DNA of 64,000 bases from Salinarchaeum sp. Harcht-Bsk1 (GCF_000403645.1 NC_021313.1:2375014-2439013), one strand, 5' to 3'; shown: positions 1 through 64,000, counted from the first letter of the stretch. The notes: a model not told the origin generated them from the letters alone. Program-made: numbers and translations.

Positions 1-602
1 TCCGCGTAGCCGTCGCCGGCCGCCGAGTAGACGCGACCCGGGGCGTCGGGGTGGGTCGCGAGCTGGTGGTTGTCCCGCCTGGAGCCCGGTGGGCGATCGG
101 TCCACGTCTCGCCGCCGTCGGTCGTCACCAGGAGTGTGCCCGCTTCGATGCCGACGTAGACGCGGTGGGGATCCGCGGGATCGGGCTCGATCCAGCGGAC
201 GTGATGGGTGTGTGGCCGCGGCGGGAAGGCCCACTCCTCGGCGGAGGGAACCGCGTCCATGCCCTCGATCTGCTCGAACGTCGCGCCGCCGTCGCGGGAG
301 CGATAGAGCCGGCTCGGCTCGGTGCCGACCCAGATTTCGTCGGGATCCCGGGGCGCTATCGCGATGGCCATCACGGCGTCTGGTTCGATCGCCGTGCCGA
401 TCCGGTCGATCGTCGCTCCGCCGTCGGTCGTTCGGAACAGCCCGGCGTCGAACGTCCCGACGTAGGCTCGCCCGGGTGCGGACGGATGGCTGGCGACGCA
501 CTCGACGGTCCGGCCCTCGAGATGCTCGCTGTCGATCGCCGCCGCTCCATCGGCTTCAGAAATCGTCAGGAGGCGATCGCGGTGAGCGAGGTAGGCTCGC
601 AC
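1..602 (-). CDS. BNR/Asp-box beta-propeller protein (sialidase/sortilin-like), C-terminus off window
   Basis: The frame is open on the minus strand from a GTG at 602 to the left edge, about 200 residues. It contains spaced Asp-box motifs (TTDGGAT, SRDGGAT, TTDGGETW), each following a strand of the type VYVG or IWVG. This is the hallmark of BNR-repeat six- or seven-bladed propellers. I see no signal peptide at the GTG start. The frame stays open upstream of it, so the start is uncertain. It is divergent from grpE with about 85 bp between the starts. Proteins of this type are often annotated as exo-alpha-sialidases, but catalytic residues cannot be judged from a fragment, so function is open. 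Confidence 0.6.
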   Translation of the reverse strand, partial: MRAYLAHRDRLLTISEADGAAAIDSEHLEGRTVECVASHPSAPGRAYVGTFDAGLFRTTDGGATIDRIGTAIEPDAVMAIAIAPRDPDEIWVGTEPSRLYRSRDGGATFEQIEGMDAVPSAEEWAFPPRPHTHHVRWIEPDPADPHRVYVGIEAGTLLVTTDGGETWTDRPPGSRRDNHQLATHPDAPGRVYSAAGDGYA

Positions 603-658
603 GGAGCGAGGTACGAACCCCGCCGCCAAGTCGCTGTGGGTACTCCGATCATGAACCC

Positions 659-664
659 TTATGC
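659..664 (+). promoter_or_regulatory. TATA-like element of grpE
   Basis: The sequence CCTTATGC is centred about 27 nt before the ATG at 688, the spacing expected for a haloarchaeal leaderless transcript. It is the only AT-rich hexamer in the short divergent region. Confidence 0.4.
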
Positions 665-687
665 TCCCCGACCGGTTGCTCACGGAC

Positions 688-1998
688 ATGAGCGACGACG
701 AGGGTCCCGACAGCGGGACCGAGGCCGACGCCCCGGCCGGGGCGGACCCGGACGACGCCGAGGACGCGGCGACGGAGCAGTCGGATGGATCCGAAGCCGC
801 CGCGGACGCCGAATCCACCGAGGCGGCTGGAGCCGACGCGTCGCCGGACGCCACTGCGAACGGCGACGCCGGATCGAATGCCGCCGAGGCGGCCGCTGTC
901 GAATCTGAGGCACCGGCGATCGGCGAGGACCTCACGCAGCGGATCGCCCAGTACGACGAGTCGCTGGCGAGCGAGGTCAGTCTCGTCGTCGAGAAAGCCA
1001 TCGAACTCAAGAATCGGGTGGACGAGCAGGCCGAGGAAATCGAGGAGCAGGCCGAACGCATCGACGACCTCGAGAGCGCGCTCGCCCGCTCGAAGGCGGA
1101 CTTCCAGAACTACAAGAAGCGCCAGGACCGCGAGAAAGATCGCATTCGCGAGCGCGCCACCGAGGACCTCGTCGAGCGCCTGCTCGACGTTCGCGACAAC
1201 CTCACGCGAGCCCTCGAGGACGACCACGACGACGTCGACTCGCTGAAGGAGGGCGTCGAGATGACCCTCCGGGAGTTCGACCACGTCCTCGACGACGAGA
1301 ACGTCTCCGAGATCAGCCCCGACCTCGGCGACGACGTCGACCCCCAGCGCCACGAGGTGATGATGCGCGTCGACAGCGACCAGCCCGAGGACTCCATCGC
1401 CGACGTGTACTCCTCCGGCTACGAGATGGCGGACAAGGTGCTCAAGACCGCACAGGTCACCGTCAGCGATGGCCCTGCCGACGACGCGACCGACGATGAC
1501 GAGGAGACTGAGGCTGGGGCCGAAGGCGAGGACGGTGCCGACGACGGTGACGCAGACGCTGCCGGTGACGGTGACGCTGCCGGCGAGGGTGGCGCTACAG
1601 ACGACGGGGCCGCTGCCGACGACGCGGATGCGCCCGATGACGACGCAGACGCCGTCGACGAAGCCAAGGACGCTGTCGACGAGGCCGATGACGACGTCAA
1701 CGAGGGCGGTGCAGCCGACGAAGCCGATTCGAGCGACGAAGCGGACGATGGTGCCACGGCCGCGGAACCGGCACCGGCTGCAGAACCGGTCGAACCCGCC
1801 AGCGAGGACGCCATCGCAGCCGAGCCAGTCTCCGAGGAAGCGGACGCTCCGGCCGACGATGGGGACGGCGACCGAGACGGGGACGACACCGACGGGAGTG
1901 GCGATGGAGCCAGCAGCGAGAATTCCGCGGACGGTGACGCCGACGAATCCGCGGATTCCAAAGCTAGCGACGCCGATGCGTCCGAATCCAAGGAATAA
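688..1998 (+). CDS. grpE: GrpE nucleotide exchange factor with a long acidic C-terminal tail
   Basis: GrpE releases ADP from DnaK in the cytosol. I place the start at ATG 688, which follows a TATA-like element at leaderless spacing, giving 436 residues; an upstream in-frame codon would extend it into the promoter. Residues about 80-260 form the GrpE core: a long coiled coil (heptads around 100-150, including KADFQNYKKR) and the beta domain with DPQRHEVMMRVD. Residues 1-80 are an acidic linker. Residues 261-436 are a low-complexity Asp/Ala/Glu tail with almost no hydrophobic residues. GrpE proteins are usually about 180-250 residues, so the tail is unusually long. It is followed by dnaK in the same direction. 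Confidence 0.93.
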   Translation: MSDDEGPDSGTEADAPAGADPDDAEDAATEQSDGSEAAADAESTEAAGADASPDATANGDAGSNAAEAAAVESEAPAIGEDLTQRIAQYDESLASEVSLVVEKAIELKNRVDEQAEEIEEQAERIDDLESALARSKADFQNYKKRQDREKDRIRERATEDLVERLLDVRDNLTRALEDDHDDVDSLKEGVEMTLREFDHVLDDENVSEISPDLGDDVDPQRHEVMMRVDSDQPEDSIADVYSSGYEMADKVLKTAQVTVSDGPADDATDDDEETEAGAEGEDGADDGDADAAGDGDAAGEGGATDDGAAADDADAPDDDADAVDEAKDAVDEADDDVNEGGAADEADSSDEADDGATAAEPAPAAEPVEPASEDAIAAEPVSEEADAPADDGDGDRDGDDTDGSGDGASSENSADGDADESADSKASDADASESKE

Positions 1999-2115
1999 CA
2001 CTCGGACGCTGGTGCCGACGAAGACGACGACGCGTGACCGGCCAGTGGCGGCCGGAATAGTCTACGCCCGCTCCGAGCAGGAATTTTATTCCGTGCAATG
2101 ATCGGGTGTAGCAAG

Positions 2116-2122
2116 GTTTAAG
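2116..2122 (+). promoter_or_regulatory. TATA box of dnaK
   Basis: The element GTTTAAG lies about 30 nt before the dnaK ATG at 2150, in an intergenic gap that is AT-richer than its surroundings. It implies that dnaK has its own promoter in addition to any read-through from grpE. Confidence 0.5.
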
Positions 2123-2149
2123 CGGTCCAACCTACAAAGCACGTTCAGC

Positions 2150-4105
2150 ATGACCAGTGACAAGATTCTGGGGATCGACCTCGGAACGACCAACAGCGCG
2201 TTCGCCGTCATGGAGGGCGGCGATCCCGAGATCATCGTCAACAGCGAGGGCGAGCGAACCACGCCCTCGGTGGTAGCCTTCTCCGACGACGGCGAGAAAC
2301 TCGTCGGGAAGCCCGCGAAGAACCAGGCAGTCCAGAACCCCGAGCGCACGATCCAGTCGATCAAGCGCCACATGGGCGAGGAGGACTACACCGTCGAGGT
2401 CGACGGCGAGGAGTACACGCCGGAGCAGATCTCGGCGATGACACTCCAGAAGCTCAAGCGGGACGCCGAGGAGTATCTCGGCGACGAGATCGAGAAGGCC
2501 GTCATCACGGTCCCGGCGTACTTCTCGGACAGTCAGCGCCAGGCGACCAAGGACGCCGGCGAGATCGCCGGCTTCGAGGTCGAGCGGATCATCAACGAGC
2601 CGACGGCCGCGTCGATGGCCTACGGCGTCGACGAGGATTCCGACCAGACGGTCCTCGTGTACGACCTCGGTGGCGGGACGTTCGACGTCTCCATCCTCGA
2701 ACTCGGCGGCGGCGTCTACGAGGTCGTCGCCACGAACGGTGACAACGACCTCGGTGGCGACGACTGGGACCACGCCATCATCGACTGGCTGACCGAGGAG
2801 TTCGAGAACGAGCACGGCATCGACCTGACCGAGGACCGGCAGGCGCTCCAGCGGCTCAAGGACGCTGCCGAAGAGGCCAAGATCGAACTCTCCAGCCGGA
2901 AGGAGACCGAGATCAACCTCCCGTTCATCACTGCGACCGACGACGGCCCGATCCACCTCGAGAAGTCCATCACGCGAGCGAAGTTCGAGTCGCTCACGTC
3001 CGACCTCATCGAGCGCACCGTCGAACCCACCGAGCAGGCCCTCGACGACGCCGGCTTCGACAAGGGCGACGTCGACGAGGTGCTGCTCGTCGGCGGATCC
3101 ACGCGGATGCCCCAGGTGCAGGAGAAGGTCGAGGAACTCGTCGGCCAGGAGCCCCAGAAGAACGTCAACCCCGACGAGGCCGTCGCACTGGGCGCGGCGC
3201 TCCAGGGCGGCGTGCTCGGCGACGAGGTCGACGACATCGTCCTGCTCGACGTCACGCCCCTGTCGCTGGGCGTCGAGGTCAAGGGCGGTCTCTTCGAGCG
3301 CCTCATCGAGAAGAACACGACCATCCCGACCGAGGAGTCGAAGATCTTCACCACGGCCGCGGACAACCAGACCTCCGTCCAGATCCGCGTGTTCCAGGGC
3401 GAGCGTGAGATCGCCGAGGAGAACGAACTGCTCGGCGAGTTCCAGCTAACCGGCATCCCGCCGGCGCCCGCCGGCACGCCCCAGATCGAAGTCACCTTCG
3501 CCATCGACGAGAACGGCATCGTCAACGTCTCCGCGGAGGACAAGGGCTCGGGCAACACCGAGGAGATCACGATCGAGGGCGGCACCGGTCTCTCCGACAC
3601 CGAGATCGACCAGATGAAGCAAGAGGCCGAGGCCCACGCCGAGGAGGACCAGAAGCGCCGCGAGCGCATCGAGGCCCGCAACGACGCCGAAGCGTCGATC
3701 CAGCGCGCCGAGACCCTCCTCGAGGAGAACGAGGAGGACATCGACGAGGGGCTCCACGGCGACATCGAGGCCGCTGTCGAGGACCTCGAGGCCGTCGTCG
3801 AGGACGAGGACGCCACCGTCGACGAGATCCGCGAGGCCACCGAGGACCTCTCGGACGTCCTCCAGGAGATCGGCAAGCAGATGTACGAGGGAGCGGCCCA
3901 GGCCGGCGGCGCCGGGGCTGCTGGTGCTGGCCCCGCTGGCGGCCCGGCCGGTGCCGGTCCCGCCGGCGGTCCCGCGCCCGGCCCCGAGGCCGGCGCAGAC
4001 GAGGGGGAGGAGTACGTCGACGCCGACGTCGAGGACGTCACGGACGAGTCCGAGGACGCCGGAGCCGACGACGCAGAGGAAGTCGACCCCGACGAGGCCG
4101 ACTGA
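2150..4105 (+). CDS. dnaK: Hsp70 chaperone DnaK
   Basis: DnaK is an ATP-dependent chaperone that binds exposed hydrophobic segments of client proteins, working with DnaJ and GrpE. The protein has 651 residues. The N-terminal actin-like ATPase domain begins with the phosphate-1 motif [10 protein letters not shown]-like [11 protein letters not shown] and contains [11 protein letters not shown] and the adenosine motif [11 protein letters not shown]. The interdomain linker [13 protein letters not shown] is present, followed by the substrate-binding domain and helical lid. The C-terminus is a Gly/Ala/Pro-rich stretch and then an acidic end. Full length for the family. It lies between grpE and bioY-dnaJ. 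Confidence 0.98.
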
Positions 4106-4263
4106 ACCGCCGCTCGATCCCACTGACCGCATTCTCCCGTTTTCGCCGCCCAGCAGGGCTGGTGCCGTCCCGTAGTTTCGACTGACGCTCCCGCTCGGCT
4201 CGACGAACGCGCAGACGCTCCGGATCCGGGGGTTTCTTGCTGGCAGCCGTTCGATCCGGTCGT

Positions 4264-4935
4264 ATGTCATCGGGCGTCACGACCGTTGCTCGCGACTCGC
4301 TTCGTCGGTCCGCCGCGGCCGGCGGGTATCTGCATCGGGTTCGAACGGAGGCGGACCTGCTGGAGCGGCTCTTGCTCGTCGGCGGGTTCGCGGCGCTGAC
4401 GGGGCTCGCCGCACAGGTCCGGATCCCGCTCTGGTTCACCCCGGTACCGATCACGCTCCAGACGTTCGCCTTCCTGCTCGCCGGGCTGGTGCTCGGTGCC
4501 CGTTTCGGCGGCCTCAGCCAGGGGCTCTACGTCGGCGCGGGCGTCGCCGGCGTTCCCTGGTTCCAGGCGATGGGCGCGGGAGTCGGCCACCTCGCTGGAC
4601 CGACCGGTGGCTACCTCGTCGGAATGTTCTGCTCGACGCTGCTCGTCGGCTACGTCGTCGATCGGTATCCGGTGCGGGAGCACCTCTCGGCGCTGATCGG
4701 TCTCCTCGCCGTCGCGAACGCCCTCGTGTACGTCGTCGGGCTTCCCTGGCTGTTCGCGTGGTCGAACCTCGTCACCGGTGGCGACGTCGGGCTCTGGGAG
4801 CTGCTCGTCATCGGGCTGTTCCCGTTCGTCGCTGGCGACGTGGTCAAGCTACTCGGTGCCGTCGCCGTCGGTCGGCTGCTCGCGCCGCCGGCTTCGCGGT
4901 ACGACGACGCCGGCGAGCCGATCGCCGCCGACTGA
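4264..4935 (+). CDS. bioY: BioY biotin transporter, substrate-binding S component
   Basis: BioY is the membrane S component of an ECF-type biotin importer. The protein has 223 residues from the ATG at 4264, chosen over an upstream GTG/TTG that lacks a signal. It has about six hydrophobic segments. Family features include IPLWFTPVPITLQTFAF near the first membrane segment, GARFGGLSQGLYVGAG, and GPTGGYLVG in the middle. No bioM or bioN (ATPase, T component) gene lies nearby, so it would use distant ECF partners or act alone. Its place between dnaK and dnaJ is unexpected and may be chance. Confidence 0.9.
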   Translation: MSSGVTTVARDSLRRSAAAGGYLHRVRTEADLLERLLLVGGFAALTGLAAQVRIPLWFTPVPITLQTFAFLLAGLVLGARFGGLSQGLYVGAGVAGVPWFQAMGAGVGHLAGPTGGYLVGMFCSTLLVGYVVDRYPVREHLSALIGLLAVANALVYVVGLPWLFAWSNLVTGGDVGLWELLVIGLFPFVAGDVVKLLGAVAVGRLLAPPASRYDDAGEPIAAD

Positions 4936-5047
4936 ACGCTGGCGTCCGGACGAGTTCTCGGCCCTGGACGCGACGATAACCTCGCCGGTTCCGACGAGTC
5001 GATGCCGGTCTTTTCAAGTAGCTCAACGGATTATCCAACGATAACTG

Positions 5048-6238
5048 ATGAGCGAGGACTTCTACGATATTCTGGGGGTTTCACGCGATGCGGACGAGGA
5101 CGAGATCCAGCAGGCCTACCGGAAGAAGGCCGCGGAGTACCACCCCGACGTCTCCGACGACCCCGACGCCGAGGAGAAGTTCAAGCAGGCCAAGAAGGCC
5201 AAGGAGGTCCTCACCGACGAGGAGAAGCGCCAGGCCTACGACCAGCTCGGCCACGAGCGCTTCGAGGAGGCCGAGAAGCGCGGCGGCTTCGACCAGGGCC
5301 CTGGCGGCATGGGCGGCCAGGGTCCTTTCGGTGGGATGGGCGGCCAGGGGCCCTTCGGCGGTGGCGCTGGCGGCGGCCAGGGCTTCGGCAGCGTCGAGGA
5401 CATCTTCGAGCAGTTCTTCGGCGGCGCGGGCGGTGGCCGCGGTGGTGGCAGCCGACGCCGGCAGGGGTCGGACCTCCGGACCAGTCTCGAGATCGACCTG
5501 GAGGAGGCCTACCACGGCGTCGAGAAACAGATGACCGTCGAGCGACCGACGGAGTGCGACGAGTGTGGCGGCGAGGGCCACCCGGCGGACGCCGAGGCCC
5601 GGACCTGCCCCGAGTGTGACGGCCGCGGGCAGGTTCGCCAGGTCCAGCAGACGCCCTTCGGCCGCGTCCAGCAGACCGGGACCTGTCAGCGCTGTGCAGG
5701 CGACGGCGAGATCTACGACGAGACCTGTAGCGAGTGCCGTGGCGAGGGGATCGTTCGCGAGGAGACGACGCTCTCCGTCGAGATCCCCGCCGGCATCCAA
5801 GACGGCCAGACCCTCCGGATGGAGCGGGAGGGCGCTCCCAGCCCGACGCAGGGCCCCAACGGCGACCTCCTCATCGACGTCACGATCGCGGACCACCCCG
5901 AGTTCGAACGCGAGGGCGACGACCTCCACTACCACAAGGGGCTGTCATTCCCCCAGGTCGTCTTCGGCGACACCGTCACCATCCCGACGATCGACGGCGA
6001 GGTCGAACTGGAGATCCCAGCCGGTACCCAGAGCGGCGAGGAGTTCCGCCTCGCCGGCGAGGGGATGCCCCGACTCCGTCGCCGCGGCGAGGGCGACCTC
6101 TACGTCACCGCACAGGTCGTCACCCCCGAGTCGCTGACGGAGGAACAGCAAGAAGCGCTGGAGGCCTTCGCCGAGGCCGGCGGTGAGGAGATCGAAGTGG
6201 ATCAGAGCTTCCTGCAGAAGATCAAGTCTTCCTTTTAA
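5048..6238 (+). CDS. dnaJ: DnaJ (Hsp40) co-chaperone
   Basis: DnaJ delivers unfolded proteins to DnaK and stimulates its ATPase. The protein has 396 residues. The J domain is at residues 1-70 with the HPD motif at 32-34. A Gly/Phe-rich segment follows (about 75-140). The zinc-finger domain has four CxxCxGxG-type repeats (CDECGGEG, CPECDGRG, CQRCAGDG, CSECRGEG). The C-terminal substrate-binding domains complete the type I architecture. The gene is preceded by an AT-rich stretch (TTTTCAAG, TTATCC) and followed directly by the hairpin nest at 6245-6385. Confidence 0.98.
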   Translation: MSEDFYDILGVSRDADEDEIQQAYRKKAAEYHPDVSDDPDAEEKFKQAKKAKEVLTDEEKRQAYDQLGHERFEEAEKRGGFDQGPGGMGGQGPFGGMGGQGPFGGGAGGGQGFGSVEDIFEQFFGGAGGGRGGGSRRRQGSDLRTSLEIDLEEAYHGVEKQMTVERPTECDECGGEGHPADAEARTCPECDGRGQVRQVQQTPFGRVQQTGTCQRCAGDGEIYDETCSECRGEGIVREETTLSVEIPAGIQDGQTLRMEREGAPSPTQGPNGDLLIDVTIADHPEFEREGDDLHYHKGLSFPQVVFGDTVTIPTIDGEVELEIPAGTQSGEEFRLAGEGMPRLRRRGEGDLYVTAQVVTPESLTEEQQEALEAFAEAGGEEIEVDQSFLQKIKSSF

Positions 6239-6246
6239 CCCACCTT

Positions 6247-6306
6247 TTTTTTGGAGGAGGGTTTCCTCGCTCGCTTCGCTCGCTACGGGAACCCTCCTCC
6301 AAAAAA
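6247..6306. terminator. Large symmetric stem-loop between convergent dnaJ and the FAU-1 gene
   Basis: A 17-bp perfect inverted repeat (left arm 6247-6263, right arm 6290-6306) has a run of T at one outer end and A at the other, so it would form a GC-rich stem followed by U on either strand. This layout suits a bidirectional terminator for the two convergent genes. The loop carries CGCTCGCTTCGCTCGC (6268-6283), which recurs at 6365-6380. Confidence 0.6.
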
Positions 6307-6322
6307 TCTGGACCAAAAAACC

Positions 6323-6355
6323 CTGACAGCTCGGGGCTTCGCCCCTCGCTGTCAG
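6323..6355. repeat. Second stem-loop in the dnaJ/FAU-1 intergenic region
   Basis: Arms CTGACAGC (6323-6330) and GCTGTCAG (6348-6355) enclose an inner stem GGGGC/GCCCC with a TTC loop. It is followed at 6361-6384 by a second copy of the mirror-symmetric CGCTCGCTTCGCTCGC motif. Together with the preceding hairpin this forms a compact extragenic palindromic cluster. Confidence 0.6.
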
Positions 6356-6433
6356 CGAACCGCTCGCTCGCTTCGCTCGCTCGCGGACGCTGGCACCATC
6401 CTGGCAGAACATTCTTCGAGGTCGCAAGAATCG

Positions 6434-7873
6434 CTAGTCTGAGAGCGCCTGCTGCGCCCGTTCGGCGACGTTCCTGGCTCGCTCCGCGAGATCCTCGCTC
6501 ACGTGCCCCTCCTCGACGGCCTCGGCGAGTTCGTCATCGTCGACGACCCGAACCTCGCCCGCTGGCGGATTCACCACGTCCACGTGGAGGTCGACGTAGG
6601 TCGCGGCGTCGGGGAACAGCTCCACCGGCGTGCAGACGTTGACGTAGGTGCCCTTCCGCTCGCCGTCGGCGCCGCGATAGATCGTTGGGTACCACCAGCG
6701 ACCCTCTTTGAGCTTCGTGATCGCGACGTCGCCGGGTTCCCGCTCCGTCCCGAGGGCGTCGTACTCGCCCGAACTCGAAATCTCGCGCCGGACCGTGACC
6801 GCGCCGTCGGGATCGTACTCGGTGACGTCGCCGGTCCCGAGGACCAGGCGGCGACCGTCGGGCTTGCCGTGGTGGATCGCGAGGTCGTCGCCGTCGGTCG
6901 GCCCGAACTGGCGGGCGATCGCGTCGAAGGGGAGTTCGTCGGCGTCGACCCCGTCGGTGTGCTCGTCGACGAGCGACTCCGCGAGGTCGACGCCGGCGCT
7001 CGCGGAGCCGTCGGCAGCCTTGATCCGGTGGTGTCCAGGGATCGTCGTTTCGACCGTCCGCCGATGCGCGTCGAGGGCGAGCCGACTCTCGCGGCCGAAC
7101 CAGCACCACGTGGTGGCCGACGGCGTCGCGATCGGCCGCGGCGCTGCCGCTTCGGGGTCCGGAGCGTCGGCGAGGGCGTCCTCGATCGTTTCGGCGCGTT
7201 CGATGACCGCTTCGAGTGCGTCGCCGCGTTCGTCCAGCCCGGCGTCGGCGGCTGCCCGTCGCCAGCGCAGTCCCCATCCCTCCGGAACGGCGACGTCGAG
7301 TAGCTCGGTCGTCCGAGCAAGTGCCGTCGCGTCGGCGTCTGGAGCGTTCGCTCGGACGCCGTCCTCGCCGCGTACCAGTCGCAGGAGGCCACCGGGATCC
7401 TCGACGCGGACGTCGGAATCGAGGCGAGCGTCGTAGTCGCTCCAGGGCGGGGTCGGGTCGCGGACCTGGACGCGGAGCCGATCGCCGGTCTCGACGTAGC
7501 CGTCGGCGTCGTCGAAGGGAAGGTAACCCGTCGCGCCGCCCGGGAGGTCGAGCACGGCGCCGCCACCACGGGTGCCACTGACGACGGCGTTGCTGACGCT
7601 GCCCGTGGGCGCTGGATCGGGCCAGGTGAGCGTGTCGACCTCGACCTCGGCGAGCGTCCCCCCGAGTTCCGCGACGGCCGCTGGATCGCCGCTGATCTCG
7701 ATCCCCTGGCGATCAGTCGTCGTGTCGATCGTCGCGCTGGGCGGCCTCGTCCCGAAATTGGCGTCGAACCGCCGATCGATCGGATCGGAGGCGTGAACCA
7801 CTTCGAAGCCGGCGTCGAGCAGTCGCCGCGTGAGGGCGGTCGCGTAGATGCCGCGAATCCGGACGGCGCTCAT
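6434..7873 (-). CDS. Probable ribonuclease / RNA-binding protein FAU-1 (DUF402)
   Basis: The protein has 479 residues and matches the overall layout of the archaeal FAU-1 family: an N-terminal region, an S1-like beta-barrel (about residues 75-150, with GAVLDLPGGATGYLP and GDRLRVQV), a middle helical region, and a C-terminal DUF402 domain (about 300-450, with YVNVCTPVELFP and YVDLHVDVV). The family is related to RNase E/G-type RNA-binding proteins and binds AU-rich RNA; a role in 5S rRNA processing has been proposed. The C-terminal helix (residues 440-479) resembles the extension of related proteins. It converges with dnaJ and lies just downstream of the gene at 7920-8297. Confidence 0.85.
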   Translation of the reverse strand: MSAVRIRGIYATALTRRLLDAGFEVVHASDPIDRRFDANFGTRPPSATIDTTTDRQGIEISGDPAAVAELGGTLAEVEVDTLTWPDPAPTGSVSNAVVSGTRGGGAVLDLPGGATGYLPFDDADGYVETGDRLRVQVRDPTPPWSDYDARLDSDVRVEDPGGLLRLVRGEDGVRANAPDADATALARTTELLDVAVPEGWGLRWRRAAADAGLDERGDALEAVIERAETIEDALADAPDPEAAAPRPIATPSATTWCWFGRESRLALDAHRRTVETTIPGHHRIKAADGSASAGVDLAESLVDEHTDGVDADELPFDAIARQFGPTDGDDLAIHHGKPDGRRLVLGTGDVTEYDPDGAVTVRREISSSGEYDALGTEREPGDVAITKLKEGRWWYPTIYRGADGERKGTYVNVCTPVELFPDAATYVDLHVDVVNPPAGEVRVVDDDELAEAVEEGHVSEDLAERARNVAERAQQALSD

Positions 7874-7919
7874 CGACGGGATTCGGTGGCGGACCGATAT
7901 CGGCCTTCCGGACGAGCCG

Positions 7920-8297
7920 TCATTCGAGGCGCTCCCGCGACGGGGCGAACCGAATCCGGTCGTGGACCGTCGGCCCGAGCGTCAGTTCGACGTGATCCTC
8001 GTCGAGGACCCGGCCGTCCTCGACGTAGGCGCCCCAGGAGTCGAACCGCAGCCAACCACGGAGTTCGTCGCCGTGGGTGTAGGTGTCGAGATGGCTGACC
8101 TCGTGCTCGGGGAGTTCGTCGGCGCTGTGGGCCTGATCCATGGTCGAGTAGACCACGTCGTGCTGGGCGAAGAACTCCTCGAGGACGACGGCGTCGGCCT
8201 CGACGAGCGTTCCGATGCTCTCGGCGGCATCCTGGAGGTCTTCGTCGTCGAGGCCGAGATCCCGGAGCGCGCGCTGGGTTCGCTGATCGAAGTGCAT
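7920..8297 (-). CDS. Conserved haloarchaeal hypothetical protein
   Basis: This is a 125-residue acidic protein. I start it at the ATG at 8297 (MHFDQRTQRAL); the upstream extension to 8324 has no supporting signal. The first half is helical and charged, with LRDLGLDDEDL and LEEFFAQHD. The second half looks like beta strands (WLRFDSWGAYVEDG, HVELTLGPTVHDRIRF). No catalytic motif or membrane segment is visible. The stop lies 46 bp before the FAU-1 start on the same strand, so the two may be cotranscribed. Function unknown. Confidence 0.75.
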   Translation of the reverse strand: MHFDQRTQRALRDLGLDDEDLQDAAESIGTLVEADAVVLEEFFAQHDVVYSTMDQAHSADELPEHEVSHLDTYTHGDELRGWLRFDSWGAYVEDGRVLDEDHVELTLGPTVHDRIRFAPSRERLE

Positions 8298-8422
8298 GCG
8301 CGGCCGTTGCGGTCCCGTCCACAAAGAACGTACTGTGTGGCGCTGGCGCTCTTCGGGTCGGGGCCGTCGGCACCCCCGTCGAGCACAAACCCATTTCCCG
8401 TTCGGTGCTGAGGGCTAACACG

Positions 8423-9442
8423 ATGGGCGATCGGGATCCGGTCGAACGCGCCGCCGGACGCGAGCAGATCTACGAGGTCACCGACTGGGAGCCCCGGTCG
8501 TTTCTCGACCGGTTCGCCGTCCAGGCGTACGCGGGCGTCGTCGCGGGCTCGAAGTGGCTCGTCGTGCTGGTGGCGCTGGCGATCACGTTCGCGATCATCG
8601 GTCTCTCCGGACTGGATCTCGTCCTCGAACCGGCGGTCACCACGCTGGTCGGCATGTCGGTGCTTCCAGCACTTGCTCTGTTCGTCTACCTGCACTACGC
8701 CGACGTCACGAGCGGCGAACCGTTCGGGTTGCTGGCGATCACCTTCTTGCTCGCGACCGTCACCGCGGGCTTCGCTGCGGTGATCAACTCCGTCGCGCTC
8801 GCCGGGCTGGGCGGCGTCGCCGACGTCTTCGGCCAGGCCGTCGCGCTCGGGATCTTCTTCTACGTGGTCGTCGGCCCCGTGGAAGAGACGGTGAAGCTCC
8901 TGGCGGTCCGTCTCTACGCCTACCCCGACGAGCGCTTCGACGCCGTGATCGACGGCGCGATCTACGGCGCCGTCGCCGGCCTCGGCTTTGCAACGATCGA
9001 GAACGCGATCTACATCACGGACCTGATCCAGGCAGAGGGCGGACTCGCAGCGAGTTCCTCCGGCGAACTCGGCGGCATCACCGCCTCGCGGGCGATCGCT
9101 GGTCCTGGCCACGTGCTCTACTCCGGCATCGCTGGGTACTACCTCGGACTCGCGAAGTTCAACCGGGACCGGGCCGGCCCGATCGTCGTCAAGGGGCTGA
9201 TCGTCGCCGCGCTGTTCCACGCCACGTACAACTTCACGGTCGGTGCCGGCGCCGGCGTGCTCGTGACCGCGTTTCCCGTCTCGGAGTTCGGTGCACTCGT
9301 CGCCTACGTCCTCGCCTTCCAGTCGGCCGTCGGCTACTACCTGTACCTGAAGATCGACCGCTACCGCAGAGCGTTTGACGAATTCGACGCGGGCCGCGTC
9401 GAGACAGAGCACCTGCCCGAGCGCACCGAGTTCGATCCGTAG
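8423..9442 (+). CDS. PrsW-family intramembrane protease homologue
   Basis: The protein has 339 residues from ATG 8423 and about eight to nine hydrophobic segments. The PrsW/CPBP-like signature is clear: VVGPVEETVKLLAV (EExxK), LGFATIENAIY, a conserved His in AGPGHVLYSG, and a second in ALFHATYNF. In Bacillus PrsW cleaves the anti-sigma factor RsiW in the membrane. Archaea lack such sigma factors, so the substrate here is unknown. The C-terminal 30 residues are a charged cytoplasmic tail. It is divergent from the gene at 7920-8297 and convergent with ribE. Confidence 0.88.
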   Translation: MGDRDPVERAAGREQIYEVTDWEPRSFLDRFAVQAYAGVVAGSKWLVVLVALAITFAIIGLSGLDLVLEPAVTTLVGMSVLPALALFVYLHYADVTSGEPFGLLAITFLLATVTAGFAAVINSVALAGLGGVADVFGQAVALGIFFYVVVGPVEETVKLLAVRLYAYPDERFDAVIDGAIYGAVAGLGFATIENAIYITDLIQAEGGLAASSSGELGGITASRAIAGPGHVLYSGIAGYYLGLAKFNRDRAGPIVVKGLIVAALFHATYNFTVGAGAGVLVTAFPVSEFGALVAYVLAFQSAVGYYLYLKIDRYRRAFDEFDAGRVETEHLPERTEFDP

Positions 9443-9446
9443 GCTC

Positions 9447-9519
9447 GCCGTCGTCGCGTGATCGATTCGGTGGCTGGCCGTCGACGCATGATCGGTTCGA
9501 AGGATGACCGCCGACGCGT
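9447..9519. repeat. 30-bp imperfect tandem repeat, about 2.4 copies
   Basis: Units are 9447-9476, 9477-9506 and a partial copy from 9507. Each has the core GCCGTCG-CGC-TGATCG-TTCG with drift at a few positions. It sits between the convergent ends of the PrsW-like gene and riboflavin synthase. No stem or promoter is evident. Confidence 0.6.
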
Positions 9520-9561
9520 CCCCGACGCGCTGTGCGTCCCGGGGACCGTTGCCGCGATCTG

Positions 9562-10212
9562 CTACTGTAGTTCGCCAGCGAGCCGTTCCGGGTGAGCGTC
9601 AGCGTCGTCCTGCTCGTCCCCACCCTGCCCGTCGAGCATCGACTCGACGTACTTCGCGATCACGTCGTACTCGACGTTCACCAGGTCGCCGACCGCCTTC
9701 TCCGAGAGCGTCGTCGCTTCGTAGGTCTCGGGGATGATTGCGACGTCGAACGTTCCGGCCTCGGCGTCGATCGACGCGACGGTCAGACTGATGCCGTCGA
9801 GCGTGATCGAGCCCTTCGGCACGAGGTAGCGATCGTCGGCGGGGAGGTCGAAGGTGTATCGCCAGTCCTCGCCGGCGGCGACGACGTCGCGGACGGCGAC
9901 GGTCTCGTCGACGTGCCCCTGGACGACGTGGCCATCGAACCGGCCGTCGGCGGGCATCGCTCGTTCGAGATTGACCTCGTCGCCTACGGCGAGGTCGTCG
10001 AGCGACGTGACCGCTCGGGTCTCCTCGGCGAGGAACGTCTCGAACCAGCCGTCGCCGCGGTCCTCGACGGTGAGACAGCAGCCGCTGACGGCGATGCTTG
10101 CGCCCCGGTCCGGCACGTCCAGCCAGTCGGCGGCGATGCGGACGCGCAGCCCGTCGGCCGTTTCGGTTCGTTCCGCCACTGTACCGACACCCTCGACGAT
10201 TCCAGTAAACAT
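9562..10212 (-). CDS. ribE: Riboflavin synthase (alpha chain type)
   Basis: The enzyme converts two 6,7-dimethyl-8-ribityllumazine molecules to riboflavin plus a pyrimidine. The 216 residues show the duplicated barrel of the family: N-terminal MFTGIVEGVGTV, first-barrel SGCCLTV, and the repeat in the second half with GHVVQGHVDETV and KGSITLDGISLTV. A short acidic, low-complexity extension (residues about 195-216) follows the usual C-terminus. It is transcribed opposite to the PrsW-like gene. Many methanogens use an unrelated riboflavin synthase, whereas haloarchaea carry this bacterial-type enzyme. Confidence 0.97.
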   Translation of the reverse strand: MFTGIVEGVGTVAERTETADGLRVRIAADWLDVPDRGASIAVSGCCLTVEDRGDGWFETFLAEETRAVTSLDDLAVGDEVNLERAMPADGRFDGHVVQGHVDETVAVRDVVAAGEDWRYTFDLPADDRYLVPKGSITLDGISLTVASIDAEAGTFDVAIIPETYEATTLSEKAVGDLVNVEYDVIAKYVESMLDGQGGDEQDDADAHPERLAGELQ

Positions 10213-10233
10213 GAAAACGGTGCGCTTGGACGG

Positions 10234-12072
10234 TCAGTCGGCCTGGACGGGCTCTTTCGCTTCGTCGAGGAGCTCCTCGACGTCGCGCTCGCTCGGCCCG
10301 TTCGTCAACAGGACGTCGATCGGGAGCGTCGGCGCGCCGCCGACCAGGTTCTCCATGATGACGAGGCGCTCGCGTGCACGGCTCATGCCGACGTAGAAGA
10401 CGCGGCGTTCGTTATCGGTCAGGACGGGGACGGGATTCGTCGTCTTGGTGAACTCGTCACAGCCCTCGACGTCGGTCGGATCCTCGACGGTCGCGGCCAT
10501 CTGCTCGACGACCTTCTCGGTGAGGTCGGTGCCCAGGAACACGTGGTCGGCCTCGCGACCCTTGGCGGAGTGGATCGTGCCGACGCGGACCCGATCGCGG
10601 GCGACGTCCTGGTAGTCGCCGCCGAAGTAGGATTTCATGCTCTCCGTCTGGAAGCTGGTGATCTTCCGGGACATGTCCGCGGCGGACGCGGGGCCGGGCA
10701 TGAAGGGAACGTGGTCGGTGACGAACTCGGGTTCGACCTGGATCTCCGCGAGGTCGTCGAGTTCGGACTCCTCCTCGCGCTCGTCGATCGCGTCGAAGAG
10801 GTCGTCGCGCTCGTTGGAGCCGAACGCGGAGTCCGCGAGCATGTCGGCGAGGCGGCGGGCCTCCAGCGCGGAGAGGGGCTCGCCGGCGTCGATCGCCTCG
10901 ATTCCGTCGACGAACTGGTTGAGCCGATCGGTCCACATCCGCTGGTCGGTCATCACGCCGAAGGGAATCCCCTCGCCGATGAACTCGTCGATGAAGCGGA
11001 ACATCTGGTAGCGCGCCCGGAAGAGGAGCATCAGGGAGCCGTCGTCGGTCTCGACCGTCCGGCGCACTTCGCGGACGAGGTCGAGCATCGACGGAGAGTC
11101 GATCGCCTCGACGGCACCGCCCTCGATGCGCGGTTCGAGGTCCTTCTCCTGGCGCACGTCGATGTGGCTGATCTCCCGGTTAACGGCGTTCAGGACCCTG
11201 GAGGGCAGCCGGTAGGAGTTCGGGAGGACGACGTCCTCGTCGACGTCCTCGTCCAGCAGGAGCGCCGGATCGGCGCCCTGCCAGGAGTAGACGACCTGGT
11301 CGTCGTCCCCGGCGATCAGCACGCGCTCGACGTGGGGTTTCCACTCCTCGTAGACCTCGTACTGCAGGGTCGTGATGTCCTGGAACTCGTCGATGATCAG
11401 GTAGTCGACGCCGGGCTGGAGGGAGCGCTGCTTGACCCGCTCGAGCATGTCGGCGAAGCCCGTCAGGTCGTGCTCGCCCTTGTAGGAGCGCCAGCCGCGG
11501 ATCGCCTCGGGCACGTCGATCCGGTCGTCGCTGGTGGGCCACGTCGGCGTGTACTTGTTGCCCTCCTGGGCGTTCGGGTCGATGTCCGGGGGCAGGCGGA
11601 CCTCCTCTTCGTCCCACTGGAAGGGGACGTCGTACCAGTCGGCGACGTCGCGACGCGTGCGCTGGAGCCACTGGCTCGTCGCGATGATCTTGTTGCCGAT
11701 CGTCGTCGAGCGTGCGGTGCGGCGGCCGGCGCCGCTGTGCTCGTCCTCGAACTCGATGCCGTAGTCGTCACAGAACTCCTCCTTGTCGGACTCGCCGACG
11801 ACGTCGCCACGAGAGAGATTCAGGAGTTCGTACGCCTTGGCGTGCATCGTACAGACGTTGCCCTGGAGGGAGCGGGGCGTCACGTCGAGTCGCTCGGCGA
11901 GTCGCTCGCGGATTTCGGCGGCCGCGGCGCGGGTGTAGGAGACGACCAGGACGTCGTTGACGTCGACGTCGTCGGCCTCGAGGATCTCCTCGACGCGGTC
12001 GAGCAGGGCCGTGGTCTTCCCACTGCCCGGTCCGCCGAAGAGACGAACGACGTCCGTATCGGACTGACTCAT
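10234..12072 (-). CDS. UvrD/Rep-type superfamily I DNA helicase
   Basis: The protein has 612 residues from the ATG at 12072. That start is supported by a TATA box at leaderless spacing (12097-12103). Helicase motifs in order are: motif I GGPGSGKTTALL near the N-terminus, Ia VVSYTRAAAAEIRERL, motif II DYLIIDEFQD, motif III GDDDQVVYSWQGAD, motif IV NSYRLP, motif V VGTIHSAKGREADHV and motif VI RVFYVGMSRARERL. These indicate an ATP-dependent 3'-5' translocase for repair or replication restart. The gene is 21 bp upstream of ribE on the same strand, which looks like chance adjacency. Confidence 0.93.
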   Translation of the reverse strand: MSQSDTDVVRLFGGPGSGKTTALLDRVEEILEADDVDVNDVLVVSYTRAAAAEIRERLAERLDVTPRSLQGNVCTMHAKAYELLNLSRGDVVGESDKEEFCDDYGIEFEDEHSGAGRRTARSTTIGNKIIATSQWLQRTRRDVADWYDVPFQWDEEEVRLPPDIDPNAQEGNKYTPTWPTSDDRIDVPEAIRGWRSYKGEHDLTGFADMLERVKQRSLQPGVDYLIIDEFQDITTLQYEVYEEWKPHVERVLIAGDDDQVVYSWQGADPALLLDEDVDEDVVLPNSYRLPSRVLNAVNREISHIDVRQEKDLEPRIEGGAVEAIDSPSMLDLVREVRRTVETDDGSLMLLFRARYQMFRFIDEFIGEGIPFGVMTDQRMWTDRLNQFVDGIEAIDAGEPLSALEARRLADMLADSAFGSNERDDLFDAIDEREEESELDDLAEIQVEPEFVTDHVPFMPGPASAADMSRKITSFQTESMKSYFGGDYQDVARDRVRVGTIHSAKGREADHVFLGTDLTEKVVEQMAATVEDPTDVEGCDEFTKTTNPVPVLTDNERRVFYVGMSRARERLVIMENLVGGAPTLPIDVLLTNGPSERDVEELLDEAKEPVQAD

Positions 12073-12096
12073 TGGACAGTCGAAGGGCCGGGAGGT

Positions 12097-12103
12097 GTAT
12101 AAG
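12097..12103 (-). promoter_or_regulatory. TATA box of the helicase gene
   Basis: On the minus strand the heptamer CTTATAC lies about 27 nt before the ATG at 12072, giving an essentially leaderless transcript. Confidence 0.5.
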
Positions 12104-12211
12104 CGCGGGGGTTTCCGGAGGTCCGTTCGACGATGGCTCGCGTCGGGCGATCTGGCGTCGTCCAGTGCCGAACTCACAGGCTATTTGTGTCCGGGTCACC
12201 CCCAATGGTCC

Positions 12212-12820
12212 ATGACGCTGGATCGGCTCCGCCCGCTGGCCGACAAGGGGCTGTCCCCGTGGGTCGGGCTCGCGGCGCGCCTCGGCCTGACCCCCAACGG
12301 CGTGAGCCTCATCGCCTTCGCCGTCGCCGTGGCGGCCGGGGCAACCTTCGTCGTCGCGGGCGCGGAACCGCTCTACTACGTCGTCGGTGGCGTCCTCGTC
12401 GGCCTCAGCGGCTGGCTCGACATCGTGGACGGCGCACTCGCCCGAAAACTCGACGTCGCCTCCGCGAAGGGCGACCTCCTCGATCACGTCCTCGATCGCT
12501 ACGCCGACATCGTCCTCATCGCCGGCCTCGCCGCCGGCATCGAGCGCTACGCCATCGGCTTCGCCGCGGTCACGGGCGTCGTCATGACCTCCTACATGGG
12601 CACCCAGATCCAGGCAGTCGGCCTCGGACGGGAGTACGGCGGCCTCATCGGTCGTGCCGATCGGATGGTCCTCATCGGCGTCGTCGCGACGGCCACCACC
12701 GTCTACCCGGACGCGGTCGAGTCGCTCACCCTCGTCGGCTGGCTCCTCGTCTTCTTCGCGATCGTGGGACACTTCACCGCCGTACAGCGATTCTACGGCG
12801 CCTGGGCCGACGTGGAGTGA
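12212..12820 (+). CDS. CDP-alcohol phosphatidyltransferase-family membrane enzyme
   Basis: Members transfer a phospho-alcohol head group from a CDP-linked donor, in archaea usually making archaetidyl phospholipids from CDP-archaeol. The protein has 202 residues from ATG 12212, with about six membrane segments. The family signature DGxxARx(8)GxxxDxxxD is complete: DGALARKLDVAS followed by GDLLDHVLDRYAD. The Asp residues bind the metal and the CDP group. Substrate (inositol-, glycerol- or serine-phosphate) cannot be decided from this motif. Divergent from the helicase; a TATTTG element at 12182 may be its promoter. Confidence 0.9.
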   Translation: MTLDRLRPLADKGLSPWVGLAARLGLTPNGVSLIAFAVAVAAGATFVVAGAEPLYYVVGGVLVGLSGWLDIVDGALARKLDVASAKGDLLDHVLDRYADIVLIAGLAAGIERYAIGFAAVTGVVMTSYMGTQIQAVGLGREYGGLIGRADRMVLIGVVATATTVYPDAVESLTLVGWLLVFFAIVGHFTAVQRFYGAWADVE

Positions 12821-12970
12821 GCAGCGTCCGTCGCACGAACGCTGCGATCGCCACGTCGATCGATCCCGGACCTTCGAGGCACCGGTACCGCTGTTGCTGC
12901 CAATCAATCCAACTTTCGCTGCGCCATTCGACCCGAATCCCTTTGGTGTCGGGCGATCACGAACGTAACC

Positions 12971-14119
12971 ATGGGCCGGCTCGTCCACACCGCCGACGTC
13001 CACCTCCACCCGGACGCGCCGGAGCGCCGCCAGGCGCTCGAAGCGCTGCTCGACAGAGCGGAATCAACGGATGCGGACGCGGTGACGATCGGCGGCGACC
13101 TGTTCGAAGACGAGGTGGCTGCCGAGCGCCTTCGCCCGGAGCTCAGGTCGCTGTTTTCTGATCGACCCTACCCCGTCGTCTTGATTCCGGGCAACCACGA
13201 TCGCGAGGCTTACGAGGGTGACGTGTTCTTCGGCGCTGCCGTGCGGACAGCGACCGTCGAACCGTTCGAGCACGTCCTGGTCGAACGCGACGCTGCTGGA
13301 TCGGGCGGTAACGACCTTGTCTCCCGCATCACCTGCGTCCCTTACACCCGCGAACTCGACGACGACCTCCTCGTCGCGCTCCGGGACCGCGAACCGTTCG
13401 ACGGGCCGGAGTACCTGCTGGTCCATTGCAGTCTCGAAGCGCCCGCAGCGACCGCGGATACCGGCGACGAGGAGGCCGCGCGCTACGCACCGGTGACGCG
13501 GAGCGAACTCGGCGCACTCGAGTTCGATGCCGTGCTCGCGGGCCACTACCACGGCGCGAATCGCGTCGGTCTCCCGGCGAGCAGTGCCGAATCGAATGCC
13601 GCCGACGCCGGCGGCACCTTCGTCTATCCGGGCACGCCCGCCTCGGTCACCACAGCGGAAACTGGTCGTCGCTCGATCGCGATCGTGGACGATGGGGCGA
13701 CGCCCTCCGTCGCACTCGAACCGCTCGACAGCTTCCACTACGACGAACTCGAACTCACCGTCCGTCCGGGCGACGCCAAAGACGCGATCGGAACCGTTCG
13801 GGAGCAGGTCGCGACCTGGGCTCACCGCGACGTGGAGGCAGAGATCGCGATCGAGGGGTTCGTCGATCGCGACGAGGCGATGTTCGCAGCGGAACTCGCG
13901 GACGCTGCCGGCGACGTACCCCTCGAGAACCGGACTCGATCCGTCGCACACCTCCTCGATCACCCGATCTACCGGGAGTTCGAGGCCCGAATCGACGCGG
14001 ATACCGCGCTCGACGCGACCGAGAACGAGGGCCACGATCCCGACCAGCTACTCGACGACGCACGCGAACGGGTCCTGGCCGCGATGGCCGACCTCGCTGC
14101 GGAGGGGGAGCTATCGTGA
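12971..14119 (+). CDS. Mre11/SbcD/YhaO-like metallophosphoesterase nuclease
   Basis: This is a predicted Mn-dependent DNA exo/endonuclease of 382 residues. Phosphoesterase motifs are intact and in order: HTADVHLH, GGDLFED, GNHDR, LVHCSLE and AGHYHGAN. The capping region after about residue 250 is shorter and different from classical Mre11. Its stop overlaps the GTG start of the coiled-coil ATPase by 4 nt (GTGA), so the two are translationally coupled and likely form one complex. The coupled ATPase resembles YhaN rather than Rad50, which makes YhaO the closest analogue. Promoter not clear; the 150-bp upstream gap holds an AT-rich patch. Confidence 0.9.
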   Translation: MGRLVHTADVHLHPDAPERRQALEALLDRAESTDADAVTIGGDLFEDEVAAERLRPELRSLFSDRPYPVVLIPGNHDREAYEGDVFFGAAVRTATVEPFEHVLVERDAAGSGGNDLVSRITCVPYTRELDDDLLVALRDREPFDGPEYLLVHCSLEAPAATADTGDEEAARYAPVTRSELGALEFDAVLAGHYHGANRVGLPASSAESNAADAGGTFVYPGTPASVTTAETGRRSIAIVDDGATPSVALEPLDSFHYDELELTVRPGDAKDAIGTVREQVATWAHRDVEAEIAIEGFVDRDEAMFAAELADAAGDVPLENRTRSVAHLLDHPIYREFEARIDADTALDATENEGHDPDQLLDDARERVLAAMADLAAEGELS

Positions 14120-16491
14120 GACTCCAGTCGGTTCGCGTCGACCGGTACGGCCCGCTCTCGGGCGTCGAACACGAGTTCGACGGGGGCCTGGAGGTCTGCT
14201 ACGGGCCGAACGAGTCGGGGAAGACGCTCCTCCTCGACGCTCTCCTCCGGCTGTGTTCGCCCGATGCCGTGGACGTCGTGCCGGAGGTCGGTCGCGTCGG
14301 GGAGCCGCCGGTCGGCCACGCAGTGATCGAAACGACCGCAGCACCAGAGCGTGCCGAGGACGCTGCGACGGACGGAGGCCCGTCCCCGGCAGGGACCACG
14401 GAGCACGTCCTCGGGGACGGTACCACCCTGACCGACGTGACCGCCGTCACCCCGCGACAGCTCCGGAACGTCTTCGTCGTCCGCGACGCCGACCTCCGGC
14501 TCGGCGACGAACACGAGTTCTACGACGCGACCGCCAGGCGGCTCGCCGACCTCCACACCGCAGAGCTCGACGCGCTCCGCGAGCGGATCGTCGACGCTGG
14601 CCGATTGACTCCGACGACGCTCAACCTCGCCCGGGCCGAAGACCACGGGAACGCGAAGGACGTCCGCGACGACGCGGCGGCGCTGGCCGACCGGATCCGC
14701 GAGTACGTCGGCGAGTGCCGCGACGCTGGCATCGAGTCCGCCGAGCGAGAGCGCGTCGAGGTGGCGACGGAACTCGAACGGCAGCGTCGTGCGCTGGACC
14801 GACAGCGGGCCGCCGAGACCCTCGCGACCCACGATCGGCTCGCCGACCAGCTATCGACGGTTCGGGACGCGACCGCCGCGCTCCAGGATCGGGAGTGCAC
14901 AGAGTCGGGGCTCGATCGCCTCGAAGCGATCGAGGCGGAACTCGAGCGAATCGATGACGACATCGCCGACGTCGAGGATCGCCGCGAGCAACTCCGGGAG
15001 GAGCGCTCGACCCGCGAGTCCGAGCGCGACGACCTGGCTGCCGAACGCGACCAACTCGAAGCGCGAATCGCCGACCTCGAGGACGTCGAGCAGGCGCTGG
15101 AGGGGTATCGGGACGGCGGCAGCGCGTCGCCCGCCGGCACCCCCGAGCGGCACGGCGCGATCCTCGCAGTCGTCGGCGTCGTCGGTGCCGCCGTCGCCGC
15201 AGTGGCGGGCGTCACGGTCGCCGCGCTCGGCCTGACGATCGTCGCGACGATCGGAGCGATCTGGGCCGTCGTCTCGTATCGCCGGTCGCGTGCGACGGCC
15301 GGCGATCGTCGATCGGTGCTCGCCGCGGCTCGCGACGCGGGACTGGCGGTCGAGACGATCGCGGACGTCGCTCCGGCGATCCGGGAACTCCAGGACGAGC
15401 GGGACCGGCTCGGGAATCGCATCGACGCGACCGAGCGACAGATCGAGGTGATCGAGCGACGGCTCGGCGACGTCGAGGAGGACCGCGAGGACGCGATCGA
15501 ACGGCGGCGAACGCTACGCCGGGAGCGACGCGAGCGACTGCGGGACGCTGGCCTTCCGGACGTGGCTGCCTATCGCGACGCAGTCGAGGAAGCCGAATCG
15601 CTCGAACGGGAGCGTCGCGACGCGGTTGCGAGTCTCACGGAGCGTCTCGGAGCGCCAGCCGCCGATACAAACGACGACAGCGGATCCATCGAGGCACGGA
15701 TCGACTACTGGGATCGGGAACTCGACGGACTCAGGACCGACGTGCAGAGAGACGACGTGGCTGCCGAGGAGTTCGATCCGGAGGAGCGCGACGCGCTCGC
15801 GGCGGCAGTCGACCGGCTCGAGTCCCGCGTCGACGAACTGGACACCCGACTCGACGACCACGAGGCGGCGATCGACGGCTTCGACGACGAACTCGGACGA
15901 CTCCCGACCGGTCGATTCCGCGAGGAACCGATCGCCCTCGCCGCACGGTCGGTCGACGGCCTCGCGGCGACCGCCCGAGATCTCGAATCGCTCGTCGAGG
16001 ACCTCGAGCGGAACGCCGACGTCTCGCGGGCGGCGCTGGCCGCACTCGAGGGCGTCCGCGCCGACGAGGAGGCGAAACTCGCCGACCTCTTTGGACCCGA
16101 GAGCACAGCCTCGGCGACGTTCCGATCGATCACGGACGGCCGCTACGAGGCGGTGACCTACGACCCCGACGCGGAGACGCTGGTCGTAGAGCAGGCGGAC
16201 GGCACGACCCTCCCTGCAGGGGCTCTGAGCCGCGGAACCACCGATCAGCTCTACCTCGCCGCCAGGATCGGGCTCGCGGATCGACTCCTTCACGGCGAGC
16301 CAGGCTTCCTGCTGCTCGACGATCCGCTCCTCCCCGCCGATCCCGAGCGCCTCGCCGCCGGGTTCGACGCGCTCCGCACGCTGGCCGCCGACGGCTGGCA
16401 GATCGTCTACTTCACGGCGAAGCCAGAAGTCGGCGAGGCGCTCGTCGAGCGCCACGGGGTGCCCTGCCGACGCTTCGACCGCTTAGAATGA
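14116..16491 (+). CDS. YhaN-like SMC/Rad50-related ATPase with a membrane hairpin
   Basis: The protein has 791 residues from the GTG at 14116, which overlaps the nuclease stop (GTGA). The Walker A motif is GPNESGKT (residues 30-37). Residues 140-345 and 395-650 are charged, heptad-like coiled coils. Between them lies a hydrophobic block at about 348-388 that is long enough for two membrane helices. Near the C-terminus are the ABC signature LSRGTTDQLYLA and the Walker B FLLLDDPLL. There is no CxxC zinc hook at the coil apex, unlike Rad50. This matches the layout of the bacterial YhaN family, a membrane-associated SbcC relative. Function inferred as membrane-linked DNA end processing. Confidence 0.87.
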   Translation: MRLQSVRVDRYGPLSGVEHEFDGGLEVCYGPNESGKTLLLDALLRLCSPDAVDVVPEVGRVGEPPVGHAVIETTAAPERAEDAATDGGPSPAGTTEHVLGDGTTLTDVTAVTPRQLRNVFVVRDADLRLGDEHEFYDATARRLADLHTAELDALRERIVDAGRLTPTTLNLARAEDHGNAKDVRDDAAALADRIREYVGECRDAGIESAERERVEVATELERQRRALDRQRAAETLATHDRLADQLSTVRDATAALQDRECTESGLDRLEAIEAELERIDDDIADVEDRREQLREERSTRESERDDLAAERDQLEARIADLEDVEQALEGYRDGGSASPAGTPERHGAILAVVGVVGAAVAAVAGVTVAALGLTIVATIGAIWAVVSYRRSRATAGDRRSVLAAARDAGLAVETIADVAPAIRELQDERDRLGNRIDATERQIEVIERRLGDVEEDREDAIERRRTLRRERRERLRDAGLPDVAAYRDAVEEAESLERERRDAVASLTERLGAPAADTNDDSGSIEARIDYWDRELDGLRTDVQRDDVAAEEFDPEERDALAAAVDRLESRVDELDTRLDDHEAAIDGFDDELGRLPTGRFREEPIALAARSVDGLAATARDLESLVEDLERNADVSRAALAALEGVRADEEAKLADLFGPESTASATFRSITDGRYEAVTYDPDAETLVVEQADGTTLPAGALSRGTTDQLYLAARIGLADRLLHGEPGFLLLDDPLLPADPERLAAGFDALRTLAADGWQIVYFTAKPEVGEALVERHGVPCRRFDRLE

Positions 16492-16564
16492 GTTCGACCT
16501 GACGGAATGGGCTTCGATCGGCTGGAGTGAGCGTCGGCAGAGCGGAGTGGGTCGATGCCTGGCC
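16486..16564. repeat. Degenerate 20-bp tandem repeat after the ATPase gene
   Basis: Units beginning GAATGAG (16486), GAATGGG (16505), GAGTGAG (16525) and GAGTGGG (16545) recur every 19-20 bp with a loose consensus GARTGRG-TCG. The first unit overlaps the stop codon of the ATPase gene, and the last overlaps the first stem of the structured region that follows. Confidence 0.5.
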
Positions 16565-16736
16565 ACTCCTCGCTCGGGCGAGTGCGGAAACCGAGCAGCG
16601 CCGTCGCTCGGGTCGTCGGAAGCGACGCGCCCTGGTGCGGGGTCCCCGCCCCGCACCGGACGGTACGGTCCGTCGGGCGGTCCCGACGCGTTCCCAGGTG
16701 GAGCGTGTGACAAGCGAGGGCGGAATGGCCCTCACA
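16540..16736 (-). ncRNA. Candidate structured RNA, family not recognised
   Basis: No convincing reading frame exists here, yet the 190 bp hold a row of local stem-loops: 16545-16550/16563-16568, 16572-16577/16591-16596, 16602-16608/16621-16627, a 9-bp GC stem at 16634-16642/16649-16657, 16671-16677/16682-16688 and 16716-16721/16728-16733. A TATA box on the minus strand at about 16759-16766 would start transcription near 16735, exactly at the first stem. I looked for the conserved cores of RNase P RNA and SRP RNA and did not find them. Proposed as minus-strand RNA; G+C content alone makes some stems likely by chance. Confidence 0.35.
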
Positions 16737-16758
16737 GGCGGGTGATGAACGTCCGCCC

Positions 16759-16766
16759 CCTTATAG
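16759..16766 (-). promoter_or_regulatory. TATA-like box upstream of the structured region
   Basis: On the minus strand this reads CTATAAGG inside a GC-rich setting. It lies 25-30 nt from the edge of the stem-loop row. It could instead serve the plus strand (TTATAG), where no gene starts at the right distance. Confidence 0.4.
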
Positions 16767-16966
16767 ATGGGCGAAGCGCCGCGGAAGTACAATCGCACGA
16801 CAGCGGTCGGAACGCCCGATCGTCGTCTGACGGCCGTATGACGGCCCCTCTCGTGTGGGCGAATCTGGAATTCCGCGCACCCGCCCCTGTTTGACTACGG
16901 TCGTCGCAACCCGGGCGACTTCCGCGGTTCGACAACTACATTCCACGCCGCGGCAGACCGTCTTGT

Positions 16967-17560
16967 ATGTACGTTGGACGTTTCGTCGTCGTCGGACCGG
17001 ACGTCGCAGCCTATCGCGTCTCCTCGCGATCGTTTCCGAACCGCGAGATCCGCGACCGTGATGGCACGCTCACCGTCGGCCCCACCGACGACGCGCCGCC
17101 CACGGACAACCCGTACGTCGAGTACAACTGCCTGCGAACGACCGACGCCGGGCCCCGCGACGGCGCGGCCGCCGTGCTCGGGAACGGGTCGCAGGTCGAC
17201 CCCATCCTCGAGAAGATCGAACTCGGGTATCCCGCTCGCGACGCCCTCGCGGAGTCCCTCCTCGCGCTCGACTATGAGAAGGACGACTACGACACGCCGC
17301 GGCTGGCCGGCGTGCTGGACGAGGATGGCGCCCACGTCGGCATCGTGCGCAAGGACGCAGTGCTCGTGAAACGGGTGGAGGAGCCGACGCTCGTGGCGAC
17401 GTACGAGCGCGACGCGCCGGGGCCCGTCGAGTTCGAAGCGAGTGCTGCTGCCGAAGCCGCCGCCGAAGCCTACGACTTCGACTTCGAGCACGCCGTCTGT
17501 GCCGCTGGCGTCGCTCGGAGCGGTGACGGCTTCGAGACCGCGATCGAAAACGGGGATTGA
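16967..17560 (+). CDS. purO: IMP cyclohydrolase, archaeal PurO type
   Basis: PurO catalyses the last step of purine synthesis, closing FAICAR to IMP, and replaces the cyclohydrolase half of bacterial PurH. The protein has 197 residues and starts with [10 protein letters not shown], the typical N-terminus of the family. Other family-like segments are [21 protein letters not shown] and [12 protein letters not shown]. The length is normal. It stands alone, convergent with the DoxX gene at 17637. No other pur gene is in the window. Confidence 0.95.
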
Positions 17561-17636
17561 CGGAACGATTCGCCGCGGCGTCGGATCGACCGACCCGCGG
17601 CGTTCGGTGCGATCCGATCGGAGAGACTGACCGGGA

Positions 17637-18239
17637 TTACCCGGTCAGGTAGCGGACCCAGCTGTTGTTCTTCGCGAACTCGGTCTCCTCCAGCCACGCG
17701 TCGAGCCCGAGGATCCGGCCGGCGCCGATCGCGCCGAGGCCGAACAGGAGCGCCGCGTAGACGATCGTCTCGTCGACCACCCAGCCGTGCTCCAGGGGAA
17801 GCCCCGCGAGCAGGCCGCCCTGCAGGTGGGAGAGCCAGAAGAACAGCATCATCACTGCCCCCCAGAACGCCGACCAGCGGACGACGATGCCGAGGAGCAG
17901 CGCGAGGCCGATGAGGATCTGTCCCCAGACGACCATGGGGTCGATGAAGCCGTACCCGGCCATGTCTGCGAAGACGTCCTTGAGTGGGTTGTCGGGGTGG
18001 AGGGCGAACTCGAGGTAGCCCGAGGCCGTCCAGCCACCGGTCAGCGGGTCGTCCGCGACGGTGTCGAGACCACCCGAGGTGTACTTCTCCAGGCCGGCCT
18101 GGAGGAAGATCCAGCCCATCGCGACCCGGAGCAACACGATCGAGTACGCGACCCACGTCTCCGAGTAATCGAACGTTACGTCACGTCCGAACAGTTCTGC
18201 GTCGAGCGTTCGTTCCGCCGGACTCCGTTCTGCTGCCAT
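17637..18239 (-). CDS. DoxX-family membrane protein (copy 1)
   Basis: The protein has 200 residues from the ATG at 18239. Four hydrophobic segments match the DoxX fold. The N-terminal LFGRDVTFDYSETW and the first helix with LRVAMGWIFLQAGLEK are closely similar to the second DoxX protein at 18809-19345, so the two are paralogues. DoxX proteins were first linked to terminal quinol oxidases (thiosulfate:quinone oxidoreductase subunit) and are otherwise poorly characterised. The predicted promoter TTATAT lies at about 18274-18282. It forms a separate unit from the downstream-facing pair. Confidence 0.88.
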   Translation of the reverse strand: MAAERSPAERTLDAELFGRDVTFDYSETWVAYSIVLLRVAMGWIFLQAGLEKYTSGGLDTVADDPLTGGWTASGYLEFALHPDNPLKDVFADMAGYGFIDPMVVWGQILIGLALLLGIVVRWSAFWGAVMMLFFWLSHLQGGLLAGLPLEHGWVVDETIVYAALLFGLGAIGAGRILGLDAWLEETEFAKNNSWVRYLTG

Positions 18240-18514
18240 GATTGATGCCTCAAATGGTAATTCACAGGCTGACCCCATATAACTGGGGTCGGGTTATCGG
18301 GGAACGGGAATCTCGATACTGACGGTCCCTGGTAGGCGCAGCAGTTCGTTACTCCGGATCCCGACTGCTACGAACGTGTGGATTCGTGCAGTTCGAACGC
18401 GTCAGCGGCGCTAAAAGAACGGGAACGTATCGCCAACGAAAACAGTCGGTCGCGCAGCGGTAATCGTATTCCTCCGCAACGGGCAAGGCGTGTGCCCGGC
18501 GGACGGCGTGGGCC

Positions 18515-18802
18515 TCAGTCGTCGGCGGGCGCGGTTCGCTGGACCGTCGTCGGCTCCAGCGGCGTCGCGACCTTGTAGAGGCCGTAGAGCAGCAGCAGCG
18601 CCAGGCCGATCAGGATGATGTAGGCCCGGATGTCGGCCGGAACCAGGGGCTCGGCGGTCACTGCACCCGCGTCGTTGGTCTGTTCCATGTGGGGGTTCTG
18701 GGTCAGCGTGTTGAGTGCGCCGAGCACCACGACGCCGATCGCGACGAGCGCCCCACCGAGCATTCCGACCAGGTCAGCCGTGTCGGTGTAGTTGTCCATC
18801 AT
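18515..18802 (-). CDS. Small membrane protein paired with DoxX
   Basis: This 95-residue protein has two hydrophobic helices, LVGMLGGALVAIGVVVLGAL-like at residues 11-30 and YIILIGLALLLLYGLYKV-like at 61-78. Between them is a polar loop. It starts six bases after the stop of the DoxX gene at 18809, with a GGGGTGA ribosome-binding motif at the junction, so the pair is an operon. No family recognised. It could be an accessory subunit of the DoxX protein. Confidence 0.75.
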   Translation of the reverse strand: MMDNYTDTADLVGMLGGALVAIGVVVLGALNTLTQNPHMEQTNDAGAVTAEPLVPADIRAYIILIGLALLLLYGLYKVATPLEPTTVQRTAPADD

Positions 18803-18808
18803 TTCGTG

Positions 18809-19345
18809 TCACCCCATCAGGTACCGCAGCCGCGGATGTTGCTCGACCAGCTTCGTGGTCTCGAGGTAGCCGTCGACCCCGTAGATACGGCCCGCACCGA
18901 TCACGAGGATCGTCCCGAAGATCATGATCCCGAACAGCTCGCTGGTCACGAAGCCGTGGCCCCAGCCTGCGTTCCCGAGGTAGAAGAACGTGCCCAGGAT
19001 CATCCCGTTCGCTGCGGCCAGGCGCGTGAGGACGCCGAAGATCAGCCCAAGGCCGATCGCGATCTGGCCCCACGGCACCATGAAGTTCGGCACGAACGCC
19101 GCGTTCACCGCGAACCACTCGAACATGGGGTAGAGGATGCTCCCCTTGGTACCGAACTCGAGCCAGCCCGTCGTGTCGTAGAGCAGTCCCTGCTCGAGGA
19201 CCTTTCCGAGACCCGCGTTCAGGAACCACCATCCAGCGATGACCCGCAGGAACACCATCCAGTAGGCACCCCACGGCCCGTCGAAGCTGTACGTGACGTC
19301 CCGACCGAAGAGCCGGGTGTCGACCGTCGCCGTTTCGTTTGGCAC
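18809..19345 (-). CDS. DoxX-family membrane protein (copy 2)
   Basis: The protein has 178 residues from a GTG at 19345 and about four membrane segments. It shares LFGRDVT-Y, the helix LRVIAGWWFLNAGLGK, and VPWGQIAIGLGL with copy 1. A TATA box (CTTATAAAT on the minus strand, 19415-19423) lies about 70 bp upstream, giving a leader of some 45 nt. The downstream small membrane gene is cotranscribed. Electron-transfer or redox-stress function is known only loosely for the family. Confidence 0.88.
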   Translation of the reverse strand: MPNETATVDTRLFGRDVTYSFDGPWGAYWMVFLRVIAGWWFLNAGLGKVLEQGLLYDTTGWLEFGTKGSILYPMFEWFAVNAAFVPNFMVPWGQIAIGLGLIFGVLTRLAAANGMILGTFFYLGNAGWGHGFVTSELFGIMIFGTILVIGAGRIYGVDGYLETTKLVEQHPRLRYLMG

Positions 19346-19414
19346 AGTTATCTCACCCTACAGATACTGCTTGGAGTCCGACCGCGGTCCGCGTTGGTCC
19401 GAATTATACAGTGA

Positions 19415-19423
19415 TTTATAAGC
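19415..19423 (-). promoter_or_regulatory. TATA box for the DoxX/small membrane protein operon
   Basis: The minus-strand sequence CTTATAAAT is a near-consensus haloarchaeal TATA box. A second AT-rich element (GTATAATTC) follows it. Together they are the only plausible promoter between the genes at 19345 and 19457. Confidence 0.5.
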
Positions 19424-19456
19424 AACAGTCCCGCTGGTGCCCCCTGCGCGGAGCAC

Positions 19457-19855
19457 CTACAACCCTGGTTCAACTTCGGCACGATCGGATGGATCGATCG
19501 TCGTTTCGGTGGTACCCGTCGCTGGTACGATCGCGGGCCCGTCGCCACCGAGGGCGATCGCCCCCGGCGTCCACAGCGTCGTTCGCACCGTCTCCGCGAC
19601 GGACTCGAGGTGATCCATCCGTTCGCGGTGTGCGCTTCGCTGGACGAAGCGCTCCCAGTCGTCCTCTGTCTCGAACGTGAATACGAACCGGAGCCGTTCC
19701 CCGTCGGCGTCGACGCCGCGGTGGACGCGGAAGCTCCGGATGTCCGGCTGGGTCGTCCAGTCGAGGACGACGTTCGGGAACCAGGACTCGAACCGATCCC
19801 GGTCCCCGTCGCCGAACTCGACCGTCACCTCGTAGGCGACCCCGTCGGCGATCAC
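19457..19855 (-). CDS. Small alpha/beta-barrel-like hypothetical protein
   Basis: This 132-residue protein has alternating strands and helices: VAYEVTVEFGDGDRDRFESW, FRVHRGVDAD, RLRFVFTFETEDDWERF, then a helix ending in LESVAETV. The pattern (EVTVEF... RFVFTF...) is reminiscent of dimeric ferredoxin-like folds such as antibiotic-biosynthesis monooxygenases, but I recognise no decisive residue. The last 35 residues are low-complexity. It lies between the DoxX operon and the bat-type regulator, all on the minus strand. Confidence 0.65.
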   Translation of the reverse strand: MIADGVAYEVTVEFGDGDRDRFESWFPNVVLDWTTQPDIRSFRVHRGVDADGERLRFVFTFETEDDWERFVQRSAHRERMDHLESVAETVRTTLWTPGAIALGGDGPAIVPATGTTETTIDPSDRAEVEPGL

Positions 19856-20029
19856 GGCGGTTCACCACCGGCCATGGACTGCTGGTTTCGTACCATCACG
19901 ATCGATAATAGGATCCACCGGTCCCTCCGTTCCTCCCTGTATACTGTAGGCCTTTACGCCGCAGACGGCTCGATCGGGTGAGAAATTGCCGATCGCGCCA
20001 CTCCACGAGTCGACGAACCGGCGATCGCG

Positions 20030-20731
20030 CTACTCCGCGACGGGTTCCTCGGCCGCAGCCCCGGTGACTGCCTCCGCCGAGGCGTCGTTCTCGACGCGCT
20101 CGATGTCCGTGGTCTCGACGAGTGCGTGAATCAGCGTCGTCTCGGCGGCGTTGAGTCGCTGGGACGCCGCGGACCGAGAGACGTCGAGCGCCTCGGCGAC
20201 CGCGTCGAGGTCCGCACTTCGGGGTCGCTCGTAGTATCCGAGATCGACGGCAGTCGCGATGGCCTCGCGTTGCTTCTCGGTGACTGCCGCGGCGTCGAGA
20301 CAGAGCTGTCGACCGCCGTCTTCGCCCGCGAGCGGCAGCACCTGTTCGAGGTGCACCGACGCCTCGCGATCCCGAAGGGCCGCGACCAGATCCCGGAGCG
20401 CGCCGCGGCGGGGCACCGTGACCGAGACGACGAGTGCACCGTCGCAGAATCGCTCGATGTCGGCGGCGCACTCGACCTCGCGGAACGCGTGACAGACGCA
20501 GTACTCGCCGACCGATCCCTCGACGAACTCGCGGGTTCGTCGGTCGCCGACTTCGACGGTGACCGCTGCCCGGCACGTCCCGTCGTCATCGGCGGAGCGG
20601 CAGTCCGTCCAGACGACGTCCTCGCCACGGTCGCCGGCGTCGAGCACGGCACAGCCGGCTGCCTCGTGGGGTTCGACGCGCAACCGTGCACGAAGCGGTT
20701 CGGCGCTCGTGGAGTCGGCGGTGGCCGTCAT
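20030..20731 (-). CDS. Bacterio-opsin-activator-type HTH transcriptional regulator
   Basis: The protein has 233 residues from ATG 20731, supported by a TATA box at 20757-20765. The C-terminal HTH-10 domain contains LTEKQREAI-like VTEKQREAIATAVDLGYY, PRSADLDAVAEALDVSRSAASQRL, followed by a final helix. The N-terminal 150 residues include several Cys (CAVLD, CRSADDDGTC, CVCHAFREVECAAD, FCDG) that could sense redox state or metal. Haloarchaea carry many such regulators. Its position upstream of the DoxX genes on the same strand suggests, without proof, that it controls them. Confidence 0.87.
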   Translation of the reverse strand: MTATADSTSAEPLRARLRVEPHEAAGCAVLDAGDRGEDVVWTDCRSADDDGTCRAAVTVEVGDRRTREFVEGSVGEYCVCHAFREVECAADIERFCDGALVVSVTVPRRGALRDLVAALRDREASVHLEQVLPLAGEDGGRQLCLDAAAVTEKQREAIATAVDLGYYERPRSADLDAVAEALDVSRSAASQRLNAAETTLIHALVETTDIERVENDASAEAVTGAAAEEPVAE

Positions 20732-20756
20732 TACCTGCAACTTCAGCCGCGAGACC

Positions 20757-20765
20757 CCTATAACC
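20757..20765 (-). promoter_or_regulatory. TATA box of the HTH regulator gene
   Basis: The minus-strand sequence GGTTATAGG is centred about 30 nt from the ATG at 20731, giving a leaderless or nearly leaderless mRNA. Confidence 0.5.
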
Positions 20766-20886
20766 GGGTGGGCGTTCCCGAGGTCCGGGAACGACGCGCC
20801 GAGGGATCGACCCGACACTCGATTGGCCGGCACGCCCTCGGAACTGCTGCACTCATCACGGTGCGTGTGAGAGGAGAAAAAGCGAG

Positions 20887-20927
<41 letters not shown>

Positions 20928-20929
20928 AG

Positions 20930-21574
20930 TCAGTGGTCGAGGCGTCCGATCCGGGTCGCGCCCGTGTCGGCGTCGACGTGGACGTTGTAGGTGCCACCGT
21001 CGGCCGTCGCTGGCACGACCCAGGCCGTCGTCGTCCGATAGGGGTCCTCAGGGATGGTGACCTCATCGTGCCCCTCGTCTTCGAGCGCTGCTCGTGCCCG
21101 TCGTTCCGCCGCAGCCGGCGTGGTCACGTGTTCCGTCTCGCCGCCGGCACCCCGACCACCGTCCATGCGGACGGTGACGACCGGAACCGGTGCGTCGCGA
21201 ACGACGCGTTCGGTGACGCTCCCGAGCAGCACCCTGCCGACCCCGGAACGGCCGTGCGTTCCCATGACGATCACGTCGACTGCGGCCTCGTCGGCGTACG
21301 CCAGGATCTCGCGATGGGGCGATCCCTCGCGGACGCTCGTCACGACATCGACGCCGGCTTCTCGAGCGGCGTTGGCGACCGCCTCGACCGCTGCCTCGCG
21401 ATCCGCCAACACCTCCGTGGCGGCCTCCTCGCTCACCGACGTGAGCGACGCGTCGTCGAGTACGGAGAGCACGTGCAGCGTCGCGTCGTAGGTCCCCGCC
21501 AGCTCGAGGCTGTGGTCGATGGCCCTGTCGGTGCCGTCACTACCGTCGGTCGGAAGGAGGAACTGGTCGTACAT
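20930..21574 (-). CDS. Universal stress protein (UspA family) with C-terminal extension
   Basis: The protein has 214 residues. Residues 1-140 form the USP nucleotide-binding fold, with the N-terminal strand FLLPTDGSDGTDRA, and the ATP-binding motif MGTHGRSGVGRVLLGSVTERVV (GxxGxxxxxxGS). Residues about 141-214 are an additional domain with AAAERRARAALEDEG, TAWVVPA and YNVHVDADTG. This resembles a PepSY-like segment in outline, which I infer only. USP proteins respond to starvation and stress, but the archaeal roles are poorly known. The AG tract follows the stop. Confidence 0.92.
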   Translation of the reverse strand: MYDQFLLPTDGSDGTDRAIDHSLELAGTYDATLHVLSVLDDASLTSVSEEAATEVLADREAAVEAVANAAREAGVDVVTSVREGSPHREILAYADEAAVDVIVMGTHGRSGVGRVLLGSVTERVVRDAPVPVVTVRMDGGRGAGGETEHVTTPAAAERRARAALEDEGHDEVTIPEDPYRTTTAWVVPATADGGTYNVHVDADTGATRIGRLDH

Positions 21575-21665
21575 GGACAGTTAGATCTTGGAAAGGAGAC
21601 ACCAATAGTTCGGTCGCCGTTCCCGGCCTGTGAGAATTCAATGGCGAGGCCAGGACGCCGTTTGC

Positions 21666-21950
21666 CTATGCGAACCAGACGACCGCCGCGACGAGCGCCA
21701 TCGCCCCGCCGCCGGTGGCGAGCCCGATCGCGTACTGGCGTGGCACGTCGAATCTGTGGCCGGCGAGCAGGCTCCCGCCAGCGGTCACCGTCCCGAACAC
21801 GAAGAAGAACGGCCACGGCGAGAGTCTCGTATCTTCCCGACTCTCGTGGGACTCGTGGCCCGAGTGGCCGAGCACCGGGGCGGAGCACAGTGCGACCGCG
21901 AGCACCACTACGAGGAGCAATCGGCCCCGACGCCGCGTCACCTCGTCCAT
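21666..21950 (-). CDS. Small secreted or membrane protein with His-rich segment
   Basis: The 94-residue protein begins with MDEVTRRRGRLLLVVVLAVAL, a basic start and a hydrophobic core typical of a signal peptide or anchor, ending near SAPVLG. It is followed by HSGHESHESRED, which could bind metal, and then two hydrophobic helices (FFFVFGTVTAGG and GLATGGGAMALVAAVVW). No family recognised. It stands alone between uspA and ncsA. It is a real-looking coding frame by amino-acid content, but no homologue can be checked here. Confidence 0.65.
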   Translation of the reverse strand: MDEVTRRRGRLLLVVVLAVALCSAPVLGHSGHESHESREDTRLSPWPFFFVFGTVTAGGSLLAGHRFDVPRQYAIGLATGGGAMALVAAVVWFA

Positions 21951-22024
21951 GTGGCTCGTCTGGCGACGGATCGTAAACTGTCTTTCTCACCGGCGCGGCG
22001 ACTCGTCCGAACCGGTTCAGGTAT

Positions 22025-22111
22025 ATCGAATCCACGGAGTTGGCGCTATCGAGTCCACGGGCGGACCCCATCGAGTCCCTGGGCACCCCAGCCCACCGGA
22101 ATCGAGTTCTG
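22025..22111. repeat. Direct repeats upstream of ncsA
   Basis: The motif ATCGARTCC recurs at 22025, 22048 and 22070, spaced 23 and 22 bp (about two helical turns), and a weaker ATCGAGTTC at 22101. The first two copies extend to ATCGARTCCACGG. They lie between an AT-rich TATA-like GGTATATC and the start of ncsA. Confidence 0.5.
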
Positions 22112-22169
22112 TATTCGATCTGGAATCCGACCGCAACCGTATTCCCGCTCCCCCCGATATGCTCTGCCG

Positions 22170-23153
22170 ATGCAGTGCAGCAAGTGCGATCGCGAGGCCG
22201 TGACCCACGTCGCCTACGCAGGGACGCACCTCTGTGAGTCGCACTTCCTGCGGTCCGTCGAGAAGCGAGTGCGCAGCCGGGTCCGGGAGGACGGGCTGCT
22301 GCCGGACGACGCCACCCCCGAGGACCCGGTGACGTGGGTGCTCGGGCTTTCCGGGGGCAAGGACAGCGTCGTCCTCGGTGCGATCCTCCAGGACACGTTT
22401 TCCGAGGATCCCCGGGTCGACCTCCTCGCACTGACCATTCACGAGGGCATCGACGGCTATCGGGACGAGAGCGTCGAGGCCGCCGAATCGTTCGCCGAGG
22501 CGTACGACGTCCCGCTCGAACTCGTCGCGTACGACGACGAGTTCGACGTTCGGATGGACGACGTCGCTGCGGACGACCCACTCGACATGGCGCCCTGTGC
22601 TTACTGTGGCGTCTTCCGCCGGGACGTCCTCGAACGCTACGCAGACGACCTCGGGGCCGACCTCCTCCTGACCGGCCACAATCTCGACGACGAGGCCCAG
22701 ACCGCGCTGATGAACGTCCTGGAGGGCGACGTCGCCCAGATCGCTAAGCACTTCGAGGCGTCGCTCGGTCCGCTCGACGACCGGGCAGAGCAGGACGAGT
22801 TCGTGCCCCGGGCGAAGCCGCTCCGGGACGTCCCCGAATCGGAAGTCGCCCTGTACGGACACCTCCGGGACCTCCCCGCACAGATCGCGGAGTGTCCCCA
22901 CGCCGAGGAGGCGTACCGCGGCGAGATCAAGTCACTGCTCCACGGGCTCGAAGACGACCACCCGGGGACCCGCCACTCGATCCTCTCCGGGTACGAGGAA
23001 CTCGCTCGGCTCGCGGCCGACGCTCGAGAGAGTAACGCGGACGAGAGCGATTCGGCGGCCGGCGACCTCGGCGAGTGCGAGTCGTGTGGCTCGCCGACCG
23101 CCAGCGACGTTTGTCGGACCTGTTCGCTGCTCGAGGCTCTCGACGCCACGTAG
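22170..23153 (+). CDS. ncsA: tRNA 2-thiolation protein NcsA (Ncs6/TtuA family)
   Basis: NcsA adenylates and thiolates U34 of certain tRNAs, using a ubiquitin-like sulfur carrier. The protein has 327 residues from ATG 22170. An N-terminal zinc site is C3, C6, C22, H25. The PP-loop SGGKDS is at residues 61-66. The middle has the APCAYCG pair that can hold an Fe-S cluster, and GHNLDDEAQT. A C-terminal zinc ribbon carries CESCG and CRTC. Size and order match the archaeal family. Preceded by the direct repeats at 22025-22111. Confidence 0.94.
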   Translation: MQCSKCDREAVTHVAYAGTHLCESHFLRSVEKRVRSRVREDGLLPDDATPEDPVTWVLGLSGGKDSVVLGAILQDTFSEDPRVDLLALTIHEGIDGYRDESVEAAESFAEAYDVPLELVAYDDEFDVRMDDVAADDPLDMAPCAYCGVFRRDVLERYADDLGADLLLTGHNLDDEAQTALMNVLEGDVAQIAKHFEASLGPLDDRAEQDEFVPRAKPLRDVPESEVALYGHLRDLPAQIAECPHAEEAYRGEIKSLLHGLEDDHPGTRHSILSGYEELARLAADARESNADESDSAAGDLGECESCGSPTASDVCRTCSLLEALDAT

Positions 23154-23371
23154 CAAAGCGAGGTCTCCGGACGCACCTTCGATGGTATCGAGGCAGTGTG
23201 CGGCCGTCCGAGAGCGTGACACGAGCGCCCCGCCGTCGCTCTTCGTGTTTACTCGACGAGTACGCAAGTCCTTGCGCACCGGGCCGTCGCGGACCGGCTT
23301 CGCTGGCCGGTGTCCTGCACTGAACTAGTCACACTGTATGACACCGTCGGGAGGACTCAGCAACCGCGTCC

Positions 23372-23788
23372 CTATTCCGTTACCTCGACCGTACCGGGCT
23401 CGGCGGAAGAGTGGTAGGTACTGCACGAGTAGGTGTACGTTCCCGCCGTTTCGAACGTGTGGCTGTAGGTTTGTCCTTCTCCGAGGAAGGACGCCCCCAT
23501 TCCCGACCAATCGGCTCCTTCGGGTGTCTCCTGGGGTCTGATCTGGTGGTCGGGCGAGACCGACTCCCAGACGACAGTTTCGCCCACCGCGATCTCTACC
23601 GATTGTGGACTGAAGTGTGACTCGCCCTCGGCACCCACGGTGACCGTCGCGTCACCCGACTCGCCACCGCCGCCTCCGTCCCCATTCTCCTCCGTACCGC
23701 CGCCACCGCCACAACCGGCGAGAGCGCTGACCGCAGCAACACCGGTCGTAGCAAGCATGCGTCGGCGAGTTACGTGTCGCTTTGTCAT
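23372..23788 (-). CDS. Halocyanin-like blue copper lipoprotein
   Basis: The 138-residue protein starts with a twin-arginine signal (TRRRMLAT) and a lipobox LAGC ending at Cys26, followed by a Gly-rich linker, so it should be a membrane-tethered extracellular protein. The plastocyanin-like domain runs from about residue 47 to 138. Copper ligands His81 (SPDHQIRP), Cys122 and His126 (YSCSTYH) are present. The axial Met that normally follows the second His is missing; the segment reads SSAEPGTV. It is likely an electron carrier of altered potential. The gene stands alone. Confidence 0.85.
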   Translation of the reverse strand: MTKRHVTRRRMLATTGVAAVSALAGCGGGGGTEENGDGGGGGESGDATVTVGAEGESHFSPQSVEIAVGETVVWESVSPDHQIRPQETPEGADWSGMGASFLGEGQTYSHTFETAGTYTYSCSTYHSSAEPGTVEVTE

Positions 23789-23986
23789 GGTACGGCGGTG
23801 GCTTAGATGGCCTCTTTGATATCTGTTCGGGTCACGATTAAGAGATCCCTAGCAAAATCAAGTGTCGGCGGGACGGTGCGGACGAGTTCCGTCGCAAACC
23901 GTCTCCGTCAGAGGGGACGGTCGGGCCGTCGCTACACGCCGGAGTTGCACAAAAAACGACCGGCAGCGATCGCTCTCGACGAAGCG

Positions 23987-25162
23987 CTATCGGATGACGT
24001 CGACGCCGTTCTCGCGGTCGCGGACGTCGCGACCCCCGTCGCTCTGTGCCCCGCCGGCAGGGACGGTCTCGACGTTGTTCGCCGCGTCGAAGTCGACCTC
24101 CTCCAGCTCTGCGCGAGAGCGGTCGGCCTGGCGCTGGGTGCTCGGACCGAGGACCTGTGCGGACTGCACGCCCGTCATGATCGCCATGACTCGCACCTTG
24201 CCCTTGTACGACTCCTGGATCCGGGCGCCCCAGATCACGTTCGCACTCGCGTCGAGGCGCTCGGTGATGTTGTCGGCGATGCCCTCGGCCTCCTTCAGCG
24301 TGAGGTCGGGGCCACCGGTGATGTGGACGAGTCCGCCGCTCGCGCCGCGGTAGTCCACGTCCAGTAGCGGGTGGTTCATCGCGTCCTTCACCACCTCGTC
24401 GGTCTTGTTCTTGTCCTGGGTCTCGCCGACGAGCATGACGGCGACGCCGCCCTGATTCATGATCGTCGTCATGTCGGCGTAGTCCAGGTTGATCAGGCTC
24501 GGCTGGGTGATCGTCTCGGAGATCCCCTTGACCGTCTCGGCGATGATCTGGTCCATCACCGAGAACGCCTTGCCGATCGGGAGGTTCGGGACGTAGTCGA
24601 GCAGCCGGTTGTTGTCCAGCACGATGATGGAGTCGGCCTCGTCTCGCAGCTTCTCGAGACCCTCCTCGGCCTTCACCGTGCGTGCGCGCTCGACGTTGAA
24701 TGGCGTGGAGACCATCCCGACGACGATCGCACCCTGCTCCTTCGCGATCTTGGAGACGACCGGCGCCGCGCCGGTGCCCGTCCCGCCGCCCATCCCGGCG
24801 GTGACGAAGACGAGGTCCGCCTCACCGAGGACCTCCTTGATCGTGCCCTGGGCCATCTCGGTCGCGCGCTCGCCCATGCTGGGGTCGCCGCCCGCACCGA
24901 GACCGTTGGTCAGGGACTTGCCGACGAGGATCTTCGTGTCGGCCTCGATCATCTTCAGGTGCTGTTTGTCGGTGTTGATCGCGATGGTCTCGGCGCCGTC
25001 GACGCCGATGTTGTAGAGGCGGTTGATGGTGTTGTTGCCCGCACCACCAGCGCCGACGATGACGATCCGGGGGTCCCCGAACTCGTCGCCGTCGGTGTCG
25101 ACCTCCATCTCGCGTTGTTCCTGCTCTGCGTTCTCGAGGGCGTCCTGGACGATGTCTTGCAT
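23987..25162 (-). CDS. ftsZ2: Cell division protein FtsZ (FtsZ2-type by synteny with cdrS)
   Basis: FtsZ is a tubulin-like GTPase that polymerises at midcell and is needed for haloarchaeal division. The protein has 391 residues. GTP-binding features are [15 protein letters not shown], the tubulin signature [13 protein letters not shown] and [12 protein letters not shown]. The T7-loop region and the C-terminal domain follow, and the tail is acidic. I call it FtsZ2 rather than FtsZ1 because it starts 3 bp after the stop of the ribbon-helix-helix gene cdrS, the arrangement known for ftsZ2 in Haloferax and Halobacterium. The start MQDIVQD fits. Confidence 0.96.
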
Positions 25163-25165
25163 CGT

Positions 25166-25345
25166 TTACACCTTCGCCCAGGTGCGCTCTCGAGTCCGCT
25201 CGTGGACCGGCTCACCCTGGTCCTTGATCTTGTCTCGGACCGCGGCCCTGATGGCCTCGGACCGGTTCGGGAACTCTCCCGACTCGACCATTCGTTCAAC
25301 CGCTTCGATCTGCTGTTTCGGAATTCGGAGTGTCACACGCTCCAT
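25166..25345 (-). CDS. cdrS: CdrS-like ribbon-helix-helix division regulator
   Basis: This 59-residue protein, too short for common cutoffs, starts [20 protein letters not shown], the classic ribbon-helix-helix pattern: one N-terminal DNA-binding strand and two helices ([18 protein letters not shown]). It ends 3 bp before ftsZ. In Halobacterium CdrS controls ftsZ2 and division timing and is cotranscribed with it. The gene is preceded by a long leader with palindromic sites (25382-25396, 25457-25474) and a TATA-like element at 25499-25506. Confidence 0.9.
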
Positions 25346-25381
25346 GGTTTGTAGCTCCCCGTTTTGAGTAAGACGGCGGGC

Positions 25382-25396
25382 GCGTGTCGTACACGC
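25382..25396 (-). promoter_or_regulatory. Palindrome in the cdrS-ftsZ2 leader
   Basis: The sequence GCGTGTCGTACACGC has perfect 6-bp arms around CGT. It lies 37-51 bp upstream of the cdrS start codon. Such symmetry is typical of homodimeric regulator sites, including those bound by ribbon-helix-helix proteins. Confidence 0.45.
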
Positions 25397-25456
25397 ATCG
25401 AGTCTGTCACGCGCAAACCCGGGTAGGGCGCCGGCATTTGGGGGATGCCGTCGCGT

Positions 25457-25474
25457 GTAAGACGACCGTCTTAC
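25457..25474 (-). promoter_or_regulatory. Perfect 18-bp palindrome near the cdrS-ftsZ2 transcription start
   Basis: The sequence GTAAGACGACCGTCTTAC has 8-bp arms separated by AC. A half-site GTAAGACG recurs at 25368-25375, nearer the gene. The minus-strand TATA-like TTTATTAT at 25499-25506 would place the start of transcription near 25477, so the palindrome would sit just inside the transcript. Confidence 0.6.
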
Positions 25475-25498
25475 GCAGCCATACCCTCAGAGGCAACC

Positions 25499-25506
25499 AT
25501 AATAAA
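25499..25506 (-). promoter_or_regulatory. TATA-like box for cdrS-ftsZ2
   Basis: On the minus strand CCTTTATTATGG is the most AT-rich element upstream of cdrS. It implies a leader of about 130 nt, longer than most in this window. Confidence 0.4.
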
Positions 25507-25510
25507 GGTA

Positions 25511-26060
25511 ACGCCGGTGTATCACACTGGTGTAAACACACCTTACTGCCGGTATAGCATCACTATTTCGGGTTATGGACATGCTCATTCTGACGAGGGG
25601 AACCGGCACCCGAACGATCCAGCGCTGCCAGTAATCGGTCGTCGGACCGGTCTGGTAATACGAGCGTACTCGGCGTTTTCACAAGTCTCCGCGTCCTGAA
25701 CGGACGTTTACAGATCGCCGCTGATACACCCTTCGTGGCACGCGTATACGAGTCCCGTGTGCGCGCCCCGCGATCCAGGATCTCCCAGTCTCGATCGAAC
25801 TCGTCCCGCTGGTCTAGCTCCGCTGATCTGGTTCCACGATCGTTCTCCACGGCCGATCGAGCATTGTCGAACCATCTCGGGAACGGATCGGCCCGACCGG
25901 TTCTTCCTGCCGTGATACTTTGTCGGTCGGGTTGCCCACTTCTCAGTTCCGCCGCCGAGTACACGTGGCGTCGGGCTGACGTCGATAGGTGCGAAGGTAC
26001 GTCCACATTCGTCGACGATCCCCAACTCGTCACGTGATCGCACTCCCGCGGAAAGTAAGC
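25511..26060. other. Intergenic region without a supported gene
   Basis: Open frames in both strands here have Arg/Ser-rich translations with no domain pattern, and none has a promoter plus start. The proximal part (25511-25545) contains GGTGTATCACACTGGTGT and further short AT-rich motifs that may belong to cdrS regulation. I see nothing else of note before the tRNA promoter. Confidence 0.5.
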
Positions 26061-26067
26061 CTTTTAT
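26061..26067 (+). promoter_or_regulatory. TATA box of the tRNA-Tyr gene
   Basis: CTTTTAT is centred about 29 nt upstream of the mature 5' end of the tRNA. Confidence 0.55.
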
Positions 26068-26092
26068 CCACGTCCGGCGGACAAATCGATGC

Positions 26093-26166
26093 CCGCCCTT
26101 AGCTCAGACTGGTAGAGCAGTCGACTGTAGATCGACTTGTCCCCCGTTCAAATCGGGGAGGGCGGA
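26093..26166 (+). tRNA. tRNA-Tyr (anticodon GTA)
   Basis: A 74-nt cloverleaf: the acceptor stem CCGCCCT pairs with AGGGCGG, discriminator A; the D arm TAGCTCAGACTGGTAGAGCA; the anticodon stem GTCGA/TCGAC with loop CTGTAGA, giving GTA; the T arm CCCCCGTTCAAATCGGGG. CCA is not encoded. Confidence 0.97.
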
Positions 26167-26767
26167 TTTCTCTCCCGAACGGCGTGAGCAGTGAAATCCC
26201 ACCGAGCCGATGTGACTCCTGAATACGCGCACCCGTGAGTGGGGCCAGCGAAATCGTCTTCCGCCATTCGAATCGAAGCGGCCGAACAGGTTTCCCGAGT
26301 CGTCAAACGAATGCAACAGAGAACTCCCAGCCAGGTACGGTCCCGGGCGGAACTGGCCACCGGCCAGTTCGGATTCGAGCCGTGAATTCGTCTTGCCATC
26401 ACTCCGGGACCGCTCGGCGTAGTCCTTCATCGATGATCTTGCGCCAGAAATGAGTAGCTCGATTGCACGTGCTGACCCGACTAACCGACGGAACTGTCCG
26501 TCCAGACCGCCTCGATTCTCGGTTAGAATAACCGAAAACCGGGTGTTTTCTGAGTCTGAAGACGCCCGCCGGAGCTCTCTCAGTCTCAGAACAGACGTAG
26601 GAGTACATTATATTTCAAAATTCGAAGCCGTTGCACTTAGGCTGAGTGTGAATCTCGTCGGCCAGTGTATTTACAGCAGTGGAAACAGTATCCTGTCGTG
26701 CAGGCGAAGGGACGTCTGTGAATAGTCGCCGCCGCTCCCCTCGGGGAGATTTCTGAACGGCCGATGG
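26167..26767. other. Gene-poor, AT-richer stretch between tRNA-Tyr and the pilin gene
   Basis: No reading frame here has domain-like content. Base composition drops relative to neighbours around 26590-26690 (for example ACATTATATTTCAAAATTCG), which suggests acquired or decayed DNA. I found no integrase and no convincing duplicate of the tRNA 3' end. Confidence 0.45.
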
Positions 26768-26773
26768 TTTTAT
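26768..26773 (+). promoter_or_regulatory. TATA box of the pilin gene
   Basis: TTTTAT is about 32 nt upstream of the ATG at 26802. Confidence 0.5.
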
Positions 26774-26801
26774 GGACGGATAGTGAGAGGACTCGTTCGC
26801 A

Positions 26802-27236
26802 ATGCGTCTCCGAGAACTATTCACAGACGACGACGCAGTTTCGCCTGTCATCGGCGTGATCCTTATGGTGGCGATCACGGTGATCCTGGCAGCAGTAATC
26901 GGTGCCTTCGTGCTCGGCTTCGGCGGCGGTGGACCGTCCGCGCCGAGCGTTCAGTGGGAAGCAACTGATACCGGCACCCCAAACGGCGAAGTAACCTTTT
27001 CACACGGTGGAGGGGACACGATTAGTGAGCCCGGCGACGTCCTCGGTATGAACTTCGACGGCTCCGGCAGCCTCAACACCACTGACCCGTCATACGGTGG
27101 CGGCTCCCCGATGGATGTCGGTGACTCCTGGACGGTAGGGTATTCAAGCACTTCCTCCGGCGATCAGATTATTCTGACGTGGAGTTCCCCTGACGGCGAC
27201 TCCACCCAGGAGCTGAAGACTCACACTCTCAACTGA
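26802..27236 (+). CDS. Archaeal type IV pilin
   Basis: The 144-residue protein has the prepilin signature of haloarchaeal pilins: a short N-terminus RLRELFTDDDAVSPVIGV and a hydrophobic helix ILMVAITVILAAVIGAFVLG, processed by the prepilin peptidase just before the helix. The rest is Gly/Ser/Thr-rich and would form the exposed beta domain (YGGGSPMDVGDSWTVGYSS, IILTWSSPDG). These proteins assemble adhesion pili. It stands alone, with no pilB/pilC assembly genes nearby, and lies in an AT-richer island beside tRNA-Tyr. Confidence 0.9.
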   Translation: MRLRELFTDDDAVSPVIGVILMVAITVILAAVIGAFVLGFGGGGPSAPSVQWEATDTGTPNGEVTFSHGGGDTISEPGDVLGMNFDGSGSLNTTDPSYGGGSPMDVGDSWTVGYSSTSSGDQIILTWSSPDGDSTQELKTHTLN

Positions 27237-27770
27237 GGGATTTCCCTCTTCTTCCCGCTCATTGGCTCTTAAGCTACTGCTCTAGATCGTCGGATTTGAG
27301 ATTACTGGCGGGTCGGAGCGATCCGGTCGAAAATATATTCAATCCCTCTTGCAAGATCGCCTACAACGACTTTCGTCAGTAGACGATACGAAACTTTTGC
27401 GCAGGATTTCTATACGATAAGACGACTGCGGTTTGCATATCTACGGCCATCTTCAGGGAACGAAAGCCCAAACAACGTCCTTCATCGAATTCTCAAAACA
27501 TTCGCTCCGCACTTCAAGCCCCTGCACTGGCTGGGGACATTCGTATACGGCTTCTCACCAAATCAACGCCTGTTGTTGTACTTAAAATAGGCTCCGCAAC
27601 TCGACTCAGCGCTGTCTCGACTGCAGCCGACCACACCCTAAGATACCGCCAATGTAACACGAAGACCAGCGCGCTACTCTTCGGCTCAGTCGCGCTATCA
27701 AACCGTATCCCCGGCCTCCGAACAGTGATCTCCGCCCCTCCCACCATCACCCGTTTTCAATAGTCCCACA
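27237..27770. other. AT-rich noncoding stretch downstream of the pilin gene
   Basis: The segment, especially 27260-27500, is clearly less GC-rich than the rest of the window. Possible frames (for example minus strand 27514-27750) have no recognisable features. It may be pilin 3' sequence plus decayed foreign DNA. The next gene starts at 27771. Confidence 0.5.
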
Positions 27771-28382
27771 ATGGTCGACGTCACTGGTCACTTCGGCATG
27801 GCGCTCCTGTTCGCCGCACCGGCCTGGGCGATCTGGGGTCGCCGCGGAGCCCTCGGCTTCACGGCGTTCGCGGTCGTGACCGCGATGCTCCCGGACGTCG
27901 ACCTCGTCCTCCGAACCCACTTCCCGGTCACGCACCACGGCGTGACCCACACGGTCGCGTTCGTCGCGCTGGTGAGCGTCCTCGTCGGGGCGTTCGCCGC
28001 GCGGTGGCTCACCGACTCGTTCAACGCCCACCGGTTGATCCGGAGCACGACGATCTCGGAGGACATCGTGTTCGCCTTCGGAACCGCAGGCCTGTTCGTC
28101 GGGGGCGCGAGCCACATCTTCGCGGACGTGCCCTCCGCACCGGACATTGCGGCACCGCTGTCTCCCTTCTGGCCGGTGTACACGAAGCCCGTGATCGTGG
28201 ACGTCGTGTATTACGACAACCCCTTCTGGAACGTCGGGTTGCTCGCGGTCGCGGTGTCGGTCCACCTGGTGCTCGCGTGGCACGAGCGGTACCCGCTCGA
28301 GACGCGCTATCGGATTGGGGAGCCGATCGGTGACGTCGACGGTTCGGAGATCGTGGGTATGGTCGACCAGTCCGAGGAGTGA
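27771..28382 (+). CDS. YdjM/PF04307-type membrane-bound metal-dependent hydrolase
   Basis: The 203-residue protein has four or five hydrophobic segments and conserved acidic/His motifs: an N-terminal His (VTGHFGMALL), LPDVDLVL, THHGVTHTVAF and GGASHIFADV. These are the proposed metal ligands of this inner-membrane hydrolase family. Substrate unknown. It is in the same direction as, but 176 bp before, the histidine kinase gene. Confidence 0.85.
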   Translation: MVDVTGHFGMALLFAAPAWAIWGRRGALGFTAFAVVTAMLPDVDLVLRTHFPVTHHGVTHTVAFVALVSVLVGAFAARWLTDSFNAHRLIRSTTISEDIVFAFGTAGLFVGGASHIFADVPSAPDIAAPLSPFWPVYTKPVIVDVVYYDNPFWNVGLLAVAVSVHLVLAWHERYPLETRYRIGEPIGDVDGSEIVGMVDQSEE

Positions 28383-28558
28383 ATCGCTGCCCGCGGTGGG
28401 AGCAATTCGGGACAAGTACCCAACAGGAACGGCCCGAACTGTTTTGGAGGGTGATCGAAAACACCTCGTTCGCGCTACCGACCGACGGAGTGATGATTCG
28501 TGTTAGTACAGAGAGGATGCCGTGATCGAGGCCACCAGTTCAACGGAGTTGCGTTACC

Positions 28559-29617
28559 GTGGTGACCTCCGAAACCGTCGCGCTCGCCACGCCCTTCGTG
28601 GTGGGTGCGCTCGTCCTGTCGTTCACGCTGGTGGAGGTCCGCTCGCTCTTCCGTCTGCTCGACGGCCGACGGTATCGGCAGTACTGGGCTGCGGCAGGGA
28701 TTCTCATCGCCTTGTTCTTCGTCGGCTACCTGCTCGCCGCGGGCCTCCTGCTCGTGGGGAGCCAATCCCTTCTCGTCTCGATCACTGGCGCCTTCGCGCT
28801 CCTCGGGGCCGTGTTTGCGTTCCTCGTCGTGACCGTCGGCGAACGGACGATCGACGATCTGGTCCGATCGCGTGACGAACTCGAACGGCGCGAAGAGGAG
28901 TTCGAGCGCCTCTACGAGGTGACCGACGTCCTGAACCGGATCCTCCGGCACAACCTCCGGAACAACATGAACGTCATCCTCGGCCGGTCGGATATGCTGC
29001 ACGACGACAGCACCGAATCCGAGCACGTCGACGCGATTCAGGCCGAGGCCCAAAAGCTCGTGGAGATCGGCGAGAAGGCACGCGCGATCCACGACACCCT
29101 CGACGCGGAGGTTTCCGCCGACGTCCGTCCCGTCGAGACGTTCGTCTCGCCCGTGGTCGCGGACGTGCGTGAGGAGTATCCGAACGCGACCGTGACCGTC
29201 GACGCCGAGGAGGACCTCTGGGTCGAGGCGGGCGCGCTGGTCGAGACGGCCGTCGAGAACGTCCTCGACAACGCCATCAGGCACAACGAGGGCGCAGCGA
29301 GCGTCACGATCAGCATCGTGGCGACGGCCGACGATTTCGTGGCCGTCTCGGTCGCGGACGACGGCCCAGGGATCGATCCCTACGAGATACAGGCGATCCG
29401 CGAGCAGCGGGAAACGCCGCTCCAGCACGGAAGCGGGCTCGGCCTCTGGCTCTCCTCCTGGATCGTCGATCAGTACGACGGCGGGATCTCGTTCGAGGAC
29501 AACGACCCGACCGGGAGCGTCGTGACGCTGACGCTGCCCCGGGCGCAGCCGCCGTCTCCCGACGGCGTCGAGGCCAGACAGGACGACCAAGCCGACGCCC
29601 AGTCCGCGAGCGACTGA
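28559..29617 (+). CDS. Membrane sensor histidine kinase
   Basis: The protein has 352 residues from the GTG at 28559. Three N-terminal membrane segments (about residues 7-25, 45-65, 72-92) are followed by a short coiled linker. The dimerisation/phosphoacceptor helix contains the H-box ILRHNLRNNMNVILGR. The catalytic domain has the N box ENVLDNAIRHN, G1 VADDGPGI and G2 HGSGLGLWL. There is no PAS or receiver domain, and no response regulator next to it. The signal is unknown. It converges with rpl10e. Confidence 0.92.
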   Translation: MVTSETVALATPFVVGALVLSFTLVEVRSLFRLLDGRRYRQYWAAAGILIALFFVGYLLAAGLLLVGSQSLLVSITGAFALLGAVFAFLVVTVGERTIDDLVRSRDELERREEEFERLYEVTDVLNRILRHNLRNNMNVILGRSDMLHDDSTESEHVDAIQAEAQKLVEIGEKARAIHDTLDAEVSADVRPVETFVSPVVADVREEYPNATVTVDAEEDLWVEAGALVETAVENVLDNAIRHNEGAASVTISIVATADDFVAVSVADDGPGIDPYEIQAIREQRETPLQHGSGLGLWLSSWIVDQYDGGISFEDNDPTGSVVTLTLPRAQPPSPDGVEARQDDQADAQSASD

Positions 29618-29732
29618 GGTGCGTTTCGGGGCGATCCGCCCGACGGTCGCTGTTCGTTCCCCGACGCCGCAGCTATCCGGTCGCGAGTGAGTGAAAACGT
29701 GAACCGCTGCGGACCGCCCGCCTCGACGCAGT

Positions 29733-29749
29733 TGCCCTCGGAGAGGGCA
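29733..29749. terminator. Small stem-loop between histidine kinase and rpl10e
   Basis: TGCCCT and AGGGCA arms enclose CGGAG. It lies between two convergent genes and may help end one or both transcripts. No U tract follows, so support is weak. Confidence 0.25.
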
Positions 29750-29761
29750 GGTGATCGCGAG

Positions 29762-30292
29762 TTACTGAACGAGCAGCTCCTCGCCGCGCTCGACGTCGAT
29801 GCGGCAGGGCGGCGAAATCTTGTTGTAGGCACGGCGGTAGGCCTCCTTGACGGCCTCGGCCTGCTCGACCTCGCAGTAGCAGGTCAGGAGGCGCTCGTTG
29901 GCGTTGATGCGTGCGGCGGTCCCGACGACCTTCCCGAACGCCTGGCGCATGCCGTCGGAGACGCGGTCCGCACCCGCACCGGTGGCCTGCTTGTTCTCCC
30001 GGATGACGTGGTGGGGGAACTTGCGGAGCACCATGCGGTAGGTGTTCTCGCCGAGTTCCTCGATGAGGTAGCGGTTCGCGGAGAGGCGGGAGGCCTCCAT
30101 CGCGTCGTGACGGAGCTGGACCTCCTCCTCGACCCGGAGGCTGATCTGTACGGGGTAGTCCTCGGGCTGTCGCGAGGAGTCTCCCATCTGGTGCTGGGCG
30201 ATCTTTGATCCGGGGATCCCGCTGATGTACTCCCGTCGCGTATACGGGGGCTTGCTGATCTCCCGGTACATGGAGGCGGGCTTGTCGACCAT
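29762..30292 (-). CDS. rpl10e: Ribosomal protein L10e (uL16)
   Basis: This large-subunit protein, homologous to bacterial L16, lies near the peptidyl-transferase centre and tRNA sites. The 176 residues show the archaeal N-terminus [27 protein letters not shown] and the core [34 protein letters not shown]. Full length. It is outside the main ribosomal operon, as is usual in archaea. Start at ATG 30292. Confidence 0.97.
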
Positions 30293-30429
30293 GATTACTA
30301 CCGAATGCTCAGACCCAGCGCGCGAATAAAGCCTTCGAACCCCGGCTCCGCGTCGGCCGTTCGAACGGGCTCTTCGGCCCGTTCACTGGGAGGGGATCGA
30401 AATCCGCGGGGAACGACAGCGTCGTCGTT

Positions 30430-30660
30430 TCAGGCAACGGCGACGAATCCGTCGTCCGTCCGCTGGACGAGGTCGCGGCCAGTGAGCGCGTCCATGACCG
30501 AGAGGAGCGTCAGTTTGGGAACGTCCAGCACGTCGTGGAGTTCACCGACGGAGGCACCGCCCGTCACGGCGAGGGTGAAGTAGACCAGCTTCGCACGAGG
30601 ACTATCGAGCTCGGCGGGGAGCGGCTCGAGGCGCGGATCGTCCTGGGTCGCCATGCTCAT
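30430..30660 (-). CDS. Small winged-helix (TrmB/MarR-like) protein
   Basis: The 76-residue acidic protein (or 74 from a second Met at 30654) contains a helix-turn-helix-like sequence: LTFTLAVTGGASVGELHDVLDVPKLTLLSVMDALTGRDLVQRTDDGFVAV, broken here as VYFTLAV, GGASVGELHDVL, VPKLTLLSVMDALTG and DGFVAVA. This is a winged helix with recognition helix and a final beta wing. The size suits a minimal regulator. Target unknown; it lies beyond rpl10e on the same strand. Confidence 0.7.
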   Translation of the reverse strand: MSMATQDDPRLEPLPAELDSPRAKLVYFTLAVTGGASVGELHDVLDVPKLTLLSVMDALTGRDLVQRTDDGFVAVA

Positions 30661-30831
30661 GGTGAACGGTAATTCGACGAACCACGCAAAGAAACTACCG
30701 GAGCGTTTCAGCAGTGGGTCCCGTTAGCACTGTTCGTGCGAGCACGTCACACTGCCAGTTTCGACCTATTCCATCAGATCGACGTTCGTGATGGCTGCCG
30801 GGGCGCTCCGGACAGACAACTGACGACAGGT

Positions 30832-31608
30832 TCAGTCGGCGGTCGGCACCGCGAGTCCCTCGATTCGTGAACCGTCACGGCGACAGGCCTCGAGTGCGAA
30901 CTTCGCTTCCATCCCGGCCTCACTCGCCGTGGCACCCTCGCCGATCCCGACCTGAAACGCGACTCCGACCTCGTCGGCGACGTGCTCGATCGCGGCCTCG
31001 TAGTCGCTCGCGTCGAGGTCGGGACAGATCGCGATGACGTTGTCGCCGCCGACGAAGAAAGCCAGGGCGTCGTGACGTTCGTAGAGGTGCGTCGAGAGCG
31101 CGTGCGTCGCACCCTGGACCTCGAGGTGGGCGCCGTAGGCGTCGACGCTGTCTGTGAGTTGGCCGGTCACGTCCACGACGTCGAAGTGAGCGACGCGGAC
31201 GGTGCTGCCGCCGTCGTCGCTGCTCCCGAGCGGTTGGCCAGCCAGCACTTCGGTCCGTGCGGCGTCCTGTGCGCTGCCTCGCTCCTGGAGGAGTGCCGTC
31301 GCCTCCGCGAGGGCGGCGGCCGGGCGCTCGTCGGTGCCGATCGCCGCGCTGACGGTTACGGGATAGCGCTCGTCGATCGCGGTCTGAATCGCCCCGTGGT
31401 CCTCTCGGTCGAGGCCGTTCGTGACGGCGACGACGTTGTCGAAGCGCGTGACGAAGACGTAGCCGCCACGGTCCCCGACGGCGTCGGCGAGGTCTGCGTA
31501 GAGCCGTGCCTGGAGCGCCTGGAGCTCCGGTTCCGGGCGGGGCTCGGGCGTGACGGTCCAGGGGCCGTAGTTGTCCAGCTGGAACAGCGTCACCTGCGTT
31601 GCGGTCAC
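30832..31608 (-). CDS. arfA: GTP cyclohydrolase IIa (ArfA, GTP cyclohydrolase III)
   Basis: ArfA hydrolyses GTP to a formylamino-pyrimidine and starts riboflavin and deazaflavin (F420) synthesis in archaea. The 258 residues contain two GGDEF/cyclase-like halves: first with FVTRFDNVVAVTNG, second with FFVGGDNVIAICPD. Other segments are VTVSAAIGTDERPAAAL and FQVGIGEGATASEAGMEAK. The start MTATQVTLFQLDNYGPWTV is typical of the family. The only other riboflavin-pathway gene here is ribE, about 20 kb away. Confidence 0.94.
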   Translation of the reverse strand: MTATQVTLFQLDNYGPWTVTPEPRPEPELQALQARLYADLADAVGDRGGYVFVTRFDNVVAVTNGLDREDHGAIQTAIDERYPVTVSAAIGTDERPAAALAEATALLQERGSAQDAARTEVLAGQPLGSSDDGGSTVRVAHFDVVDVTGQLTDSVDAYGAHLEVQGATHALSTHLYERHDALAFFVGGDNVIAICPDLDASDYEAAIEHVADEVGVAFQVGIGEGATASEAGMEAKFALEACRRDGSRIEGLAVPTAD

Positions 31609-31750
31609 GGGTAGAGGGTTGCCGACGCTGGGTTATTATTTTTGTTATCCATCACGGATGCGAAGGGGACCGGACGGCTTTTGTATCGTCAGCGATCCTC
31701 GACCCGGCCAGACCCTGTCGCTACGCAGTCTGGGATGGTCGCGACGACAC

Positions 31751-31975
31751 TCACTGCTCCTTGTCGTCCCCTCGCAAGAACCGATCGGCCGACATTGAAA
31801 AGAAGTAGATCCCTATGAACAGCGCGAAGCCGACTGCGAAACCGGCGAGCTCGAGGCGTCCGACCCCGGAGGGACTCGTCGCGGAGACGATCCCCACGGC
31901 GAGGACGAACAGGAGCAGGGTGAACGCCCCCATGACGAGGGCGAACCCGGTGTCGCTCTCGGGAAGCAACTGCAT
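31751..31975 (-). CDS. Small two-helix membrane protein
   Basis: The 74-residue protein has two predicted membrane helices (FALVMGAFTLLLFVLAVGIV at residues 11-30 and LAGFAVGFALFIGIYFF near 43-60) with a short polar loop and a charged end (RFLRGDDKEQ). It starts at ATG 31975. Such small proteins are common in haloarchaea. Function unknown. Confidence 0.65.
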   Translation of the reverse strand: MQLLPESDTGFALVMGAFTLLLFVLAVGIVSATSPSGVGRLELAGFAVGFALFIGIYFFSMSADRFLRGDDKEQ

Positions 31976-32126
31976 GAGGGTCGATTGCCGATTCGTGGCC
32001 TAAACGGTATTGATCCCAGCGAGCGCAGTCGCTCTGCGCTCGGTCGGCGCCGTCGACGAGAGTGGTCGACGACGCTACCGCTACGAAGTCGTTGTTCTGT
32101 GAAGAATCGCGCTCAGCGTCGAGGCC

Positions 32127-32321
32127 TTACAGCCGGGTGACGTTGGTCGCGCGGGGGCCCTTGGGGGCCTGTTCGATTTCGAATTCGATCTCCTGGCCTT
32201 CCTCGAGGTCGGGGCCGCCAACGTCCTCCATGTGGAAGAAAACGTCCTCGTCCGCGTCCTCTGTTTCGATGAAGCCGTAACCGCCAGTGTCGTTGAAGAA
32301 GTCAACCGTACCGGATGCCAT
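32127..32321 (-). CDS. cspA: Cold shock domain protein
   Basis: This 64-residue protein is a single five-stranded cold shock domain that binds single-stranded RNA/DNA. RNP1 (GGYGFIE) and RNP2 (DVFFHM) are intact. The C-terminus has GPRATNV, as in other members. I start it at ATG 32321 (MASGTVDFF), not the GTG upstream, because the TATA-like CCTTATCC (about 32350) fits that start. Probably an RNA chaperone. Confidence 0.95.
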   Translation of the reverse strand: MASGTVDFFNDTGGYGFIETEDADEDVFFHMEDVGGPDLEEGQEIEFEIEQAPKGPRATNVTRL

Positions 32322-32489
32322 TGCAACCAATCAGATGCCCGCTCTCCGGATAAGGCTTCCGAGACAGTCCTCGCCGGGTGAGCGTCTCCCACGATTCGAC
32401 GATCCACCGACAGGCGGGTCTCCCGAAGTCCGACGAGGACGACCCGGCCCAGGCGTGGACTTTTGCCACAGTGGTTCGAACTGGTTCGC

Positions 32490-33227
32490 GTGTCAGCACC
32501 GGCCGCTTCCGTCGGGATCGCAAACGCCGGGAGCCCCTGGATAGCCGTTGCCTTCGACGGCGATGGCTTCGTCGAAGCGGTCGTCGCCGAGGAAGTCGGT
32601 GCGCTCTGGGGCCGATACGGCGAGACCGCCGACAGAATCGTGGTCGGCGTCCCGACCGGGCTCGTCGAGAACGGGGCTCCGCAACGGGAGTGCGACCGTC
32701 TCGCGCGCGAACACCTGGGCGAGCGCGCGGACGCGATCGTGACACCACCGTCGCGTGAGGCGACTCGCCGGCGCCGGTATCCGGCGGCCCGGCGCGTCCA
32801 CGAGCGAACCACGGGCGGCGACCTGTCGGAGGCTGCGTTCGACCTCGCACCTGCGATCGCGGCCGTCGACGAACTCCTGCAGGAAGTGCCCGAGTCTCGC
32901 CACGTGGTCCGCGGGAGCCATCCGGAACTCGCTTTTCGCGCGTTGACGGACGAGCCACTCGCTCACGATCCGGCGACCGCGGGTGGGTACGCCGAGCGGA
33001 TGCGCATCCTCGCCGACCACGATCGCGACGGCCCACCGACTGTCCAGTCGGCCGCGGAAGCCGTCGCGGGCGCAGCCGTCCCGATTCACGCGGTGCTCGA
33101 CGCCCTCGTCCTCGCCTACACTGCCCGTCCGGAGAACGGCGATTTGCGGACGCTCCCTGTCGACCCGCCGACCGATCCGACCGGCCTCCCGATGGAACTC
33201 GCGTACCGCGCAGAACGGCCGCTGTAA
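32490..33227 (+). CDS. DUF429-type predicted RNase H-like nuclease
   Basis: The 245-residue protein starts at GTG 32490 (MSAPAASVGIANAG). The N-terminal strand VGIANAGSPWIAVA and the later VVGVPTGLVENGAPQRECDRLAREHLGERADAI match the RNase H-like fold of DUF429 proteins, which are predicted nucleases. A middle segment ESRHVVRGSHPELAFRALTDEPL and the C-terminal AVLDALVLAYTA fit the family. No experimental function. Divergent from the cold shock gene; it converges with the ABC exporter. Confidence 0.85.
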   Translation: MSAPAASVGIANAGSPWIAVAFDGDGFVEAVVAEEVGALWGRYGETADRIVVGVPTGLVENGAPQRECDRLAREHLGERADAIVTPPSREATRRRRYPAARRVHERTTGGDLSEAAFDLAPAIAAVDELLQEVPESRHVVRGSHPELAFRALTDEPLAHDPATAGGYAERMRILADHDRDGPPTVQSAAEAVAGAAVPIHAVLDALVLAYTARPENGDLRTLPVDPPTDPTGLPMELAYRAERPL

Positions 33228-33283
33228 TCGCCCGACGTCGCAGTAGCACGGCGGATCGGCGGGGAAGCGGTGCCACGCTGGCG

Positions 33284-35344
33284 TCAGTCGTCGTCGCCGC
33301 GCGTGGATCGATCGGCCGGCGGCCGTTCGGCTGCGCGCTCCCGTGCTTCCTCGAGGAACGCCTCGGGCAACGACTCGATCTCTCCGGCCTGGACGCCCCA
33401 GAGCGACGCGTAGAGCCCGTCGCGGTCGATGAGCTCCTCGTGCGTCCCACGCTCGACGATCTGCCCGCCCTCGAGCACGAGGATCGTGTCCGCCTCGCGG
33501 ATCGTGGAGAGCCGGTGGGCGATGACGAACGTCGTGCGATCGACAGCGAGCCGATCGAGCGACCGCTGGATGAGAAGTTCCGTCTCCGTGTCCACGGCGC
33601 TCGTCGCCTCGTCGAGCACGAGGATATCGGGGTCGCGCAGGACGGTCCGTGCGATCGAGAGCCGCTGGCGCTGGCCGCCCGAGAGCTTCACGCCGTCCTC
33701 CCCGATCCGGGTGTCGTAGCCCCGCGGCAGGTTCTCGATGAACTCGTGCGCCTCGGCCATCTTCGCGGCCTCGACGACGTCCTCGCGGCTCGCGTCGAAG
33801 CGACCGTACCGGACGTTCTCGGCGACGGTGCCATCGAAGAGGACGACGTCCTGGCTGACGTAGCCGATCGACTCTCGGAGGCTGTCGAGCGTGCACGCTC
33901 TGACGTCGTGGCCGTCGACCCTGATCGAGCCGTCGGTCACGTCGTACAGGCGGAGCAGGAGTTTGCACACGGTGGACTTGCCAGCGCCGGTCGGTCCGAC
34001 GAGCGCGACGGTCTCGCCCGGTTCGGCCGCGAAGTCGATACCCTCCAGGACGAGGTCGTCGGTGGTGCGTCCGGCATCGTCGGCGGTGCGTTCGGGAGCC
34101 TCTTCAGCGTCGATTTCCGATCCATCCCCAGGACCGTCCGCGGCGGCCGCGGTCTCGGTTCCTTCCGCAGCGGCCAGCGCACTCTCCGGATAGGCGAAGT
34201 CCACGTCGTCGTACTCGACGCGTCCGGCGGGATCATCGAGGACGACTGGGTCCTCGGGATCTTCGATCCGGACGGGTACGTCCATCAGCCCGAAGACGCG
34301 CTCGCTGGAGGCCTTGGCGTTCTCGTACTGGTCGACGATGTTGCTGACCTCTGCGAGTGGGGTGACGATCCGCTGGGTGAGGAACACGAACGTCACGAAC
34401 TCGCCGACGCTCAGCGAGCCGGAGAACGGAGCCGGGGGTCCCGAAAACAGCCAGATTCCACCGACGACGAACGTCGCGGCGAAGGCGATGCCGGCGAGCA
34501 ACTCCATCCCCGGCCGGTAGAGGTAGTTGAGCTTCAGCACCGACATCGTGTGCTGGAAGTAGTCGTAGGAGGCGTTGGTGACCTTCTCCGTCTCGCGGTC
34601 CTCCGTCGCGGAGGCCTTGACGAGTTCGATGCCGCTGAGGCTGTTCTCGAGGCGGGTGTTGAGGTCGCCGACGCTCGACCGCTGGGCGACGTACCTGGGT
34701 TCCACCGCGCGCATGAACCACAGCGTAAACGCGATCATGACCGGGATCACGGTGAGCGTGACCAGCGCGAGTTGCGGGTTGAGATAGAAGAGGAGCGCCG
34801 CGATCCCCAGCAGCATGACGCCGAGCCGCGCCGAGTTCTGGAGTGCGTTGTCGAGGAAGACCTCCAGATTCGACGCGTCGTTGTTCAGGACGCTCATGAC
34901 CTCCCCAGTCTGCTTGTCGTCGAAGAAGGGCATGTCGAGGCGCTGCATCCGGGCGAAGGTATCCGTCCGAACCTCGTGCATCACGCGATGGGCGAAGACG
35001 TTGGCTGCGACGCCGTAGACCCACGTAAACACGCCCGTCGCGACGAACGCGCCGACGATCAGGGCCGCGGAGAACCAGAACTGTCCGGACTGGCTCGTCG
35101 GCACCCACGCTTGCGGGAGGAAGGGCAACGAGTACTGCCCGTCGCCGACGAACACCGCGTCGATCGCGACGCCCAGCACAAGCGGTGGCAGGAGGCTCGC
35201 CGATCGCGCGATCACGTTCGCGACCATTCCGATGGAGAACCACCGGATCTCGGGGAGTCCGTACTCGCGGAACAGCCGCGAGAGTGGGCGATCCACCTGG
35301 TCGCGGTAGCGCTCGAACACGCTGTCGTCTTCGGCAGTCGCCAT
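33284..35344 (-). CDS. ABC exporter half-transporter (MsbA/multidrug type)
   Basis: The 686-residue protein fuses a six-helix membrane domain (residues 1-345) to a nucleotide-binding domain. Walker A is VGPTGAGKST, the Q loop is YVSQDVVLF, the signature is KLSGGQRQRLSIAR, Walker B is ILVLDEATSAVD and the H loop is AHRLSTI. About 45 acidic residues (AAAEGTETAAAADGPGDG and nearby) are inserted before Walker A, in the first strands of the NBD. It likely works as a homodimer. Substrate not predictable; a single gene, opposite to fxsA. Confidence 0.93.
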   Translation of the reverse strand: MATAEDDSVFERYRDQVDRPLSRLFREYGLPEIRWFSIGMVANVIARSASLLPPLVLGVAIDAVFVGDGQYSLPFLPQAWVPTSQSGQFWFSAALIVGAFVATGVFTWVYGVAANVFAHRVMHEVRTDTFARMQRLDMPFFDDKQTGEVMSVLNNDASNLEVFLDNALQNSARLGVMLLGIAALLFYLNPQLALVTLTVIPVMIAFTLWFMRAVEPRYVAQRSSVGDLNTRLENSLSGIELVKASATEDRETEKVTNASYDYFQHTMSVLKLNYLYRPGMELLAGIAFAATFVVGGIWLFSGPPAPFSGSLSVGEFVTFVFLTQRIVTPLAEVSNIVDQYENAKASSERVFGLMDVPVRIEDPEDPVVLDDPAGRVEYDDVDFAYPESALAAAEGTETAAAADGPGDGSEIDAEEAPERTADDAGRTTDDLVLEGIDFAAEPGETVALVGPTGAGKSTVCKLLLRLYDVTDGSIRVDGHDVRACTLDSLRESIGYVSQDVVLFDGTVAENVRYGRFDASREDVVEAAKMAEAHEFIENLPRGYDTRIGEDGVKLSGGQRQRLSIARTVLRDPDILVLDEATSAVDTETELLIQRSLDRLAVDRTTFVIAHRLSTIREADTILVLEGGQIVERGTHEELIDRDGLYASLWGVQAGEIESLPEAFLEEARERAAERPPADRSTRGDDD

Positions 35345-35485
35345 TCGCTTCTCCGGAGTCTGCCGAGCCGGTTTAACCCCGCGGAGACGGCAGCACCGCC
35401 CGAGTTCCAGGCCGGTCCTCGCGGCTTCGCACGTCCGTCGGCACGAACGCCAACGGTTTTCCCGAACGCGCCGGTACCTCGGGAC

Positions 35486-36085
35486 ATGCGAAAGTGGCTG
35501 CTGGGCCTCCTGCTCGCGATCCCGCTCGTCGACGCCGCCGTCCTCGCGTGGCTGGGGACCCTGCTCGGCTGGGCGGAGGTCGTCCTCCTCGTCGTCCTCA
35601 CCGCACTGATCGGCGGGTTGCTCGTCCGCGCCGAGGGTCGCCGGACGATCCGTGGCATCCAGCGTTCACTCGCCGAGGGCGAGCCGCCCACCGACGGCCT
35701 GATCGACGGCGGCCTGCTCATCGCCGCGGGTGCATTCCTGCTGACGCCCGGCGTCGTCACCGACGCGATCGGCTTCCTGCTCGTGATCCCGGTCACGCGG
35801 GCGCCGATCCGCTGGGCGCTCAAACGGTGGATCATCGTCCCGAAACTCGACGAGAAGACCGGTGGCTTCGCCTCCGGCAACGTCTACACGTTCGGCTTCC
35901 CGCAACCGGGCGAGAACGAGGGCGTCGATCCCGAGGACTTCGACCTCGGCGGGCCGGGGCCGTTCGGCAGCACTGCGACAGAGGAGACCGACCAGAACGG
36001 CGAGGCAGGCGGATCTGGGCCCAGCGGTGACGACACGGTCGATCTCGGCAGCGACGAGTACGACGTCGAAGACGACGATCGCTGA
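35486..36085 (+). CDS. fxsA: FxsA-family membrane protein
   Basis: This 199-residue protein starts at ATG 35486 (MRKWLLGLLLAIPLVDAAVL). It has about three or four hydrophobic segments, including LGWAEVVLLVVLTALIGGLLVRAEG and the FxsA signature DGLLIAAGAFLLTPGVVTDAIGFLL. In E. coli FxsA lowers phage F exclusion; a general function is unknown. The last 70 residues are an acidic, disordered tail typical of haloarchaeal versions. The long frame that continues upstream on this strand is the antisense shadow of the ABC exporter. Confidence 0.88.
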   Translation: MRKWLLGLLLAIPLVDAAVLAWLGTLLGWAEVVLLVVLTALIGGLLVRAEGRRTIRGIQRSLAEGEPPTDGLIDGGLLIAAGAFLLTPGVVTDAIGFLLVIPVTRAPIRWALKRWIIVPKLDEKTGGFASGNVYTFGFPQPGENEGVDPEDFDLGGPGPFGSTATEETDQNGEAGGSGPSGDDTVDLGSDEYDVEDDDR

Positions 36086-36154
36086 CCCGACGCCCGCCCG
36101 CGGGCAGTCAGTTAGAAACCCTTTTGAGCAACCTCCGATTAGCGGTGACCGCGA

Positions 36155-36228
36155 GGGCCAATAGCTCAATCAGGTTGAGCGCTCGGCTGATAACCGGGAG
36201 GTTCTCGGTTCAAATCCGAGTTGGCCCA
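36155..36228 (+). tRNA. tRNA-Ile (anticodon GAT)
   Basis: A 74-nt cloverleaf: acceptor GGGCCAA/TTGGCCC, discriminator A; D arm TAGCTCAATCAGGTTGAGCG; anticodon stem CTCGG/CCGGG with loop CTGATAA, giving GAT; T arm CTCGGTTCAAATCCGAG. CCA is not encoded. A CTTTTGA element at about 36120 may be its promoter. Confidence 0.96.
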
Positions 36229-36414
36229 TGTTTTCCGCGAATCACGTGCGAAGAGCGATAGCGACGAGCACCTGTGAGCGGATAACTGTCGTAACGAGGA
36301 TTTGATCCCTGCCAGTGGCAGCCCGCGCAGGGCTACAGGCCCGAGCAGGAATTTCACGTTCCCACTCGACGATCGCTGCAAAAGCACTTTCCACTGGCTC
36401 CCCTATGCGCTGGC

Positions 36415-37143
36415 ATGGCACGCACGGCGATCCAGCTCTACACGCTCCGGGAGGTCGATAGCTCGCTCGACGATCTGCTCGAGATGGTCGCTGCGGCCGG
36501 GTTCGACGCAGTCGAGTTCGCGGGACGAGAGACCAAGTACGAACCCGACGAGGTCGTCGACATGCTCGCACGGAACGGGCTTGAGGTCGCCGGCGCCCAC
36601 GTCGGCATCGAGGACCTCGAGGACGATCCCGACGGACTGGCCGAACGCTACGAGGCCATGGACTGTACGAATCTGATCTGTCCCGGGATGGATCCGCGAC
36701 ACTTCGAGAGCCAGGAGGGAGTCGCGACGGCGGCCGGCCGGCTCGAAGTCGTCGCGGACGCACTCGAAGACACCGACTGCACGCTTCACTACCACACGCA
36801 CACGCAGGAGTTCCAGCAGATCGAGGGCGGCCTCGCGTTCGAGGGATTCCTCGCGGCGACGGACGTGTCGATCGAACTCGACGTGGGCCACACGCTCCGT
36901 GCCGGCGAGGACCCGGCCGACTGGCTCCGGCGCCTCGAGGGTCGGGCGGAACTCGTGCACTTCGCGGACGTCGACGTCGAGTCGGACGAGTCGGTCCCGC
37001 TGGGCGAGGGCGACGTCGACCTCGCGGCCTGTGCCGAGGCAGCGGCCGAGATCGGAGCCGACTGGTACGTCTACGAGTACGAGGGAGCGGATCCGCTCAC
37101 GACGATCGACGACGCTGCCCAGAAACTGATGAATCTGACCTGA
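36415..37143 (+). CDS. Sugar phosphate isomerase/epimerase (AP endonuclease 2 fold)
   Basis: The 242-residue protein is a TIM barrel of the xylose isomerase-like family. Family features are an N-terminal AIQLYTLREV, FDAVEFAG, a metal-site segment HYHTHTQEF, IELDVGHTLRAG and VHFADVD, with His and Glu residues fitting divalent metal binding. Substrate unknown. Residues 54-62 (VAGAHVGI) also fit. A similar but different isomerase is at 52301-53083. It starts 186 bp after tRNA-Ile. Confidence 0.85.
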   Translation: MARTAIQLYTLREVDSSLDDLLEMVAAAGFDAVEFAGRETKYEPDEVVDMLARNGLEVAGAHVGIEDLEDDPDGLAERYEAMDCTNLICPGMDPRHFESQEGVATAAGRLEVVADALEDTDCTLHYHTHTQEFQQIEGGLAFEGFLAATDVSIELDVGHTLRAGEDPADWLRRLEGRAELVHFADVDVESDESVPLGEGDVDLAACAEAAAEIGADWYVYEYEGADPLTTIDDAAQKLMNLT

Positions 37144-37166
37144 TACGAGAGGACGGTCCCAGTCGA

Positions 37167-37571
37167 TCAGTCGACGCAGCACCCGCCGGCTTCCTCGCCG
37201 AAATCCAGATCCGCGAGCGGCTCCGAGATCGCCTCGTTGATCGTCTCTAGGTGTCCGGTCAGGTCGGCCTGTGCCTCGAGGTACTCCTCCATGACCGGGA
37301 GTTCGTGGAGGGACTCCTGGGCGGACTGCAACGTCTGGAGGTCCGCCTGGCTCGCCTCCCCGATCTGCCGGGCGAGCATGAACTCCTCACGGAGCTGCTC
37401 GACCTCGGCGATTCGCTCCTGGGCCTCCTCGTGGTTCTCGACGTCGGCCTTCGCGGCCTCGTATCGCTCGTAGGCTGGCAGCTCTGTGATCGCCTCGCCG
37501 AGTTCTCTCCCGAGCGCCTCGACGTCCGCGTCCGCGTTCGCCTCCCCCGCTTCCTCCGCGTCGATGCTCAT
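37167..37571 (-). CDS. YlbF/YmcA-family protein
   Basis: This 134-residue all-helical protein has a long central coil (AAKADVENHEEAQERIAEVEQLREEFMLARQ in shortened view: VENHEEAQERIAE, QLREEFML) typical of Com_YlbF. In Bacillus YlbF, YmcA and YaaT form a complex that affects RNase Y and holds Fe-S clusters. Here the C-terminus ends GEEAGGCCVD, whose two Cys could do the same, though this is inference. It is convergent with the isomerase. No archaeal function known. Confidence 0.8.
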   Translation of the reverse strand: MSIDAEEAGEANADADVEALGRELGEAITELPAYERYEAAKADVENHEEAQERIAEVEQLREEFMLARQIGEASQADLQTLQSAQESLHELPVMEEYLEAQADLTGHLETINEAISEPLADLDFGEEAGGCCVD

Positions 37572-37782
37572 GTCGCCGAAGTAGCTGGCGAGCGCGTTTC
37601 AAGCTGCCGAAACCACGGCGAAGTGACCGGGATTGGCTACCGGCGAACCGCTCGGATGTCCCTCCGGACGGTTCCGCAGGCCACCGTCGTCGAGGACTCT
37701 CAGTTCTCCACGACGTCGAGCCAATCGCCGGTCGAACGCGAAACCACGGGCGTTATCCGCTCCGGACCGGTAGGACGGTGCA

Positions 37783-38862
37783 ATGAGTCAGCAGTCGAGC
37801 GACCGGACGGAGGGCGACCTCCGAAACACGGGGATGTCGCTCAAGCACGACCGGGAGTGGGACTACGAACTCGAGCGCATCGAGGCGGCCGTCGAGGAGC
37901 GCGACGCCGACACCGTCGGCCTGCAGTTTCCCGAGGGCCTGAAGCGTCGCGGCCCGGCCGTGGCCGACGACATTCGGGACCTGATCGACGCGGACGTGAC
38001 GGTGCTGCTCTCCGGGCAGCCCTGCTACGGCGCCTGTGACCTGGACACATTCCTGATGAAGCGATCGGACGTGTTCGTCCACTTCGGCCACTCGCCGATG
38101 AAGGAATCGGAGAAGATCATCTACGTCCCGCTCTTCTCCAACGTCGATCCGTTCCCGATCATGGAGGAGTCGCTGGCGGAGCTGGCGCCACCGACCGAGG
38201 ACGACGCCGAACCCGACGAGTCGGCGGATCCCGACGTCGGCCTCGTGACGACGGCCCAGCACATGAACCGCTTCGAGGAGATGACCGAGTGGCTCGAGGA
38301 GCGGGGTTACTCGGTCCACACGCGCAAGGGCGACGACCGGCTGACCCACGAGGGACAGGTCCTCGGCTGCAACTACGCCTCCGCCGAGGTCGACGCCGAC
38401 CAGGTGCTCTATGTCGGCGGCGGGAAGTTCCACCCGCTCGGCCTCGCGATGGAGCACCCCGAGAAGACCGTCGTGATCGCCGACCCCGTCAACAACGTCG
38501 TCACGGTCGCGGACACGGAGCAGTTCCTGAAGCAGCGCTACGCGTCCGTCCACAAGGCGATGGACGCCCAGAAGTGGGGCGTCATCTACTGCACCAAGAT
38601 CGGCCAGGGCCGCTGGGACCAGGCCGAGGCGATCCTCGAGGACAACGACGACGCCTACCTCATCACGATGGACGAGGTGACGCCCGATCGCCTGCGGAAC
38701 TTCGACATGGACGCCTTCGTCAACACCGGCTGTCCGCGGATCACGACCGACGACGGCCCGCAGTTCCACAAGCCGATGTTGACGCCGGGCGAGTACGAGA
38801 TCGCGGTGGGCAACGAGCCACTCGACTCCCTCTCCTTCGACACCTTCCACGGAACCTGGTGA
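37783..38862 (+). CDS. dph2: Diphthamide synthase Dph2
   Basis: Archaeal Dph2 is a homodimeric non-canonical radical-SAM-like enzyme. It transfers the 3-amino-3-carboxypropyl group from SAM to a His of elongation factor 2. The protein has 359 residues. The three widely spaced cysteines that hold the 4Fe-4S cluster are present, in QPCYGACD, LGCNYASAE and NTGCPRI. Other family segments are LQFPEGLKRRG and YVGGGKFHPLGLA. A short acidic loop is near residue 140. Start ATG 37783. Confidence 0.95.
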   Translation: MSQQSSDRTEGDLRNTGMSLKHDREWDYELERIEAAVEERDADTVGLQFPEGLKRRGPAVADDIRDLIDADVTVLLSGQPCYGACDLDTFLMKRSDVFVHFGHSPMKESEKIIYVPLFSNVDPFPIMEESLAELAPPTEDDAEPDESADPDVGLVTTAQHMNRFEEMTEWLEERGYSVHTRKGDDRLTHEGQVLGCNYASAEVDADQVLYVGGGKFHPLGLAMEHPEKTVVIADPVNNVVTVADTEQFLKQRYASVHKAMDAQKWGVIYCTKIGQGRWDQAEAILEDNDDAYLITMDEVTPDRLRNFDMDAFVNTGCPRITTDDGPQFHKPMLTPGEYEIAVGNEPLDSLSFDTFHGTW

Positions 38863-38909
38863 CCGCCCCTCGATCCGCCCGCGTCAGCGCCACGATCGGT
38901 CAATCAGCC

Positions 38910-39098
38910 TCAGTCGTTGTTGCCGCCGGGGATCCGCCGCTCGCGATGTCGGTCCCGCTCGGCGCCAGCAACCATCCGCTCGCGGTCCGTGCTCGCCGTT
39001 TCGGGAGTCGGCGTCAGCAACCGGTAGAGGCCGTAGATGACGACGGGGTGCAACAGGAGAGCGGCGAAGGCTCCAGCCAGGAGTACCGATTCGACCAT
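38910..39098 (-). CDS. Small single-helix membrane protein
   Basis: The 62-residue protein starts MVESVLLAGAFAALLLHPVV, one hydrophobic helix that continues IYGLYRLLT, followed by a charged tail. The N-terminal layout (MVES/MVDP then a hydrophobic stretch) resembles the neighbour at 39312-39500. Start chosen at ATG 39098, as the upstream extension is not hydrophobic or conserved in look. Function unknown. Confidence 0.5.
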   Translation of the reverse strand: MVESVLLAGAFAALLLHPVVIYGLYRLLTPTPETASTDRERMVAGAERDRHRERRIPGGNND

Positions 39099-39311
39099 AG
39101 GATTCCCTGGCGCTCCAACCACGTTGTTACGATCTCCGTACCGTCTAGACAGGCATAGTTTCGAAATCGGTGTCGTAACGCCACTTCTCGTATTGAATCA
39201 GTACCAGCGGGAACGCGTTCTTCTGCGCACGACGGCTGGGAGGTAGGGAGCACCGGACGTTTGGCGTCGGGGCCACTCCGGACGGGCGATCAGGCTGTCA
39301 CTAACTGCTTT

Positions 39312-39500
39312 TCAATCGCCGTCGCGACCATTGCTCCCCGGAATCGTCCGACTCGGGGCGTTCTGGGTCGTGCTCGAGGGCACTGCGCGTCCGTCCGATC
39401 GGTTCGCGTCGCTCTTCGACCACTCCAGGAGCAGATACGTGCCGAACGGGAGGATCGTGAGGCCGAACAGTGCGACGCCGAGGATTAGTGGGTCCACCAT
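39312..39500 (-). CDS. Small single-helix membrane protein
   Basis: The 62-residue protein starts MVDPLILGVALFGLTILPFG, one membrane helix ending TYLLLEW, and has a polar Ser-rich tail. A minus-strand AT-rich element (TTAGATATG, near 39530) lies about 30 bp upstream, fitting a leaderless promoter. Function unknown. It and the gene at 38910-39098 look like distant paralogues. Confidence 0.5.
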   Translation of the reverse strand: MVDPLILGVALFGLTILPFGTYLLLEWSKSDANRSDGRAVPSSTTQNAPSRTIPGSNGRDGD

Positions 39501-39774
39501 GGTATCGACTCGTTCGTAGCTAATTACACATATCTAACCATCTATGTTAATTCTTTCTACTCGCTATGTTTACTATCGCTACAACAGAAGTAACACCCTC
39601 GGCGGTCCTGCCAGGAGAATCGGCGCCCGGTCTGGTCCTCGTTAGCGAGGTGGCCGGTACTCGGTTTCCGAGACGGACTCAGCGAAGCGTGGCCTCGCCA
39701 GACCGTCCGAGGATCCCTCGGCTGATCGCTCGTCGTGTCGTGGATTCGAAGGCGTCCGATGGTGGGGCATCCCG

Positions 39775-40701
39775 TCAGGCCGAGACGTCCATCCGCTGGA
39801 AGCGGTAGGTCGCGTACGCAAGCAGTCCCACGGAGATGAGGACGATCGCCAGGAGCGAAACCACGGGCTCGACGTGGCCGGCGAGGTCGAGCGACTCGGG
39901 AAGATTCTCGGGCTCGGCCTCGGCCTGCTTCGCGTCGTAGACGCCGGTGAACGTCGTGATGAACGCCTGGGTCTCGGCGTCGAACCCGCCGTTGACCGTC
40001 TCGATCAGCACGACGAAGGCGTTGCCGAAGTGGTAGTTGACGTCCAGCAGGTAGAGGTAGTAGTCCTCGTATGTGGCGCCCGCGAGGGCCCTGACCGGGA
40101 AGAACGCGAAGTACAGGGCCGGGACGACTAGCGACCCCAGCCCGGTCTGCAGGCGGTTGCCGGTCCGGACGGCCAGCGTCAGCCCAAGCGCCGCGACGAA
40201 CACAGCGATCAGGAGGACGAACGCGAGCAATCCAGGGAGCGCACCGAAGAGTCCCTCCTCGAGCGCCGCGGCGCTAGTACCCGAGAACTCGAAGATGGCG
40301 AGGCCGGTGAGCAACAGGCTCGCGATCCCGACGAACAGGACGAACCCCACGATCGCTCCGAACGTGCCAAGCAGGACCTCCCAGCGCCGAACGGGCTTGC
40401 TCAGGAGGATCTGTAGCGTCCCCTGCTCGGCCTCCTTGGCGAGCGAGGTCGCACTCGCGATCGCCCCGAGGAGCATCAGCGGGATCGATCCAGCCCAGAG
40501 CACCGAGATACCGAGGAACGTCCGGTAGAACTCCGCCTCCTGCTGGGCGAGCGGGGCGCTCGCGACGTTCTCCAGGTCGTTGCTCGCGAAACCGATCGCG
40601 AGGAAGAAGAGGACGCCGCCGAAGACGAGGAAGTATCCGAGGAGGACGAGCGGCCTCGCGAGGTCCGCGACTGTCTTCCGGAGGATCAGGTGGAACCGCA
40701 C
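39775..40701 (-). CDS. ABC-2 type permease (NosY-like)
   Basis: The 308-residue protein starts at GTG 40701, 2 bp after the ATPase stop. It has about six membrane helices with a large extracytoplasmic loop (residues about 30-70 and 195-270). Family signs are the cytoplasmic EAEQGTLQILLSKPVRRWEVLLG and the final helix LAIVLISVGLLAYATYRF. This resembles NosY of the copper-site maturation transporter and other ABC-2 exporters. It is the third gene of the operon with the protease and ATPase. Confidence 0.88.
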   Translation of the reverse strand: MRFHLILRKTVADLARPLVLLGYFLVFGGVLFFLAIGFASNDLENVASAPLAQQEAEFYRTFLGISVLWAGSIPLMLLGAIASATSLAKEAEQGTLQILLSKPVRRWEVLLGTFGAIVGFVLFVGIASLLLTGLAIFEFSGTSAAALEEGLFGALPGLLAFVLLIAVFVAALGLTLAVRTGNRLQTGLGSLVVPALYFAFFPVRALAGATYEDYYLYLLDVNYHFGNAFVVLIETVNGGFDAETQAFITTFTGVYDAKQAEAEPENLPESLDLAGHVEPVVSLLAIVLISVGLLAYATYRFQRMDVSA

Positions 40702-40703
40702 GC

Positions 40704-41825
40704 TCAGTCACCTCCCTCTCGTCCTGGGTCGTCGGACGCCGGTGCCGCCTCCGGAGCGTCGGCACCGCCCTCGGCAGCAGTACGGGTAGCCTCTCCGGTG
40801 ACGCCGCCCGCGGCGGTCCCGTTCTGGGTCTCTTCGATGAGGTGGAGGACGGCCTCCTCGAGCCCGTCCTCCCGTTCCATCGACCTGAGTCCCAGTTCCG
40901 CGTCCCCGATCATCCCCTGGAGCTCGATCGTGAAGTCCTCCGGCTCCGCGGGAACGGCCGCCACACGCCCGCCGTCGCGTCGTTCTACTCGTTCGACGGT
41001 CGGATGGTCGGCGAGCAACGTCGCGAGCCGGTCGTTGTCCGTCGTGTCGACGACGTACGTTTCGGTGCTGACGGCCGACCGGATCGCCTCCAGCGGTCCG
41101 GAGCGGGCGACCTGGCCCTCGGCGAGGATCGTCACGGTGTCGACGAATCGCTCGAGCTCGGCGAGGACGTGGCTGCTGACGAAGACCGTCATCCCCTCCT
41201 CGGTGAGGTCCTGCAGCGAGTCGATGATCGACGCCCGCCCCTCCGGATCCAGCGTCGCGGTCGGCTCGTCGAGGATCAGCAGCTCCGGGTCGTGGATCAT
41301 CGCCTGGGCGAGCCCCAGCTTCCGCGCCATGCCGCCGCTGTACCCGCCGATGGTCTGGTCGGCGGCGTCCGCGAGGTCGAGCCACTCGAGCAGTTCGTCG
41401 GCACGCTCGCTGGCCTCGTTCCTCCCCATCCCGGCGACGCGACCCATGTAGACCAGGTAATTCCGGCCGGTCATCGACTCGTAGAACGCCGGCTCCTGTG
41501 GGGCGTAGCCGATCTTCGCAGTTGCGGCGTAGGAGCCCGCGGGATCGCCGCCGATGCGCACCTCGCCCGCCGTCGGCGAGACGAGTCCGGTCAGCATCTG
41601 CATCGTCGTGGACTTGCCCGCGCCGTTGGGCCCGACAAACCCGTGGATGCTACCTCGCTCGACGGTAATATCGACGCCGTCGACGGCGGTCAGGTCGCCG
41701 TATCGCTTCGTCAGGTTCCGCGCCTGGATCATCGGCGTCTCGGCAGGTGTTGCGGTCGAGTCTGCGTCCGTCGTCGCCTCCGCGGTCTCGATGCCTGTGG
41801 TGTCCTTTTCTTGCACGGTGGTCAC
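40704..41825 (-). CDS. ABC transporter ATPase (NosF-like)
   Basis: The 373-residue protein starts at GTG 41825, overlapping the protease stop by 4 nt (GTGA). Walker A is GFVGPNGAGKSTTM, the Q loop is YAPQEPAF, the signature is GYSGGMARKLGLAQ, Walker B is LLILDEPTATLDPEG and the H loop is SSHVLAELE. The C-terminal ~110 residues are a regulatory domain followed by a Gly/Ala/Glu-rich tail. It should pair with the permease at 39775-40701. Direction is export, or force generation on an extracytoplasmic protein. Confidence 0.9.
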   Translation of the reverse strand: MTTVQEKDTTGIETAEATTDADSTATPAETPMIQARNLTKRYGDLTAVDGVDITVERGSIHGFVGPNGAGKSTTMQMLTGLVSPTAGEVRIGGDPAGSYAATAKIGYAPQEPAFYESMTGRNYLVYMGRVAGMGRNEASERADELLEWLDLADAADQTIGGYSGGMARKLGLAQAMIHDPELLILDEPTATLDPEGRASIIDSLQDLTEEGMTVFVSSHVLAELERFVDTVTILAEGQVARSGPLEAIRSAVSTETYVVDTTDNDRLATLLADHPTVERVERRDGGRVAAVPAEPEDFTIELQGMIGDAELGLRSMEREDGLEEAVLHLIEETQNGTAAGGVTGEATRTAAEGGADAPEAAPASDDPGREGGD

Positions 41826-44746
41826 CTCGTAATCCGTCGTCTGGCGTACGGGACGAGCAGTGCGACCAGCGAGAGCCCAGTGGCGCCGTAGAGCACGAGG
41901 TGCCACGCCGAGTCCTCCTCGACCGAGCCAGCGCCGTCGAGGCCCACGATCTCCGATTCGACTTCGCGGAACTCGTTGCCAGAGATATCGCCGACAGCTG
42001 CCCCGTCGGTCACTTCGATCCCGATCGCTGCCCCCTCGACGACGTTGTTCCGAATCGGGCCCGGTTCGGCGTCGAGCTGATCCAGTCTCGACTGTGGGGT
42101 CCCGACGCGGATCGCCGTGCCTCCGATTCCGCGGAACCGGTTGTCGGCGACTTCCCTCGCCAGACCGTCGAGCGCGAGCCCCGTCTCGACGTCGTGGACG
42201 TCGTTCCCGCGGACGATCGTGGCTCCTGGGCCGATGATCGAGATGCCGACGGTCTCGCCGGTCACGTCGTTCGCCTCGACGACGGCCGCTGGCGCGACCC
42301 GAACGTCGACGCCGGTGTCCCCGCCACGGACCGTGCCGTTCCGGATCGTCGCCGCCGAAGGCGCGTCCGTCTCGCGATTTTGCGGTTCGGTGCCGATCTG
42401 CACCCCGGCTGACGCGCCCGGTGCATCGATCGTGACGCCGTCTATCTCGACGTCGTTCGCGCCGACGTAGATTCCCGGGCGGTCCGACGCGCCGTCGATC
42501 TCGATCCGGGGCGATGCATCTGTAGCGGCGACCAACGACACTGGCTTGTTCAGTCTCAGGGTGCTCGGGCCGTCACCGCCGGACCCGGAGAACGTCGCGT
42601 CGCCGAGTTCGATCGTCGTGCCCGGCGCGACGAGGTCGACGGGTGCCTGGATCGACGGGACCCGCTCGCCGACGCGGAGGGGATCCGAATGGACCCGTAC
42701 CGTCGGAAGCTCGCCGAACCGGTCCTCCCCGTTCCTCGAAACGGCGAGGTCGGCCGTGACCGAACCGACCCGTGCCCCCTCGGGGACCTCGATCGTGACG
42801 GTGAACTCGGGGGTCCGATCGACTGCGTCGACCTCCACTGGCTCCCCGAACTGGGCCGATTTCCCGTTCACGCGCAGTCCGAGGTCCGCTCGCTGGAGCA
42901 GCCCTTCCGTCGTCACATCGACGGTTGCGAACTCGACGTTCGCGGCGGTGAACGTCGCCGTCGCGGCCCCGCCAGCCTCGATCCGGTCCGGCGGCGCCTC
43001 GGTCAGTCCCACCGCTGGCCCGTCGGCGGGGGTGGGCGTGAACTCGACCTCGTTGGTCGACGCCGGGTCGAGCATCGTGGCGTCGACCTCGTACCCGATG
43101 GCGCCCGCACCGATCGGCTGCTCACCGGCAGGCAGGGTTAGCTCGAAGCGCCCCTCGGCGTCGGTCCTCGTCCGCCGCCCGACCTCGGCGCCGACCAGTG
43201 CGCCGGGCATCGGCGACCCGTCGGGTCGATAGACGGTGCCGGTGATCGTGTGGCCGGCGACGAGCTCCGTCGCGGCGAACAGCGCGCTGGCGACGCCGGC
43301 TCCGTAGCGGTCGTCCTCGCCCGGATCCACGGCGAAGGGATCGTCCCGGTCCGGGTGCACCGCCGCGTCGACGAGGGCTCGCTCCAGGTCCTCGACGCCA
43401 ACGCCGTCGGCGTCGGCCGCTCTGGCGGCCGAAAGCGCCAGCGCTGCTGCGCCGGCGACCTGGGGTGCTGCGGCGCTCGCCCCGCCCGCCCCTGAGTAGC
43501 TCCCTCCGGGCTCAGCGCTCGGGACCTCGACCCCCGCGGCGGTGACGTCGGGGACGGTGTACTCGTCTGGCCAGCCGTCCGGGGCTGCTCCGCCCCAGTA
43601 TCGGTCGGTCAGGATCCGCTCGCCGCCCGAGAAGTCGGTGACGGTCCCGTCCCGATCGACCGCGCCGACGCCGACGACGGTGGGCATGTTTCCGGGGCTG
43701 GCGCTGGTGTAGTGACCGGCGTTCCCGACTGCCCCGACGACGAGCACGCCACTTGCCCTGGCGTTCTCGAGGGGCTCGACCAGCTGTGCGGGGTACGACA
43801 GCGGACCGAGGCTCATCGAGACCACGTCGACGCCCTGCTCGATGGCCCACTCCAGCCCCGCGACGATCGGTGCGAAGGCCAGCCCGTCCTCGCCAACCAC
43901 CTTCGCGTGGTAGAGTGCGGCCGCTGGTGCGACGCCGTACTGAACGCCGTCGTCCGTCGTATCCCCTACCACGAGCCCACTGGTTCCGGTCCCGTGCCCG
44001 TTCGGATCGTAGGGATCACTCTCCACGCGCTCCCCGCCGTCGTCGAACTCCATCCAGCCGCCGCGATCGAGTGCAGACTGGATCCCCTCGTGGCCCTCCG
44101 GATCGACGCCGGAATCGAGCACTGCGACGTCGACGCCCTCGCCGCGGGCACCGTAGAAGTCCCAGACCGTTGGGGCGTGTATCTGCTCGAGGCCGTAGGA
44201 GGGCCCTGCGCCGTCGCCCTGCTGGCCGATCCGCGCACTGCCGGCGGTCGTCGCGCTCTTCGCTCTCCCGGTCCTGCGGCGGGCGCCGTCAGTTCGGTCC
44301 TTGGCCCGAGGCAGGTCGCTGCCGACGGCCGAATCTCGATCAATCGCGCCCTCAGTCATCGACGTCGCGTCGTTTGGACGAATCTCGCTGACGGCGTCGA
44401 CTGCTGCGATCGCTTCGAGCGTGACGACGCCGGGATCGACCCGCGCGAGGACTGCGTCTGCGAGCCAGAACTCGCGGCGTATCTCGATTCCTGCCGTGGT
44501 CGCGGCGAACCGACGGAAGTTGTCGTGGGACGCGCCGGCATGCTGTTTGAGTCGCGATACTGCGTTCTCCTCGATCGACCGTGGGTCGTCGATGCCCTCG
44601 AAGCGCACGACGACGTCGAGGGGCTCGTCGGCAGCGGCGGCTCGGTGCCACTCGGCGTCCAGACGCCCCGCAACCGTAGCGAGTCCTCCGCCGCCGACTG
44701 CCCCGAGAAACGCGCGTCGACCGGTCGACGGGACGGAATCCGGCAT
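41822..44746 (-). CDS. Subtilisin-like (S8) secreted protease fused to a parallel beta-helix region
   Basis: The protein has 974 residues from ATG 44746. A Tat-like signal (STGRRAFLGAVGG) leads it. An inhibitor-like prodomain (about 35-130) precedes the S8 domain with Asp211 (VAVLDSG), His251 (NGHGTGTSG), Asn342 (GAVGNAG) and Ser424 (GGASAAAPQVAG). The usual motif GTSMAAPH is altered (M to A, H to Q), but the Ser is kept. A carboxypeptidase-regulatory-like domain (about 515-560) and a beta-sandwich follow. Residues about 730-930 contain NosD-like right-handed beta-helix turns (VEANDVTGETVGISI, IVRGNDVHDVETGLAL). A C-terminal membrane helix anchors it. Confidence 0.9.
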   Translation of the reverse strand: MPDSVPSTGRRAFLGAVGGGGLATVAGRLDAEWHRAAAADEPLDVVVRFEGIDDPRSIEENAVSRLKQHAGASHDNFRRFAATTAGIEIRREFWLADAVLARVDPGVVTLEAIAAVDAVSEIRPNDATSMTEGAIDRDSAVGSDLPRAKDRTDGARRRTGRAKSATTAGSARIGQQGDGAGPSYGLEQIHAPTVWDFYGARGEGVDVAVLDSGVDPEGHEGIQSALDRGGWMEFDDGGERVESDPYDPNGHGTGTSGLVVGDTTDDGVQYGVAPAAALYHAKVVGEDGLAFAPIVAGLEWAIEQGVDVVSMSLGPLSYPAQLVEPLENARASGVLVVGAVGNAGHYTSASPGNMPTVVGVGAVDRDGTVTDFSGGERILTDRYWGGAAPDGWPDEYTVPDVTAAGVEVPSAEPGGSYSGAGGASAAAPQVAGAAALALSAARAADADGVGVEDLERALVDAAVHPDRDDPFAVDPGEDDRYGAGVASALFAATELVAGHTITGTVYRPDGSPMPGALVGAEVGRRTRTDAEGRFELTLPAGEQPIGAGAIGYEVDATMLDPASTNEVEFTPTPADGPAVGLTEAPPDRIEAGGAATATFTAANVEFATVDVTTEGLLQRADLGLRVNGKSAQFGEPVEVDAVDRTPEFTVTIEVPEGARVGSVTADLAVSRNGEDRFGELPTVRVHSDPLRVGERVPSIQAPVDLVAPGTTIELGDATFSGSGGDGPSTLRLNKPVSLVAATDASPRIEIDGASDRPGIYVGANDVEIDGVTIDAPGASAGVQIGTEPQNRETDAPSAATIRNGTVRGGDTGVDVRVAPAAVVEANDVTGETVGISIIGPGATIVRGNDVHDVETGLALDGLAREVADNRFRGIGGTAIRVGTPQSRLDQLDAEPGPIRNNVVEGAAIGIEVTDGAAVGDISGNEFREVESEIVGLDGAGSVEEDSAWHLVLYGATGLSLVALLVPYARRRITR

Positions 44747-44870
44747 TGAGTAGGAAGCGATTGCGCGAACAGCCAATTAACGATTATGGCAGATTCTGCC
44801 AGCAAGCGGCAGGACGAAAAATGGTGCGGGCATGGACCGGTGACGGCGTAGCGAGGCCGTGCCCCGTCCC

Positions 44871-45158
44871 TCAGCGCCGATCGTCGATCGCGGAGAGCTC
44901 CCGTTGCTGGCTCTCGAACGGTGCCACCGCCACTCGGACCGATCCACGGCTCATCAGGTACCCGTCGACGAGCCCGTCGGCGTGGGGCGGCGCGTCCTGG
45001 ACCCAGACGGTGTGTTCGCCGTCGGCGGAGAGGTCGCGCGCCCACTCGTCGGCGGCCTCGCGATCCTCGAACTCGTGGCGCGCGCCCTCGCGGTTGATCG
45101 TCTCACCGACGGCGGCGTTGTGGCGCCGCGCGGACGACTTGATCTCGACGAGGTACAT
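44871..45158 (-). CDS. Conserved haloarchaeal hypothetical protein
   Basis: This 95-residue protein has the pattern MYLVEIKSSARRHNA, RHEFEDREAADEWARDL, and HTVWVQDAPPHADGLVDGYLM. The start is ATG 45158. No domain recognised. It is preceded by a pyrimidine-rich tract on the plus strand (purine-rich on its coding strand), which would be its leader. It is downstream of RIO1 on the same strand. Confidence 0.65.
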   Translation of the reverse strand: MYLVEIKSSARRHNAAVGETINREGARHEFEDREAADEWARDLSADGEHTVWVQDAPPHADGLVDGYLMSRGSVRVAVAPFESQQRELSAIDDRR

Positions 45159-45167
45159 GATTCGTGG

Positions 45168-45262
45168 TGTGCTCCCTGCCTCTCTGGCTCTTTCACTCTA
45201 CCTCTCTGCTCTCTGTCTCGCTGACTCGCTGTCACTTTGCCTCTCTATCTCTCCGTCGTTCG
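45168..45262. repeat. Polypyrimidine/polypurine low-complexity tract
   Basis: The plus strand is rich in CT with many CTCT steps (CCTCTCTGGCTCTTTCACTC, then CTCTCTGCTCTCTGTCTC). It separates RIO1 from the gene at 44871-45158. On the minus strand it is an AG-rich leader. It is an irregular counterpart of the AG run at 20891-20925. Confidence 0.6.
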
Positions 45263-45278
45263 TCTTTCCGCTCCCGAT

Positions 45279-46247
45279 TCAGTTCGCCGGCTCGGCGTTC
45301 TCCCGGACCCACGCAGCGAGTTCGTCGCCGTCAGCGTCGACCCCTTGCCGGGCGAAGAATGCTGCGACGTTCTCGCAGTCCCGATCGAGGAACTCGTCGG
45401 CGTTGGGGTGGTGGATCGTTACTGCCTGCCCGACGTCGATGACGACCAGTTCGCCGTCGTGGACGAGCAGGTTGTACTCCGAGAGGTCGCCGTGGACGAG
45501 GCCGGCGTCGTAGAGCCGGCGGACGTACTCGCGGACGACCTCGTAGGCCGTCTCGGGATTTTCGACGTGGACCTCGTCGAGGCGGCGCCCGCGCTCGCCG
45601 GCAGCGCCGACGAACTCCATCACGAGCACGTTGCGTTCGGCGGCGATGGGCGTGGGGACCCGGACGCCTGCTTTGCGGGCCCGTTCGAGGTTCGAGAGTT
45701 CCTTGCGCGTCCACGCGAGAACGATCTTCTGCTTGTCGCCGAGTTCCTCGAAGCGCGGGTCGCCGACGAGGTACTCGCGCATGTCCCGGAAGTTCGAGGC
45801 GTTGATCCGGTAGACCTTGACGGCGACCGCGAGTTCGTCGGCGGGGTCCTCGCCACTGCGTCCGCGCTGTCGAGCCGATCCCTCGATTTCGCCCGCGGTC
45901 CGGGTGGTCGCGGATACGTCCTCACCGGCCAGGACGTTTCGGGCCCGGTCGCCGGCGAGCGCCTCGTAGACGTTGGCTTCCTTGCCCGTCGAGAGCGGCC
46001 CGCCGAACGCCGCGATGTATCCGTCCTGGACCAGTTTGTAGAGCGCGGCGAAGGTCGCGTCGTCGAAGACCGAGGCCTCGACCTTGAACTGGTCGGCGTC
46101 GCGGATGCGTTTGCGGAACTCGTCGAACTCCCGGTCCCGTTCGCGTGCGATGCGGTCGGCCTCGGTGTCCGAGACGTCGAGTTCGGGCCACTCGTCGCCG
46201 ACTTCGTCGACGGCGTCTGGCTCCACGAGCCCGAATTCTCCTGCCAT
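45279..46247 (-). CDS. rio1: RIO1-type serine/threonine protein kinase
   Basis: RIO1 is an atypical kinase/ATPase for late small-subunit ribosome maturation. The 322-residue protein has the P-loop PLSTGKEANVYEAL, the nucleotide-binding Lys in AVAVKVYRI, the flexible-loop region before it, hinge region VLVMEFVG, catalytic loop LVHGDLSEYNLLVH and metal-binding VIDVGQAV. An acidic/Gly-Arg insert (about residues 104-135, with GSARQRGRSGED) is between the P-loop and the Lys strand. It lies just upstream of the gene at 44871. Confidence 0.95.
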   Translation of the reverse strand: MAGEFGLVEPDAVDEVGDEWPELDVSDTEADRIARERDREFDEFRKRIRDADQFKVEASVFDDATFAALYKLVQDGYIAAFGGPLSTGKEANVYEALAGDRARNVLAGEDVSATTRTAGEIEGSARQRGRSGEDPADELAVAVKVYRINASNFRDMREYLVGDPRFEELGDKQKIVLAWTRKELSNLERARKAGVRVPTPIAAERNVLVMEFVGAAGERGRRLDEVHVENPETAYEVVREYVRRLYDAGLVHGDLSEYNLLVHDGELVVIDVGQAVTIHHPNADEFLDRDCENVAAFFARQGVDADGDELAAWVRENAEPAN

Positions 46248-46552
46248 CTGCGTTCGGGTAGACCCTGGAGCGACAAAAGGGACACTCCCGCTGCTCGGTT
46301 CCGGGGTCGAATACTCACTGTCGGTTCGATCGGTCCACGCACGAGATGGCCGCCTCCCGATCGTCGCCGGGGATGCATCTCGATGGGCCAGAATTGCTAT
46401 GCCCGTCGCGTGTGTTTCGGGGTCATGGTCGAGACCAGTTCGCCTGGAATCGTCGTGCTCGCCGATCCGTCGACAGTGGGACTCGGGACTCGCGCCGCAG
46501 AGCAGGGCTCACTTTCGGGGAACTGACGGGACTGGAGGGCCTGGGTTGTACC
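46248..46552. other. Intergenic region, no gene supported
   Basis: Between divergent RIO1 and the small gene at 46553, no frame has recognisable content. No clear promoter for the small gene was found either. Confidence 0.4.
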
Positions 46553-46699
46553 ATGCGCTCCGAGGACGAAGTCCGCGAGCAGTACGAGTATCTGGCAGAG
46601 CAACTCGAAGACGAGGACATGCGCCACGAGGGCGTGCGAGAGCTCTTCACCCACTACAAGCGAGCCCTGGGGTGGGTACTCGAGGAAGAGCACATCTAA
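46553..46699 (+). CDS. Small acidic conserved-looking protein
   Basis: The 48-residue protein starts MRSEDEVREQYEYLAEQLED and continues MRHEGVRELFTHYKRALGWVLEEEHI. It is fully helical and charged, with GC-rich third positions. It starts at ATG 46553. An upstream in-frame extension reads like noncoding DNA. The composition and length resemble small haloarchaeal proteins, but no family is recognised. Confidence 0.6.
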   Translation: MRSEDEVREQYEYLAEQLEDEDMRHEGVRELFTHYKRALGWVLEEEHI

Positions 46700-46782
46700 G
46701 CCACCAGTACTCGGTTCGTCGCCGGTCTGTCTGCCAATTTTGGACATCGTGTCCTCGGTATCGGGACTGATAACTTCGATAC

Positions 46783-46788
46783 GTTTAA
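46783..46788 (+). promoter_or_regulatory. TATA box upstream of the candidate sRNA
   Basis: GTTTAAGG lies about 26 nt before the first major stem. No start codon of a credible gene follows at this spacing. Confidence 0.5.
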
Positions 46789-46807
46789 GGGGGAACGGCA
46801 ATTTGCC

Positions 46808-46905
46808 TCAGGTGACGCTTCGCTTGGAGGGCCGAAGCGTCAGCGGGGACCAATTCAGGGCGGCAAACGGCCGGATTTTTCGTCCGGCCGTTTCCTGCTT
46901 TCTGT
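46808..46905 (+). ncRNA. Candidate small RNA with two strong hairpins
   Basis: Two perfect stems follow the TATA box: a 10-bp stem TGACGCTTCG/CGAAGCGTCA (46813-46822 and 46833-46842) and an 11-bp stem AAACGGCCGGA/TCCGGCCGTTT (46865-46875 and 46883-46893) with loop TTTTTCG. A T-rich stretch (46891-46912) after the second stem could end transcription. A small GGCAATTTGCC palindrome sits at 46797-46807, just before the predicted start. No coding frame fits. The boundaries are estimates. Confidence 0.45.
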
Positions 46906-46951
46906 TGTACGATACCGACGAGCGGCTGCGACGTGCGAGCGTTCACTGACT

Positions 46952-47010
46952 GTTCCGACTCCCGTTTGCAGATCCGGTTTCCGCTGGCAGTTCCGACTCC
47001 CTTTGCAAAT
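46952..47010. repeat. Pair of 21-22-bp direct repeats
   Basis: GTTCCGACTCCCGTTTGCAG (46952-46971 onward) recurs as GTTCCGACTCCCTTTGCAAA (46990-47009), differing by one base deletion and one change. Copies are 38 bp apart. They lie 335-390 bp before the PadR gene, so they could be regulator sites or a local duplication. Confidence 0.5.
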
Positions 47011-47303
47011 ACGTGGATGTCGACGATCGTGATGGGTCCCGGAGCCCCGACGGCGGTGCACACGACCTTCTGTCGCACACCGCTCCCTCACTCCGGGACG
47101 TGTCACGATCGACCGACCGACCCGCACCTGATCGGTCGCTGATGGCACGAATCGACGGGACAGCGTGCCGGAAACGATTCCGGAAGTGCCGGAATCCTGA
47201 TGGACGTCTGACGCTGACCGTACTCGTGATAGAACGCCGTATATGGCGGTTGCGTCGCCCGAATTACGCCAGTACGCTCCCGGATCCGTCGAAAGCCGAT
47301 ATA

Positions 47304-47313
47304 CTTATTTAAT
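47304..47313 (+). promoter_or_regulatory. TATA box of the PadR gene
   Basis: CTTATTTAAT is a strong AT-rich element about 33 nt before the ATG at 47345. Confidence 0.5.
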
Positions 47314-47344
47314 TCCGACAATAAGCTGCTCCCGAACTCGCCTC

Positions 47345-47620
47345 ATGTACGATCTGACAGGATTCCAGCGCGATCTCCTCTACACCATCGCGGGCAAGGA
47401 GGAGCCCCACGGCCTCGCCATCAAGGACGAACTCGAAGACTACTACGAGAAGGAGATCCACCACGGACGGCTCTACCCGAACCTCGACACGCTCGTCGAC
47501 AAGGGACTCGTAGAGAAGGGACAGCTCGACCGCCGGACGAACTACTACATGCTCACCAGCCGCGGCAAGCGCGAGATCGAGGCGCGCCGCGAGTGGGAGG
47601 ACCAGTACGTCGACCTCTGA
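47345..47620 (+). CDS. PadR-family transcriptional regulator
   Basis: The 91-residue protein starts MYDLTGFQRDLLYTIAGKEE and carries the PadR winged helix: PHGLAIKDELEDYYEKEIHHGRLYPNLDTLVDKGLVEKG in segments HGLAIKDEL, HHGRLYPNL and DKGLVEKG, then RTNYYMLTSRGKREIE. It lacks the C-terminal dimer helix of longer PadR proteins. The start at 47345 fits the promoter; upstream in-frame codons run into the AT-rich promoter. Target unknown. Confidence 0.92.
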   Translation: MYDLTGFQRDLLYTIAGKEEPHGLAIKDELEDYYEKEIHHGRLYPNLDTLVDKGLVEKGQLDRRTNYYMLTSRGKREIEARREWEDQYVDL

Positions 47621-47650
47621 TCGCGCTGCCAGCGACTTCGGACGATTTCC

Positions 47651-47680
47651 GCGGGTCAGCTCCGGGGGCCTCAGACCCGC
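47651..47680. terminator. Possible stem-loop after the PadR gene
   Basis: GCGGGTC (47651-47657) pairs with GACCCGC (47674-47680) over a 16-nt loop. It is 31 bp beyond the stop. No T-run follows, so it is a weak candidate. Confidence 0.25.
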
Positions 47681-47790
47681 TCGATAGCGTTGCGTTTTCG
47701 GTACGGCTCCTGTCGCTACTTCGTGGATAGCTGATCTGCACGCCGCACCCGACGCCCACGATTAAGTAGCCGCCTCTCCAATTTCCGCGG

Positions 47791-49059
47791 GTGTCGATCG
47801 CCCTCCAGCTCGGGAGAGCCCCGCTCGAGGAGCCGGTCGTCCGGCTGGTGCTCGCAGCGGCGCTCGGACTCTTCCTGGGCCTCGAGCGCGAGTGGTCGGA
47901 GAAAGCTGCTGGCGTCCGGACGTTTGCGTTGACCAGTCTCCTGGGAGCGTCGCTCCTGCTCCTCGAGGAACCGTGGCTGCTGGCGCTAGGTGCCGTCCTC
48001 GCACTGGCCCAGGGCGCCATGCTCTCGATCCAGGGGCTGCTCGATCCGGATCGCGGTCTCTCCCTGACGACGTGGGTCGCCCTGTTCGTCGCGTACGCGG
48101 TTGGCGCGCTCGTCGCCGCAGAGTTCGTCCTGGAGGGCGTCGCGGTCACGGTCGTGACGTCACTGCTCCTCCTCGAGAAGCGCGAACTCCACTCGTTCGC
48201 GGGTGGACTCTCTCGCCCAGAACTCCGCTCCGTTTCGGAGTTCGCGATCCTGGCGTTCGTGATCTATCCGCTCCTTCCGACCGGGACCGTCGAACTCGCC
48301 GTCCAGTCGGTCACCGTCTCGCTCGAACCTCGGGTCGCGTGGGCGATGGTCGTCACGGTCGCCGCCATCGGCATCGGCAACTACGCGATCGTGACGACCT
48401 ACGGCGGCCGGGGCGTCGCGATGACCGGCTTCGTGGGCGGCCTCGCGTCCTCGACGGCCGTCGTGGGAACGATGGTCGATTACGTCCGGCAGCGGCCGGA
48501 CGCCAGCGGCTACGCCGTCGCGGCGATTCTCCTCGCCGTCGCCGCGATGGCGATCCGGAACCTCGCGATCGCACTCACGTTCACCATCGGGCGGGGACTG
48601 CTCGTGGACGTCGCCGTGCCGCTCGTCGCGATCGTCCTCGCTGCTGGCCTGCTCGCCGCACGGTCCGCCGAGTGGTCCGAACCAGTCGAGTTCGACCTCG
48701 AGAGTCCCTTTTCGGTCAGGAACGTCGTCGGCTTCGGCGCCGTCTTCGCGGTCGTCCTCGTCGCCGGCTCCATCGCCGAGCAGGAACTCGGCCAGCTCGG
48801 CTTCTACGCCGCGACGGCCGCCACCGGTTTCGTGTCCTCCGGCGGTGCCGCGACCTCGGCGGTGATCCTCTACCGCTCCGGAACCATCGACGCGAGTACT
48901 GCAACGATCGGTATCTTGCTCGCGTCCGGTGCCTCCATCGTCGTGAAGGTCGGGCTCACTGCGCTCGGCGGCGATCATCGGTTCGCCCGCGAGGTCGCGA
49001 TCCGCTCCGCGATCTTGCTCGTCGTCGCCGCCGTCGCGACGCTGTTCGTCGTGCTCTAA
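47791..49059 (+). CDS. MgtC/SapB-DUF4010 multi-pass membrane protein
   Basis: The 422-residue protein starts at GTG 47791. The N-terminal third is the MgtC/SapB domain (RLVLAAALGLFLGLEREW, GVRTFALTSLLGA) and the rest is DUF4010, giving about 12 membrane helices. Family motifs include GGLASSTAVVGTM and TGFVSSGGAATSAVIL. Bacterial members affect Mg homeostasis, but archaeal function is unknown. An ATTAAG element near 47760 may be its promoter. It is followed by the aminotransferase in the same direction with 71 bp between. Confidence 0.87.
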   Translation: MSIALQLGRAPLEEPVVRLVLAAALGLFLGLEREWSEKAAGVRTFALTSLLGASLLLLEEPWLLALGAVLALAQGAMLSIQGLLDPDRGLSLTTWVALFVAYAVGALVAAEFVLEGVAVTVVTSLLLLEKRELHSFAGGLSRPELRSVSEFAILAFVIYPLLPTGTVELAVQSVTVSLEPRVAWAMVVTVAAIGIGNYAIVTTYGGRGVAMTGFVGGLASSTAVVGTMVDYVRQRPDASGYAVAAILLAVAAMAIRNLAIALTFTIGRGLLVDVAVPLVAIVLAAGLLAARSAEWSEPVEFDLESPFSVRNVVGFGAVFAVVLVAGSIAEQELGQLGFYAATAATGFVSSGGAATSAVILYRSGTIDASTATIGILLASGASIVVKVGLTALGGDHRFAREVAIRSAILLVVAAVATLFVVL

Positions 49060-49130
49060 TCGACGGATCTGTACAGGAGTGTCGCGGCGCTTGTCCCCGG
49101 ATTTTTCACGATCGTCCGTAAACATCTGGC

Positions 49131-50495
49131 ATGGACCGCGCCAGCGCGGAGCCGTCGGTGAGGAGCGTGCCGGGAGCACGAGCGAGCCGCTGGGTCGAGG
49201 CACACCACGAACACGCTGCCCCCTCGACGCACGTCTACGAGTTCGTCTGGGACCACACGGCGCCCGCCGCTGGCCCCTTCTGTACGGACGTCGACGGCAA
49301 CGTGCTCTTGGATTTCACCAGTCACGTCGGCGCCGCGCCACTGGGCTACGAGAACCGCCGCATCCGCGAGAAACTCGACGCGTTCGACGTTCCCGACCCT
49401 GCGAAGATCGCTGGCCAGGACTTCTACGTCGCAGGTGGCGAGGGAGGGCCAGCGGAGCCCGAGTTCCCCGGTCCCACCCAGCTCCAGGATCGCCTCGCCG
49501 ACCGGTCTTCAGACTACGGGCTCGATACCGTCTTCCTCTCGAACTCCGGCGCCGAGGCGGTCGAGAACGCGATCAAGATCTGCTACGACGACACCGGCGG
49601 TCGGCGCGGGATCACGTTCGAGGGTGCCTTCCACGGCCGCACCCTCGGTGCACTCTCGCTCAACCGTTCGAAGCAAGTCCACCGCCACACGTTTCCGGAC
49701 GTCGGCGGCATCGTCGACGCTCCGTACTGCGACGACGCCGGAACCGATCCTGGGACCTGCGACTGCGGCTTCTTCGTCGACGGTGGCGACTCGTCCGTCC
49801 TCCGTCGCAAACTGGATCCGAACGCTGGCCACCTGCCGGCCGACGAAGTCGCTTACATTATCGTCGAACCCATTCAGGGCGAGGGCGGCTACCGCATCCC
49901 CTCCGACCCGTTCCTCGAAGAGCTGTCCGACCTCGCCGCGCTCCACGACATCCCGATCGTCGTCGACGAGATCCAGTCGGGCATCGGCCGGACTGGCGAT
50001 TTCTGGGCGGTCGACCACGGCCCCATCGAGCCCGACGTGATCGCCTCTGCGAAGGCGCTCCGGGTCGGTGCGACGATCGCGGACTCGGACACGTTCCCCG
50101 AGACGGAGGGCCGACTCTCTTCGACGTGGGGCGCCGGCGACGTGCTCGCCTCGCTCCAGGGCGTGCTGACGCTGGACGTCATCGAGGAGGAGAATCTCCT
50201 CGCGAACGCGACCGCCCGGGGCGAGCAGTTCCTCGACCTGCTCGCCGACGCCGACCTGCCGGGTGCCGTCGACGTCCGCGGCCGCGGCCTCATGCTCGCG
50301 GTGGAGTTCGACGAGAAGGAACGCCGCGACGCGATCGTCCGCGAGTGTTTCGAGCGCGGCCTCCTGCTCCTGGGCTGTGGCTACAGTACGATCCGGTTTC
50401 TGCCGCCGCTGGACGTCCGGGAGCGGGAGGTGTCGATGGGCGTCGATACGTTCGCGGACGCCGTGCAGGCAGTCAGGGGCGTCAGGGAGCACTGA
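49131..50495 (+). CDS. Class III PLP-dependent aminotransferase
   Basis: The 454-residue enzyme belongs to the fold-type I acetylornithine/GABA aminotransferase group. It has FLSNSGAEAVENAIK, GAFHGRTLGALSLN, IVEPIQGEGGYRIP, the PLP-binding Asp in VDEIQSGIGRTG, and the Schiff-base Lys in IASAKALRVGAT (K at about 305). The insert DAGTDPGTCDCGFF has two Cys. Substrate is not decided: GABA, 2,2-dialkylglycine or ornithine are possible. It stands alone between the MgtC gene and a minus-strand gene. Confidence 0.9.
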   Translation: MDRASAEPSVRSVPGARASRWVEAHHEHAAPSTHVYEFVWDHTAPAAGPFCTDVDGNVLLDFTSHVGAAPLGYENRRIREKLDAFDVPDPAKIAGQDFYVAGGEGGPAEPEFPGPTQLQDRLADRSSDYGLDTVFLSNSGAEAVENAIKICYDDTGGRRGITFEGAFHGRTLGALSLNRSKQVHRHTFPDVGGIVDAPYCDDAGTDPGTCDCGFFVDGGDSSVLRRKLDPNAGHLPADEVAYIIVEPIQGEGGYRIPSDPFLEELSDLAALHDIPIVVDEIQSGIGRTGDFWAVDHGPIEPDVIASAKALRVGATIADSDTFPETEGRLSSTWGAGDVLASLQGVLTLDVIEEENLLANATARGEQFLDLLADADLPGAVDVRGRGLMLAVEFDEKERRDAIVRECFERGLLLLGCGYSTIRFLPPLDVREREVSMGVDTFADAVQAVRGVREH

Positions 50496-50516
50496 ACTCC
50501 CCGCAGTGCACGGGCT

Positions 50517-50846
50517 TCAGAACTGGTAGCGTCGATCGTCGTTCTCCGCGGGCTGGGGGAACTGGCCCGCCCCGGTCATCTCGTCGTAGGTCATGCCCGA
50601 GAGGTACTCGTCGTAGGTCACGTCGTAGGTGCTCCGGAGGTGGAAGTCGAGCCGGCCCGTCTCGACGGTGGACTGGAAGAAGAGGTGGACCGCGCGCTTG
50701 ACGATCTCGTCGGCGTCCTCGGCGTCGAGAACGGTCTGGAGCATCGTCAGCTCGCGGCGCGTCTCCTCGTCGAGCGCCAGTTCGAGGTCCTCGTTCAGCG
50801 CGTCGTATGTGGCCTGCACATCGGCTTCCAGATCCTCCAGCGTCAT
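50517..50846 (-). CDS. Conserved haloarchaeal hypothetical protein
   Basis: The 109-residue acidic protein starts at ATG 50846 (MTLEDLEADVQATYDALNED). It is mainly helical, with RRELTMLQTVLDAEDADEIV, HLFFQSTVETGRLDFHLRS, and the ending DEYLSGMTYDEMTGAGQFP. The length and codon use look real. No domain recognised. It converges with the aminotransferase. Confidence 0.7.
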   Translation of the reverse strand: MTLEDLEADVQATYDALNEDLELALDEETRRELTMLQTVLDAEDADEIVKRAVHLFFQSTVETGRLDFHLRSTYDVTYDEYLSGMTYDEMTGAGQFPQPAENDDRRYQF

Positions 50847-50937
50847 GTACCGAGAATACGCCCCGGCGGGGATAGGGGTTTCGTGGTGCGGTCGAGAAAG
50901 GCCCCGATTCGATCGCCGGTTCCCTGCTACCGGCGGT

Positions 50938-51090
50938 CTAGCTACCATCCCTGCCGTAGTACCCCATCGCTCCAAGCGTGAACAGGCCGACGATCACCAC
51001 GCTCACCAGGTCGACACCCATCACGGCGAAGAGGAACAGTGCCGCGAGGACGAAGAATCCCCACGCGAGCGGGCCGTTCGGATCGACCAT
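50938..51090 (-). CDS. Very small membrane protein
   Basis: The 50-residue protein starts at ATG 51090 (MVDPNGPLAWGFFVLAALFL) and has two hydrophobic helices (WGFFVLAALFLFAVMG and VVIVGLFTLGAMGYYG) and a short basic end. Longer in-frame extension reads as noncoding. Divergent from the dehydrogenase at 51303. Function unknown. Confidence 0.55.
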   Translation of the reverse strand: MVDPNGPLAWGFFVLAALFLFAVMGVDLVSVVIVGLFTLGAMGYYGRDGS

Positions 51091-51302
51091 TACGTGCCGC
51101 GTCACCACGGTACAGACAAAATCGTTCTGGTCTCGTCGACCGGAACGATCGACCAGGACCGGCGACGGGCACCCAGGCAACAGCGAGCGAGGCTGGAAGC
51201 GATTCGACGCCCGCGGCGGTTCCAGGTCGATGTCTCCGGGGATGCCGGCAACCCGCTCGCCGGCCCGACCGTTCATGGGTCAGCACGCAGGATCCCCAAT
51301 CG

Positions 51303-52304
51303 ATGACAGTCACCATCGGCTTCGTCGGCGCCGGCGGCATCGCGGAGTGGCAGCACTTCGACATCGTCGAGGCACGGGACGACGTCGAGGTCGCGGGCAT
51401 CTGCGACGTCAACCAGGCTGCAGCCAGCGAGGCCGCCGAGCGCTTCGACGCGACGGCCTACACCGACCACGAGAAGCTCTACGACGGCGAGGACCTCGAC
51501 GCGGTCTTCGTCTGCATCCCGCCGTTCGCGCACGGCCCCGCCGAGATCGCTGCGGCCGAGCGCGGGATCGACCTGTTCGTCGAGAAGCCCCTCGCACTCT
51601 CGGTCGATCGGGCGCGGGAGATCCACCAGGCGATCGATGCCGCGGACGTGCTCGCCGGCGTCGGCTACGACTGGCGCTACTCCCGGGGCGTCGAGCGCGC
51701 CCAGGAACTCCTCGACGGCCGTACAGTCGCCACCATCGAGGGCCGCTGGTGGGGCGGCGTCCCCGGCGACGACGGCCACTGGTGGCGCGAGTTCGAAAAA
51801 TCGGGCGGACAGATCGTCGAGCAGGCCACGCACGTCTACGACACCGTGCGCCTGCTCGCTGGTGACGTCGAGGCCGTTTCGGGCGCAGGCTCTCACCGCC
51901 TCGTGGACGCCGTCGACTTCGCGGATTCGACGTCCGTCACGATGGAGCACGAGTCCGGCGCGATCAGCCACGTCTCGACGACCTGTGCCGCCGAGGACCA
52001 CGACGCACACCTCGAGGTCGTCGCCGACGGCGCGACGCTCCGGATCACCGAGGAGGAGATCACCGGCACGGTCGACGGCGAGGACATCGAGGAGTCCTTC
52101 GACGTCAATCCCTACGCCGTCGAGGTCGACGCGTTCGTCGAGGCGGTCGCTGCGGGCGACCCGTCTCCCATCCGCTCCACGTACGACGACGCCTTCGACA
52201 CGTTCGCGCTCACGATGGCCGCGAACGAGGCGCTGGACGCTGACGGACGGGTCCAGCCCGCAGCGATCGACGACGGAACCGACGCCGGGGAGGCCGACCA
52301 GTGA
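51303..52304 (+). CDS. Gfo/Idh/MocA-family NAD(P)-dependent oxidoreductase
   Basis: The 333-residue protein has an N-terminal Rossmann fold (IGFVGAGGIAEWQH, with GxGxxG-like pattern) and the EKP motif (FVEKPLAL). The C-terminal beta-sheet domain includes the catalytic segment GGQIVEQATHVYD, with His that fits the H-D pair of this family. Substrates are usually sugars or inositols. Its TGA overlaps the GTG of the next gene (GTGA), so they are translationally coupled. An unknown promoter lies in the 210-bp divergent region. Confidence 0.9.
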   Translation: MTVTIGFVGAGGIAEWQHFDIVEARDDVEVAGICDVNQAAASEAAERFDATAYTDHEKLYDGEDLDAVFVCIPPFAHGPAEIAAAERGIDLFVEKPLALSVDRAREIHQAIDAADVLAGVGYDWRYSRGVERAQELLDGRTVATIEGRWWGGVPGDDGHWWREFEKSGGQIVEQATHVYDTVRLLAGDVEAVSGAGSHRLVDAVDFADSTSVTMEHESGAISHVSTTCAAEDHDAHLEVVADGATLRITEEEITGTVDGEDIEESFDVNPYAVEVDAFVEAVAAGDPSPIRSTYDDAFDTFALTMAANEALDADGRVQPAAIDDGTDAGEADQ

Positions 52305-53083
52305 ACCTCTCCGTCGTGCCCTGGGGCTTCTTCCCCGAGGCGTCGACCGCCGAGCAGATCGAACGCGTCGCCGCGGCGGGCGCGGACGCCATCGAGATCC
52401 TCGACCTCGGCGAGCTATCCCCCGAGGAGGCTCGCGATCACGCTGCCGATCACGGCATCGACGTCGCGGTCCTGCAGGCCAGCGGCGAGACCGTGGGCAT
52501 CGACAACGTCGCGCCGGCGATCGTCGATCCCGGGAGCGTCGAGCAGTCTATCGCGGAACTCGAATCGTCGATCGAGGCTGCGGCGGCCGCTGACGCCCGG
52601 AACTGCCTCGCCGTCGTCGGGCAGCGCCAGCCGACGGTGCCCCGCCACGAGCAGCGGAGCGCGATCGTCGAGACGTTCCGGTCGGTCGCTCCCGCCGCGG
52701 AGGACGCTGGCGTGACGGTCGTCCCGGAGGTCCTGAACGCCGTCGACGACCACCCGGGGTACTTCCTCACCGATCCCGGCGAGGCCTACTCGATCGCGGA
52801 GGCGGTGGACTCGCCGAACGTCGGCTTCCTGCTCGACGTCTACCACCAGCAACGCGAACACGGCAACGTCGTCCCGACGTTCGAATCCACGATCGACCAC
52901 GTCGAGCACGTCCACTTCGCCGACGCACCTGGCCGCAACGAGCCGGGGACCGGGGAACTGGCGATGGAGCGGATTCTCACGGCGCTGGACGAACTCGGCT
53001 ACGACGGCTACGTGGGCGCGGAGTTCTCGGCGACCGGCGACCCGGACGAGACGCTCCGCGACGTCGTCGAACTGGTGCCCTGA
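52301..53083 (+). CDS. Sugar phosphate isomerase/epimerase, hydroxypyruvate-isomerase-like
   Basis: The 260-residue TIM-barrel protein starts at GTG 52301, overlapping the dehydrogenase. It has NLSVVPWGFFPE at the N-terminus, a Glu metal ligand in VVPEVLNAVD, FLLDVYHQQREHG, HVEHVHFADAPGRNEPGTGEL and YVGAEFSATGD near the end. The pattern fits hydroxypyruvate isomerase or xylose-isomerase-like enzymes. Coupling with the dehydrogenase suggests a sugar or inositol catabolic pair. It differs from the isomerase at 36415. Confidence 0.87.
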   Translation: MNLSVVPWGFFPEASTAEQIERVAAAGADAIEILDLGELSPEEARDHAADHGIDVAVLQASGETVGIDNVAPAIVDPGSVEQSIAELESSIEAAAAADARNCLAVVGQRQPTVPRHEQRSAIVETFRSVAPAAEDAGVTVVPEVLNAVDDHPGYFLTDPGEAYSIAEAVDSPNVGFLLDVYHQQREHGNVVPTFESTIDHVEHVHFADAPGRNEPGTGELAMERILTALDELGYDGYVGAEFSATGDPDETLRDVVELVP

Positions 53084-53098
53084 GGGAGAGGTACGCAG

Positions 53099-53632
53099 CT
53101 ACAGTTCGCGGGCCATCTGGAACTCGCCGCGGTGCTTGTCCGTCACCGAGAAGCCGACCGTCCGGTAGAGGCTGACGGCGATCGTGTTCGACGGTTCGAC
53201 GACGAGCGTGACGCGCTCCACGCCCTCCGACCGGCCCAGCGCCAGGAGACTCCGAACGAGTTCGGTTCCGATGCCGGCGGACTGGTAGTCCGGCCGGACG
53301 AAGATCGCGAGTTCGGCCTCGGCGTCGCCGTAGGGAACGAGCACCGCGTGACCGACGATCCGCTCGGTCGCATCCGGTGCGTCCTCCGGTTCCTCGTGCC
53401 AGGCGACGACGTTGTGTCCTTCGAGGAGGTCCTCGATCCAGGCGCTCCGCCGTGGCGCGGATCGAGGCGGAATTCCCTGAGCGCGCGACTCGTCGTCGAA
53501 GTACTCGTAGAAGTCTTCGAGCGGGTCCAGCCCCCGCTCGTATTGCCGGAGGTGTATCGTGCGGTCCCGCTGGTCGGTGAACGTGCGTGCGACGGCGGGA
53601 GACCTCGGGCTCCGCGCGTCTGCGGTGGTCAT
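53099..53632 (-). CDS. GNAT-family N-acetyltransferase
   Basis: The 177-residue protein has the GNAT fold. The acetyl-CoA loop is in AIFVRPDYQSAGIGTELVRSL (Q/R-x-x-G-x-G/A), followed by VERVTLVVEPSNTIAVSLYRTVGF, the typical motif B. An N-terminal region of about 60 residues may bind substrate. Target unknown. Start at ATG 53632. It converges with the isomerase with 15 bp between. Confidence 0.9.
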   Translation of the reverse strand: MTTADARSPRSPAVARTFTDQRDRTIHLRQYERGLDPLEDFYEYFDDESRAQGIPPRSAPRRSAWIEDLLEGHNVVAWHEEPEDAPDATERIVGHAVLVPYGDAEAELAIFVRPDYQSAGIGTELVRSLLALGRSEGVERVTLVVEPSNTIAVSLYRTVGFSVTDKHRGEFQMAREL

Positions 53633-53757
53633 TCGCTCTCACTTCGGGTTCGACGCTCAAAGCCTCCCGCCGCATTCCCGCTTGCTGGGAGTCCGAGTGG
53701 CAGAGTGGGGGTCCGGACGGTACATCCTGCGAGGGTAGCCGAGTGTGTCTGGGTTCC

Positions 53758-54108
53758 TCACGCCGTTTCGGTCGCCCACTCGTCGAGGGTCTGCTGATAG
53801 CCCGTCGACGTCGGAAGCGGCTCGTCGCAGTACTCACAAACAGGCTCGTCACCGGGAACTCGGGCGCCACAGTTCTCGCAGTTGATCCGGGGGGATTCCT
53901 CGGAGACGGTGACCGTCCGCGTGCTGTCCATCGACGCGCCGCCGACGATCAGTCCCAGACCCACCGCGAACCAGATAAACGGGTGGACGGCTACCATGAT
54001 ACCAGCAATCGGCGGGGCGAGCAGCGCGATGCCCACGAACACGACCACGCTGCCGTGGGGAACCTGCCGCTCGGTCACGTTCGTATCCGCCGGCTCCGTC
54101 TCGCTCAT
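53758..54108 (-). CDS. Membrane protein with C-terminal zinc ribbon
   Basis: The 116-residue protein starts at ATG 54108 (MSETEPADTNVTERQ). Two helices (VVVFVGIALLAPPIAGIMV and FIWFAVGLGLIVGGA) are followed by a zinc ribbon with CENCGARVPGDEPVCEYCD, four Cys in two CxxC pairs. The C-terminus is polar. Function unknown. The DUF7577-type haloarchaeal proteins look similar, but I do not assign a name with confidence. Confidence 0.7.
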   Translation of the reverse strand: MSETEPADTNVTERQVPHGSVVVFVGIALLAPPIAGIMVAVHPFIWFAVGLGLIVGGASMDSTRTVTVSEESPRINCENCGARVPGDEPVCEYCDEPLPTSTGYQQTLDEWATETA

Positions 54109-54250
54109 ATTCCAGCCCATTCGCGCCTTTGTAAAGATGGTTTTCCCGCCCGTTCGTTATTCGATTGGCAGCTGGCTATTCGCCAACTACTCCCATTTGC
54201 CCGATGCGAGCCGTGTGACGCCGCCGCACGCCAAATCGGAAGCGGCACCC

Positions 54251-54258
54251 TTTTAATA
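54251..54258 (+). promoter_or_regulatory. TATA box of the ribosomal superoperon
   Basis: CACCCTTTTAATACC contains TTTTAATA about 60 nt before the SPOUT-methyltransferase ATG at 54314. The predicted start near 54283 gives a leader of about 30 nt. It is probably the main promoter for the downstream genes through rpl6. Confidence 0.55.
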
Positions 54259-54313
54259 CCGGATCAGGAAGACATCGCTACAGTCTAGTGGCGAGGCGTG
54301 GAAGCGTCACGGC

Positions 54314-55201
54314 ATGCACGTCAGCGTACTCGTGCCGTCGTCCCTCGCCCGGGAAGCCGAGGACAAACGCGAGGCAACTCGCAAGCTCGGCTACGTCGCC
54401 CGCGCGGCGACGATCTACCGGGTGGATCGCCTGGTCGTCTTCGACGACCCGGCGGGCGAGACCGGCTCGATGGACGGCGGGTTCGTTCGCACCGTGTTGC
54501 GGTACGCCGCAACGCCCCCGTACCTCCGAAAGGAGGCCTGGGGGGAACGGGACGAACTGGAGTACGCGGGCGTCCTGCCGCCGCTCCACGCCTCTTCACG
54601 GACCGGCTCCGGATCGAGCGGTCCGGGGTCGTTGAGACAGGGTATCGTGACCGAGGTCGGACCTGATGGGCGCGTACGGGTCAATTGCGGCGTGCAACAC
54701 CCGATCTCCCTGCCGGTTCCCCACGAACGGGACATCGGCGAGGGGGAGCGTGTGACCGTCAGGGTCTCTTCGCGACGACCGGTCCGCGCCAAGATCGTCG
54801 ACGAGCCCCTCCCGGGCTTCGAGGTTGATCGCGCGGACCTGCCGACGGCCATCGAGGACTCCCGGAACACGTGTCGCATCGCCGCGTCCCGCCACGGGAC
54901 GCCGCTGACCGCGACCCGACTGACGGACCTCGTCGGACATCTCCAAACCGAGGGGCTCACCCTCGCGCTGGGGGCGCCCGAGCGGGGGCTTCCGGAGATC
55001 CTCGACGTCGACGCCGATTCGGTCGACGACTCACCGAGTGCGCTTCGTCGCGCGATCGAGTCGTCAGGCGACGCGGACGTCGACCCCACGCCGGGTGGGT
55101 TCGACTGCTGGCTCAACACGATCCCGAACCAAGGCAGTGAGACGGTGCGAACGGAGGAGGCTCTGTTCGCGTCGCTCGCTACCTGCACGCTCACGGAGTG
55201 A
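54314..55201 (+). CDS. Putative RNA (uridine-N3)-type SPOUT methyltransferase
   Basis: This 295-residue protein has the knot region of the RNA methyltransferase family often first in the archaeal S10 operon. N-terminal features are VLVPSSLAREAEDKREATRKLG and VVFDDPAG, and the middle has an OB-like insert (GIVTEVGPDGRVRVNCG). The C-terminal half contains ALGAPERGLPEI and CWLNTIPNQGSETVRTEEAL, the knotted SAM site. The target may be rRNA. The stop is four bases before the start of rpl3. Confidence 0.9.
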   Translation: MHVSVLVPSSLAREAEDKREATRKLGYVARAATIYRVDRLVVFDDPAGETGSMDGGFVRTVLRYAATPPYLRKEAWGERDELEYAGVLPPLHASSRTGSGSSGPGSLRQGIVTEVGPDGRVRVNCGVQHPISLPVPHERDIGEGERVTVRVSSRRPVRAKIVDEPLPGFEVDRADLPTAIEDSRNTCRIAASRHGTPLTATRLTDLVGHLQTEGLTLALGAPERGLPEILDVDADSVDDSPSALRRAIESSGDADVDPTPGGFDCWLNTIPNQGSETVRTEEALFASLATCTLTE

Positions 55202-55205
55202 CACA

Positions 55206-56219
55206 ATGCCACAACCCAGCCGACCACGCAAAGGCTCGATGGGGTTCGGTCCACGCAAGCGCGCGGCCTCGGAGGTCCCGCGCTTCAACTCGTGGCCGGA
55301 CGCCGACGGACAGCCGACGCTGCAGGGCTTCGCCGGGTACAAGGCGGGCATGTCCCACGTCGTGGTGATCAACGACCAGTCTGGCTCCCCCCGCGAAGGG
55401 ATGGAGGAGACTGTTCCGGTCACCGTCGTGGAGACGCCGCCGATGTACGCGGTCGCGCTGCGAGCGTACGAGGACACACCATACGGACTCCGTCCGACGA
55501 CGGAGGTCTGGACCGACGACGCGCGCCCCGAACTCGAGCGGGCGCTCGACGTCCCCGAGGGCCACGACTTCGAGGCCCAGGCCGAGGAGCTTCGCGAGCT
55601 CGCCGAAAACGGTGAGATCAGTGAGCTGCGAGCGATCACTCACACCTCCCCTGACGAACTCGAAGGCGTCCCCCGGACGACCCCCGACGTGATGGAGACG
55701 CGGATCGGCGGCGGTTCGATCGCCGACCGCGTCGACCACGGCGTCGACCTGGTCACCGAGGGCGGCGAGCACTCGATGACCGACGTCTTCCGCGCCGGCG
55801 AGTACCTCGACGTCGCGGGCGTCACGAAGGGCAAGGGCACCCAGGGCCCCGTAAAGCGCTGGGGCGTCCAGAAGCGGAAGGGCAAGCACGCACGCCAGGG
55901 GTGGCGCCGACGCATCGGCAACCTCGGCCCGTGGAACCCTTCCCGCGTTCGCTCGACGGTCCCCCAGCAGGGACAGACGGGGTACCACCAGCGAACCGAA
56001 CTGAACAAGCGCCTCGTCGACGCCGGCGACGACGAGGTCACGCCCGAGGGCGGCTTCGTCAACTACGGCGAGGTCGAGGGCAATTACGCACTGGTCAAGG
56101 GCTCGCTGCCCGGTCCGGACAAGCGGCTCCTCCGCTTCCGGCCGGCAGTCCGCCCCGGAGACCAGCCGCGCCTCGACCCCGAGGTGCGCCACGTCTCGAC
56201 GGCATCCAACCAGGGATAA
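55206..56219 (+). CDS. rpl3: Ribosomal protein L3
   Basis: L3 binds domain VI of 23S rRNA near the peptidyl-transferase centre. The 337-residue archaeal form starts at ATG 55206 (MPQPSRPRKGSMGFGPRKR). Features include GYKAGMSHVV, GVTKGKGTQGPVKRWGVQKRKGKHARQG, and TVPQQGQTGYHQRTELNK. The long central loop reaches into the ribosome. The next gene follows 3 bp after the stop. Confidence 0.97.
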   Translation: MPQPSRPRKGSMGFGPRKRAASEVPRFNSWPDADGQPTLQGFAGYKAGMSHVVVINDQSGSPREGMEETVPVTVVETPPMYAVALRAYEDTPYGLRPTTEVWTDDARPELERALDVPEGHDFEAQAEELRELAENGEISELRAITHTSPDELEGVPRTTPDVMETRIGGGSIADRVDHGVDLVTEGGEHSMTDVFRAGEYLDVAGVTKGKGTQGPVKRWGVQKRKGKHARQGWRRRIGNLGPWNPSRVRSTVPQQGQTGYHQRTELNKRLVDAGDDEVTPEGGFVNYGEVEGNYALVKGSLPGPDKRLLRFRPAVRPGDQPRLDPEVRHVSTASNQG

Positions 56220-56222
56220 TCA

Positions 56223-56972
56223 ATGACGACAGTACACGACCTGGATGGCGAGGCCGCGGGCGAGGTCGACCTTCCGTCGGTGTTCGACGCCGACTACCGG
56301 CCCGACCTCATCAAGCGCGCCGTCCTCGCCGCACAGGCAAACCGGACGCAGGACTACGGTGCCGACGACTACGCTGGTCTCCGCACGCCCGCGGAGTCCC
56401 AGGGTAGTGGCCGCGGCATGGCTCACGTTCCCCAGCAGAACGGGGTGGCCCGCCGCGTGCCCCAGACCGTCGGTGGCCGTAGCGCACACCCGCCGAAGGC
56501 GGAGAAAGATCGCGGTCTCGACGTCAACGACAAGGAGCGCCAGGCGGCGATCCGCTCGGCCATCGCGGCCACCGCGGACGCCGAACGCGTGCGCGAGCGC
56601 GGTCACGAGTTCGACGACGAACTCGAGACCCCGATCGTCGTCGACGACGAGTTCGAGGACCTCGTCAAGACCCAGGAGGTCGTTTCTTTCCTGGAGGCGA
56701 CGGGCCTCGACGCCGACGTCGAGCGCGCCGACGAGGGTCGCTCGATCCGCGCCGGCCAGGGGACGACCCGTGGCCGCCGGACGCAGGAACCCAAGTCGAT
56801 CCTCTTCGTGACCTCCAGCGAGGCCGGTCCCTCGAAGGCGGCCCGCAATCTCGCGGGCGCCGACGTGGCAACCGCCGCGGAGGTCAACGCCGAGGACCTC
56901 GCACCCGGCACGCACGCCGGTCGGCTCACGGTGTACACCGAGGCCGCACTCGAGGAGGTGAGCGAGCGATGA
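56223..56972 (+). CDS. rpl4: Ribosomal protein L4
   Basis: L4 lines the exit tunnel. The 249-residue archaeal L4 contains the tunnel loop region GSGRGMAHVPQQNGVARRVP and the HPPKAEKD box. The C-terminal AGADVATAAEVNAEDLAPGTHAGRLTVYTEAAL is also typical (AGADVATAAEVNAEDL). It overlaps the micro-ORF at 56969 by 4 nt (ATGA). Confidence 0.97.
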   Translation: MTTVHDLDGEAAGEVDLPSVFDADYRPDLIKRAVLAAQANRTQDYGADDYAGLRTPAESQGSGRGMAHVPQQNGVARRVPQTVGGRSAHPPKAEKDRGLDVNDKERQAAIRSAIAATADAERVRERGHEFDDELETPIVVDDEFEDLVKTQEVVSFLEATGLDADVERADEGRSIRAGQGTTRGRRTQEPKSILFVTSSEAGPSKAARNLAGADVATAAEVNAEDLAPGTHAGRLTVYTEAALEEVSER

Positions 56973-57034
56973 GTTCCGTCGCACGCGAGACGCGCGACGA
57001 CCTCATCGATCTCACAGGAGGTGAGATGCGATGA
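56969..57034 (+). CDS. Micro-ORF of 21 codons between rpl4 and rpl23
   Basis: The ORF starts in an ATGA overlap with the rpl4 stop and ends in another ATGA overlap with the rpl23 start. It encodes MSSVARETRDDLIDLTGGEM plus R. A strong Shine-Dalgarno-like AGGAGGTGAG lies in its last codons, before rpl23. It may be a translated leader that couples rpl4 and rpl23, a small protein, or simply a spacer open by chance. Coding evidence is limited by the short length. Confidence 0.4.
   Translation: MSSVARETRDDLIDLTGGEMR
57012..57024 (+). promoter_or_regulatory. Ribosome-binding site of rpl23
   Basis: CACAGGAGGTGAG, with the GGAGGTGA core complementary to the 3' end of 16S rRNA, ends 6-7 nt before the rpl23 ATG at 57031. 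Similar GGAGGTGA motifs precede rpl22, rps3, rpl14, rpl5 and rps14. Confidence 0.75.
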
Positions 57035-57300
57035 GCGCGAACTCCGGGAAGGCAGTGATCAAGCATCCGCTCGTCACCGAGAAGGCGATGAACGACATGG
57101 ACTTCGAGAACAAGCTCCAGTTCGCGGTTCGCACCGACGCCGCGAAGCCCGAGATTGCCGAGGCCGTCGAGGAGCAGTTCGAAGTCGAGGTCACGTCGGT
57201 CAACGCCCACGTGACGATGAAGGGATACAAGAAGGCGATCGTCGAACTCGGCGAGGACTATGACGCCGACGAGGTCGCCTCCCGCATCGGGGTGTTCTAA
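57031..57300 (+). CDS. rpl23: Ribosomal protein L23
   Basis: L23 sits at the exit of the tunnel and helps dock SRP. The 89-residue protein has HPLVTEKAMNDMDFENKLQF, TSVNAHVTMKGYKKAIVEL and the usual archaeal C-terminus VASRIGVF. The start ATG 57031 overlaps the micro-ORF stop. A strong ribosome-binding site lies upstream. Two bases separate its stop from rpl2. Confidence 0.96.
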   Translation: MSANSGKAVIKHPLVTEKAMNDMDFENKLQFAVRTDAAKPEIAEAVEEQFEVEVTSVNAHVTMKGYKKAIVELGEDYDADEVASRIGVF

Positions 57301-57302
57301 CA

Positions 57303-58025
57303 ATGGGACGACGCATCCGTGGACAGCGGCGAGGACGCGGCGGCTCGGTCTTCCGAGCGCCCTCCCACCGCTACAAGTCCGACAAGCAGCACAAGAAGAA
57401 CGAAGACGACGACCTGGTCAGCGGCGAGGTCGTCGACATCGAACACGACCCGGCCCGCTCCGCGCCGATCGCCCAGGTCCAGTTCGAGGACGGCGACCAG
57501 CGCCTCGTCCTCGCGCCGGAGGGCGTCGGCGTCGGCGACCAGATTCAGGTCGGCATTTCGGCGTCGATCGAGCCCGGCAACACGCTGCCCCTGGCGGAGA
57601 TCCCGGAGGGCGTGCCGGTCTGTAACGTCGAGTCCAACCCGGGCGACGGCGGGACCTTCGCGCGCGCCAGCGGCGTGAGCGCACGCGTGGTCACGCACGA
57701 TCGATCCGTTACGGTCGTCCAGCTACCGAGTGGCGAGGTCAAGCGCCTCGACCCCGACTGCCGCGCCACGATCGGCGTGGTCGCGGGCGGTGGCCGGACG
57801 GAGAAGCCGATGGTCAAGGCCGGCAACAAGTACCACAAGGTCAAATCGCGCGCGATGACCTGGCCGCGGGTCCGTGGCGTCGCGATGAACGCCGTCGACC
57901 ACCCGTTCGGTGGCGGCGGACGACAGCACCCGGGGCGCCCGAAGAGCGTCTCCCGGGACGCACCGCCGGGCCGCAAGGTCGGCGACATCGCGTCTCGTCG
58001 GACGGGACGAGGTGGTGACGAATGA
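57303..58025 (+). CDS. rpl2: Ribosomal protein L2
   Basis: L2 is needed for subunit joining and peptidyl-transferase activity. The 240-residue protein starts [14 protein letters not shown] and contains [28 protein letters not shown], and the conserved segment [23 protein letters not shown]. The C-terminus is basic. Its stop overlaps the rps19 start (ATGA). Confidence 0.98.
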
Positions 58026-58447
58026 GTGAATCAGGTTACAGAACCGGTCACGAGGGCGAGTTCACCTTCCGTGGCCACACGCTCGACGAGCTGCAGGACA
58101 TGAGCGTCGAGGACGTCGCGGAACTGCTCCCCGCACGCCAGCGGCGAAGTATCGAGCGCGGGCTCTCCCCCGAGAAGCAGAAGCTCCTCGAGGACGCCCG
58201 CGAGGCCGAGCCCGAGGAGACGGCCCAGTCGCCGCTCCGGACGCACCTGCGCGACATGCCGATCCTGCCCGAGATGGTGAACCTCACGTTCGCCGTCCAC
58301 GACGGTCAGGACTTCGAGCGCGTCGACGTCGAACCCGAGATGCTCGGTCACTACCTGGGCGAGTTCCAGCAGACCCGGGGCAAGGTCGAGCACGGCCAGG
58401 CAGGCATCGGTGCCACCCGGTCCTCGAAGTTCGTACCACTCAAGTGA
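58022..58447 (+). CDS. rps19: Ribosomal protein S19
   Basis: S19 lies in the head of the small subunit. The 141-residue protein contains [51 protein letters not shown] and [29 protein letters not shown] in part ([17 protein letters not shown]). Start overlaps rpl2. A GAGGTGACAGG ribosome-binding site follows, before rpl22. Confidence 0.97.
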
Positions 58448-58456
58448 GGTGACAGG

Positions 58457-58933
58457 ATGGGAATCAGCTACAGCGTGGACGCGGACCCGGACACGACGGC
58501 GAAAGCGATGCTCCGGGAGCGCCAGATGAGCCAGAAGCACAGCAAGGCGATCGCCCGCGAGATCAAGGGCCAGACGGCCGAGGACGCGGTTGCGTACCTC
58601 GAGGACGTCGTGGCCGGCGAGCAGTCGGTCCCCTTCCGGGAGCACAACAGCGGCGTCGGACACCGATCCGACATCGACGGCTGGGACGCCGGCCGCTACC
58701 CGGAGAAGGCCAGCGAGGGCTTCCTCGACCTGCTCGAGAACGCGATCGCGAACGCCGAACACCAGGGATTCGACGGCGAGACGATGGAAATCGTCCACGT
58801 CGCCTCCCACAAGGTCGGCGAGACCCAGGGTCGCAAGCCCCGCGCGATGGGGCGGGCGGGCGCCTGGAACTCGCCGGAGGTCGACGTCGAGATCGTGCTC
58901 GCCGAGAGCACGGACGACGGAGGTGACGCCTGA
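58457..58933 (+). CDS. rpl22: Ribosomal protein L22
   Basis: L22 lines the exit tunnel. The 158-residue archaeal form starts MGISYSVDADPDTTAKAML. It has REIKGQTAEDAVAYLEDVV, VPFREHNSGVGHR and VAHVKVG-like HVASHKVGETQGRKPRAMGRA. The stop TGA shares its last base with the rps3 start. Confidence 0.96.
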   Translation: MGISYSVDADPDTTAKAMLRERQMSQKHSKAIAREIKGQTAEDAVAYLEDVVAGEQSVPFREHNSGVGHRSDIDGWDAGRYPEKASEGFLDLLENAIANAEHQGFDGETMEIVHVASHKVGETQGRKPRAMGRAGAWNSPEVDVEIVLAESTDDGGDA

Positions 58934-59922
58934 TGGCGGACGAACACCAGTTCATCGAGGACGGCCTCCAGCGGAGCCAGATCGACGAGTTCTTCGCCGA
59001 CGAACTGGGTCGCGCCGGCTACGGCGGCATGGACGTCGCCAAGACGCCGATGGGCACCCAGATCGTCCTCAAGGCCGAGAAGCCCGGTATGGTGATCGGC
59101 AAGGGCGGTGAGAACATCCGTTCGATCACCACGACTCTCGAGGAGGAGTTCGACCTCGAGGATCCCCAGATCGACGTGCAGGAGGTCGACGAACCGGACC
59201 TCAACGCCCGGATCGTCGCCGACCGCCTCGCGAACGCCCTCGAGCGCGGCTGGTACTTCCGCAAGGCCGGCCACACGACGCTCGAGCGGATCATGGACGC
59301 GGGCGCGCTCGGTGCGGAGATCGTCCTGTCGGGGAAGGTCACGGGCGCACGTGGCCGCGTCGAGAAGTTCTCCGACGGCTACATCAAGCACAACGGCGAG
59401 CCCGCCGAGGAGGTCGTCGACCACGGCCAGGGCGTCGCCGTCATGAAGCTCGGCACGATCGGCGTGACGGTCAAGATCATCCCGCCGGGCGCGGAGCTGC
59501 CCGACGACTTCGAGATCGCCGAGGGCGCTTCGACGGAGAGCCTCGAGCCAGAGGAGGCCGAGGCAGGCGTCGAGGAACTGCTCGAGGAGCCCGACGACGA
59601 GGACCTCGAGGAACTCGAGGACGCAGCCGCCGACGCCGACGAGGCGACGGGTGAGGCTGACCTCCCCGAAGAAGTCGTCGAGGGCGAGGAGTTCGAGGAC
59701 CCCGAGATCCCGGATGACGACGACGTCGCCGAGGAGCTCGAGGAACTCGAGGAGTCCGTCGAGGAAGACCTGGACGAGGAGACCGAGGCAGCGGCCGAGG
59801 AGCTCGTCGAGGAGATGGAGGAGGCCGACGAGGCCGAATCCGACGACGAGGACACCGAAGCGGACGACGAGGCCGAGAAGGCCGACGCTGACGACGCCGA
59901 CGAGGAGGGTGACGAGGAATGA
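58933..59922 (+). CDS. rps3: Ribosomal protein S3 with long acidic tail
   Basis: S3 binds the 16S rRNA 3' domain at the mRNA entry and has a KH domain: MVIGKGGENIRS (GKGG motif) near residues 53-64. The 1-200 portion is regular (ERGWYFRKAGH, LSGKVTGARGRVEKFSDGYI). Residues about 200-329 are an Asp/Glu/Ala-rich, disordered tail, unlike bacterial S3. Some length of acidic tail is known in haloarchaeal S3, but this one is long. Start ATG 58933; ATGA overlap with rpl29. Confidence 0.97.
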   Translation: MADEHQFIEDGLQRSQIDEFFADELGRAGYGGMDVAKTPMGTQIVLKAEKPGMVIGKGGENIRSITTTLEEEFDLEDPQIDVQEVDEPDLNARIVADRLANALERGWYFRKAGHTTLERIMDAGALGAEIVLSGKVTGARGRVEKFSDGYIKHNGEPAEEVVDHGQGVAVMKLGTIGVTVKIIPPGAELPDDFEIAEGASTESLEPEEAEAGVEELLEEPDDEDLEELEDAAADADEATGEADLPEEVVEGEEFEDPEIPDDDDVAEELEELEESVEEDLDEETEAAAEELVEEMEEADEAESDDEDTEADDEAEKADADDADEEGDEE

Positions 59923-60128
59923 CCGAGATTCACCCCGTCGAGGTTCGGGACATGACGCCCGCCGAGCGGGAGGCCGAGCTCGAGGAGCTCCAGACGGAGC
60001 TGCTCAACGCCAAGGCCGTCCAGGCAGCGGGTGGTGCACCGGAGAACCCTGGCCGCATCAAGGAGCTCCGGCGCGCAGTCGCCCGGATCAAGACGATTCA
60101 GCGAGAGGAGGGAGACCTCGACGAATGA
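59919..60128 (+). CDS. rpl29: Ribosomal protein L29
   Basis: L29 is a small helical protein at the tunnel exit. The 69-residue protein starts MTEIHPVEVRDMTPAEREAE and has NAKAVQAAGGAPENPGRIKE and a helix ending RIKTIQREEGDL. It overlaps rps3 and the Rnp1 gene by 4 nt each (ATGA). Confidence 0.96.
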   Translation: MTEIHPVEVRDMTPAEREAELEELQTELLNAKAVQAAGGAPENPGRIKELRRAVARIKTIQREEGDLDE

Positions 60129-60535
60129 GCCTGACGCCCGCGTCGCTTCCCCGACACGAGCTGGTCGGTCTGCCCGTCCGGGTAGCCGACGCCAGCGATT
60201 CCGGCATGACCGGTATCGCTGGTCGCGTCGTCGCCGAGACGACGTCGACGCTCTCGATCCGCGGCCACCGCGAGGGGGCCGCCGGCGGGGAGACGCGGGT
60301 TCGTCAGGTCCCAAAGCGTGGAACGACGTTCGAATTCGTGCTCACAGATGAAGCTGCCGACGGCGCGAGCTCGCCCAACGAGGGCGCCCGCAAGGGGTCG
60401 GGGACTGCGTTCAAACTGGCCGCCGACTCCGCGGCGGCCGGCGAGAGCGCGGCCCACGTTACGGTGGATGGAGCGCGGCTCCACGCGCATCCTGCGGAGC
60501 GGACGGAGACACGGAGTGATTCCACATGGCGATAG
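60125..60535 (+). CDS. rnp1: Ribonuclease P protein component 1 (Rpp29/Pop4 type)
   Basis: Rnp1 is a protein subunit of archaeal RNase P, which trims tRNA 5' ends. The 136-residue protein has the Sm-like barrel: LPRHELVGLPVRVADASDSG, GIAGRVVAETTSTLSIRG, and VRQVPKRGTTFEFVL. A low-complexity insert (about residues 80-105) follows before the end motif HVTVDGARL. The stop overlaps the rps17 start by 10 nt. Its position in the S10 operon is usual for archaea. Confidence 0.93.
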   Translation: MSLTPASLPRHELVGLPVRVADASDSGMTGIAGRVVAETTSTLSIRGHREGAAGGETRVRQVPKRGTTFEFVLTDEAADGASSPNEGARKGSGTAFKLAADSAAAGESAAHVTVDGARLHAHPAERTETRSDSTWR

Positions 60536-60873
60536 GATTAGACGTATCAGCGCCTCCGGAGCCAGAGAACCCGGAGGACTACGACTACGAGACGTGTCCG
60601 TTCCACGGCGAACTCTCCGTTCGGGGTCAGGTCCTCGAAGGGGAGGTCGTCTCGACGGACATGGATCGGACCGTCGTCGTCCAGCGGGAGTACGACGTCC
60701 CGGTCGAGAAGTACGACCGGCTCATGAAGCGTCGCTCCCGGATCCCGGCCCACGTGCCGGGCGTCCTCGAGGGTATCGAGGAGGGCGATACGGTCAAGAT
60801 TGCAGAGTGTCGACCGCTCTCGAAGACGAAGAGCCACGTCGTGGTCGACGTGGTCAGCGGAGGTGACGCCTGA
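60526..60873 (+). CDS. rps17: Ribosomal protein S17
   Basis: S17 binds 16S rRNA helices 7 and 11. The 115-residue archaeal form contains [41 protein letters not shown], and a C-terminal [24 protein letters not shown]. It overlaps Rnp1 by 10 nt at the start and rpl14 by 1 nt at the end. Confidence 0.96.
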
Positions 60874-61271
60874 TGGAGGCGCTCAACGCCGACGTCACCC
60901 AGGGCCTCGAGAAGGGCTCGATCGTCACCTGTGCCGACAACACCGGCGCACGAGAGCTGAAAGTCATCAGTACCCACGGTTACAGCGGGACGAAGAACCG
61001 CCATCCGAAGGCGGGCCTCGGCGACAAGATCACCGTGTCGGTCACCAAGGGGACGCCCGAGATGCGTCGCCAGGTGCTCGAGGCAGTGGTCGTCCGGCAG
61101 CGCAAGTCCATCCGGCGACCCGACGGCCAGCGCGTCAAGTTCGAAGACAACGCGGCCGTCATCATCGACGAGAACGAGGAACCCCGCGGAACCGAGATCA
61201 AGGGTCCCGTCGCACGCGAGGTCGCCGAGCGGTTCGGCACCATCGCGAGCGCCGCGACGATGATCGTATGA
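60873..61271 (+). CDS. rpl14: Ribosomal protein L14
   Basis: L14 bridges 30S and 50S. The 132-residue protein has [64 protein letters not shown] and [24 protein letters not shown] ribosome-binding site precedes the ATG. It ends 10 bp before rpl24. Confidence 0.97.
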
Positions 61272-61281
61272 GAGTGATAGT

Positions 61282-61644
61282 ATGAGCAAGCAACCACGCA
61301 CCCAGCGAAACCAGACCGCGAACGCGGATCTGCACGAGCGCCACGATCAGGTTCGCTCGACGCTCGCCGACGATCTCCGGGAGGAGTACGGCACGCGCCG
61401 CGTGCGCGTCAACCAGGGCGACACGGTCGAGGTCATGCGCGGCGACTTCGCCGGCGAGTCCGGCGAGGTGCTGCGCGTCGACCTCAAGGACGCGGTCGTC
61501 CACGTCGAGGACGTCACGGTCGAGACCGCCGACGGCGAGGAGGTCCCGCGACCACTCGACGCATCGAACCTCAAGGTCACTGGCCTCGAGGTCGACCGCG
61601 ATCCCGAGCGAGAATCCCGCATTCGCGGGGAGGACGAAGCATGA
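61282..61644 (+). CDS. rpl24: Ribosomal protein L24
   Basis: L24 helps early 50S assembly. The 120-residue protein has a KOW motif ([21 protein letters not shown]) and an archaeal N-terminus ([20 protein letters not shown]). The C-terminus is acidic, [14 protein letters not shown]. Overlaps rps4e by 4 nt (ATGA). Confidence 0.96.
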
Positions 61645-62441
61645 GTAACCACCAGAAGCGCCTCTCGGTGCCGAAGTCCTGGCCGGTCGAGCGAAAGACC
61701 GAGACGTTCACCGTCAAGGCCGACGCCGGCCCCCACGGCGAGGACGGCGTGCCGCTGGTCGTCCTGCTGCGGGACGTCCTCGGCTACGTCGACTCCCGCA
61801 AGGAGGCCCGCTACGCACTCGACGCCGGTTCCGTTCGCGTGAACGGCGACCGCGTCAGCGACGAGGGCCGCCCGATTGGGATGTTCGACATCCTGGCGTT
61901 CCTCGAGCGCGAGGAGTACTACCGCGTCTTCCCGGACGAGGGCGGTCGACTCGCCCTCTCCGAGATCGACGAGGAGGCTGCGGGCTCGAAGCTCGGCAAG
62001 GTCGTCGGCAAGCGAGACATCGCCGGCGGCGACGTCCAGCTAACCCTCCACGACGGCGAGACGCTCGTCGTCGAGGCCGGGGCGGACTACGCGCCCAAGG
62101 ACTCCCTGGTCGTCGACAACGAGGACGGCGAGATCGTCGCCCACTTCCCCTACGAGGAGGGCGAACTCGTGACTGCCGTCCGCGGCCAGCACGCCGGCCA
62201 GATCGGCGAACTGGAGACGATCGACGTGGCCGCGGGGAGCTCCCCGAACCGCGTCGTCGTCGACGCGCTCGACGGGGAGACCTTCGAGACCGTCGAGGAG
62301 TACGTCGTCGTGATCGACGAGAACTTCGTGTCCGACGAGGACGCCTCGGACGAGACCGACGAAGCGGACGAGGCCACTGGCGATTCCGACGCCGACGCGG
62401 ACGACGAGTCCGCCGAGGACGAGGGAGGTGACGACGAATGA
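61641..62441 (+). CDS. rps4e: Ribosomal protein S4e with acidic tail
   Basis: S4e is an archaeal/eukaryotic small-subunit protein with an S4-like RNA-binding domain and a KOW domain. The 266 residues start [19 protein letters not shown], with [31 protein letters not shown]. The tail from about residue 231 ([16 protein letters not shown] and on) is acidic and disordered. Overlaps rpl24 and rpl5 by 4 nt each. Confidence 0.97.
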
Positions 62442-62956
62442 GCCAGTCGGAGTTCCACGAGATGCGCGAGCCGACCGTCGAGAAGGTCGTCGTGCACATG
62501 GGCGTCGGCGAGGGCGGTGAGCCGCTCGCGCTGGCCGAGGACATCCTCGGCGAGATAACGAGTCAGCAGCCGGTCCGGACGGTCGCGAAGACCGCCGAGC
62601 CGGAGTTCGGGATCCGCGATGGCGACCCCATCGGCGCGAAGGTGACGCTGCGCGGCGAGGACGCCCACGAGTTCCTCGAGACCGCGCTGCCGATCGCCGA
62701 CGTCTCGAAGCAGCAGTTCGACGACACCGGCAACGTCAGCTTCGGCATCGCCGAGCACACCGAGTTCCCGAGCCAGGAGTACGACCCCTCGATCGGGATC
62801 TTCGGGCTCGACGTGACGGTGAACCTCGTTCGACCGGGCTACCGGGTCGCAAAGCGCGACGCGGAGACCCGTTCGATCCCGGCGAACCACCGCCTCGATC
62901 CCGAGGACGCCATTGCGTTCGTCGAGTCGACCTACGACGTAGAGGTGACAGCATGA
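62438..62956 (+). CDS. rpl5: Ribosomal protein L5
   Basis: L5 binds 5S rRNA and contacts the P-site tRNA. The 172-residue protein has [33 protein letters not shown], and [33 protein letters not shown] site precedes it. Start ATG 62438, overlapping rps4e; ends overlapping rps14. Confidence 0.97.
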
Positions 62957-63138
62957 GCGAGAGCGAACAAGACACGTCCCAGGACACGGGCGAGCACGCC
63001 GAGAAGCGTACCGGCCAGCTCGAGGCCTGCCGCCGTTGCGGACGCGAGCAGGGCCTCGTCGGCAAGTACGACATCTGGCTGTGCCGACAGTGCTTCCGCG
63101 AGATCGCCCGGGACATGGGCTTCAAGAAGTACCGATAA
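62953..63138 (+). CDS. rps14: Ribosomal protein S14 (zinc-binding type)
   Basis: The 61-residue protein binds zinc through [22 protein letters not shown] in part: CRRCG and CRQCF. The C-terminal [12 protein letters not shown] is the family ending. An N-terminal acidic/Thr-rich extension (residues 1-22) is not found in most archaea. Overlaps rpl5; spacing to rps8 is 2 bp. Confidence 0.96.
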
Positions 63139-63140
63139 CA

Positions 63141-63533
63141 ATGACGGCAGACGATCCACTGGCGAACGCGCTCTCGGGGCTCGACAACGCCGAGAGCGTC
63201 GGGCACCTCACCCACGAGGTATCGCCCGCCTCCGAGGAGGTCGGCAGCGTGCTGGAGGTCCTCTACGACCGCGGTTACATCGAGGGCTTCGAGCACGTCG
63301 ACGACGGCAAGGCCGGTCGCTTCGAGGTCGAACTGAACGGCGCGATCAACGACTGCGGTCCCGTCAAGCCCCGCTACTCCGCGGGTGCCGACGAGTTCGA
63401 GAAGTGGGAGAAGCGGTTCCTCCCCGCTCGGGACTACGGCGCCCTCGTCGTGACGACGAGTCACGGGATCATGAGCCACTACGAGGCTCGTGAGGCAGGG
63501 GTCGGCGGGCAGGTGATCGCCTACGTATACTAA
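63141..63533 (+). CDS. rps8: Ribosomal protein S8
   Basis: S8 binds helix 21 of 16S rRNA. The 130-residue archaeal form starts MTADDPLANALSGLDNAES and has EVLYDRGYIEGFEHVDDG, GAINDCGPVKPRYSAG and the C-terminal TTSHGIMSHYEAREAGVGG. Stop shares one base with rpl6 start. Confidence 0.97.
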   Translation: MTADDPLANALSGLDNAESVGHLTHEVSPASEEVGSVLEVLYDRGYIEGFEHVDDGKAGRFEVELNGAINDCGPVKPRYSAGADEFEKWEKRFLPARDYGALVVTTSHGIMSHYEAREAGVGGQVIAYVY

Positions 63534-64000
63534 TGCCACGAACAGAACTCCCGATCCCCGAGGACGTCGACGTCGAGATCGACCACCTCGACGTCAGCGT
63601 CTCGGGCGACAACGGTAGCGTTTCGCGGCGGCTCTGGTACCCCGACGTCTCGGTCTCCATCGAGACGGTCGAGGTCGTGGCCGACGGCGCCGACGAGTCC
63701 GCGGAGGACCCGGACACCGAGTCCGTCGACGCCGTGGTCATCGAGAGCGACGCGGACGACGCCAAGACCATGTCGACGCTGGGCACCTTCGAGTCCCACG
63801 TCTCGAACATGTTCCACGGCGTCTCCGACGGCTGGACCTACGAGATGGAAGTGTTCTACAACCACTTCCCGATGCAGGTCTCCGTGGAGGGCGAGGAAGT
63901 CGTCATCGAGAACTTCCTCGGCGAGCGCGCCCCGCGACGGGCGCCGATCCACGGCGACGACACCCAGGTCCAGGTCGACGAAGAGGAGATCACCGTCTCC
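63533..64000 (+). CDS. rpl6: Ribosomal protein L6, C-terminus beyond window
   Basis: The frame runs 156 codons from ATG 63533 to the right edge. Features are the N-terminal strand MPRTELPIPEDVDVEIDHL, VSRRLWYPDVSVS, and TFESHVSNMFHGVSDGWTYEM with NFLGERAPRRAPIHGDDT, all archaeal L6. The C-terminal part is cut by the window edge. Confidence 0.93.
   Translation, partial: MPRTELPIPEDVDVEIDHLDVSVSGDNGSVSRRLWYPDVSVSIETVEVVADGADESAEDPDTESVDAVVIESDADDAKTMSTLGTFESHVSNMFHGVSDGWTYEMEVFYNHFPMQVSVEGEEVVIENFLGERAPRRAPIHGDDTQVQVDEEEITVS

Follow-up and report, generated by a model that had tools for sequence, protein, structure and literature searches.

An operon of Salinarchaeum sp. Harcht-Bsk1 was found to belong to a three-gene archaeal family in which an ABC ATPase and its permease are accompanied by a large protein that is exported and anchored in the membrane at its C-terminus. 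The main interest of the family is this conserved engine and anchor combined with exchangeable ectodomains, the protease of the present locus being one attachment among several. The family is apparently an undescribed archaeal membrane machine; no description of an ectodomain-ABC family was found in the open-access literature searched. We lean towards a reading in which an archaeal NosFY-like engine drives an exchangeable, tail-anchored ectodomain, which in this version would be an ATP-controlled surface protease. A more specific form, in which a widespread class of NosFY-type archaeal motors acts on interchangeable tail-anchored ectodomains and the motor of the present haloarchaeal branch gates the surface subtilase as an ATP-controlled extracellular protease, is put forward only tentatively.

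The operon lies at positions 39775-44746 of the window, the whole 64,000-nucleotide stretch of DNA that was analysed. As the original prediction stated, it consists of three tightly coupled open reading frames on the minus strand:

41822..44746, minus strand: gene 1, ectodomain protein of 974 amino acids, Tat-exported subtilase/CarboxypepD_reg/sandwich/beta-helix protein with a C-terminal membrane anchor (sequence, Pfam, AlphaFold)
40704..41825, minus strand: gene 2, ABC ATPase, with an alternative start at Met32 (41732) (sequence, Pfam, tree)
39775..40701, minus strand: gene 3, ABC-2 permease with predicted NosY fold (sequence, Pfam, AlphaFold and fold search)

The TGA stop of gene 1 (41824-41822) and the GTG start of gene 2 (41825-41823) overlap by 4 bp (GTGA), and 2 bp separate the stop of gene 2 from the start of gene 3. 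Homologous ATPases start with 'MIET..', equivalent to Met32 of gene 2, thus the GTG start adds an extension of 31 residues, which may be untranslated. Annotation of the neighbours identified genes for a xylose-isomerase-like protein, YlbF, Dph2, RIO kinase, PadR, MgtC/DUF4010 and an aminotransferase, and confirmed that nos and copper genes are absent from the surroundings. No precursor gene was recognised nearby, and neither a substrate nor a conserved neighbour gene gave a clue to the task of the operon.

The product of gene 1 had been described as an S8 protease with sandwich domains, a beta-helix region and a C-terminal anchor, and this architecture was borne out by profile searches and AlphaFold:

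44627..44746, minus strand: twin-arginine signal region, residues 1-40, RRAFL at 10-14 (GRRAFLGAV); RR invariant in four subtilase homologues (sequence)
44357..44620, minus strand: putative prodomain-like region, residues 43-130, kept in coupled homologues and in many haloarchaeal subtilases
43295..44143, minus strand: Peptidase_S8 domain, residues 202-484 (Pfam)
43037..43249, minus strand: CarboxypepD_reg sandwich, residues 500-570 (Pfam, 6.6e-11)
42677..43024, minus strand: second, Ig-like sandwich, about residues 575-690, boundaries approximate (AlphaFold)
41942..42649, minus strand: right-handed beta-helix, about residues 700-935, boundaries approximate (Pfam Beta_helix 3.3e-8, AlphaFold, fold search)
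41825..41914, minus strand: C-terminal anchor module, residues 945-974, DSAWHLVLYGATGLSLVALLVPYARRRITR, common to coupled ectodomains of other folds (sequence comparison, AlphaFold)

The Peptidase_S8 profile was covered in full (8.8e-38, 130.7 bits). The prodomain-like region is termed putative because it had no Pfam match. The structure predictions covered single chains. The AlphaFold model of residues 575-974 (with three homologues) had a mean pLDDT of 85 and consisted of the Ig-like sandwich, the beta-helix and a terminal helix (residues 946-972), the predicted beta-helix and anchor thus appearing where they had been expected. The further claim that the beta-helix is NosD-like holds only at the level of the fold. 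The NosD model TIGR04247 scored 33.5 bits with a cut-off of 300, the Pfam NosD profile scored 22.7 bits, slightly under its cut-off of 23.6, and Foldseek matched the beta-helix model to beta-helix enzymes (GH87 glucanase, YbhC, chondroitinase B), with no NosD chain among the best 50 matches listed. The protein ends in a hydrophobic stretch followed by arginines, and profile search (Pfam, NCBIfam) gave no match to a PGF-CTERM signal. NosD controls from haloarchaeal nos operons (L138-L140) have hydrophilic C-termini instead of such a terminal helix.

Relatives of the ABC pair are distributed patchily in haloarchaea and occur also in Hadesarchaea, Aenigmatarchaeota and Lokiarchaeota. Searching 392 genomes of the host's order with the permease yielded 11 genomes (the window's included) at E <1e-50, scattered across several families; among the three genomes searched in the window's own family the other two lacked it. 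Named genomes were scanned as well and contributed Salinibaculum litoreum, Halobellus clavatus, several Lokiarchaeal MAGs and one MAG each from Hadesarchaea and Aenigmatarchaeota. Matches were found in 13 of 119 genomes drawn from the phylum of one Lokiarchaeal MAG, and the Hadesarchaeal group yielded one member in 28 genomes. Among 393 genomes drawn at phylum level, the only members were the window and one haloarchaeon already found. The occurrence of this operon in three further archaeal groups (Hadesarchaea, Aenigmatarchaeota, Lokiarchaeota) points to an old archaeal module.

In all 17 readable loci, which represent four archaeal groups, the ATPase gene is preceded by one that encodes a large exported protein with a membrane helix at its C-terminus. 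The gaps range from -8 to +20 bp between the ectodomain gene and the ATPase gene, and from -4 to +6 bp between the ATPase and permease genes. An 18th, damaged locus (G175, SBBP-type propeller) was excluded from these gaps and from the ATPase tree because its ATPase reads in two frames. The broken or partial operons of MAG QS_6_64_34 (L037/L049) and Halapricum hydrolyticum (L038/L051) were left out of the count. Other Asgard loci of the near subfamily retain the large C-anchored upstream gene. Among the distant Asgard members (E about 1e-35 to 1e-38) there was no such gene at L170 and L175, and L174 and L177 are truncated by the end of the contig.

The original prediction linked the protease functionally to the ABC pair and proposed to see whether they always occur together. 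They do not: a protease is present in 5 of the 17 readable loci. The pair occurs mostly without it, therefore the protease is ruled out as the constant partner. What stands of the proposed link is the coupling itself, as the ABC pair is consistently joined to an ectodomain gene, and its constant partner is the tail-anchored ectodomain protein. That partner is invisible from one window alone.

Pfam and NCBIfam profiles distinguished several types of ectodomain. The S8 + CarboxypepD_reg + beta-helix type is encoded in the window, G010, G136, a Halorubrum MAG and Halobellus clavatus. PQQ/FG-GAP propellers occur in G053, Halorussus halobius, G108, Salinibaculum, Hadesarchaea and Aenigmatarchaeota; the Salinibaculum propeller gene contains a frame change. 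The Lokiarchaeal ectodomains gave weaker propeller signals, and two loci of Natrarchaeobius chitinivorans encode a beta-helix only. Since the fold is swapped in relatives, the protease is an optional attachment. The propeller ectodomains are homologous to each other across phyla (BLAST). A tree built from ATPase plus permease places the propeller loci at the base, the remaining types being derived, and requires three or more switches of ectodomain type; that the subtilase type arose once was not rejected (p-AU 0.34). The PQQ/FG-GAP propeller is probably the ancestral ectodomain.

When haloarchaeal ectodomains of different fold were compared, BLAST aligned little beyond the last 23-34 residues, i.e. 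the anchor, at about 40-70% identity (58% over 33 residues between the window and Salinibaculum, 70% over 23 residues between G136 and Natrarchaeobius). The Lokiarchaeal anchors did not resemble the haloarchaeal anchor by BLAST. Two haloarchaeal secreted subtilases, G303 and G223, are homologues of the window protein over nearly the full length (43% and 41% identity) and share its domains and their order, but they have no adjoining ABC genes, a different C-terminus and no LYAATxL..PYxxRR anchor; the G223 protein (L109) ends in PGF-CTERM (TIGR04126, 27.8 bits, cut-off 24.5). This type of anchor thus accompanies the ABC pair, and its absence from the homologues without ABC genes is the best sequence evidence that it may serve as a docking element.

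According to the reading we favour, the machine would combine a NosF-like ATPase and a permease of NosY fold with a large ectodomain that leaves the cytoplasm by Tat or Sec and stays attached to the membrane through its C-terminal helix. In most haloarchaeal members, which have RR motifs, the ectodomain would be exported by Tat in the folded state and inserted into the membrane by the C-terminal helix; tail-anchored Tat substrates are among those described in bacteria (PMC10924467). The NosY-like permease would serve as docking site for the anchor helix and pass its own ATP-driven movement to the ectodomain (mechanotransmission), without exporting a solute. Alternatively, the movement could lift a membrane substrate toward the ectodomain. 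In the window's version the engine might gate the protease or supply it with membrane-proximal proteins at the cell surface, on the principle of YbbAP-TesA. In that system a mechanotransmission ABC protein was proposed to present substrate to a hydrolase; YbbAP is a bacterial type VII (MacB-like) ABC protein, and its partner a periplasmic lipid (thio)esterase (PMC12646458). Both systems thus join an ABC pair to an extracytoplasmic hydrolase. They differ in the permease, which is of MacB type in YbbAP and of NosY type in the window family, and in the partner, which in the family is exchangeable and tail-anchored. Gene 3 does not have a MacB/FtsX-type fold but ABC2_membrane_2 and the NosY fold; by analogy, the type VII working principle may apply despite this difference.

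There is no ATP outside the cell, and how work on the archaeal outer surface is powered is largely an open question. If the reading is true, a general solution would be an engine with a constant anchor-bearing partner whose outer domain can be swapped (protease, beta-helix, propellers). Comparison of the swapped forms could show, as a natural experiment, through which parts ATP use is linked to the ectodomain.

Gene 2 matched ABC_tran (2.9e-31) and gene 3 matched ABC2_membrane_2 (5.6e-17) in Pfam. The AlphaFold model of the permease had a pLDDT of 89.1, and its ten best PDB fold matches were all NosY (best E 1.5e-4, TM up to 0.69), as expected from the NosY-like permease of the original prediction. 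With the family permease profile the sole match among PDB sequences was also NosY (7o0y_D), although a weak one (E=0.026). In the family permeases from the four archaeal groups, the cytoplasmic coupling region was the most conserved of the stretches measured, followed by a family-specific segment, which is present in the window permease:

40018..40077, minus strand: permease residues 209-228, YxxYxLYxxDVxYHxGN signature, family-specific, predicted to be extracytoplasmic, between TM5 and TM6 (AlphaFold, profile comparison, conservation)

ABC-2 permeases are mostly exporters. The pair could accordingly be an ordinary ABC-2 exporter whose substrate is a lipid, drug or peptide, its ectodomain an accessory that captures the substrate or, in the window's version, matures it proteolytically in the manner of lantibiotic leader proteases. 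The presence of a protease domain fits this explanation, as does the best NCBIfam match of gene 2, drrA (227 of 312 bits), accompanied by matches to lantibiotic ABC ATPases. The similarity to drrA-type and GldA/GldF modules is that of ATPase and permease in general, with scores well under the curated cut-offs, and these models describe no such anchored ectodomain. Moreover, the operon lacks a recognisable precursor gene, most loci have propellers or a beta-helix without a protease, and the PmtCD exporter ranks below NosY among the permease fold matches. We regard such an exporter as unlikely, if still worth serious consideration.

The four residues named earlier as S8 residues all align with catalytic residues of subtilisin BPN':

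44114..44116, minus strand: catalytic Asp211
43994..43996, minus strand: catalytic His251
43721..43723, minus strand: oxyanion Asn342, lost from three homologues (Halobellus, Halorubrum, G136)
43475..43477, minus strand: catalytic Ser424 (GASAAAPQ)

The S8 domain of the window protein is complete, with the Asp/His/Ser triad and the oxyanion Asn. Its serine motif, GASAAAPQ, departs from GTSMA with the serine kept, as had been noticed. Alignment of the five coupled subtilases showed both triad and oxyanion Asn intact in the window protein and in G010; the other three (Halobellus, Halorubrum, G136), close relatives of one another, retain the triad and lack the Asn. The activity of subtilisin is strongly reduced when the oxyanion Asn is lost. 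Its absence from three of the five means that proteolysis is not the common function of the family. Proteolysis by the window protein is plausible from its residues, but even here the activity may be low.

The same loss would suit an ectodomain that serves as a scaffold for binding or structure (in adhesion, sensing or the holding of a substrate), moved or installed by the ABC pair and carrying the subtilase as a dispensable or decaying passenger. The swapping of ectodomain folds, with propellers lacking a known enzyme domain as the commonest partner, points in this direction too. The intact triad and Asn and the high S8 scores of the window protein and of G010 (144.2 bits) argue against a passenger, and we consider this explanation improbable.

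The family is not a NosDFY system (PDB 7o0y, 7znq, 7qba), though it resembles NosFY in fold and probably in the way it works. The gene order ectodomain-ATPase-permease, followed also by the window operon, and the predicted NosY permease fold are common to both; a beta-helix in the ectodomain is a likeness limited to the window's version. The family ectodomain is tail-anchored and often not a beta-helix, the permease carries the DVxYHxGN segment, and the window locus has a protease domain and no nos genes. Profile comparison with haloarchaeal NosY gave an alignment covering the coupling region and TM3-TM5 only. The ATPase, called NosF-like in the original prediction, did not group with NosF in the tree: 15 family ATPases formed one clade (100/99) apart from two NosF control groups, although the NosF controls were themselves not one clade. 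Elsewhere in its genome the host has its own NosL-NosD-NosF-NosY-DsbA-like cluster; a search of this genome for nosZ (nos_propeller) gave no match, and neither did the control genomes. NosDFY membership is ruled out by the NosD model score, the ATPase tree and the gene context. Maturation of a metal centre, copper or other, by a NosDFY-type system that has gained a protease, suggested by the NosY fold, the beta-helix beside the anchor and the NosD-NosF-NosY gene order, is very unlikely in view of the same evidence, the existing Nos cluster and the relatives that carry propellers in place of the beta-helix.

Full-length subtilase/beta-helix homologues without adjoining ABC genes would permit an unrelated surface protease and ABC pair to adjoin by chance, but this is scarcely credible, a chance neighbourhood being ruled out by recurrence of the coupling in 17 of 17 readable loci, with an anchor common to different fold types.

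Three coupled subtilases, encoded directly upstream of an ABC ATPase/permease pair (loci L031, L032 and L046), lack the oxyanion Asn and retain Asp, His and Ser; they may therefore be weak or inactive proteases. Two subtilase/beta-helix homologues stand alone, without ABC genes, and the protein of the second carries a C-terminal PGF-CTERM signal in place of the ABC-linked membrane anchor:
L108 (genome G303), 4825-7845: stand-alone homologue
L109 (genome G223), 5069-7747: stand-alone homologue

In the Lokiarchaeal MAG loci L057, L059, L061 and L062, the gene directly upstream of the ATPase encodes a protein of 1462-1767 aa that is exported, anchored at its C-terminus and gives weak propeller signals; the literature searched contained no description of its function.

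A frame change near position 5731 splits the propeller ectodomain gene of Salinibaculum litoreum, where ATPase and permease are both intact; the ectodomain gene is either broken or affected by a sequencing error. Two operon remnants have mostly retained the permease and lost the ectodomain; their ATPase is absent or partial.
L042:5066-8060: split propeller ectodomain gene, S. litoreum
L049:5763-6698: remnant, MAG QS_6_64_34
L051:6455-8100: remnant, Halapricum hydrolyticum

The window's own genome (G000) also contains a cluster of NosL, NosD, NosF and NosY genes, in that order, with a DsbA-like gene after it. Its NosD scored 170.8 bits on TIGR04247 (cut-off 300), and NosZ was not recognised in the 17 kb read around the cluster.
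G000:C1:756000-773000 (L137:5179-10151): nos cluster and DsbA-like gene

The window also encodes a 64-aa cold-shock-like protein (MASGTVDFFNDTGGYGFI...), similar copies of which form a tandem pair in L031.
Window 32127-32321: cold-shock-like protein
L031:2594-2985: tandem pair
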